From: Pseudomonadota bacterium
GTDB taxonomy: Bacteria > Pseudomonadota > Alphaproteobacteria > Sphingomonadales > SMXR01
DNA length: 36,671 nt
NCBI GenBank assembly: GCA_022566215.1
Contig: JADFJJ010000009.1
Location: forward strand, 1 to 36,671
Direction: 5' to 3'
Shown here: positions 1-36,671 of the stretch, piece after piece
Numbering within the stretch: position 1 is the stretch's first letter
Layout: each line of letters starts with the position of its first letter
The notes under the pieces: model-generated
The model's database searches: none
Told to the model about the DNA's origin: nothing
The model's input: the letters and a program-made list of their open reading frames with translations, nothing else
Made by a program: the position numbers and the translations under genes

Positions 1-959
1 GCCAGCGGAGTTTTGAAATTGAGCGCCGCGTTGCGCCATTCTAGGCGTTTCAAGGGGCTAAAGGAGTGGTTTTCAATTTTGCGGATATCCTCGGGGTTCA
101 GGCCTTCGCCCTCAATTTCAGCCAGCGTTGTGAAGGTGCCGCTGTTCAGATGCCGCCCGGCGCGGCCGGCTATTTGCGCCAGCTCATGGGGAAAAAGCTT
201 GCGACGCCGGGTTCCGTCGAATTTCTCCACCTCGGCGAACACCACGTGGTCGATGTCCATATTCAGCCCCATGCCGATGGCGTCGGTGGCGACGATATAA
301 TCGACCGTCCGGTCCTGGTAGAGCTCAACTTGCGCGTTGCGGGTCTTAGGGCTCAGCGCCCCCATCACCACCGCCGCCCCGCCGTAGTTGCGGCGCAGCA
401 ATTCGGCCGCCCGGTAGACACCTTCCATGGTAAAGGCGATCACCGCGGTGCGTTTCGGCAGCCGGGCGATCTTTTTAGGGCTGACATAGGATAATTCCGA
501 GAACCGCGGACGGTTGATAACCCGGGCGTCTGGAAGCAGGCTTCGGATTAATGGCAGGATGGTGGCGGCGCCCAGCAGCATGGTCTCCTCCAGGCCCCTC
601 GCGTGCAGCAACCGGTTGGTGAAGATATGGCCGCGCTCATGATCGCCGGCCAGCTGCACTTCATCCACGGCCAGGAACGAGACCGGGGTGGTGAGCGGCA
701 TCGCCTCGGTTGTGCAAATGAAATAGGCGGCGTTATCCGGAACGATCCGTTCCTCGCCGGTGATCAGCGCCGCCCTCGATTTGCCCTTGATGGCCACCAC
801 TTTGTCGTACACTTCGCGCGCCAGCAGCCTGAGCGGCAGCCCGATCATGCCGGAGGCATGCCCGAGCATGCGCTCGACCGCCAAATGGGTCTTGCCGGTG
901 TTGGTCGGGCCAAGAACGGCGGTAAGATTGTGGTTTGGGGGCGTTTTGGTAGCAGGCAT
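1..959 (-). CDS. SUV3-like superfamily II helicase, 3' end beyond window (partial)
   Basis: Not in ORF track because it runs off the left edge. My minus-strand reading from ATG at 959: MPATKTPPNHNLTAVLGPTNTGKTHLAVERMLGHASGMIGLPLRLLAREVYDKV...; Walker A GPTNTGKT; ends ...SPLKRLEWRNAALNFKTPL with no stop before the edge. Confidence 0.88.
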   Translation of the reverse strand, partial: MPATKTPPNHNLTAVLGPTNTGKTHLAVERMLGHASGMIGLPLRLLAREVYDKVVAIKGKSRAALITGEERIVPDNAAYFICTTEAMPLTTPVSFLAVDEVQLAGDHERGHIFTNRLLHARGLEETMLLGAATILPLIRSLLPDARVINRPRFSELSYVSPKKIARLPKRTAVIAFTMEGVYRAAELLRRNYGGAAVVMGALSPKTRNAQVELYQDRTVDYIVATDAIGMGLNMDIDHVVFAEVEKFDGTRRRKLFPHELAQIAGRAGRHLNSGTFTTLAEIEGEGLNPEDIRKIENHSFSPLKRLEWRNAALNFKTPL

Positions 960-1101
960 GATGAGGCACTATTTAAGAGAGTGATCTAGCCTTCGCAAGT
1001 GAAACTTATCATATCTCTTAAAGCCTTGACGGGAAAACGCCTCTGAGCTATATCGGCGCAGCAATTGGCGGTGAGCCAACTTTTTAGAGGATTTAAAGAA
1101 A

Positions 1102-1386
1102 ATGTCACGGACCTGCGAACTGACCGGCAAATCGGTGATGACCGGCAACAACGTCAGCCACGCCAAAAACCGGAACAAGCGGGTGTTCAGGCCCAACCTG
1201 GTCAACACCACGCTGATGAGCGAAGTGCTGGACAGGTCTTTTTCGTTCCGGGTCGCCACCTCGGCGATCAGAACGGTTGAGCACAACGGCGGGCTGGATA
1301 ATTACCTGCTGAAAGCCAAGGACGAGGTTCTCTCGGCCAAGGCCCGCAAGGTCAAGAAAGAGATTAAAAGCAAAAACGCCGCTTAA
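1102..1386 (+). CDS. rpmB: 50S ribosomal protein L28
   Basis: [70 protein letters not shown]: typical L28. Confidence 0.97.
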
Positions 1387-1408
1387 AGACTGGGCTCAGG
1401 CCCTAATT

Positions 1409-3232
1409 TCAAGCGCGCATCCGGGCCCCTCTACGGGGCCCTTCGTTGTTAAACAGGGCGACCAGCTGGTCGATCATCGCGCCCGAGAGGTCTTCCGGCT
1501 CCGATATCGTCACCGCCCGGCTGTAATACTGGGCGACGTCGTGGCCGATGCCGATCGCGATCAGCTGGACTTCAGAAGCCTTCTCGATCCAGGCGGTCAC
1601 AGCTTGCAGGTGCCGATCCAGGTAATGACCGGCGTTGGCGGAAAGCGTTGAATCATCCACCGGGGCGCCGTCCGAGATGACCATCAGAATGCGCCGCTCC
1701 TCCGGCCGCGCCAGCAGCCTTCCGTGCGCCCACAGCAGCGCTTCGCCGTCGATGTTTTCCTTCAGGATGCCCTCGCGCATCATCAAACCCAGATTTTTAC
1801 GCGCCCGCCGCCACGGCGCCTCGGCGGTCTTGTAAATGATGTGGCGCAGCTCATTCAGGCGCCCGGGGTTTTTCGGTTTGCCGTTGGAGAGCCATTTTTC
1901 GCGCACCCGTCCGCCTTTCCATTCCTTGGTGGTAAAGCCGAGAATTTCAACCTTGATGCCGCAGCGCTCCAGCGTCCGGGCCAGAATATCGGCGGAGATT
2001 GCCGCGGTTGAGATCGGCTTGCCGCGCATCGAGCCGGAATTGTCGATCAGAAGCGTGACCACGGTATCGCGAAAGGCGATTTCCTGCTCCATCTTGAAGG
2101 TCAGCGGCGTGGTCGGGTTGACCACCACCCGGGCCAGCTTGCCGGCATCGAGAATCCCCTCCTCCAGGTCAAATTTCCAGGCGCGGTTCTGGCGCGCCAG
2201 CAGAAAGCGCTGGAGGCGGTTGGCCAGCTTGGCGATGGTCTTTTGCAGGTGCTGCATCTGCCGGTCCAATTGGGCGCGGAGCCGCGCCAGCTCTTCCCTG
2301 TCGGCCAGGTCGGTGGGGTGAATAACTTCATCGTAATCGCTGGTATAGACCTTGTAAGTGGGGCTGACGCGCGGGTCCAGAAGCCCGCTATTGGGTCTCA
2401 GGCGGGCATCGTCCCCGGCTTCCATTTCGCCCTCCGGAGGTTCATCCGCCTCCGCGCTTTCCAGCAGAGTCTGCAAGTCGGCCGCCTCGGCGCTTAAGCT
2501 GTCTTCCCCTTCCTCGCCCTGCTCGGGCGCTTCTGTCTGATCGGTTTGATCCTGGTCCTGATCTCCCGGGGTTTGGTCCTGATCGCCGTCCTGGTTCTGG
2601 TCCCGTGAGCCTTCCTGATAAAGGTCGAGTTGCTTGAGGATGCTGAACACCCGCCCGGCATAGGCTTCCTGATCTTCCAGGGCGGCTTCCAGCTGGTCCA
2701 GTTCTTTTCCGGCCTTATCCTCTATCCATTTGCGCACTAGCCCTAAGGAATACCGGCATTCACCGGGGATTTGCTCGCCCAGAAGCCGCTCGCGCGCCAA
2801 CAGGCTGAGCGCCCTCGGCACCGGCATTTTGTCATTACCGGAAAGCTGGTAAAGGCGCTCATCGATCACCTGCTGGCGGTTGCTGATGGCAAGATTTTCC
2901 GCCACCCCTTTCATCATCCTGGACCCCAAGCATTCCACCCTGACCGTCTCCAGCGCATCAAGGACGTCTTCCGCCGGCCCCGGGGCGAGCGAAAATTGCC
3001 GGTGCAGGGCCGGGTCATGATAGCGCCGCTTCAAGGCAATGGAATCGGCCTCACCCCTTTTGCACAGGGCTTGCCGGCGGCTGAGCGGCGGCTCGAGGGT
3101 AGCGGGCTGCGGTGGGTTTTCCCCCTCAATCGGGGTTTCCAGTTCCAGCGCCGGGTCCTGGGCGATGGCGCGGGCGGTGGCTATCAGGGCCCGTTTGAAC
3201 TCGGCGTCGCGTCTGGCAATGAGATCGCTCAC
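1409..3232 (-). CDS. cobT: Aerobic cobaltochelatase subunit CobT (VWA domain)
   Basis: 607 aa; C-terminal VWA with [16 protein letters not shown]; acidic D/Q/E-rich middle region; 4-nt overlap with cobS. Confidence 0.93.
1423..1441. terminator. GC-rich hairpin between rpmB and cobT (inside the cobT 3' end)
   Basis: GGGCCCC-tctac-GGGGCCC, 7-bp perfect stem, 5-nt loop; no strong T tract. Confidence 0.4.
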
Positions 3233-4248
3233 GATCCATCTTGGGGTTGCTCATCGGGCAGCGCCGCCTCGGGCAATTCCTCGCCCAGACAGCGCTGGTA
3301 GTATTCGGCGATGATGGCGCGTTCGGTTTCATCACAGCGGCCCAGGAAGCTGACCCTGAAAGCATAGGCTACGTCGCCGAAAATGGTATAATTCTGGGCC
3401 CAGCTGATGACCGTGCGGGGCGACATAACGGTTGAGATTTCACCGGCCATGAACCCGTCCCGGGTCAGGTCCGCGACCCGCACCATATTGGAGACCAGCT
3501 CCCTGCCTTGCTTGGTTTTATAGACGGGTTCCTTCGACAGCACGATCTTCACCTCGGTATCATGCTCCAGGTAATTGAGCGTGGAGATGATGTTCCAGCG
3601 GTCCAGCTGGCCCTGGTTGATCTGCTGGGTGCCGTGATAAAGCCCGGTGGTATCGCCAAGGCCGATAGTATTGGCGGTGGCGAACAGGCGAAAGGCCGGG
3701 TGGGGGTGGATCACGCGGTTCTGGTCCAGCAGGGTCATTTTGCCCTCGGCCTCGAGAATCCGCTGGATCACGAACATGACGTCCGGGCGGCCGACGTCGT
3801 ATTCGTCAAACACCAGCGCGCACGGGTGCTGCAGCGCCCACGGCAGGATCCCTTCCTTGAAGGTTGTCACCTGCTGGCCGTCTTTCAGGATAATCGCATC
3901 CTTGCCGATCAGGTCGATACGGCTGATGTGGCTATCGAGGTTGATGCGGATGCATGGCCAGTTAAGTCTGGTCGCCACCTGTTCGATATGGGTCGACTTG
4001 CCGGTGCCGTGATAGCCCTGGATCAAGACCCGCCGGTTATAGGTAAACCCGGCCAGGATCGCCCTGGTGGTGTCGGGATCGAAGACATAAGCCTCATCAA
4101 TTTCGGGAACGTGTTCGGTGATCTTGGAGAACGCCGGGACTTCAAAATCACAGTCAATGCCGAACACTTCGCGGGCCATGACCTTCAAATCGGGCAGGTT
4201 CAAATCCGCGATCGGCTTAATAACTTCGATTTTCACTTTTTTATCCAT
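3229..4248 (-). CDS. cobS: Aerobic cobaltochelatase subunit CobS (AAA+ ATPase)
   Basis: Walker [10 protein letters not shown], Walker [12 protein letters not shown] opens at 4284; the internal ATG at 4248 ([20 protein letters not shown]) is the likelier start. Confidence 0.93.
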
Positions 4249-4326
4249 TTTCAAACCGATTCCTCTTACTATATAGGGAAACACCTAGTTTGAACAACCA
4301 AACAGGTAACCTTGAGCCAATTTACT

Positions 4327-4593
4327 ATGCGCGTCGCAGATATCATAACCGCGAAACTTCGGGAAGCTTTTTCTCCCGATCAGCTTGAGGTTATCGATGT
4401 CAGCGAGCAGCACCGCGGCCACGGCGGCTGGCGCGAGGGCGGCGAGACCCATTTTCATGTGGTGATGCGGACCAAAGCCTTTAACGGTAAATCCCGCCTC
4501 GCGGCCCAGCGCGCGGTCAACAAAATCCTGGCCGAAGAACTCGCCGGCCCGGTCCACGCCCTGACCATGGATGTCAGGGGGATGGACGATTAA
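4327..4593 (+). CDS. bolA: BolA family protein
   Basis: MRVADIITAKLREAFSPDQLEVIDVSEQHRGHGGWREGGETHFHVVMRTKAFNGKSRLAAQRAVNKIL: BolA fold signature. ORF listed from TTG 4312; ATG 4327 likely. Confidence 0.9.
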   Translation: MRVADIITAKLREAFSPDQLEVIDVSEQHRGHGGWREGGETHFHVVMRTKAFNGKSRLAAQRAVNKILAEELAGPVHALTMDVRGMDD

Positions 4594-4597
4594 AATT

Positions 4598-4999
4598 TTA
4601 GGGTTTGTTCGGCTGATACCGGAACCTGACCTCGTAATCCAGACACTGGGCGCCGCCAACTTGCTTGCTGTTGACACAAACCCCGCCAACCGTCGCATCA
4701 CAGCTGTAAACTTGACCAGCGGCCTGCCAGGGTTGACCACCCAGGGTGCGGCATTGAATACCTAACGGGCCGGGATCAATTATGCCAGCCGCCACGAAAT
4801 CCTTCACGGTTTCATAATCTCCTTTCCCTGAGGGGTTGTCACGGTCCAGCCAATCTGTCCAAGGCTCTGTGGCATTGGCCCCTTGGCCCTGGGCTCCTTT
4901 CTCTTTTTTCTTGCCCTCCTCCTGGGCGATTGATATGGAAGACAGACCCATCACTGTGGCAAGACCTATTGCCAACGAAATTTTTGTTAACTTGTTCAT
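4598..4999 (-). CDS. Small secreted protein with a WxxW (Mucin2_WxxW-like) domain
   Basis: Signal peptide MNKLTKISLAIGLATVMGLSSISIAQ, then WTDWLDRDNPSGKGDYETVKDF...IQCRTL...GQVYSCDATVGGVCVNSKQVGGAQCLDYEVRFRYQ. WxxW start, four cysteines and C-LDYEVRF ending match my recollection of the mucin/CILP WxxW domain. ORF track starts at 5035; ATG 4999 fits the signal peptide. Confidence 0.78.
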   Translation of the reverse strand: MNKLTKISLAIGLATVMGLSSISIAQEEGKKKEKGAQGQGANATEPWTDWLDRDNPSGKGDYETVKDFVAAGIIDPGPLGIQCRTLGGQPWQAAGQVYSCDATVGGVCVNSKQVGGAQCLDYEVRFRYQPNKP

Positions 5000-5033
5000 A
5001 AATGCTCTCCCGATTTTATGACGTTGGGAACGC

Positions 5034-5063
5034 ATTATACAATAAAAACTGTCGGTTGATCAA
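5034..5063 (-). promoter_or_regulatory. Sigma70-like promoter for the WxxW-domain gene
   Basis: Minus strand TTGATC-N18-TATAAT, about 35 nt upstream of ATG 4999. Confidence 0.6.
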
Positions 5064-5179
5064 ATTAGGAGAAGATAACGCTTATTTGGTGACGGGTTTT
5101 CCGGCCCGCGTCATCTTGACCTTCATTCCCGCCTTTGAGCTGACGACCCAAGGATTTGGAAAATTGGGTCCAAGTAAAA

Positions 5180-6463
5180 TTAATTCTTCTTCGATTTCTT
5201 CTTAACTTTCGTGATCTTGATTTTGGTGATCTGGTTCTTGCGCCGCTGGCTGACCTCAAATTCCAGGCCCTTGAGGGTAAATTTCTGCCCAACGTAGGGG
5301 ATAATCTCGGCCACATGAATAACCAGGCCGGCAATCGTCGCCGCCTCTTCATCGGGCAGGTCCCAACCGTATTTCCGGTTCAGGTCGCGGATCGACATCT
5401 CCCCGCTGACCAGAACCCCGCCGCCTTTCAGGCGTTTGCTGGCGGCGCCTATTTGGTCGTGCTCGTCGCGGATATCGCCAACAATCTCCTCCAGGATGTC
5501 CTCGAGGGTAATCAGGCCCATCAGCACCCCGTATTCATCCACCACCAGCGCAAAATGGACCCGCCGCTTTAAAAAAGCGTCCAGCTGCTCGCGCAAGGTA
5601 GTGGTTTCCGGGACGAACCAGGGTTTGGTCATAATCTTGTTTATGTTCAGCGCAGCGGTTTCCCGCTCCCCTTTCCGGATTGCTATCAAGATATCCTTGG
5701 TATGCAAAACCCCGGCAATGTTTTCCCGGTGGCCCTGATAAAGCGGGTAGCGGGAATAGGCCCCCGCCACCGCCTGGTCGATAATCGCCTCCGGCGTATC
5801 TTCAAAGTTCAGCATGACCATGTTTTTGCGGTGGATCATGATCTCTTCGACCAAAATCTCATCGAGATCGAGGATGCTTTCCAGCATATCCTTGTGGGCT
5901 TTAAATATCCGCCCCTCTTCGAGCTGGACATCAAAGGTGCCGCGCAGCTCCTCATGGCCGGAGAGCACGTACTCTACATTCGAGGTGTCGATGCCGAACG
6001 CTTTCAGGGTGACGCGCACGATGTTTTGCACCACCACCACGATGGGGCTGAAAATCCGGATAAAGAAATTGATCAGCGGGGCCACCGAAAGGGCCATTTT
6101 ATCCGGGTTCGAAATGGCGTAGGTTTTGGGCAGCACCTCGGCGAACACCAGCACCAGGGTGGTCATAACCACGGTGGCGATAGCGACCCCCTGATCGCCG
6201 AAGATCGAGATCAAAAGCCCGGTGGCCAGCGCCGAGGCCAGAATGTTGACGAGATTGTTGCCCAAAAGGATCCCGCCGATCAGCCTTTCCTTGTCCTCCA
6301 GCAGTTTTTCCACCAGCCGCGCGCTTTTTTTGCCGCTGCTAGCCATGCGCTTGATCCGGGCCTTGGAAGAGGCCGTCAGCGCCGTCTCCGAGCCCGAGAA
6401 AAAGGCGGAAATGACCAGCAGCACGAAAATTGCGATCAGGGAAATGATTTGAAATGTGGTCAT
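5180..6463 (-). CDS. CorC/HlyC-type transporter (DUF21/CNNM + CBS pair + CorC_HlyC domain)
   Basis: N-terminal DUF21: FFSGSETALTASSKARIKRM; CBS region ... VDEYGVLMGLITLEDILEEIVGDI; 427 aa. Confidence 0.93.
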   Translation of the reverse strand: MTTFQIISLIAIFVLLVISAFFSGSETALTASSKARIKRMASSGKKSARLVEKLLEDKERLIGGILLGNNLVNILASALATGLLISIFGDQGVAIATVVMTTLVLVFAEVLPKTYAISNPDKMALSVAPLINFFIRIFSPIVVVVQNIVRVTLKAFGIDTSNVEYVLSGHEELRGTFDVQLEEGRIFKAHKDMLESILDLDEILVEEIMIHRKNMVMLNFEDTPEAIIDQAVAGAYSRYPLYQGHRENIAGVLHTKDILIAIRKGERETAALNINKIMTKPWFVPETTTLREQLDAFLKRRVHFALVVDEYGVLMGLITLEDILEEIVGDIRDEHDQIGAASKRLKGGGVLVSGEMSIRDLNRKYGWDLPDEEAATIAGLVIHVAEIIPYVGQKFTLKGLEFEVSQRRKNQITKIKITKVKKKSKKN

Positions 6464-6471
6464 CGATCCAT

Positions 6472-7575
6472 CTAAATGTTCAGCGCCTGGAAAAACTGTT
6501 CAAGGATTTCAGGGTCGGTTATTTCTTTTGTATATATATCACCAAATCCTCTGGGGACAATCAGCCGGATCAAACCGCCCCGTATTTTCTTGTCGTGGCG
6601 CATAAAGGCCAGCAGGTCTTGCCCTTTAGCTTTTATGCTGGCCCCTTCTAAAGTGATTGGCAGTCCGGCCTTTTCAAGCAAGGCGCGGAGCCGCCCGAAA
6701 TCCCTGATGACATCATGGCCGTCAAAGCTGGCAAATTCAAAAGCCATACACAACCCGGCCGCCACCGCCTCACCGTGCAATAATGTCTCATCATAAGCAG
6801 CTGCCGCTTCAAACGCATGGCCAAAGGTATGACCTAGGTTCAACAGCAGGCGCCGGTCCCTTTCAAACTCATCGCACTCGACAATCCCGGCTTTGACCTT
6901 GATGCTGCGGGTGATGGTTTCAACCAGGGTTTTTTCATCCCCGGCAAAAAAAGCATCCGTGGATTTTTCCAGGTAAGAGAAATGCTCATCGCCGGCCAGG
7001 ACGGCGTGCTTGATAACCTCGGCATAACCGGCGCTGAGTTCCCTCCGGGGCAAGGTGGCCAGCGTTGAGATATCGGCCAGCACCAGCATTGGGGCATAGA
7101 TGGCGCCAACCAGGTTTTTACCCTCGGGCGTGTTAATGGCGGTCTTGCCGCCGATCGAGCTGTCAGCTTGCGCGAGCAGCGTGGTCGGGGCCATCACCAG
7201 CCTCAGGCCACGCCGGGTCAGGCTGGCCGCCAGCCCGGCCAGGTCACCCACCATCCCGCCGCCGAGAGCAATCACAACATCTTCCTTGTCTAGGCGATTT
7301 TTTAAAAGCTCCCGGCAGACCTCCTCAAGCCGGGCAAAGGATTTGGATTTCTCCCCGGGCGGGACGATTATGGCATGCACCTCAAACCCGGCATTGGTCA
7401 GCGAGGCGCTGAGCCGTTCCAGGTAAAGCGCGGCGACAGTTTGATCACTGATGACAGCCGCTTTGAGCGGGATGGTCCGCCCGGCCAGGATGGCTCCGGC
7501 CTGGTCCAGCAGTCCCGGGCCCAGGAGCGCCGGATATCCGCCGGTTCTTGATTTGATATGAAATTCAGCCGTCAT
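6472..7575 (-). CDS. aroB: 3-dehydroquinate synthase
   Basis: GGGMVGDLAGLAASLTRRG, PTTLLAQADSSIGGKTAINTPEGKNLVGAIYAP, LNLGHTFGHAFE. Confidence 0.97.
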   Translation of the reverse strand: MTAEFHIKSRTGGYPALLGPGLLDQAGAILAGRTIPLKAAVISDQTVAALYLERLSASLTNAGFEVHAIIVPPGEKSKSFARLEEVCRELLKNRLDKEDVVIALGGGMVGDLAGLAASLTRRGLRLVMAPTTLLAQADSSIGGKTAINTPEGKNLVGAIYAPMLVLADISTLATLPRRELSAGYAEVIKHAVLAGDEHFSYLEKSTDAFFAGDEKTLVETITRSIKVKAGIVECDEFERDRRLLLNLGHTFGHAFEAAAAYDETLLHGEAVAAGLCMAFEFASFDGHDVIRDFGRLRALLEKAGLPITLEGASIKAKGQDLLAFMRHDKKIRGGLIRLIVPRGFGDIYTKEITDPEILEQFFQALNI

Positions 7576-8102
7576 CCTTTATCCCGTTTTATTCCGGTAA
7601 CCTTGATAATGTCCTCAATGATTGTCTCCACCGGGGCGCCATCGCTGGCAACTTGAAAATCAGCTTGGGCATAGCCGGGCATGCGCACCCGGTAGAGCGC
7701 CATAAATTTTTCCCGTGCCCCGGCGTCTTTAAGCAGCGGCCTGATCCCACCCTTTTGCGTCCTTTGAAAAAAAACATCTCCCGCTCCGGAAAGCCAGATT
7801 GAAAGCGCTTTTTGTTTTACAAAAACCCTGGTCTGCTGATCCTGAAACGCCCCGCCGCCAGCGGCAATCACGGAAGGACCGGCGCCCAGCAGAGTTCTCA
7901 AAACCTCTCCCTCCCGCCTTCGGAAAGCGGCTTCACCTTCGCTTTTAAACATTTCGGCTATGGTTTTTCCGGCGATTTTTTCGATTTCCCGGTCGCTGTC
8001 GAAAAATCCGCGCTTCAGGACAGCCGCCAGGCCCCGGCCGATAGTGGTCTTGCCGCATCCCATCATGCCAACCAGAATTATGGGTTTATCGCTGAGGGTC
8101 AT
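7572..8102 (-). CDS. aroK: Shikimate kinase
   Basis: P-loop GMMGCGKTTIGRGLA, FFDSDREIE, FRRREGEVL; 4-nt overlap with aroB. Confidence 0.94.
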   Translation of the reverse strand: MTLSDKPIILVGMMGCGKTTIGRGLAAVLKRGFFDSDREIEKIAGKTIAEMFKSEGEAAFRRREGEVLRTLLGAGPSVIAAGGGAFQDQQTRVFVKQKALSIWLSGAGDVFFQRTQKGGIRPLLKDAGAREKFMALYRVRMPGYAQADFQVASDGAPVETIIEDIIKVTGIKRDKG

Positions 8103-8249
8103 GATGCTTTCATAAAGGTATGGTTCGTGCTTTAAGCTGGTTAAACGAGTTATTTCGGGTTAACACTTCAAACTTCCGCCACATTGTCATAAAAAACTGT
8201 AAACAATGAATCGGAACAAGCGACCAGAGGACATTATAGGGCCCAAAAC

Positions 8250-8381
8250 ATGAAAAAATACATTATTATTGGAATTGCCGCAGTGTTTGGGATCGGGTTT
8301 TTGGCGCTTTTGACAATCGATATCCCGGCCCCGAGCGAGGATGTGGAAAGAGTAATCCCGGATGAAGAATTTCCACAGTAA
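8250..8381 (+). CDS. Small single-TM protein, 43 aa (below ORF-track cutoff)
   Basis: My translation: MKKYIIIGIAAVFGIGFLALLTIDIPAPSEDVERVIPDEEFPQ*. Overlaps the start of the downstream gene (ATG 8362) by 20 nt, consistent with translational coupling. Confidence 0.65.
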   Translation: MKKYIIIGIAAVFGIGFLALLTIDIPAPSEDVERVIPDEEFPQ

Positions 8382-10323
8382 GATCACCGCCTTCCTGTTT
8401 TCTGTTTTATTTCTTGGCCTGGCGGTCACCGCCCCCGGCCAGGAACAGGACCCGGCCACGGAAGAGCAAGGACGCCAGGTTTTTTACCTGACCCTTCAGG
8501 GCCGGGACATTACCGTACGTGACGGCGAAACAGCTGAGGAAAGACCGTTTCAACCCGCCACCGGAGGGCCCCTTGAAATCGGGCCCAATCCCTATCTGGA
8601 CCGTGAAACATTCAAGGGCAGAAGTTTCAGGCTGGTACAGCAGGAAGAAAACCTGGGCCCCGGGAAAGAGAAAACCGCAGAGGTTGAGCAAACCGAACTG
8701 GACCCCCTGAATCTTGACGCGATTGGCCTCTTGGCCGCCGGCGGGACCGGTTATCCGATTGATTTGTGGCAGGGATCAGATGTCCGGGAGCTGCTGGTGC
8801 TGATATCCGCCCTGCCCGGTGGCACATCATCGCCCACCGCCAACGCCATCAAGCGCAAGCTGCTCCTCAGTTCCGCCCCGTTCCCGATCACTCCGGAAAG
8901 CGGGGTTGAGATTGAGGATTTGCTGTTCCAGCGCCTCGCCCAGCTATACCGAGCCGGGGACCTGGCATCCCTCTTGAGCCTGTTCGAGCAGATCCCGGCG
9001 GCTGAACGCAGCCCGAGAATCTCACGAATGATGGTCGAGGCCTACCTGCTGGACGGGGATATGGAAAGCGCCTGCACCTTGGCCAAGACCGGCCAGCGCG
9101 AGGAGGGCACCCCGGACTGGCTGAAAATTACCTCGATCTGTTTGGTCCTGGAGGGTGAAGAAGGCCAGGCGCGCTTTAACCTGACCCTGCTGACCGAAAC
9201 CGGGGATATGGATTTTGCTTACCAGAGCCTGTTTGAAGGTGTCGTCAAGCTGGTGAGCGAGCAACGGGGGGAAATATCAACCCTGGCGATGGAGGAGGGG
9301 GATGGCGGCTTTTCAAACTTTTTTTCAGGCCAGTTTTTCCTGCTCTCAGAACTGACGCCGCTGCATGTGGCGATTTTGAAACTGCTGGGCCGGAACGTGG
9401 AGATCGCGCTGGATGAGAATGCCGGGATTTCCAACGTTTTACTTTCCGCCCTGGCCCGCTGGTCGGGATTGACGCTCGAGACCAAGCTGGAGGTGGCCGA
9501 CCAGGCCCTTGCCGGGGGGATTCTGGAAGAGCATTTCTTGAGCACTCTGGTTGGCGCCTACACATTTTCTCTCCAGGACAAGGAAACCGCGTACCTGCTG
9601 GATTATGAAAGCTGGGGGGTGAAAAGTGACGCTCTCTTTTACGCCCTGGCCAAAGAGGCATTTGATTTCGATGCCGCCATCAAGCATATCCGTGAAGGCT
9701 GGGCTCGGGCCCGCTACGGCGGCCGGGCGGCCTTTATAGCCGGGCTCTATATGGACGCGATGGCGGAAATTCCACCCGATCCCGCCTATATTTCCTTTGC
9801 CCCGGATGCCGCCCGTATCGCGCTGCTGACCGGCAACTGGCAAGTGGCGCTTTACTGGTACCAGACCGTCCACGCGCTCGCCTCCACCGGGGATGCCGAA
9901 GCGACCCGGATGCTGGTGGAAATGTGGCCGCTGATGGTGACCATGGATCAAGCCGGGGAAATTCCCTATTCGCCGCAAATTCTGAGGCTTTGGCGAAGAA
10001 GCCTGGAGATCCTGCCAGTGGAGGACCAAGTGGCGCAGACCCAGGTGTTCTACAAGATCCTGGAGGTGCTCGGGCTGCCGGTTCCCGATGATTTGAAATC
10101 AGAGGGTCTTTTGATCCTGGGGGAGACCAGCGGCCCGGAATTTATTGGCGGCGCGTCGCTGGGGGAGACAATCCTGAGGATCCTGACTGTATTTGGCGCC
10201 GCCGGGGCTGAAAAAGCCGCACCGATGACAGTTGCCAACGTTATGTATACGCTGACCGAGGCCGGGCTGGAGGCCGAGGCGCGTCAGCTCGGACTCGAGG
10301 CCCTGCTGGCCAGAGGCTTTTAA
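8362..10323 (+). CDS. Secreted/periplasmic protein of unknown function, probably alpha-helical repeat (TPR-like)
   Basis: 653 aa; signal-peptide-like start MKNFHSKITAFLFSVLFLGLAVTAPGQEQ; helical repeat-like remainder; no catalytic motif seen. Confidence 0.8.
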   Translation: MKNFHSKITAFLFSVLFLGLAVTAPGQEQDPATEEQGRQVFYLTLQGRDITVRDGETAEERPFQPATGGPLEIGPNPYLDRETFKGRSFRLVQQEENLGPGKEKTAEVEQTELDPLNLDAIGLLAAGGTGYPIDLWQGSDVRELLVLISALPGGTSSPTANAIKRKLLLSSAPFPITPESGVEIEDLLFQRLAQLYRAGDLASLLSLFEQIPAAERSPRISRMMVEAYLLDGDMESACTLAKTGQREEGTPDWLKITSICLVLEGEEGQARFNLTLLTETGDMDFAYQSLFEGVVKLVSEQRGEISTLAMEEGDGGFSNFFSGQFFLLSELTPLHVAILKLLGRNVEIALDENAGISNVLLSALARWSGLTLETKLEVADQALAGGILEEHFLSTLVGAYTFSLQDKETAYLLDYESWGVKSDALFYALAKEAFDFDAAIKHIREGWARARYGGRAAFIAGLYMDAMAEIPPDPAYISFAPDAARIALLTGNWQVALYWYQTVHALASTGDAEATRMLVEMWPLMVTMDQAGEIPYSPQILRLWRRSLEILPVEDQVAQTQVFYKILEVLGLPVPDDLKSEGLLILGETSGPEFIGGASLGETILRILTVFGAAGAEKAAPMTVANVMYTLTEAGLEAEARQLGLEALLARGF

Positions 10324-10344
10324 TATTTTTTTTGGAGGCTAGCC

Positions 10345-11274
10345 ACGTTTTCATCAGAGGCAGAAACCCTAAACAGCTTCCTTGAGGTTCTGGCCGCGGA
10401 ACGGGGGGCGGCGCGCAACACCCTCTTGGCTTATGAACGGGATCTCAGGCTCTTTTCCGAATGGCTGGGAAAATCTTATTCCAGCGTGACCCAGGACGAT
10501 CTCAACCGCTATTTCGAAGAGCTGAGCAAACGGCATTTGAGCGCCACCACCGCAGCCCGCAAACTTTCGTCCCTGCGCCAGCTTTACAAGCACCTGTACG
10601 CCGAGGGACTGGTCGCCGAAAACCCTACCGCCCACCTGGAAAATCCCAAACAGCCGAAACCCCTGCCCAAAACCCTGAGTGAAGAAGAGGTCAGCCGTCT
10701 GCTCACCAGCGTCATCGAACGGGCGCGCCAAAAGCCGACCGTGGCCAACCTGCGCAACGTGGCGCTGATCGAGCTGCTGTACGCCACCGGCATGCGCGTC
10801 AGCGAACTGGTCAGCCTCAAGAAAACCGCGTTTGCCGGCGGACGGAGGTTTATCATCGTCAAGGGCAAGGGCGGCAAGGAACGGATGGTCCCGTTAGGAA
10901 AAGTGGCGGTCCGAGCGACCGACCGCTACCTGAAGGCTCTGAAGGCGGCGGGGACCGATAAGGACAGCCCGTGGCTGTTCCCGACCCGCAGCCGTGCGGG
11001 GTACTTAACGCGCGTTCGCGCCTTTCAGCTGGTCAAGGAAGCGGCCGGGCGCGCCGGGCTTGATCCCTCGCGCATTTCCGCCCATGTTCTGCGCCATGCC
11101 TTTGCCACCCATCTGCTGGCCAACGGCGCCGATCTCAGGGCGGTGCAAAAACTGCTCGGCCACTCGGACATCTCAACCACCCAGATTTACACCCATGTGC
11201 TGGAGGAACGCCTGAGGCGCCTGGTCAGTGAAAAACACCCTTTGAGCCGGAAAAAACTCTCCAATAAGCCGTAA
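10345..11274 (+). CDS. xerD: Tyrosine recombinase XerD; possible ACG start
   Basis: Catalytic motifs ATGMRVSELVSL, HVLRHAFATHLL, LGHSDISTTQIYTHV. Frame extends upstream of listed TTG 10426 as TFSSEAETLNSFLEVLAAERGAARNTLLAYERD (conserved N-terminus); GGAGG at 10334-10338 is 6 nt before ACG 10345. Confidence 0.9.
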   Translation, partial: TFSSEAETLNSFLEVLAAERGAARNTLLAYERDLRLFSEWLGKSYSSVTQDDLNRYFEELSKRHLSATTAARKLSSLRQLYKHLYAEGLVAENPTAHLENPKQPKPLPKTLSEEEVSRLLTSVIERARQKPTVANLRNVALIELLYATGMRVSELVSLKKTAFAGGRRFIIVKGKGGKERMVPLGKVAVRATDRYLKALKAAGTDKDSPWLFPTRSRAGYLTRVRAFQLVKEAAGRAGLDPSRISAHVLRHAFATHLLANGADLRAVQKLLGHSDISTTQIYTHVLEERLRRLVSEKHPLSRKKLSNKP

Positions 11275-11413
11275 TCGGCGCACTCTCCCCGATATTAAAT
11301 CCACGTCCACGTTCCCTTTCAAGTTGGTTTGCGCTAAGGTGTTGACATCTAGAGTGATCTGCGGGATTTTACTCCCCCTCAGAAGTGGGCAAAAGAGTAG
11401 CGGGAAAACATTC

Positions 11414-12373
11414 ATGATCACGTTTCTTGATTTTGAGAAACCGATTGCCGAGCTTGAGGGGAAAATCCGCGAGCTCAAGCAAATCGCCAGCGGCGAAGGG
11501 GCGCTCAACATCACCGATGAAGTCGGCCAGCTTGAAGGCAAGCTGGACAAAATGTTGCGTGAAACCTACCGCAAGCTCGACCCATGGCAAAAAATTCAGG
11601 TCGCGCGCCATCCCGAACGCCCCCACTTCAAGGATTACATCGAAGCGCTGATCGAAGACTTCACGCCGCTGGCCGGGGACCGCAGCTTTGGCGAGGACAA
11701 CGCGATTGTCGGCGGGCTGGGCCGGTTCCATGGCCGGCCGGTGGTCATCATGGGTCACGAAAAGGGCTACGACACCGAAACCAGGCTCAAGCACAATTTC
11801 GGCATGGCCCGGCCGGAGGGCTACCGGAAAACGGTCCGGTTGATGAAGCTGGCCGACAAGTTCGGCCTGCCGGTGATAACCCTGGTGGATACCTCCGGCG
11901 CCTATCCCGGGATCGGCGCCGAAGAGCGCGGTCAGGCCGAGGCGATCGCCCGCTCGGTTGAAACCTGCCTCAATATTTCAGTTCCGCTGATCAGCTGCAT
12001 TGTCGGCGAGGGCGGGTCCGGCGGGGCCTTGGCGCTGGCGGTCGGCAACAAGATTTTGATGTTCCAGCATGCCATCTATTCGGTCATCTCGCCCGAGGGT
12101 TGCGCCTCGATTTTGTGGCGCACCGCCGACAAGGCTAAAGACGCCGCCCGCGCCCTCAAGATCACCGCCAGCGACCTGATCGAGATGAAGATTATCGATG
12201 AGATCATTCCCGAGCCCCTGGGCGGTGCCCACCGTGATCCGGAAGCGGCCTTCGCCGCCCTCGATCAGGCCATAAAAAGAGCGCTTGATGATCTGATCTC
12301 CCTGCCGCCGGAAAAATTAAAGGCTCTCCGGCGGAAGAAATTCCTCAACATGGGATCACCCGGCGCCGCTTAA
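11414..12373 (+). CDS. accA: Acetyl-CoA carboxylase carboxyltransferase subunit alpha
   Basis: MITFLDFEKPIAELEGKIRELK...ARHPERPHFKDYIEAL...GSGGALALAVGN...SPEGCASILWR. ORF opens at 11324; ATG 11414 matches family starts. Confidence 0.96.
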   Translation: MITFLDFEKPIAELEGKIRELKQIASGEGALNITDEVGQLEGKLDKMLRETYRKLDPWQKIQVARHPERPHFKDYIEALIEDFTPLAGDRSFGEDNAIVGGLGRFHGRPVVIMGHEKGYDTETRLKHNFGMARPEGYRKTVRLMKLADKFGLPVITLVDTSGAYPGIGAEERGQAEAIARSVETCLNISVPLISCIVGEGGSGGALALAVGNKILMFQHAIYSVISPEGCASILWRTADKAKDAARALKITASDLIEMKIIDEIIPEPLGGAHRDPEAAFAALDQAIKRALDDLISLPPEKLKALRRKKFLNMGSPGAA

Positions 12374-12524
12374 AATTCCGGGAGCCACCTGCCCGCTTTT
12401 CCACCCTTTTACCTAACCTCTGGAATTCAATGAGTTTTTTGCCTACGGCGGCAATGATATGCACAAACTTTCCACATGGTTTTGCACCGCTGGGGTGATT
12501 TTGCCCACAAATTTATCCCCAGAA

Positions 12525-12571
12525 CCACTATATCTGGGGGGTCAGAATTTATTTCATACTTTATCTTGACT
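12525..12571 (+). promoter_or_regulatory. Tandem NrdR-like boxes
   Basis: Box 1 CCACTATATCTGGGGG (12525-12540), box 2 ATACTTTATCTTGACT (12556-12571); about 11/16 matches each to acaCwAtATaTwGtgt as I recall it; start-to-start 31 bp; box 2 overlaps the -35. Confidence 0.6.
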
Positions 12572-12595
12572 GTTCGGAGAAAACGTCTGCATACT
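12566..12595 (+). promoter_or_regulatory. Sigma70-like promoter upstream of nrdAB
   Basis: TTGACT (12566-12571) - N18 - CATACT (12590-12595). Confidence 0.55.
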
Positions 12596-12801
12596 GTTCC
12601 CCACGTTTGCTTGCTCCTTTACGGGGTTGGGGGCATAAGGCAAAAAGCCTGAAAACGCACAATAATTTGCCTGAAAATATCAGGATTTTCGGCGGATTTT
12701 GAATGGAATATTGCCGGGTGAGAATATGCGGCAGGACGGGGTTGAGAGTCAGTTCAAAGGCAAACACCTCCAAAAGCCCAGGCAAAAAAAGGGGATGGAA
12801 C

Positions 12802-14709
12802 GTGCAGAAAGAGATGGCAGGGCAGGTGTTTGAAGTTACCCATATAGAAGGCGGCTCAGCAGTAAAAATCGACCGCTCACGCGATAAATTCCTGACCAAA
12901 TTCGGGAAAGAAACCTTAACAGACCGTTATTTAATGCCGGGCGAAAGTTATCAGGACCTGTTTGCCCGGGTCGCCAGTTTCTACGGTGATAATACCGGCC
13001 ACGCCCAGCGTATTTACGATTATATCTCCAAGCTGTGGTTTATGCCGGCCACCCCAATCCTTTCCAACGGCGGCACCAAACGCGGCCTGCCAATCTCGTG
13101 TTTTTTGAACGAAGCCAATGACACCTTGAGCTCGATCGTCGAGTTGTGGACTGAAAATGTTTGGCTGGCGGCCCGGGGCGGGGGCATCGGAAGCTATTGG
13201 GGAAACCTGCGCTCGATCGGCGAAAAGGTTGGCGCCAACGGAAAAACCTCCGGCATTATTCCGTTTGTCAGGGTCATGGACAGCCTGACGCTGGCGATCA
13301 GCCAGGGGTCCCTGAGGCGTGGCTCGGCGGCAGTGTATTTGCCGGTCAGCCATCCGGAAATTGAGGAGTTTTGTGAAATCAGGCGGCCCACCGGCGGTGA
13401 TCCCAACCGCAAGACCCCCAACCTGCACCATGGGGTTTTGATCCCGGACGCCTTTATGCGGGCGGTCGAAGCGGATGAAAAATGGGCGCTGTTGTCGCCC
13501 AAGGACAATCATGTGATACGCCGGATTTCCGCGCGCCTGCTGTGGATCCGGCTGTTGACCTCCAGGGTGGAAACCGGCGAGCCGTATCTGATTTTTTCCG
13601 ATACTGTCAACCGCCAGATCCCGGAACATCACAAACTAACCGGGCTTACGGTCAAGACCTCGAATCTTTGTTCTGAAATTACCCTGCCGACCGGCACCGA
13701 TCACCTTGGCAACGACCGGACCGCGGTGTGCTGCCTGTCGTCCCTCAATCTTGACCATTACCAGGAATGGGTAAAGGACGAGCAGTTTATCGAGGACATC
13801 ATGCGTTTCCTCGACAACGTCCTGCAGGACTTTATCGACCGCGCGCCGGAGGAAATGGCCAAAGCGAAATATTCCGCCACCCGTGAGCGCAGCGTCGGCC
13901 TCGGTGTGATGGGGCTGCACTCGTTCCTGCAAGCTCACAACGTGCCGATCGAATCGGTCATGGCCAAAGTCTGGAACAGGAAAATTTTCACCCACATCAA
14001 GGAACAGGCGGACGCCGCTTCCCAAACCCTGGCGGAAGAGCGCGGCGCCTGTCCCGATGCCGCCGATTTCGGCATCATGGAGCGCTTTTCCAACAAGACT
14101 GCGGTTGCCCCGACCGCCTCGATCTCGATCATCTGCGGCGGCGCCAGCCCGGGGATCGAGCCGATTGCCGGCAATTCCTATGTTCATAAAACGCTTTCCG
14201 GCTCGTTCAATGTGCGCAACAGCATTCTGGAAAAACTGCTGGAAGAAAAAGGACAGAACAACGAGGAAGTGTGGTCCTCGATCACCACCCGGGAGGGATC
14301 GGTTCAGCATCTGGAGTTCCTGTCGGACCATGAAAAGGATGTCTTCAAGACCGCGTTCGAGATTGACCAGCGCTGGCTGATCGACCTGGCTGCCGACCGT
14401 ACCCCGATGATCGACCAATCGCAAAGCCTGAACATTTTTATTCCCGCCGACATCCACAAGCGCGATTTGCACCGGCTGCATTTCGACGCCTGGAAAAAAG
14501 GCGTGAAAACCCTTTATTACTGCCGCTCCAAGTCGATCCAGCGGGCGGAGGTTGTGAACCATGCCGAAAACGGGGTGAAAAATATCGCCGCGGCTGGCAA
14601 CGGCATTGGCGTCCCCAAGCCCGACGATATCCAAATCCCGATGATGGCGGCGCCGGATAATCCGGACCAGGAAGAGGACCAGTACGAAGAGTGTCTGGTG
14701 TGTCAATAG
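12802..14709 (+). CDS. nrdA: Class I ribonucleoside-diphosphate reductase, alpha subunit, no N-terminal ATP-cone
   Basis: LYLMPATPILSNGG-type region (KLWFMPATPILSNGGTKRGLPISCFL), SNLCSEITLP, C-terminal ECLVCQ redox tail. Listed ORF starts at 12703; GTG 12802 or ATG 12814 likelier. Confidence 0.93.
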   Translation: MQKEMAGQVFEVTHIEGGSAVKIDRSRDKFLTKFGKETLTDRYLMPGESYQDLFARVASFYGDNTGHAQRIYDYISKLWFMPATPILSNGGTKRGLPISCFLNEANDTLSSIVELWTENVWLAARGGGIGSYWGNLRSIGEKVGANGKTSGIIPFVRVMDSLTLAISQGSLRRGSAAVYLPVSHPEIEEFCEIRRPTGGDPNRKTPNLHHGVLIPDAFMRAVEADEKWALLSPKDNHVIRRISARLLWIRLLTSRVETGEPYLIFSDTVNRQIPEHHKLTGLTVKTSNLCSEITLPTGTDHLGNDRTAVCCLSSLNLDHYQEWVKDEQFIEDIMRFLDNVLQDFIDRAPEEMAKAKYSATRERSVGLGVMGLHSFLQAHNVPIESVMAKVWNRKIFTHIKEQADAASQTLAEERGACPDAADFGIMERFSNKTAVAPTASISIICGGASPGIEPIAGNSYVHKTLSGSFNVRNSILEKLLEEKGQNNEEVWSSITTREGSVQHLEFLSDHEKDVFKTAFEIDQRWLIDLAADRTPMIDQSQSLNIFIPADIHKRDLHRLHFDAWKKGVKTLYYCRSKSIQRAEVVNHAENGVKNIAAAGNGIGVPKPDDIQIPMMAAPDNPDQEEDQYEECLVCQ

Positions 14710-14715
14710 AGGACT

Positions 14716-15726
14716 ATGGAAGCTAAGGCAAAGATCAAGGATCAGGCAATGGGTGCGGTAGCAGTAGCAAATCTGATGACCGATAATGTGGTTTACAAGC
14801 CCTTCCGCTACCCCTGGGCCTACCAGGCGTGGCTGACCCAGCAGCGTATCCACTGGCTGCCCGAGGAAGTGCCGCTGGCCGATGACGTCAAGGATTGGCG
14901 CAACAAGCTGACCAAAGAAGAGCGCAACTTGCTGACCCAGATTTTCCGTTTTTTCACGCAAGCCGATATCGAGGTCAACAACTGCTACATGCAGCACTAC
15001 ACCAGGGTTTTCAAGCCGACCGAAGTGAAGATGATGCTGGCCGCCTTCTCGAACATCGAGACCATACACATTGCCGCCTATTCGTACCTGCTGGACACTC
15101 TCGGCATGCCCGAGAGTGAATATTCCGCGTTCCTGAAATACAAGGAAATGAAAGACAAGTACGATTACATGCAGCAGTTCAATGTCGATACAAAGCCCGA
15201 TATCGCCAAAACACTGGCGGTCTTCGGCGCCTTTACCGAGGGCCTGCAGCTATTTGCCTCCTTCGCCATGCTATTGAACTTCCCGCGCTTTAACAAAATG
15301 AAGGGCATGGGCCAGATCGTCTCGTGGTCGGTTCGGGATGAAACCCTGCATTGCCAAAGCATCATCAAACTGTTCCGCACCTTTTGTCATGAAAACCCGG
15401 AGATTTGGACCGAAGCGTTTCAGCAGGAACTTTATGCCGCGTGCGAGACCATCGTCAGCCACGAGGACGCCTTCATTGACCTGGCGTTCGAGATGGGTCC
15501 GGTTGAGGGGTTGGCGCCCGGGGAGATTAAAAGCTACATTCGCTATATCGCCGACCGCAGACTTTTGCAGCTGGGCCTGCAGCCGATCTACAGATTAGAG
15601 AAAAATCCGCTGCCATGGCTCGACGCGATGCTGAATGCGGTCGAGCACACCAACTTTTTTGAAAACCGGGCAACCGAATATTCAAAGGCCGCGACTCAAG
15701 GGTCTTGGGAGGAAGCCTTCGATTAA
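14716..15726 (+). CDS. nrdB: Class I ribonucleoside-diphosphate reductase, beta subunit
   Basis: NIETIHIAAYSYLLDTL gives the E-x2-H-x3-Y metal/radical region; SVRDETLHCQSIIKLF gives the second E-x2-H. Confidence 0.95.
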   Translation: MEAKAKIKDQAMGAVAVANLMTDNVVYKPFRYPWAYQAWLTQQRIHWLPEEVPLADDVKDWRNKLTKEERNLLTQIFRFFTQADIEVNNCYMQHYTRVFKPTEVKMMLAAFSNIETIHIAAYSYLLDTLGMPESEYSAFLKYKEMKDKYDYMQQFNVDTKPDIAKTLAVFGAFTEGLQLFASFAMLLNFPRFNKMKGMGQIVSWSVRDETLHCQSIIKLFRTFCHENPEIWTEAFQQELYAACETIVSHEDAFIDLAFEMGPVEGLAPGEIKSYIRYIADRRLLQLGLQPIYRLEKNPLPWLDAMLNAVEHTNFFENRATEYSKAATQGSWEEAFD

Positions 15727-15756
15727 TCCAGCTAAAAAAAACATAGTTCTTCCTCT

Positions 15757-15827
15757 GCGGGGAAATCCTTTCTGCCTTGCTAGCCGTCTGAATACGTTCA
15801 AAAAAGGGTTTCCCCGCTCTTTTTTTT
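15757..15827 (+). terminator. Rho-independent-type terminator after nrdB
   Basis: GCGGGGAAATCC (15757-15768) pairs with GGGTTTCCCCGC (15806-15817), one G:U, followed by TCTTTTTTTT; long loop (37 nt). Confidence 0.6.
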
Positions 15828-15844
15828 CCAGAGGGAATAAAGCA

Positions 15845-15880
15845 AGAGGCGTTCCGGGGGATGGAACGCCTCTTTATATT
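15845..15880. terminator. Strong hairpin, probably bidirectional terminator
   Basis: AGAGGCGTTCC-gggggat-GGAACGCCTCT, 11-bp perfect stem, followed by ttatatt on plus. Confidence 0.7.
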
Positions 15881-15892
15881 TGGGACGATAAG

Positions 15893-15918
15893 TTGAGGGG
15901 CAGGGGTGGGCCCCTCAA
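15893..15918 (-). terminator. Hairpin directly downstream of the 46-aa minus-strand ORF
   Basis: TTGAGGGGC-aggggtgg-GCCCCTCAA, 9-bp perfect stem. Confidence 0.45.
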
Positions 15919-15924
15919 TGGGAA

Positions 15925-16065
15925 TTAAACATGCGTCCCGTTTCGAACCACACTGATGCGGGGGAAAATTTTCCCGGAAACGGTCATGCCGATTGCCCTG
16001 ACTTGAGGGAGAGAGGAAACAGAGAGAGTCATTAAAAGGGCAAGAAACAATCCAATTTCGGGCAT
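15925..16065 (-). CDS. Small secreted peptide candidate, 46 aa (below ORF-track cutoff)
   Basis: My translation: MPEIGLFLALLMTLSVSSLPQVRAIGMTVSGKIFPRISVVRNGTHV*. SD AGGAGG upstream; signal-peptide-like N-terminus; own upstream regulatory element (16107-16157) and downstream hairpin. Confidence 0.6.
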   Translation of the reverse strand: MPEIGLFLALLMTLSVSSLPQVRAIGMTVSGKIFPRISVVRNGTHV

Positions 16066-16106
16066 TATTATTTTTCCTCCTCAACTGTGATGATTCGTCC
16101 TCAATT

Positions 16107-16157
16107 TACCAAAGTCACCCTGAACCGAAACTGAGCAAGCTGTTCATGTCCGGTTCA
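16107..16157 (-). promoter_or_regulatory. Regulatory element B (four half-sites), upstream of the 46-aa ORF
   Basis: TACCAAA-N5-CCTGAAC-N5-CTGAGCAAG-N3-TTCA-N4-CGGTTCA; same layout as 16946-16996. Confidence 0.65.
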
Positions 16158-16182
16158 TGTAAAGGACGGGGTTTTATGATGA

Positions 16183-16212
16183 AAAAAACGGGGCCTCTTT
16201 CAAGAGGCCCCG
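16183..16212 (-). terminator. Terminator for the 16246-16905 gene
   Basis: CGGGGCCTCTT-tc-AAGAGGCCCCG (16189-16212); on minus followed by TTTTTTT. Confidence 0.8.
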
Positions 16213-16245
16213 GTTGTGGGCGGTGGTCAGGAGAAGACCCCGCCC

Positions 16246-16905
16246 TTAATGGTATCTGCGTTTGCCGCGGTTTCCGTAGCGCCTGGGGATTTCGATGTGC
16301 GCGACAGACTGGGCAACCTGCTGGTAAGCTTCCAGCCTGAGCGCCCGCTCGATATTTGCGTAACCGCTCCGGCCCCAGGTATAAGCGTAACCATTACCGG
16401 TCACGGTCTCGAGCAACACCCCAAAAATCTCTATTGCCCGTTGGGCTTTTTCGATCTTGCCGCCAGAGTTGTTGTAAGAGCCATAGCGGCGGCTTAAGGG
16501 CTGGGATACTTCGCCATAAGCGCGGTCGCGGTAAAGCGTTTTGCCTGCCGCCTTGACGCGGATTTTGTAATCGTATTCCATCACCGCATAACCGCTGTGG
16601 TAACCCCTGTGGGGCTGGTCATAAATTTCCACGCGCGACAGATAGCCGTTGACCGAAATCGTGACATCGGCGTAGCGCGGGGAGGTGACAATGTTTACGT
16701 AGGGGTTATAGCGCACCAGGTAAGAGCCGATGACCTTCCCAAGCCGGGAATCGTGGCCGGCATCAACGTAAACGTCCACCACCTGTTTGCCGTATCCGCG
16801 GCCGCGGCCGAATTTAGGATCGGCCAGCGCTTCGGTTGCGGCCAGGCCGGCGGCCAATGTTCCCAAAGCCAGTGCGGAGAACATATAAGTTTTGAATTTG
16901 GTCAT
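16246..16905 (-). CDS. Secreted protein of unknown function
   Basis: Signal peptide MTKFKTYMFSALALGTLAAGLAATEALA, then VVDVYVDAGHDSRLGKVIGSYLVRYNPYVNIVTSPRYADVTISVNGYL; basic Gly/Arg/Tyr-rich ends. ORF track opens at 16986; ATG 16905 (ggag SD) fits. Confidence 0.8.
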   Translation of the reverse strand: MTKFKTYMFSALALGTLAAGLAATEALADPKFGRGRGYGKQVVDVYVDAGHDSRLGKVIGSYLVRYNPYVNIVTSPRYADVTISVNGYLSRVEIYDQPHRGYHSGYAVMEYDYKIRVKAAGKTLYRDRAYGEVSQPLSRRYGSYNNSGGKIEKAQRAIEIFGVLLETVTGNGYAYTWGRSGYANIERALRLEAYQQVAQSVAHIEIPRRYGNRGKRRYH

Positions 16906-16945
16906 CGTGTTTCTCCTTGCTGATATTGTTCTTAAGGCAAGAGAA

Positions 16946-16996
16946 TACCAAACCCCGCCTGAACGATCGCTGAGCAAGTCATTCACTCGCGGTTCA
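16946..16996 (-). promoter_or_regulatory. Regulatory element A (four half-sites), upstream of the 16905 start
   Basis: TACCAAA-N5-CCTGAAC-N5-CTGAGCAAG-N3-TTCA-N4-CGGTTCA; ungapped match to 16107-16157 (about 35/51 identical by my count). Confidence 0.65.
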
Positions 16997-17035
16997 GCGA
17001 AACCGGGCGGAAATAAGGCAGGGGGGTTGGGAAGG

Positions 17036-17635
17036 TCAGTCGATCAGGCCGAGGCTTTTTCCCCAATCGCTGTAATTGGTGGAACCGATGTCCTTTTCGT
17101 TCTGGGCTTTTCTGGCTTCCAGAGGTTTTTTCAAAACCGCTTCCAGACGCGCGGCATAGACCTGGTCGTGGGGATCGACGCCCATGGCATGAACCATGCG
17201 GTTCATGTAATTGAAAAGACTGGCGACCGCGGCGGCGTCATAGACCGCCTCCTCCGGCCAGCCGGCCTCGAGGATGGCCTCGGTATCCGCTTTTTCTATT
17301 TTTTCATGATCCAGGGTCAGCTTCCGGGCGTATTTCAGGACCGGAACCATTTTATCTTGAACGCCTGAGGCATCGATATCCTCAACCAGCCGGTCAAACA
17401 GGGTGGGGTCAACCCCGTAAAAAGCGGCGTAAACCCGGTGTGAATTAAAACAAAACCGGCAGCCATTCAGCCTTGAGACAAAAGCCGCGATCGTCTCCCG
17501 CTCGCCGATGGTTAGCGGCGAGGGGCCACGCAGGATCACGTCATGGAATTCCATCAGCGGCTTTATCCCTTTGGGAAAAGCCTTGAAGGCGTCCGCCAGG
17601 TGAACGGTTTCCGGAAAAGAAGGCAAATACGGCAT
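17036..17635 (-). CDS. AhpD-like / carboxymuconolactone decarboxylase family peroxidase-related protein
   Basis: RLNGCRFCFNSHRVYA (CxxC-x3-H-like AhpD site). ORF opens at 17662; ATG 17635 has AAAGGAAAA SD. Confidence 0.85.
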   Translation of the reverse strand: MPYLPSFPETVHLADAFKAFPKGIKPLMEFHDVILRGPSPLTIGERETIAAFVSRLNGCRFCFNSHRVYAAFYGVDPTLFDRLVEDIDASGVQDKMVPVLKYARKLTLDHEKIEKADTEAILEAGWPEEAVYDAAAVASLFNYMNRMVHAMGVDPHDQVYAARLEAVLKKPLEARKAQNEKDIGSTNYSDWGKSLGLID

Positions 17636-17665
17636 TAATTTTCCTTTTGTGATTAAGGACATGAG

Positions 17666-20407
17666 CTAGGTCAGGCGGCCGTGACAATGTTTGTATTTTT
17701 TCCCCGACCCGCACGGGCACAGGGCATTGCGCGCCATCCGGCCCCAGGTGGAGGGATCTTCCGGGTCCATTTTCACCGCTTTTTTCCTTGAGATTATGGT
17801 TCCGGAAGGCGCTATCTGGCCCGGCTTTGGCCCGGGCGGCCGGGCTTCATTTTCACCAGTGAGCGGGTTAATGTGCTGCGGACGCATTTCCTGCTTTTTG
17901 GGTTTCAAAGACAACGGCCCGCGGTCGATATTGATGGCGATATGGGCCAGGATTTCGGAAACATGCTCCCTGACCTGGGTCAAAAGCCCTTCAAACATGG
18001 AAAACGCTTCGGTCTTGTATTCGTTCAAGGGGTCGCGCTGGCCGTAGGCCCTTAAAGCGACCACGCGACGCAGGTGATCGAGTGAGGAAAGGTGTTCTTT
18101 CCAGTCGTGATCCAGAGTGCGCAACAGGAACGTTTTTTCAACATAACACCATTCCTTTTCACCATAGAGTTCGACCTTGGCGGCGACCTGCTTGTCGACC
18201 TCGGCAATGATGCGCTCGGTCAGGATTTGTTCCTCAACCCCTTCTTCTTCCATCCATTTGCTTAAGGGCAGGTCGAGATTGAAGATGCGTTTGACCCTGA
18301 CGCCCAGGCCCTGGATGTCCCATTCTTCCGGGTACGATTTCGGCGGAATATGGGCTATGACCATGTCCTCGACCGTCTCACCGCGCATATCGGCGACTGT
18401 GTCCGAAACCACCTCCGCGTCCATGATCTCAAGGCGCTGTTCGTAGATGACCTTCCTTTGGTCGTTCATGACATTGTCGTATTTCAAGAGGTTTTTGCGG
18501 ATGTCGTAATTACGGGCCTCGACCTTTTCCTGGGCTTTTTCAATCGCCTTGTTGATCCACGGGTGAATAATCGCCTCGCCTTCCTCAATCCCCATCTTGA
18601 GCAGCATCGAATCCATTTTCTCGGGTCCGAAGATACGCATCAAATCGTCCTGTAACGACAGGTAAAACTTTGACCTGCCGGGATCGCCCTGGCGCCCGGA
18701 ACGGCCCCTCAGCTGGTTGTCGATGCGCCGGCTTTCATGGCGCTCGGTGCCGATCACGTAAAGGCCGCCGGCCTCCAGCACTTTGTTTCTATTGGCGGCG
18801 ATATCGGCTTTGATTTCCTTGACGGCCTGTTCGCGCTTGGCCTCGTCCTCGATCGGGTCGGCTTCGGTCTTGATGCGCATCTCAAGGTTTCCGCCGAGCT
18901 GGATATCGGTCCCGCGCCCGGCCATGTTGGTGGCGATTGTCACCGCCCCCGCGCGCCCGGCCTGAGAGATGATCGCCGCCTCCTGCTCGTGATAGCGGGC
19001 GTTCAGGACGTTGTGGCGGATTTTCTTTTTCTTCAGAATTTTCGAAAGGTCCTCTGATTTTTCGATCGAAATGGTGCCCACCAGCATCGGCTGGCCTTTT
19101 TTCTGGCAGGTTGCTATTTCTTCGACCAGGGCCTGGTATTTTTCCTTCTCGGTGCGGTAAAACTCATCGTTTTCATCGTCGCGGATAACCTCAACGTTGG
19201 TCGGAATTTCAACAACGTTGAGACCGTAAATATCGGCCAATTCCTGGGCTTCAGTGGCCGCGGTCCCGGTCATCCCGGCCAGTTTCGGGTACATGCGGAA
19301 ATAATTCTGGAAAGTGATTGAGGCCACGGTCTGGTTTTCCGGCTGGATTGGCACCCCTTCTTTGGCTTCAACCGCCTGGTGCAGGCCGTCCGACCAGCGC
19401 CGGCCTTCCATCATGCGGCCGGTGAATTCGTCAATGATTATCACCTTGTTGTCCTTGACGATATAATCGGTGTCGCGGGTGAACATGTTCTGGGCCTTCA
19501 GGGCCACGTTCACATGGTGGACCACTTCGGTGTTTTCATAATCGTAGAGGTTATCAGATTTCAGCAGGTCCGCTTTCAGGAGCAGCTGCTCGATCACCTC
19601 AATCCCCTCCTCGGTCAGGGTGATGGTGCGGTTCTTTTCCTCTTTCTCAAAATGGTCCTTTTTCAGTTTCTGGATCAGGCGGTCGACGGTGATGTAGAGG
19701 TCCGATTTATCCTGGGTCGGGCCTGAGATAATCAAGGGGGTGCGCGCTTCATCGATCAGAATGCTGTCGACCTCATCAATGATGGCGAAATTGAAATCCC
19801 GCTGGACCATTTCGGCCCTGGAGAAGGCCAGGTTGTCGCGCAGGTAATCGAATCCCAGCTCGTTGTTGGTGGTATAGGTGATGTCCGAACTATAGGCCTC
19901 CTTGCGCTGCTGGTTATTGAGCCCCGGGACAATGACCCCGACGCTTAAACCCAGGAAATTATAAATCTGGCCCATCCATTCGGCGTCACGGCGGGCCAGG
20001 TATTCGTTGACGGTGACGATATGGACGCCCTTTCCGGGGATGGCGTTCAGATATGCTGACAGGGTCGAGACCAGGGTCTTGCCCTCACCGGTTTTCATTT
20101 CGGCAACCTCACCCTTGTGGAGGACGATCCCGCCGATGATCTGGACATCGAAATGGCGCTGGCCAAGGGTTCTCTTCGCGGCCTCCCTGACCGTGGCGAA
20201 GACCTCGGGCAGAAGGTCATCCAGAGTTTCGCCGGCCTTGTAGCGGCGCTTGAATTCGGCTGTTTTTACCTTGATCTGGTCGTTTGAGAGCTTCTCGAAT
20301 TTTGGCTCCAGAGCATTAACGTCATCCACGGCCTTTTGATGCCCGCGGATAACGCGCTCATTGGTGGTGCCAAACACTCTTTTGGCCAGCAAACCGAGGG
20401 CTTTCAT
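17666..20407 (-). CDS. secA: Preprotein translocase ATPase SecA
   Basis: [50 protein letters not shown]-terminal [21 protein letters not shown] opens at 20437; ATG 20407 likely. Confidence 0.98.
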
Positions 20408-20508
20408 GTATTCCCTTTCAATAGAATCCGATCGCATAAGGAACGGATCAGGATAAAGTCACCTTCCAGGATTATTCGGGATTCTCCTGAAAAAACCAGT
20501 CACAGGAG

Positions 20509-20536
20509 AGATAAGGTCGTGGAGTTAAAGTGTCAA
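20509..20536 (-). promoter_or_regulatory. Sigma70-like promoter of secA
   Basis: Minus strand TTGACA-N16-TTATCT, about 100 nt upstream of ATG 20407. Confidence 0.6.
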
Positions 20537-20570
20537 CCAAGAGTGGGGAATAATAGGGAATTTATGCTCT

Positions 20571-20777
20571 TCAGCTTGCCGGAGTATTCGACATCGTCTC
20601 GGCGATATAATTCAGGAATTCACTCAGGCTGATGCCGATGGTCTTAAGGGCGACAATCATGATCAGGCTGATCAGGGCAACAAGAAGGCCGTATTCCATT
20701 ATAGCCACCCCGTCCCGTGATTTGAGAAGCCTGAAAGAGAAGTGGAAAAATATTTTCAGGAAGTTCTTTCGTATCAT
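20571..20777 (-). CDS. Flp/Fap family pilin
   Basis: LLKSRDGVAIMEYGLLVALISLIMIVALKTIGISLSEFLNYIAETM: Flp pilin pattern (G-x3-xEYGL). Confidence 0.82.
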   Translation of the reverse strand: MIRKNFLKIFFHFSFRLLKSRDGVAIMEYGLLVALISLIMIVALKTIGISLSEFLNYIAETMSNTPAS

Positions 20778-20870
20778 AAAGCCCCCGCCAGTTTCTAATA
20801 TTATTTTGGAAGATTTAAAACCAAAATTGGTGTGTTTTGCCTTTCATTTGGGTATGATCGCCCATTCGAC

Positions 20871-21314
20871 ATGATCGCAAAGGGCAAAAACAGCAAAAAT
20901 TTTGATTTTCCCGGCCTTTTGGTGGTTGCGGTCTTGTTGGTGAACAAGAATCAACAGATTTTAATTGCCCGGAGGCCGGAGGGAAAATCAATGGCCGGCC
21001 TGTGGGAATTTCCCGGCGGCAAGGTTCATGCCGGTGAGACGGAAAAAGAAGCCCTCAGCCGCGAACTCACCGAAGAGCTGGCGATCACGGTGTCGCCAGC
21101 CTCGTTGCGCCGGGTGACGGAAATCTTGCACCAGTACGAGGATTTTCAGCTCATCATGCCGCTTTATCTGTGCCGCCGCTGGAGCGGGGACATTACCCCG
21201 CTTGAGGGTCAGAAAATTGTCTGGGTCTCCCCTGAGGACCTTCCGGACTATCCGATGCCGCCGGCTGATGCTCCCATAATAGGCCTAATTCCCGGATTCC
21301 TGAAAAAATTCTAG
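20871..21314 (+). CDS. mutT: MutT-type Nudix hydrolase
   Basis: Nudix box GGKVHAGETEKEALSRELTEEL; RRPEGKSMAGLWEFPGGK. ORF opens at 20832. Confidence 0.88.
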   Translation: MIAKGKNSKNFDFPGLLVVAVLLVNKNQQILIARRPEGKSMAGLWEFPGGKVHAGETEKEALSRELTEELAITVSPASLRRVTEILHQYEDFQLIMPLYLCRRWSGDITPLEGQKIVWVSPEDLPDYPMPPADAPIIGLIPGFLKKF

Positions 21315-22171
21315 GGTTTCAGAGCATCTGCCAGACTGGCCCTGGCGCTGCCCGGCTTTAGGGGTTTGGGCTGGTTCGGCCCGGGCGCCCAGCCGGTCAG
21401 GTAAATAAACTGGAAAGTGGCGGAAATACGGCCTTCCTGATCAGAAAAATTCTTGATGTAATACTCCGCCGCCCGCTCCAGGGTATCTTTACGGGAAAAC
21501 GTTTTCAGGCGGTCGAAAAGGGCATTGTTTTCCCCCATCGCTTTCAGTTCTTTCATCAGCACCAGCGGGTGCTGATAGCTGACCGTCAGGGTTTCTATAT
21601 CCGCCACCGGCATGGCGAACCCGGCCCGGGCCAGCAGGTCGCCGGCATCGCGCACGTCGGCAAACGGGGAAATCCGGGGGCTGGCCCCGCCGCTGGTCTC
21701 GGTCTCCGCGTAAAGCAGGCTTTCGCGCAGCTCCCTTAACGTCTCCCCACCCAAAAGAGAGGCCAAAAAAAGACCGTCCTCCCTCAATACCTCCCTGATC
21801 TGGATCAGGGCCCCGGGCAGGTCATTGACCCAGTGAAGGGTCAGGTTGCTTAAAACCAAATCGAAAGTTTTGGCCTTGAAGGGAAGTTCCTCTTCATCCA
21901 GCACCACCGACGTTTCCCCGGGCAAAGGGGACGCATCGCCGGACAAATCCGCCCGGACCACGCTTTTGGGCGGGATTTTCAGAAGTTTTCCACTGGCCAG
22001 CGGCCCGACCGCCAATAGCGCATGAAAATCCCGGTTGATGTCACGCAGACGCTCAGCCAGACCTGCCGCCCCCTCATGGAAAAGATAAAGGGTATCATCA
22101 TTTCCCGGGACGCCGCCGCGCCGCCGGCGCACCAGGGTGCGGTCAAATATGCGGTAGCTTCGTTCCATCAA
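21311..22171 (-). CDS. BioC/NDUFAF5-like SAM methyltransferase
   Basis: FDLVLSNLTLHWVNDLPGALIQIREVLREDGLFLASLLGGETLRELRESL. Confidence 0.87.
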   Translation of the reverse strand: MMERSYRIFDRTLVRRRRGGVPGNDDTLYLFHEGAAGLAERLRDINRDFHALLAVGPLASGKLLKIPPKSVVRADLSGDASPLPGETSVVLDEEELPFKAKTFDLVLSNLTLHWVNDLPGALIQIREVLREDGLFLASLLGGETLRELRESLLYAETETSGGASPRISPFADVRDAGDLLARAGFAMPVADIETLTVSYQHPLVLMKELKAMGENNALFDRLKTFSRKDTLERAAEYYIKNFSDQEGRISATFQFIYLTGWAPGPNQPKPLKPGSARASLADALKP

Positions 22172-22215
22172 AAGCCTTAAGATTATTTCACCTGTTGTTC
22201 TAATTTAGGCAGACA

Positions 22216-22998
22216 ATGATGAAAAGTGAACCGGCCATTTTAAGTAAAGGGATAAAAACCCCGCTGGCGGGTCTTTTGCGCAAGGGGCTGGATTTTATTC
22301 TTCCGCCGCTATGCTTCAGCTGCCGCGGGGCGGTCGAAACTCAAGGGGGGTTGTGTGTTGCGTGCTGGTCAACGCTCAGGTTTATCACCCGGCCGCATTG
22401 TGAGGTTTGCGGTTATCCTTTCCCGCACCAGATGCCGGGGGGCATGTTGTGCGCCTCGTGTCACCGGAAAAAGCCGGTTTACGACCGGGCGCTGGCGGCG
22501 ATCGCCTACAATCCAGCCAGCCGCCCGCTGATCCTTTCCTTCAAATATGGCGAGCGCACAGAGGGCTTGAAGACCATGGCCCGGTGGCTGAAATCGGCCG
22601 GAGCTGAACTGCTGCCGGAGACCGGCCTGATCATCCCGGTTCCCCTGCATCCAAGAAGGCTGTGGCAACGGCGCTTTAACCAGTCCGCCCTGCTGGCCCT
22701 GGCGCTGGCGAAGGCGACCGGAAAAGCAGTCGACGTCCTGGCCCTTTCCCGGAAGAAGAACACCCGCAGCCAGGGTGGCTTGAACCGCACCCAGCGGCAC
22801 CGCAATGTCTGGGCCGCCTTCCAGGTGCCGGGAAACAAAATAGAACGGATCAGGGGTAGGCACATTCTTCTGGTTGATGACGTGCTGACCACCGGGGCGA
22901 CCGCTGAGAATTGTGCCAGGGCCCTGAAAAAGGCTGGCGCGGACAAAGTTTTTGTCCTGACTCTCGCCCGCGTGGTGGAACCCTTGCGCAGACTTTGA
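22216..22998 (+). CDS. ComF family protein (phosphoribosyltransferase-type)
   Basis: Zinc-finger Cys pairs CFSC/CVAC, CEVCGYPF, CASC; PRPP loop ILLVDDVLTTGATAENCARAL. Confidence 0.92.
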   Translation: MMKSEPAILSKGIKTPLAGLLRKGLDFILPPLCFSCRGAVETQGGLCVACWSTLRFITRPHCEVCGYPFPHQMPGGMLCASCHRKKPVYDRALAAIAYNPASRPLILSFKYGERTEGLKTMARWLKSAGAELLPETGLIIPVPLHPRRLWQRRFNQSALLALALAKATGKAVDVLALSRKKNTRSQGGLNRTQRHRNVWAAFQVPGNKIERIRGRHILLVDDVLTTGATAENCARALKKAGADKVFVLTLARVVEPLRRL

Positions 22999-23005
22999 AA
23001 ATGCC

Positions 23006-23272
23006 ATGAAAAAACCACAGGTTGAGATTTATACGTCTATTTTGTGCGGATATTGTTCCCTGGCGAAGTCCCTGTTGAAACGAAAACAGATCGCCTACCG
23101 GGAAATTAATGTCAGCTTTCATCCCAAAAAACGCCGGGAAATGATCGCCCGGACCAAGGGACTTGCCTCAGTGCCGCAAATTTTTATCGGCGGCCTTCAT
23201 ATCGGTGGCTGTGATGATCTTTTTGCGCTGGACCGGGAGGGCAAGCTGGATTTGGGCCTGATCGGAAAATGA
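23006..23272 (+). CDS. grxC: Glutaredoxin 3
   Basis: VEIYTSILCGYCSLAKSLL, SVPQIFIGGLHIGGCDDLFAL. Confidence 0.92.
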   Translation: MKKPQVEIYTSILCGYCSLAKSLLKRKQIAYREINVSFHPKKRREMIARTKGLASVPQIFIGGLHIGGCDDLFALDREGKLDLGLIGK

Positions 23273-24087
23273 GCACAAAACTTGACATAAGCCTGATCCA
23301 ACTTTGCTCGTCCGCCGATGTGGAAGAAAACATCGCCGCTGCCTCGGCTTTGATAAAGCAAGCCGCCGCCGCCGGCGCCCGGCTGATCCTGACGCCGGAA
23401 AACACCGCCCTGTTTGAAATGAACACCGGACGGCTGTTTGAAAAGGCGCAACCTGAGCAACAAAACAAGGCGCTGGAAACATTCACCCGGCTTGCCAGCG
23501 GCCTGAACGTCTGGCTCTTGGTTGGCTCCCTGGCGATCAAACTGAACGGGAAAAAACTCGCCAACCGCTCCTTTCTGATTTCCCCAAAAGGGATCGCCGC
23601 GCGTTATGACAAGATTCATATGTTCGATGTCAACCTCAAGGGGGGAGAAAGTTACCGCGAATCAAAAAACTTCCAGGCGGGATCAAAAGCGGTTGTAGGC
23701 GAAACTCCATGGGGTCCGCTGGGAATGACGGTCTGCTATGACTTGCGTTTTCCCTATCTCTACCGGCGCCTGGCGCACCAGGGCGCCAGCATGATCGCCG
23801 TGCCGTCCTCCTTTACCGCCCAGACCGGCAGGGCCCACTGGCATATCCTGTTGCGCGCCCGGGCGATTGAGACCGGGGCTTTTATCCTGGCGCCGGCGCA
23901 GGCCGCGCGGCACCCCGACGGGCGCGAGACCTTCGGCCATTCATTAGTGGTTGATCCCTGGGGCGGGGTTCTGCTAGATGCGGGTGATATTGAAAGCGGT
24001 GCTTTTAATATTACATTAGATTTAACAAAAATTAAAAAGGCCAGGGACGCCATCCCGGCCCTGAAACACGACAGGACCTTGAAATGA
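23269..24087 (+). CDS. Carbon-nitrogen hydrolase (nitrilase/Nit family)
   Basis: LTPENTALFE, YDKIHMFDVNL, GMTVCYDLRFPYLYRRL catalytic Glu-Lys-Cys regions. Confidence 0.93.
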   Translation: MSTKLDISLIQLCSSADVEENIAAASALIKQAAAAGARLILTPENTALFEMNTGRLFEKAQPEQQNKALETFTRLASGLNVWLLVGSLAIKLNGKKLANRSFLISPKGIAARYDKIHMFDVNLKGGESYRESKNFQAGSKAVVGETPWGPLGMTVCYDLRFPYLYRRLAHQGASMIAVPSSFTAQTGRAHWHILLRARAIETGAFILAPAQAARHPDGRETFGHSLVVDPWGGVLLDAGDIESGAFNITLDLTKIKKARDAIPALKHDRTLK

Positions 24088-24572
24088 TCGTTTTTGACCT
24101 GAAATGTGAACTTGATCACATCTTTGAAGTCTGGTTTTCCTCCAGCAAGGCGTTTGATACTCAGGTGCGGCTGGGGGAAATCGAATGCCCGGTGTGCGGT
24201 TCGGCCAAGGTGGAAAAGGCCGTGATGGCTCCCAATATTGCGAAAAAATCCAAGCTGGGCGCCGAAACTCCCGGGGACCAAGCCTTTTCAGACCCGGCTG
24301 GTGAAGAGCAGATCGGTTATACCCACCTGCCGAAACATCTGCGCCGGGAACTGGAGGGAGTTCTGGACAAAGTCCGCAAGCACGTCGAGGAAAATTGTGA
24401 ATACGTCGGCGCCAATTTTCCCGAGGAGGTTCGCAAAATGCACTATGGCGAGGCCCCCGAGAGGGGCATCTACGGCGAGGCGTCACGGGAAGAATCGCTG
24501 GATCTCCTGAAAGAGGGCATTGATGTCATCCCGGTTCCCGGCATTCGCAAACCCCGCCAAAGCGACGCTTAA
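24084..24572 (+). CDS. DUF1178 family protein
   Basis: MIVFDLKCELDHIFEVWFSSSKAFDTQVRLGEIECPVCGSAKVEKAVMAPNI. Confidence 0.9.
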   Translation: MIVFDLKCELDHIFEVWFSSSKAFDTQVRLGEIECPVCGSAKVEKAVMAPNIAKKSKLGAETPGDQAFSDPAGEEQIGYTHLPKHLRRELEGVLDKVRKHVEENCEYVGANFPEEVRKMHYGEAPERGIYGEASREESLDLLKEGIDVIPVPGIRKPRQSDA

Positions 24573-24581
24573 GATTCTCTT

Positions 24582-25352
24582 TTATTCCGGCACAGCCAGC
24601 CCGGCGTAATTGACCGCGCAGTTTCGGCCAACTTTCCAGCTGGCGCTCACCGGGTCATAGATAAAGCCCTTCAGTTCGGCTATTTCGAATCCGGCCTGGC
24701 GCAAATAGCGGTCGAGCTCGGACGGTTTGATAAATTTTTGATAAGAATGGGTGCCCCTGGGCAGCCAGCCGAGAATGTATTCGGCGCCGAGAATCGCCAG
24801 CGCATAAGCCTTCGGGGTCCGGTTGATGGTGGAAAACAGCATGCAGCCGTCCTTTTTCAGAAGCGTGCGGCAGCTTTTCAGGAAACTGGCGATGTCCGCC
24901 ACATGCTCCAGCACCTCCATGTTCAGGATCACATCAAAACGTGCCGCGGTTTTGGCCAGGTCCTCGCCAGCGATCGCGCGATAGGTGATGGTAAGTTTCG
25001 ATTGTTTGGCGTGAAGCGCGGCGATCTGAATGTTTTTTTCACTGGCGTCAATTCCCGTCACAGCGGCGCCGAGCCGGGTCATGGGCTCACACAAAAGCCC
25101 GCCGCCGCAGCCGATATCCAAAACCTTTAACCCTTTGAACGGGACAATACTGTCTTGGCCCGGGCCAAAATGGTTTTCAATTTGTCCGCGGATGAAAGCC
25201 AGACGGGTTGGGTTCAACTTGTGAAGCGGCCTGAACGGGCCGGCCGGGTCCCACCAGGTTTCCGCCAGGGCGGAAAAATTTTCAATCTCCTTCGGGTCGA
25301 CCGAGGGGGCTTTGGGGTTTCCCCCAAGCCTGGTTTTTTTTACCGGCGCCAT
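24582..25352 (-). CDS. ubiG: Ubiquinone biosynthesis O-methyltransferase
   Basis: ALAETWWDPAGPFRPLHKLNPTRLAFI, VLDIGCGGGLLCEPMTRLGAAVTGIDAS. Confidence 0.95.
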   Translation of the reverse strand: MAPVKKTRLGGNPKAPSVDPKEIENFSALAETWWDPAGPFRPLHKLNPTRLAFIRGQIENHFGPGQDSIVPFKGLKVLDIGCGGGLLCEPMTRLGAAVTGIDASEKNIQIAALHAKQSKLTITYRAIAGEDLAKTAARFDVILNMEVLEHVADIASFLKSCRTLLKKDGCMLFSTINRTPKAYALAILGAEYILGWLPRGTHSYQKFIKPSELDRYLRQAGFEIAELKGFIYDPVSASWKVGRNCAVNYAGLAVPE

Positions 25353-25475
25353 TTTATTGTTTTTATTCCTTTTTCTTGCCTCTAAACCTTCATAATCTTA
25401 ATGATAGTAGTACCTAGCATTTCGCTGGGGACGGCAAAACATTTATTTAAATCCAGGCGACTTTAAGGAGCAAGC

Positions 25476-26696
25476 GTGGCGATCATCATAAAAAAATTCG
25501 GCGGAACCTCGCTCAGTGATCTTGACCACATCAAAAATGCCGCACTTCGAGTCAAGGAAGCGGTTGAGGCTGGCAGCCGTCCCGTGGTTGTAGTTTCCGC
25601 CATGGGCGGGGTTACCGGCCAGCTGCTGGGGAATCTGAAGCATCGGAACCTCGGCGCCGATCCAGCTGAAAGCGACGTGGTGCTCTCAGCCGGGGAACAG
25701 GTTTCGGCCGGAACCTTCGCCCTGGCCCTGAAGGGGATGGGTCTCAAGGCCCGCTCCTTTATGGGCTGGCAGGTGCCAATTATCACCAGTGACAAGGCCG
25801 GGGAAGCCCAGATCAGGGAAATCCCCCCGGAGGCCCTTAAGAAAAGCATCAAGTATGGAGAAATCCCCGTAATCGCGGGATTCCAGGGGGTAACCGAAGC
25901 CGGGCGCATCACCACCCTGGGGCGCGGCGGGTCCGATATTACGGCGGTGGCCCTGGCCGCTGCTCTTAAGGCGGAACGCTGCGATATCTACACCGACGTG
26001 CCGGGAATCTACACCACCGATCCCAATTTAGTCTCTACAGCATACAAACTTGATACTATAAGCTATCAGGAGGTGCTGGAGCTGGCCGCTGTCGGCGCCC
26101 GGGTCATGCACTCCCGCGCGGTGGCCATGGCGCTACGCTTTGGGGTTACAATTCAGGTTTTGACCAGCTATGAAAACAGGCCTGGGACATTGATTGTGAA
26201 AGAAAAAGACTTAACAGAGAGACGGATTATCAGCGGCATCGCCTGCTCGGATAACGAGGCCAAGATTTCGATCATCGGCATTCGCGATGAACCGGGCGCC
26301 GTGGCGGCCATCTTCAAGCCGTTGGCGGAGGCCGGAATCAGTGTCGATATGATTGTTCAGGACGTCTCCAAGGATGGCGGCCTGGCCGATGTTACGTTTA
26401 CCGTTGACAAAGACCTACTGGACCGGACCCTGAAGTTGATCAAGGGCTCAAGGGAAAAAACCGGGTTTAAAGACCTGATCTCGGACCGGAACGTCATAAA
26501 ACTGACGGTTGTCGGTCTTGGCATGGCCGGCCAGGCAGGGGTGGCGCAGACCATGTTTACCGCGCTCGGCGAAAAGGGCATCAATATCCAGGCGATCTCG
26601 GCAACCGATATAAAAATCAGCGTTCTGGTTCAGGAAAAACACCAGAAAGAAGCGCTGAAAAGCCTCCATGCCGCCTACGGGCTGGACAAAAGATAG
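25476..26696 (+). CDS. lysC: Aspartate kinase
   Basis: IIIKKFGGTSLSDLDHI, GRGGSDITAVALAAALKAERCDIYTDVPGIYTTDP; tandem ACT domains; GTG start. Confidence 0.96.
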   Translation: MAIIIKKFGGTSLSDLDHIKNAALRVKEAVEAGSRPVVVVSAMGGVTGQLLGNLKHRNLGADPAESDVVLSAGEQVSAGTFALALKGMGLKARSFMGWQVPIITSDKAGEAQIREIPPEALKKSIKYGEIPVIAGFQGVTEAGRITTLGRGGSDITAVALAAALKAERCDIYTDVPGIYTTDPNLVSTAYKLDTISYQEVLELAAVGARVMHSRAVAMALRFGVTIQVLTSYENRPGTLIVKEKDLTERRIISGIACSDNEAKISIIGIRDEPGAVAAIFKPLAEAGISVDMIVQDVSKDGGLADVTFTVDKDLLDRTLKLIKGSREKTGFKDLISDRNVIKLTVVGLGMAGQAGVAQTMFTALGEKGINIQAISATDIKISVLVQEKHQKEALKSLHAAYGLDKR

Positions 26697-26701
26697 AAAT
26701 T

Positions 26702-27736
26702 ATGAACCGGGAAGTCATAAACAATATTGGCTTAGAGCGGCTGGAGCGCCTGTGGGCGCGGGGCAAGGATTTGCTCGGTGTTGACTATGCCATTATGGGC
26801 GGAGCCATGACCTGGCTGTCAGACCGCTACCTGGTTTCCGCCATCTCCAACGCCGGCGGGTTTGGCGTGATTGCCTGCGGCAGCATGACGCCGGACCTGT
26901 TGGATGCGGAAATCAAGGCCACGTATCGGATGACCGATAAACCCTTCGGCGTCAATTTGATCACCTTGCACCCGATGCTGGATGAGCTGATTGAGGTCTG
27001 CCTGGGGAACAACAGCTCTCATGTGGTCCTGGCTGGCGGCCTGCCGCCCAGCGGTGCGATCCAGAAAATCAAGCACGGCGGCGCCCGGGTCATGTGTTTT
27101 GCCCCGGCGCTGTCGCTGGCTAAAAAGCTGATTAAATCCGGGGTTGATGCGCTGATTATCGAAGGAGCCGAAGCGGGCGGCCATATCGGCCCGGTTTCGA
27201 CCGCGGTCCTGGCCCAGGAAATCCTTCCCCATGTTTCGGAGATTCCGATTTTTATAGCTGGCGGCATCGGCCGCGGGGAAGCGATGGCGGGTTACCTGAA
27301 AATGGGCGCTTCGGGCTGCCAGCTGGGGACCCGGTTTGTGTGCGCAAGTGAATCGCGCGCCCATGAAAACTTCAAAAAGGCGTTTTACCGGGCCTCGGCC
27401 CGCGATGCGGTTCCCAGCATCCAGCTCGATCCCAGGTTTCCGGTCATCCCGGTCCGCGCCCTCAAGAACCGGGCGACCGAAAAGTTTCTCGAATGCCAGC
27501 GCCAGACCATTGCCCGCTTCCAGGCGGGGGAGTTAAACAAAAAGGAAGCCCAGCTGGAGATTGAACACTTCTGGGCCGGGGCGCTGCGCCGCGCCGTGGT
27601 CGACGGTGAGGTCGAAGAAGGCTCCCTGATGGCCGGCCAGAGTGTCGGCATGGTCAAGTTTGAACAGCCGGTCGCCGAGATTATGGCCGAACTGATCGAC
27701 CAGGCGGCGGCATTCCTGGAACACGCCTCCAACTGA
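26702..27736 (+). CDS. Nitronate monooxygenase / 2-nitropropane dioxygenase-like FMN protein
   Basis: AISNAGGFGVIACG, IIEGAEAGGHIGPV, IPIFIAGGIGRGEAMAGYLKMGASGCQLGTRF. Confidence 0.85.
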   Translation: MNREVINNIGLERLERLWARGKDLLGVDYAIMGGAMTWLSDRYLVSAISNAGGFGVIACGSMTPDLLDAEIKATYRMTDKPFGVNLITLHPMLDELIEVCLGNNSSHVVLAGGLPPSGAIQKIKHGGARVMCFAPALSLAKKLIKSGVDALIIEGAEAGGHIGPVSTAVLAQEILPHVSEIPIFIAGGIGRGEAMAGYLKMGASGCQLGTRFVCASESRAHENFKKAFYRASARDAVPSIQLDPRFPVIPVRALKNRATEKFLECQRQTIARFQAGELNKKEAQLEIEHFWAGALRRAVVDGEVEEGSLMAGQSVGMVKFEQPVAEIMAELIDQAAAFLEHASN

Positions 27737-27738
27737 CT

Positions 27739-30000
27739 ATGGACCCTGCAAGCAGATCGCGACGACTCCTGAAAAGCCTTCATAAAGTGATGGCCGGTAA
27801 AGGCACCGGCCAACAGCGCCTTAACAAGGTTGTGCAAAAAATCGCCGGCACCATGAAGGCTGAAGTTTGTTCGGTTTACCTGGTCAATCAGGATGGCACA
27901 CTGGAGCTGTTCGCAACCGAGGGCCTGAAACAGGAGGCGGTTCACATATCGAAATTAAAAATGGGCCAGGGCCTGGTCGGCCATGTGGCGCAAACCGGGT
28001 TGCCGCTGAACGTGGCCGAGGCTTCCCGGCACCCGAAATTCTTTTACCTGCCGGAAACCGGTGAAGAAATTTATCATTCTTTTACCGGGGTTCCCATTAT
28101 CCGCCACCTGAAAGTTACCGGCGTACTGGTGGTTCAAAACCGAAAGGCGGGAATTTTTACCACCGTTGATGTTGAAACCCTGCAGACGGTGGCGATGATC
28201 CTGGCGGAAATGCTGAGCGCCAGTAACCTTGGGGATATCCGGTCCCTGACCGGGCCGGAAGCCGGCGCTCCCGGGCAGGTGACCTTCGACGGCAAAAAAC
28301 TGACCGGTGGCCTGGGCGTCGGCAAGGCAGTTTTCCACGAACCCAAGGTCGAGCTTCAGGAACTGCTTACCGAGGATATCAAGGGCGAGAAAAGCCGCCT
28401 GGAAAAAGCCTTCCGCGCCATGCGAAAGCAATTGGACAGCCTGATGCAGGCCCCGGACCTGGCGCTGTTCGGCGACCACCGCGAGGTTCTGGAAGCTTAC
28501 AAGATGTTCACCTACGACCAGGGCTGGAAAAATCGCATTACCGAAGCGGTTGAAAGCGGGCTGACGGCTGAGGCCGCGGTGGAAAAAATCATGCAGGACA
28601 TGCGCACCCGTTTTGTTGAAATGAAGGACCCGTACCTCAAGGAGCGCCTTCACGATCTGGAGGATTTGTCCAATCGACTGATCCGCATCCTGATGGGTTA
28701 TGTGGGGGAAAAGGCCCATCACAAACTGACCGAGGATTCAATCCTGGTGGCCCGTTCGATGGGTCCGGCGGAACTTCTGGATTACGACCGCAAATACCTC
28801 AGGGGTATTGTTCTTGAGGAAGGATCCCCGACCGCCCATGTCACGGTGGTCGCTCGGGCGCTAGGGATTCCCATGCTGGGCCGAGTGCGCGGCGCACTGG
28901 AGACGATTGAGGAAGGCGATCGGGTAATTATTGATGCTGGGGCCTGCAAGATTTACATTCGCCCCACGGATGAGGTGAAACGGGCCTTTAATATCAGCCT
29001 CAGGGAACACCTGAAACTCAGGAAAATATACGAAGCTGAACGCAACAAACCGGCGATTACCAAGGACGGGGAAAAAATAACCCTGATGATGAACGCCGGA
29101 TTGCTGATGGACATGGACCACCTGGAGCGCACCGGGGCTGAGGGAATCGGGCTGTTCCGAACCGAATTTCAGTTTATGGTTTCGTCCACGCTGCCCCGGA
29201 TGTCGGTGCAAAAGGAATTGTACGCGAAAATCCTGAAAGCGGCGAAAAATCGCCCGGTGGTGTTCCGCACCCTGGACATCGGCGGTGATAAACAGGTGCC
29301 GTTCCTGCCCCACGAGGAAGAGGAAAATCCGGCTCTCGGCTACCGCGCTATCCGCTTGGCGCTCAGCCGGCCCGGGCTGTTGCGCTACCAGGTGCGCGCT
29401 CTTCTGGCGGCCAGCGCGGGCCGGGATTTGAACATCATGTTTCCGATGATTACCGAGGTATCGGAATTTACCGAAGCCAAGGCGCTGGTGCTGAGGGAAG
29501 TAGAATACCTTAACCGGACCGGCGCCAAAAAACCGAAAAAAATTGCCATCGGCTCGATGCTTGAAGTTCCTTCTCTGGCCTGGCAGCTGGACAGCCTGCT
29601 GGAGGAAGTGGACTTTTTGTCGATCGGCACCAATGACCTGATGCAGTTTTTCTTCGCCAGCGACCGTTCCAACCCGAAACTTTCCGACCGTTATGACCTG
29701 CTGAGCCCGGCGGCGCTTTCCTTTATCCGCTCAATCGTCACCGCGTGCCAGGACAAGGGCGTACCGGTGAACGTGTGCGGGGAAATGGGCGCCCGCTCGC
29801 TGGAGGCGCTGGCCCTGATAGGTCTGGGACTGAGGGCGCTTTCCATCTCACCTTCGGCGATCGGGCCGGTCAAGATGATGATCCGCCAGCTGAATTTGAA
29901 AGACTTCCAGGAGTGGTTCCTGCCCAAATTGTCCGAGCACTGCCACTCCTTGCGTGAAGCGCTCAAAGGGTATGCTCTCGACCACAATCTGCCGGTTTGA
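27739..30000 (+). CDS. ptsP: Phosphoenolpyruvate-protein phosphotransferase with N-terminal GAF domain (EI-Ntr)
   Basis: GAF-like N-terminus; GSPTAHVTVVARALGIPMLG; GIGLFRTEFQFM; RTLDIGGDKQVPFLP; IGTNDLMQFFFASDR. Confidence 0.95.
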   Translation: MDPASRSRRLLKSLHKVMAGKGTGQQRLNKVVQKIAGTMKAEVCSVYLVNQDGTLELFATEGLKQEAVHISKLKMGQGLVGHVAQTGLPLNVAEASRHPKFFYLPETGEEIYHSFTGVPIIRHLKVTGVLVVQNRKAGIFTTVDVETLQTVAMILAEMLSASNLGDIRSLTGPEAGAPGQVTFDGKKLTGGLGVGKAVFHEPKVELQELLTEDIKGEKSRLEKAFRAMRKQLDSLMQAPDLALFGDHREVLEAYKMFTYDQGWKNRITEAVESGLTAEAAVEKIMQDMRTRFVEMKDPYLKERLHDLEDLSNRLIRILMGYVGEKAHHKLTEDSILVARSMGPAELLDYDRKYLRGIVLEEGSPTAHVTVVARALGIPMLGRVRGALETIEEGDRVIIDAGACKIYIRPTDEVKRAFNISLREHLKLRKIYEAERNKPAITKDGEKITLMMNAGLLMDMDHLERTGAEGIGLFRTEFQFMVSSTLPRMSVQKELYAKILKAAKNRPVVFRTLDIGGDKQVPFLPHEEEENPALGYRAIRLALSRPGLLRYQVRALLAASAGRDLNIMFPMITEVSEFTEAKALVLREVEYLNRTGAKKPKKIAIGSMLEVPSLAWQLDSLLEEVDFLSIGTNDLMQFFFASDRSNPKLSDRYDLLSPAALSFIRSIVTACQDKGVPVNVCGEMGARSLEALALIGLGLRALSISPSAIGPVKMMIRQLNLKDFQEWFLPKLSEHCHSLREALKGYALDHNLPV

Positions 30001-30197
30001 TTCCGCCCTTTGCGCAATAAAATTTGTATTGACTTTTGCTATTGTTTTCAGTCACTTAAACGCTGGCAGCAGGGAACAGCAAAATTATAATAATCAGTCC
30101 GGCCGGTTAAGGTTCAGGGCGAAACGGGCTTCTTTGGGAAGAGGAGCCCGGTGGCTAGCAAAAGTGTAAAATTTTATACATTTAAGGGGTTCGGCTA

Positions 30198-31001
30198 ATG
30201 GCCGGAAATGAGCTTTATATCGGGTCGCGGCTTCAAACCGCCAGGCGCAAGCAAAAGATTAAAATCAACCGCGCCGTCGCCGACCTTTGCATCCCTAAAA
30301 AATATCTCTCCGCCTTTGAAAAGAACGACTTGTCCCAGTTTCCCGACAACGCTTACGCGGTTGGTTTTCTGAAAAATTATGCTGACTACCTGGGGCTCGA
30401 CCAGGGATCGCTGGTGAAAGAGTTGAAAAGCCACTTGCGCTTTGAGCCCCTGGATATCCGCACCTGCCGGCCGCTGGATCCGCCCGCCGGAAACTCCTGG
30501 CTGACCACGGCGGCGGTCCTTCTGTTGATTGGACTGGTGATATCCGGGGCCTATTTTGGCTGGACCTATTTCAAGGGGAATGATTATAAATTAACCCAAT
30601 CCGGGGAAATTCCGGCCCATCTGGCGGCCTTTTTGGTTGATCAAAACCCGGCTGGAACGCCTGTCCGGCCGCTATTGCTGCTGGCCGATGGCGGCGACCG
30701 TTATTTCCAGAGGCTGGGCTGGGCCGGGGGCAAGGTCCGCATTTTGGCCTTTGCCGATGTCCAGCTGGCCATTTCCGATGGCTCGGGCAAGGTTTTGCGC
30801 CAAGGTTTGATGTATTCCGGGGAAAGCATCGATTTGCCGCGCGGCGTGGATTTGCACGTTTCCGCGCCCGATTATTCGGCGCTCGGTTTTTACATTGGCG
30901 ACCGGCGGACCAAGCCCAAGCTTGTCAACCGTGACGGTATTTTGTTAGTCGCCCTCGATGCCCTGAAACCCGGGATAGACACCCCGACTCCCGCCAGTTA
31001 G
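30198..31001 (+). CDS. RodZ-like HTH transmembrane protein
   Basis: LYIGSRLQTARRKQKIKINRAVADLCIPKKYLSAFEKNDLSQFPDNAYAVGFLKNYADYLGLD; central TM; C-terminal beta domain. Confidence 0.82.
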   Translation: MAGNELYIGSRLQTARRKQKIKINRAVADLCIPKKYLSAFEKNDLSQFPDNAYAVGFLKNYADYLGLDQGSLVKELKSHLRFEPLDIRTCRPLDPPAGNSWLTTAAVLLLIGLVISGAYFGWTYFKGNDYKLTQSGEIPAHLAAFLVDQNPAGTPVRPLLLLADGGDRYFQRLGWAGGKVRILAFADVQLAISDGSGKVLRQGLMYSGESIDLPRGVDLHVSAPDYSALGFYIGDRRTKPKLVNRDGILLVALDALKPGIDTPTPAS

Positions 31002-31046
31002 AGTCTTTTCTTTTCAGCTGGATTTTATCTGAAAAGAAAAGACTCT
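31000..31046. repeat. Perfect 18-bp inverted repeat including the rodZ-like stop codon
   Basis: AGAGTCTTTTCTTTTCAG - ctggattttat - CTGAAAAGAAAAGACTCT. Confidence 0.9.
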
Positions 31047-31141
31047 GGGGATTCCTTTTGCTTTTTGGGCAGGTTATGCTTATTTTCACACCACATGCGC
31101 ACCGGCGCGCAAAAGACATTAACAATTGAGCAAGTTTATAC

Positions 31142-32272
31142 ATGAGCATTCGCCCCTACAGAGACATTCTTCGCCGCAAATCCCGCCAGATCATGGTTGG
31201 CGATGTCCCGGTCGGCGGGGATGCGCCGATTACAGTGCAAAGCATGACCAATACCCTGACCAGTGACGCCGGCGCGACCATTGGCCAAATCAGGGAACTG
31301 GAAGAAGCCGGCGCCGACATCGTCCGGGTTTCCTGCCCGGACCAGGCTTCGACCGCGGCGATGAAGGAAATTTGCCGCGCGGCACAAGTGCCGATCGTCG
31401 CCGACATCCATTTTCACTACAAACGCGCTCTGGAAGCGGCGGATGCCGGGGCGGCGTGCCTCAGGATCAATCCCGGCAATATCGGCTCGGTCGAGAGAAT
31501 CAAGGAAGTGGTGCGCGCCGCCAAAGCCAACGGTTGTTCAATGCGCATCGGCGTCAATGCCGGGTCGCTGGAGCGCGAGTTGCTGGAACGTTACGGCGAG
31601 CCGTGCCCCGAGGCGATGGTCGAAAGCGCCCTGGGTCACATCAAAATCCTCGAGGATAATGACTTTTTCGAGTTCAAGATCAGCTGCAAGGCCTCCGATG
31701 TTTTCCTGGCGGTGGCCGCCTACCAGGGGCTGGCCGAGGCCTGTGACTATCCCCTTCACCTCGGCATTACCGAGGCCGGGGCCCTAAGGGGCGGAACGGT
31801 TAAATCCTCGATCGGGATGGGAATGCTGCTGTGGTCCGGGATTGGCGATACCATCCGGGTTTCACTTTCCGCCGATCCGGTCGAGGAGATCAAGGCCGGG
31901 TTCGAGATTCTGAAATCGCTGGGCTTGCGCCACCGCGGGGTCCAGATTATATCCTGTCCCAGTTGCGCCCGCCAGGCCTTCCAGGTGATCAAGACGGTTG
32001 AGGTTCTGGAGCGGCGCCTGGCGCACATATCTACCCCGATGTCGCTCTCGATCATCGGCTGTGTCGTCAACGGTCCGGGCGAAGCCAGAGAGACCGACAT
32101 CGGGCTCACCGGCGGCGGCCAGGGCAACCACATGATCTATTTGAACGGGGTCAACGATCACAAGATTACCGACGACAAGCTGGTCGACCACATCGTCGAG
32201 CTGGTCGAGAAAAAAGCCGCCGAGATCGAGGCCGAAATGGCCAAAGCGGAAGCTGACCAGGCCGTGGCTTAA
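31142..32272 (+). CDS. ispG: 4-hydroxy-3-methylbut-2-en-1-yl diphosphate synthase
   Basis: [76 protein letters not shown]. Confidence 0.97.
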
Positions 32273-32287
32273 AGGTAAAAGGAACAG

Positions 32288-33541
32288 TTGGTGTCAAAAT
32301 TACAGCCAGTCCGCGGCACCCAGGATTTTTGGGGGGAGGATGCCCGGCGTTTCTCGTTCGTTATCTCAACCTTCAATGCGCTCGCCAAGCGCTACGGATT
32401 TAAGGAAATCCAGACCCCGATATTCGAGTTTACAGAGGTTTTCAGGCGCCCGCTGGGCGATACCTCGGACGTGGTGACCAAGGAAATGTATACCTTTCTC
32501 GACCGCGGCGGTGAGGAGATTACCCTGCGCCCAGAGGTTACCGCCTCAATTGTCCGCGCCTATCTGTCGGGCGGCATGCAGCAAAAGGGCATCGTCAAAT
32601 TGTTTACCTCAGGCCCGATGTTTCGCTATGAGCGCCCGCAAAAGGGCCGTTTCCGGCAATTTCACCAACTGGATGTGGAAATTATCGGAGCCCCGGAGCC
32701 GGCTGCGGATGTCGAGATAATCGCGCTCGCCCGCCACCTGTTGGAAGCGCTTGGCATAGAAGGCGCCACCGCCCTTCACCTCAACACGCTCGGCGATACT
32801 GAAAGCCGGAACGCGTACCGCAAGACGCTGGTTATCTACCTCAAGGATCATGAAAGAAAACTTTCCAGGGAAAGCCGCGCGCGGCTGAAAAAAAACCCGC
32901 TTCGCATCCTCGACAGCAAAGATGCCGGCGACCAGGCGCTGCTGAAGAAAGCCCCGGGCATGAATGATTACCTGAATGTGGCATCATCGGACTTTTTCGC
33001 CGCGGTCAGGGACGGTCTCGATAATCTGGAGATCCCCTATACCGTAAACGACCGTTTGGTGCGCGGCCTCGATTATTATTGCCACACCGCCTTTGAGTTC
33101 ATTACCGATCAGCTGGGCGCCCAGGGAACCGTGATCGGCGGCGGGCGTTATGACGGCCTGGTTGAGATGATGGGCGGGCCCGAGACCCCCGGCACTGGCT
33201 GGGCGGCAGGGATTGAACGCCTCGCCATGCTTCTAAAAACCTTGCCTGAGGAAGAACGGCTGACCGTGTTTGTACCGATGACCGAAGCCGCCGGAAGACT
33301 GGCGGACCGGCTTTGTTATGCCCTTAGAAAGGAAGGCTTTGCCGCCGATATGGCCTACCGCGGAAACCTTAAAAAACGTTTGCAAAAGGCCGATAAAGCT
33401 AACGCCCGCTTTGCCGTTATTATCGGCGAGGATGAAATGGCCTCCGGCAAATTGACCGTGCGTGATCTGGATTCAGGCATCCAGGCCTTTATCAGGGCGG
33501 ACGACCTGGCCACTTTCCTGAAAAAACAGGCCGCTGATTAG
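32288..33541 (+). CDS. hisS: Histidyl-tRNA synthetase
   Basis: LQPVRGTQDFWGEDARRF, LRPEVTASIVRAYL, GPMFRYERPQKGRFRQFHQLDVEIIG, RGLDYYCHTAFEF; TTG/GTG start. Confidence 0.96.
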   Translation: MVSKLQPVRGTQDFWGEDARRFSFVISTFNALAKRYGFKEIQTPIFEFTEVFRRPLGDTSDVVTKEMYTFLDRGGEEITLRPEVTASIVRAYLSGGMQQKGIVKLFTSGPMFRYERPQKGRFRQFHQLDVEIIGAPEPAADVEIIALARHLLEALGIEGATALHLNTLGDTESRNAYRKTLVIYLKDHERKLSRESRARLKKNPLRILDSKDAGDQALLKKAPGMNDYLNVASSDFFAAVRDGLDNLEIPYTVNDRLVRGLDYYCHTAFEFITDQLGAQGTVIGGGRYDGLVEMMGGPETPGTGWAAGIERLAMLLKTLPEEERLTVFVPMTEAAGRLADRLCYALRKEGFAADMAYRGNLKKRLQKADKANARFAVIIGEDEMASGKLTVRDLDSGIQAFIRADDLATFLKKQAAD

Positions 33542-33601
33542 CGACCCTTCCTTTTGCCAAACGATTTCCTATTTAACCAAGTAACGAATTAAGGGAAGAC
33601 A

Positions 33602-34681
33602 ATGATTCCTGAACAAAAACTGAAACAACTGATAGACCGCTTTAAGGCCCTGGAGGGCCAGCTGGCGGACCCTGCCGCAATGGCCCGGGCGGAATTTGTC
33701 CGGGCGTCAAAGGAATATTCCGACCTCGGCCCGGTGGTGGAAAAGGCCCGCGAGGTCATAAAACTTAAGGCGGATCTGACCGGGATGGAAGAAATGCTTG
33801 CCGATGAGGCTTCTGACAAGGACATGAAAGAATTGGCCGTGGCCGAAATTGCAGAAGCCAAAGCACGTCTTGAAGTTCTTGATAAAGACCTTTCCATACT
33901 GCTGTTGCCCAAAGACGTGGCCGATGAAAAATCGGCGATCCTGGAAATCCGCGCCGGCACCGGCGGCAATGAAGCGGCGCTGTTCGCCGGCGATCTGCTG
34001 CGCATGTACCAGCGTTATGCCGAAACCCAGAGCTGGAAGTTTGAGATAATCAGCGCCTCGGCTGGGGAAGTGGGCGGGTTCAAGGAGGTGATTATCGCGG
34101 TCGGCGGCAAGGGCGTGTTCGCCAAGCTGAAATACGAATCGGGCGTCCACCGTGTGCAGCGCGTGCCGGAAACCGAATCGGGCGGGCGCATCCACACCTC
34201 GGCGGCCACCGTGGCGGTGCTTCCGGAGGCTGAGGAGATCGATGTCGAGATCAATGAGGCTGATCTCAGGATCGATATTTTTCGCGCCAGCGGGCCCGGC
34301 GGCCAGTCGGTCAACACCACCGATTCGGCGGTCCGGATCACCCATATCCCTTCAGGCCTTGTGGTCCAGCAGCAGGATGAGAAATCCCAGCACAAAAACA
34401 AGGCCAAGGCGATGAAGGTTTTGCGCTCCAGGCTTTATGATCTGGAACGTCAAAAGGCCGACGCGGCGCGCTCGGAAGTCCGGCGTGGTCAGATCGGCAC
34501 CGGGGACCGCTCAGAGCGCATCCGCACTTACAATTATCCCGAACGCCGGGTCACCGATCATCGCATCAACCTGACCCTCCACAAGCTGGACCAGATCATG
34601 GAAGGCGGCGCCCTGGAAAGTGTTATCCAGCCCTTGATCCAGGAACATCAGGCGCGGCAGCTGGCGGCCCTGGAAGACTGA
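33602..34681 (+). CDS. prfA: Peptide chain release factor 1
   Basis: [59 protein letters not shown]. Confidence 0.98.
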
Positions 34682-34683
34682 CT

Positions 34684-35556
34684 ATGCTCGTGAAAGACGC
34701 GCTCAGGGAAGCGGCCCGGAAACTGACAGCGGCGGAGGCCGCAACACCCCTGCTCGATGCTGAAATTCTGGCGGCTTTTACGCTTGGGATAGAGCGCGGT
34801 GATGTTCTCTTGAAATGGGACGAAGCCTTTGCCCCGGATGACCTGAAACATTTCAACGCCCTGGTCAAAAGAAGGGCTCTCAGTGAGCCGGTGGCCCGCA
34901 TCACCGGTGTTCAGGAATTTTGGAGCCTGCCCTTCAAGGTCACCCCCGACACCCTGATCCCGCGCCCCGACAGTGAAACGCTGGTGGCGGCGGTGCTGGA
35001 AAGAACCGGGAAAACCTCACCGGTCCGCATCCTTGATCTGGGCACCGGGACCGGATGTCTGCTGCTGGCTCTTTTGTCCGAGCTGCCGTCGGCTGCAGGC
35101 GTTGGCGTGGATATTTCGAAAAGGACACTTGAATGTGCGTTTGAGAACGCCAAAAACCTGAACCTTTCAGGGCGCGCGCGCTTTACCGTCTTTGACTGGA
35201 TGAACGATATTCCTTTAAATGAAGGCCTTTTTGATATTGTCATCAGCAATCCCCCCTATATCCCGGCCGGTGAGATCGCCGGGCTGGAATTGGAAGTGGC
35301 GAAGTTTGCTCCCAGGGCGGCGCTCGACGGCGGGCCAGACGGCTTGGACCATTACCGCCGCATCATCGCGAAAGCGCCAGGGTTTTTTGGCGGCAAAGGC
35401 GGACAGATTTACCTTGAAATTGGTAATGGCCAAGCTGGCGAGGTTAAAACCTTGCTCAAGGAAGCGGGTTTTATAACCCTTGAAGCCTATCACGACCTGG
35501 CTGGAAAAACGCGGGTCGTGGCTGCGCAATTTTCAGTCCAGACTCTTATTGACTGA
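34684..35556 (+). CDS. prmC: Release factor glutamine methyltransferase
   Basis: IPRPDSETLV, ILDLGTGTGCLLLALL, FDIVISNPPYIP. Confidence 0.97.
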   Translation: MLVKDALREAARKLTAAEAATPLLDAEILAAFTLGIERGDVLLKWDEAFAPDDLKHFNALVKRRALSEPVARITGVQEFWSLPFKVTPDTLIPRPDSETLVAAVLERTGKTSPVRILDLGTGTGCLLLALLSELPSAAGVGVDISKRTLECAFENAKNLNLSGRARFTVFDWMNDIPLNEGLFDIVISNPPYIPAGEIAGLELEVAKFAPRAALDGGPDGLDHYRRIIAKAPGFFGGKGGQIYLEIGNGQAGEVKTLLKEAGFITLEAYHDLAGKTRVVAAQFSVQTLID

Positions 35557-36378
35557 AATAAAGCGCGCTACGTCTTGAAGGTTAGAGATATCAACCACAA
35601 TATCGGGTTCCAGCTCCCTCCCCAAGTGGTGTTCCATTGCCAAAATCAGGCGGACATGTGACAAACTGTCCCAGGAACCCCAAGTGTCCACCGACGCGCT
35701 ATCCGGGATATCACGGGGGTTATAATAAGTTGCCTCAGCCAGAAGCTCCTTGGCGGTTTTGAAATTCCCGCTATTGGTCAACGCTTTATCTGGTTTTGAC
35801 AGGGTTTCTTTCTTGTCCTTTTTTGACTCCTGCCATTCTCTCTTGAGCAAGCCAAAGAGATAGGTATCCGCCCGGCCCCCTTCGACCGATGGCGAATGTT
35901 TCCGGAGAATTCCTTCCGAGGCATAGCCCAAAACCTTGTTGTTGAAGATTGAGGAGAAATTTCGGCCAATAATTTCACTTTCCGCTTTTTCCATCCCGAG
36001 AGTTAAAAATATGAAGTCCAGCATGTGTTCCCTTACTTCAATAATCACATCCTTGCCCCAGAATGTCTTATCCCCCAGGCCAACATTGGTCTTTGCTATT
36101 TTTTGTTTTAGGTCGGCAATGATAGTTATAAAACCAATCAGCCTCAAAGTTTCCTTGACGATAATTCCCAGGTGAAACCGGTCCCGATTGTTAAATTTTT
36201 CAATATGTTGGGCCGCCCGAGGTATGTCCCAGTTGCGGGGTTTTTGGTTGAATCCCCTCTGTATTTCCGCATCGTTCCACCAACTGGTGTAGTTTTCATC
36301 CGCATCCTCCGGTTTGAGAGAGCGCACAAAAAATCGCCTGGTTTCCATTTCAACCGGTTTTCCGGGTTCCCAGGTCAT
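35533..36378 (-). CDS. GNAT (RimJ/RimL-like) N-acetyltransferase fused to a C-terminal acyl carrier protein domain
   Basis: N-term METRRFFVRSLKPEDADENYTSWWNDAEIQRGF...VGLGDKTFWGKDVIIEVREHMLDFIFLTLGMEKAESEIIGRNFSSIFNNKVLGYASEGILR; C-term WGSWDSLSHVRLILAMEHHLGRELEPDIVVDISNLQDVARFI with DSL phosphopantetheine site. 24-nt tail-to-tail overlap with prmC. Confidence 0.82.
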   Translation of the reverse strand: MTWEPGKPVEMETRRFFVRSLKPEDADENYTSWWNDAEIQRGFNQKPRNWDIPRAAQHIEKFNNRDRFHLGIIVKETLRLIGFITIIADLKQKIAKTNVGLGDKTFWGKDVIIEVREHMLDFIFLTLGMEKAESEIIGRNFSSIFNNKVLGYASEGILRKHSPSVEGGRADTYLFGLLKREWQESKKDKKETLSKPDKALTNSGNFKTAKELLAEATYYNPRDIPDSASVDTWGSWDSLSHVRLILAMEHHLGRELEPDIVVDISNLQDVARFISVNKSLD

Positions 36379-36415
36379 ATTTAGGGTCTGGCCTCAATTG
36401 CCGAGTGGAGCTGTG

Positions 36416-36510
36416 TTGGCTCTGAAAAGGCAGTAAAACAGGAGAAAAACACAGGTGATAGCGTGTATCGGCGCGTATTTTCGACGCATTTTACTGCCTT
36501 TTCAGACCAA
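36416..36510. repeat. ~95-bp element with long terminal inverted arms (MITE-like or large hairpin)
   Basis: TTGG(c)TCTGAAAAGGCAGTAAAA ... TTTTACTGCCTTTTCAGACCAA; 18-bp perfect arms (36421-36438 / 36489-36506) plus 4 bp after a 1-nt bulge; 50-nt centre. Confidence 0.85.
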
Positions 36511-36671
36511 CCCCGCAAGAGACCAATAAGGGGCCACGCCAAAATCGGGCAGACCTTTGTCAAAAGCGCTTCAAATAGATGGCTATTTTTCATCCCTTTT
36601 TCCTTGTTCTGACCGATTTTGACTATGGCACAACCCTCATCGGTAATTCAGTGCAGACACCTAGTCCCCCT

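What the first reader, a model, noticed from the sequence alone, without database searches (positions are those of the whole stretch)
4598..5063. Secreted bacterial protein with an animal-mucin-type WxxW domain
Sequence: signal peptide, short Lys/Glu/Gly/Gln linker, then WTDWLDRDNPSGKGDYETVKDF...LGIQCRTLGGQPWQAAGQVYSCDATVGGVCVNSKQVGGAQCLDYEVRFRYQ, almost the entire mature protein. Knowledge: the WxxW domain (Mucin2_WxxW, Pfam PF13330 as I recall) of MUC2/MUC5 and CILP begins WxxWxDxDxPs..GD.E, has paired cysteines, and ends C-x-(D/N)YEVR. Inference: this is a single-domain, exported, probably disulfide-bonded bacterial member with its own TTGATC-N18-TATAAT promoter, tail-to-tail with bolA. A stand-alone bacterial version could inform what the domain does.
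Basis: partly seen in the sequence, partly recalled or inferred. Interest (0 to 1): 0.78.

Follow-up and report, generated by a model that had tools for sequence, protein, structure and literature searches.

The report
Exported bacterial single WxxW/CysD-domain protein
This bacterium exports a tiny protein that is little more than one copy of the "CysD/WxxW" domain known from animal mucus proteins; the domain turns out to be scattered through bacteria, archaea and a ciliate, often joined to sugar-binding or sugar-cutting domains, which makes its unknown job testable.

Summary
The gene at 4598-4999 (-) encodes a 133-aa protein: signal peptide, 20-residue Lys/Glu/Gln linker, one Mucin2_WxxW (PF13330) domain (68 bits, cut-off 22.4). 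Its AlphaFold model matches only mucin CysD structures in the PDB (all 8 significant hits). (1) Only two of the five mucin disulfides can form; a third bond, present in most microbial members, was lost as a pair. (2) The domain is not closest to animal mucins: it lies in a separate microbial clade (proteobacteria, Acidobacteriota, Myxococcota, DPANN archaea, a ciliate), split from vertebrate mucins with 100/98 support. (3) Most microbial members are modules of larger secreted proteins, beside GH43, GH16, ricin-B, CBM56, PKD, Kelch, subtilase or haem domains; stand-alone copies were seen only in this genus. Most likely function: an extracytoplasmic binding/adhesion module, probably glycan- or matrix-directed (inferred, moderate confidence). 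In passing: small-genome alphaproteobacteria carry true mucin-type CysD domains (up to 64% identical to human MUC5B) on pilin-like proteins, one with mucin-like Thr/Pro tracts. This looks like acquired host mucin parts and may be more novel than the window gene.

The parts
4598..4999 (-). CDS of exported single-domain WxxW protein, 133 aa plus stop
   Evidence: ORF and translation; ortholog 98% identical in sister genome
4925..4999 (-). signal peptide, residues 1-25, likely signal peptidase I site SIA|QEEG, no lipobox Cys
   Evidence: sequence inspection; no signal-peptide predictor was available
4865..4924 (-). linker, residues 26-45 (QEEGKKKEKGAQGQGANATE), predicted disordered
   Evidence: AlphaFold pLDDT below 50 for mature residues 1-16; pI 6.4
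4622..4861 (-). Mucin2_WxxW (CysD) domain, residues 47-126; Cys83 (codon from 4753), Cys100 (4702), Cys108 (4678), Cys119 (4645)
   Evidence: Pfam PF13330 68 bits; Foldseek to CysD; cysteine co-variation
5005..5010 (-). ribosome-binding site GGAGAG, 5 nt before ATG
   Evidence: sequence
5034..5063 (-). sigma-70-like promoter TTGATC-N18-TATAAT
   Evidence: consensus scan; -10 conserved in sister genome, -35 TTGAAC there
4312..4593 (+). bolA, convergent neighbour (context only)
   Evidence: PF01722 83.7 bits
5180..6463 (-). CNNM/CorC-type transporter, upstream neighbour (context only)
   Evidence: PF01595, PF00571, PF03471

Best explanation
A small Sec-exported protein that folds outside the cytoplasm into one WxxW/CysD domain held by two disulfides (Cys83-Cys100, Cys108-Cys119), displayed on a short flexible linker. 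It most likely works as a stand-alone binding/adhesion module in the periplasm or at the cell surface, holding on to an extracellular polymer (probably a glycan-rich matrix) or to a partner protein. In its multi-domain relatives the same module appears to be a terminal or tandem accessory domain next to glycan-active or lectin domains. Shown here: domain identity, predicted fold, export signal by sequence, cysteine pairing by co-loss, modular context. Inferred: binding or adhesion as the activity, glycan or matrix as the ligand, final location.
For: PF13330 match; PDB profile match to MUC2/5AC/5B CysD; AlphaFold and Foldseek. Microbial relatives are secreted multi-domain proteins: GH43 + RicinB x4 + WxxW x3 and GH43 + RicinB x4 + WxxW x2 in Teredinibacter; GH16/CBM56/F5-8C/PA14/DHOR + WxxW with a module inserted in a WxxW loop; WxxW x2 + RicinB + PKD in another genome of that family; RicinB + WxxW in Paraliomyxa, Kelch + WxxW in an acidobacterium; subtilase + WxxW and PKD + WxxW in archaea. 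The own-genome paralog (353 aa) lies near a signal-peptide-plus-N-terminal-His protein with a sub-threshold match to the polysaccharide-monooxygenase-like family SCE4755 (37 bits, cut-off 75). Cys pairs 75/128 and 83/100 are lost jointly (p=1.2e-5 and 3e-10, uncorrected for kinship). Mucin CysD itself works by non-covalent association (PMC11933400, PMC6861317).
Against: No direct ligand evidence; mucin CysD is known for protein-protein and homotypic contacts, not glycan binding. Co-occurrence with carbohydrate modules is strongest in one polysaccharide-degrading family (that of Teredinibacter) and may reflect lifestyle. The gene's own neighbours are housekeeping and uninformative. The paralog's N-terminal domain could not be identified: its model is poor (pLDDT 50).
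Confidence: 0.55

Rival explanations
1. Homotypic association module, as in mucins: the domain weakly dimerises and knits together copies of itself and its 353-aa paralog at the cell surface; it does not bind glycan.
For: MUC2 CysD2 forms weak homotypic dimers (Recktenwald 2024 as cited in PMC11933400); poly-CYS stiffens mucus (PMC6861317); same genome has a second WxxW protein with a similar Lys-rich linker; tandem arrays in Teredinibacter and the ciliate.
Against: The Cys108-Cys119 loop is only 10 residues and lacks the exposed Phe/Pro of the MUC2 loop that docks on the bead (PMC11912381). Most bacterial copies are single and joined to unrelated domains.
Confidence: 0.25
2. Periplasmic housekeeping role (metal/calcium or redox buffering, envelope stress), unrelated to adhesion.
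For: Housekeeping neighbourhood; conserved acidic/polar set D54, D61, E63, N110 shared with mucin CysD, which binds calcium (PMC11912381); haem-domain fusions in the Teredinibacter family.
Against: Very sparse distribution (4 of 385 genomes in the class; 2 of 251 in the order) argues against a core envelope function.
Confidence: 0.12
3. Recent host-mucin mimic taken from an animal.
For: 33-39% identity to human CysD domains; real examples exist in other alphaproteobacteria.
Against: The window groups with environmental bacteria, archaea and a ciliate (identities up to 59% outside its genus), apart from vertebrate mucins at 100/98, and lacks the extra mucin cysteines.
Confidence: 0.04
4. Decayed remnant of a larger multi-domain gene.
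For: Other microbial members are mostly multi-domain.
Against: Own signal peptide, RBS and promoter; ortholog 98% identical with mostly synonymous changes.
Confidence: 0.04

Closest known systems
Mucin CysD / CYS domain (MUC2, MUC5AC, MUC5B; PDB 6TM6, 8OER, 8OV0, 8S03), PF13330
   Same: Pfam family, W-x-x-W...GDxE...C-x-N...C-x-DYEVR layout, predicted fold, Cys108-Cys119 equivalent of MUC2 C1365-C1379
   Different: 2 rather than 5 disulfides, no PTS/mucin repeats, bacterial export, separate clade
Own-genome paralog, 353 aa (G000:C41, L014 6429-7490)
   Same: 66% identical domain, signal peptide, Lys-rich linker, same lost cysteine pair
   Different: Carries a ~190-aa N-terminal beta-rich domain shared with L021 and, without WxxW, with L111
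Teredinibacter/Cellvibrio-type proteins with WxxW modules
   Same: Domain family and secreted setting
   Different: Joined to GH43, GH16, RicinB, CBM or haem domains; Cys83/Cys100 pair replaced by Ala/Phe
CILP WxxW domain
   Same: Same Pfam family by general knowledge (not tested here)
   Different: Animal matrix protein with TSP1 and other domains

Membership tests
PF13330 Mucin2_WxxW | HMM score above curated cut-off over full length | tested here: met
   68.1 bits vs 22.4, profile 1-86 of 88
PF13330 Mucin2_WxxW | CysD fold | tested here: met
   Foldseek top 8 all CysD-containing entries, E 3.3e-6 to 5.4e-4, TM by target 0.60-0.74 for the six domain-length entries (0.06-0.15 for two long MUC2 chains); next hit E 2.2
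Mucin CysD subfamily | Five conserved disulfides (ten Cys) | tested here: not met
   4 Cys in the domain; five disulfides stated in PMC11912381
Mucin CysD subfamily | Phylogenetic nesting with animal mucins | tested here: not met
   Separate clade, 100/98
Mucin CysD subfamily | Flanking PTS/O-glycosylated regions | tested here: not met
   Only a 20-residue K/E/Q linker
Mucin CysD subfamily | Calcium binding | not testable with these tools
   Acidic/polar positions conserved, ligand residues not verified
WxxW proteins | C-mannosylation of the WxxW tryptophan | not testable with these tools
   No such enzyme is expected in bacteria (general knowledge)
Carbohydrate-binding module | Demonstrated glycan binding | not testable with these tools
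   Only association with GH/lectin domains in relatives

The most novel reading that the evidence does not exclude
WxxW/CysD is not an animal invention but a widespread microbial extracellular binding module, used beside glycan-active enzymes and here in its minimal two-disulfide, stand-alone form; animal mucins use one branch of it, and some host-associated alphaproteobacteria later took mucin CysD back and display it on pilins.
Probability: 0.4. Interest if true: 0.82.

Novelty: new variant of a known kind. Interest (0 to 1): 0.6.

Why it matters
A recent paper states that CysD domains first appear in Bilateria (PMC9169620). A diverse microbial set, with a minimal version of about 85 residues that should be easy to express, lets the domain's basic activity be tested without mucin glycans, and the fusions name candidate ligands. 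No paper found in the searched library discusses bacterial WxxW domains.

Tried and rejected
Viral contigs, plasmids and phages: no relatives; viral structure library: none. Neighbourhood as a clue: housekeeping only. Paralog N-terminal domain: no Pfam or NCBIfam match, model pLDDT 50, Foldseek hits not usable. NCBIfam names nothing for the window protein. The key CysD2 and MUC2 filament papers were not held, so calcium ligands could not be mapped. Rejected: host-mucin transfer for the window gene; chance match; truncated gene.

Full report
1. The observation. The minus-strand ORF 4598-4999 encodes MNKLTKISLAIGLATVMGLSSISIAQEEGKKKEKGAQGQGANATEPWTDWLDRDNPSGKGDYETVKDFVAAGIIDPGPLGIQCRTLGGQPWQAAGQVYSCDATVGGVCVNSKQVGGAQCLDYEVRFRYQPNKP. 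Pfam gives one family above cut-off, PF13330 Mucin2_WxxW, 68.1 bits over profile 1-86 of 88. A profile from relatives that excludes the window, its ortholog and its paralog gives 84 bits, against 8 for the best of 2000 shuffles. In a sister genome of the same genus (L016/G001) the gene is 98% identical in protein, with 6 synonymous and 3 replacement codon changes, which fits purifying selection but is a small sample.

2. Fold. Against PDB sequences the protein finds only mucin CysD chains (E 3e-7 to 2e-4); the 39-row family profile finds the same set at up to 7.6e-19. AlphaFold with that alignment gives pLDDT about 95 over most of the domain and a disordered linker. Foldseek's eight significant PDB hits are all CysD-containing entries of MUC5B, MUC5AC and MUC2; the ninth has E 2.2.

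3. Cysteines. Six cysteine columns recur in microbial members. Columns 75 and 128 (window numbering) are always kept or lost together (35 and 4 rows); columns 83 and 100 likewise with one exception (18 both, 20 neither, 1 mismatch); 108 and 119 never vary. Rows are related, so the p-values overstate independence, but the pattern gives pairs 75-128, 83-100 and 108-119. By spacing, 108-119 corresponds to MUC2 C1365-C1379, a bond named in PMC11912381. The window protein, its ortholog, its paralog and one gammaproteobacterial protein lack the first pair, so the window keeps two bonds of the mucin five.

4. Distribution. Own genome: two copies. Hits were found in 2 of 61 nearest relatives, 4 of 385 genomes of the class, 2 of 251 of the order, 1 of 399 drawn from the phylum (only itself), 7 of 144 of the Teredinibacter family, 1 of 189 of the Paraliomyxa phylum and 4 of 194 of a DPANN phylum. 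A scan of 84,980 species found 20 loci: Alpha- and Gammaproteobacteria, Acidobacteriota, Myxococcota, SR1, Pace-, Woese- and Nanoarchaeota. That scan used motifs of the environmental type and so undercounts. Two same-class genomes correspond by contig to records titled Alphaproteobacteria, so the window's class is Alphaproteobacteria.

5. Architecture. Nearly all other microbial members are larger exported proteins. Partners include GH43, RicinB lectin, GH16, CBM56, F5/8 type C, PA14, PKD, di-haem oxidoreductase, Kelch and subtilase. In one Teredinibacter protein a further module sits inside a WxxW loop. The own-genome paralog pairs WxxW with a ~190-aa domain that also occurs in a 641-aa protein without WxxW. 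The stand-alone form was seen only in this genus.

6. Phylogeny. Trees of 30 and 35 domains split vertebrate mucin CysD from the microbial set at 100/99 and 100/98; the window sits in the microbial set with its paralog. Deep branches inside the microbial set are mostly unresolved, only four human mucin domains were included, and no invertebrate sequences were at hand, so direction of transfer is open.

7. How it probably works. Export, oxidation to a compact two-disulfide domain, and use as a binding module on a flexible tether is the best-supported account. The first two steps rest on sequence and model; the binding step is inferred from modular partners and from mucin CysD, which acts through weak association (PMC11933400, PMC6861317). 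Glycan binding and homotypic association cannot be separated here.

8. Side finding. In a family of small-genome alphaproteobacteria, 6 of 43 genomes carry PF13330. These domains do group with vertebrate mucins: L013 is 64% identical to human MUC5B CysD and L102 61% to MUC2 CysD1. Several are attached to a type-IV-pilin-like N-terminus (recognised by eye, not by a profile), and one 1624-aa protein combines that N-terminus, long Thr/Pro-rich tracts, Cys-rich segments and two CysD domains on a 203-kb contig next to an autotransporter-like gene. This resembles horizontally acquired mucin mimicry. Host and habitat of these genomes were not verified.

Noticed in passing
L114:2143-7017 (-), also L103, L106, L107 (genome G1534): 1624-aa bacterial protein with pilin-like N-terminus, long Thr/Pro-rich mucin-like tracts and two CysD domains: a mucin-like architecture in an alphaproteobacterium.
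   Followed up: partly
L013:5002-6390 (+), L012:5956-7659 (-), L101:847-1818 (+), L115:5005-5913 (+): Pilin-like proteins carrying CysD domains that nest with vertebrate mucins (64% to MUC5B, 61% to MUC2 CysD1), apparently acquired from hosts more than once.
   Followed up: partly
L020:2005-3585 (+): A contig binned as Neisseriales reads through only under the ciliate code (TAA/TAG = Gln) and encodes four tandem WxxW domains: probably a ciliate contaminant, and evidence for the domain in ciliates.
   Followed up: partly
L009:1822-3742, at window position about 5174-5182: The sister genome has a ~1.9-kb insertion between the WxxW gene and corC, with an 8-bp target duplication (TAAAATTA), inverted ends and a 285-aa transposase that looks IS1595-like, plus a passenger gene.
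   Followed up: partly
L014:5144-5695 (-): Near the paralog: exported 183-aa protein starting with His after the signal peptide, weak match to SCE4755 polysaccharide-monooxygenase-like family (37 bits, below cut-off 75).
   Followed up: partly
L095:4078-9606 (+): 1843-aa Teredinibacter protein joining GH16, WxxW with a module inserted in its loop, CBM56, F5/8C, PA14 and a di-haem oxidoreductase.
   Followed up: no
window 8362-10323 (+): 653-aa protein with a signal-peptide-like start and no Pfam or NCBIfam match.
   Followed up: no
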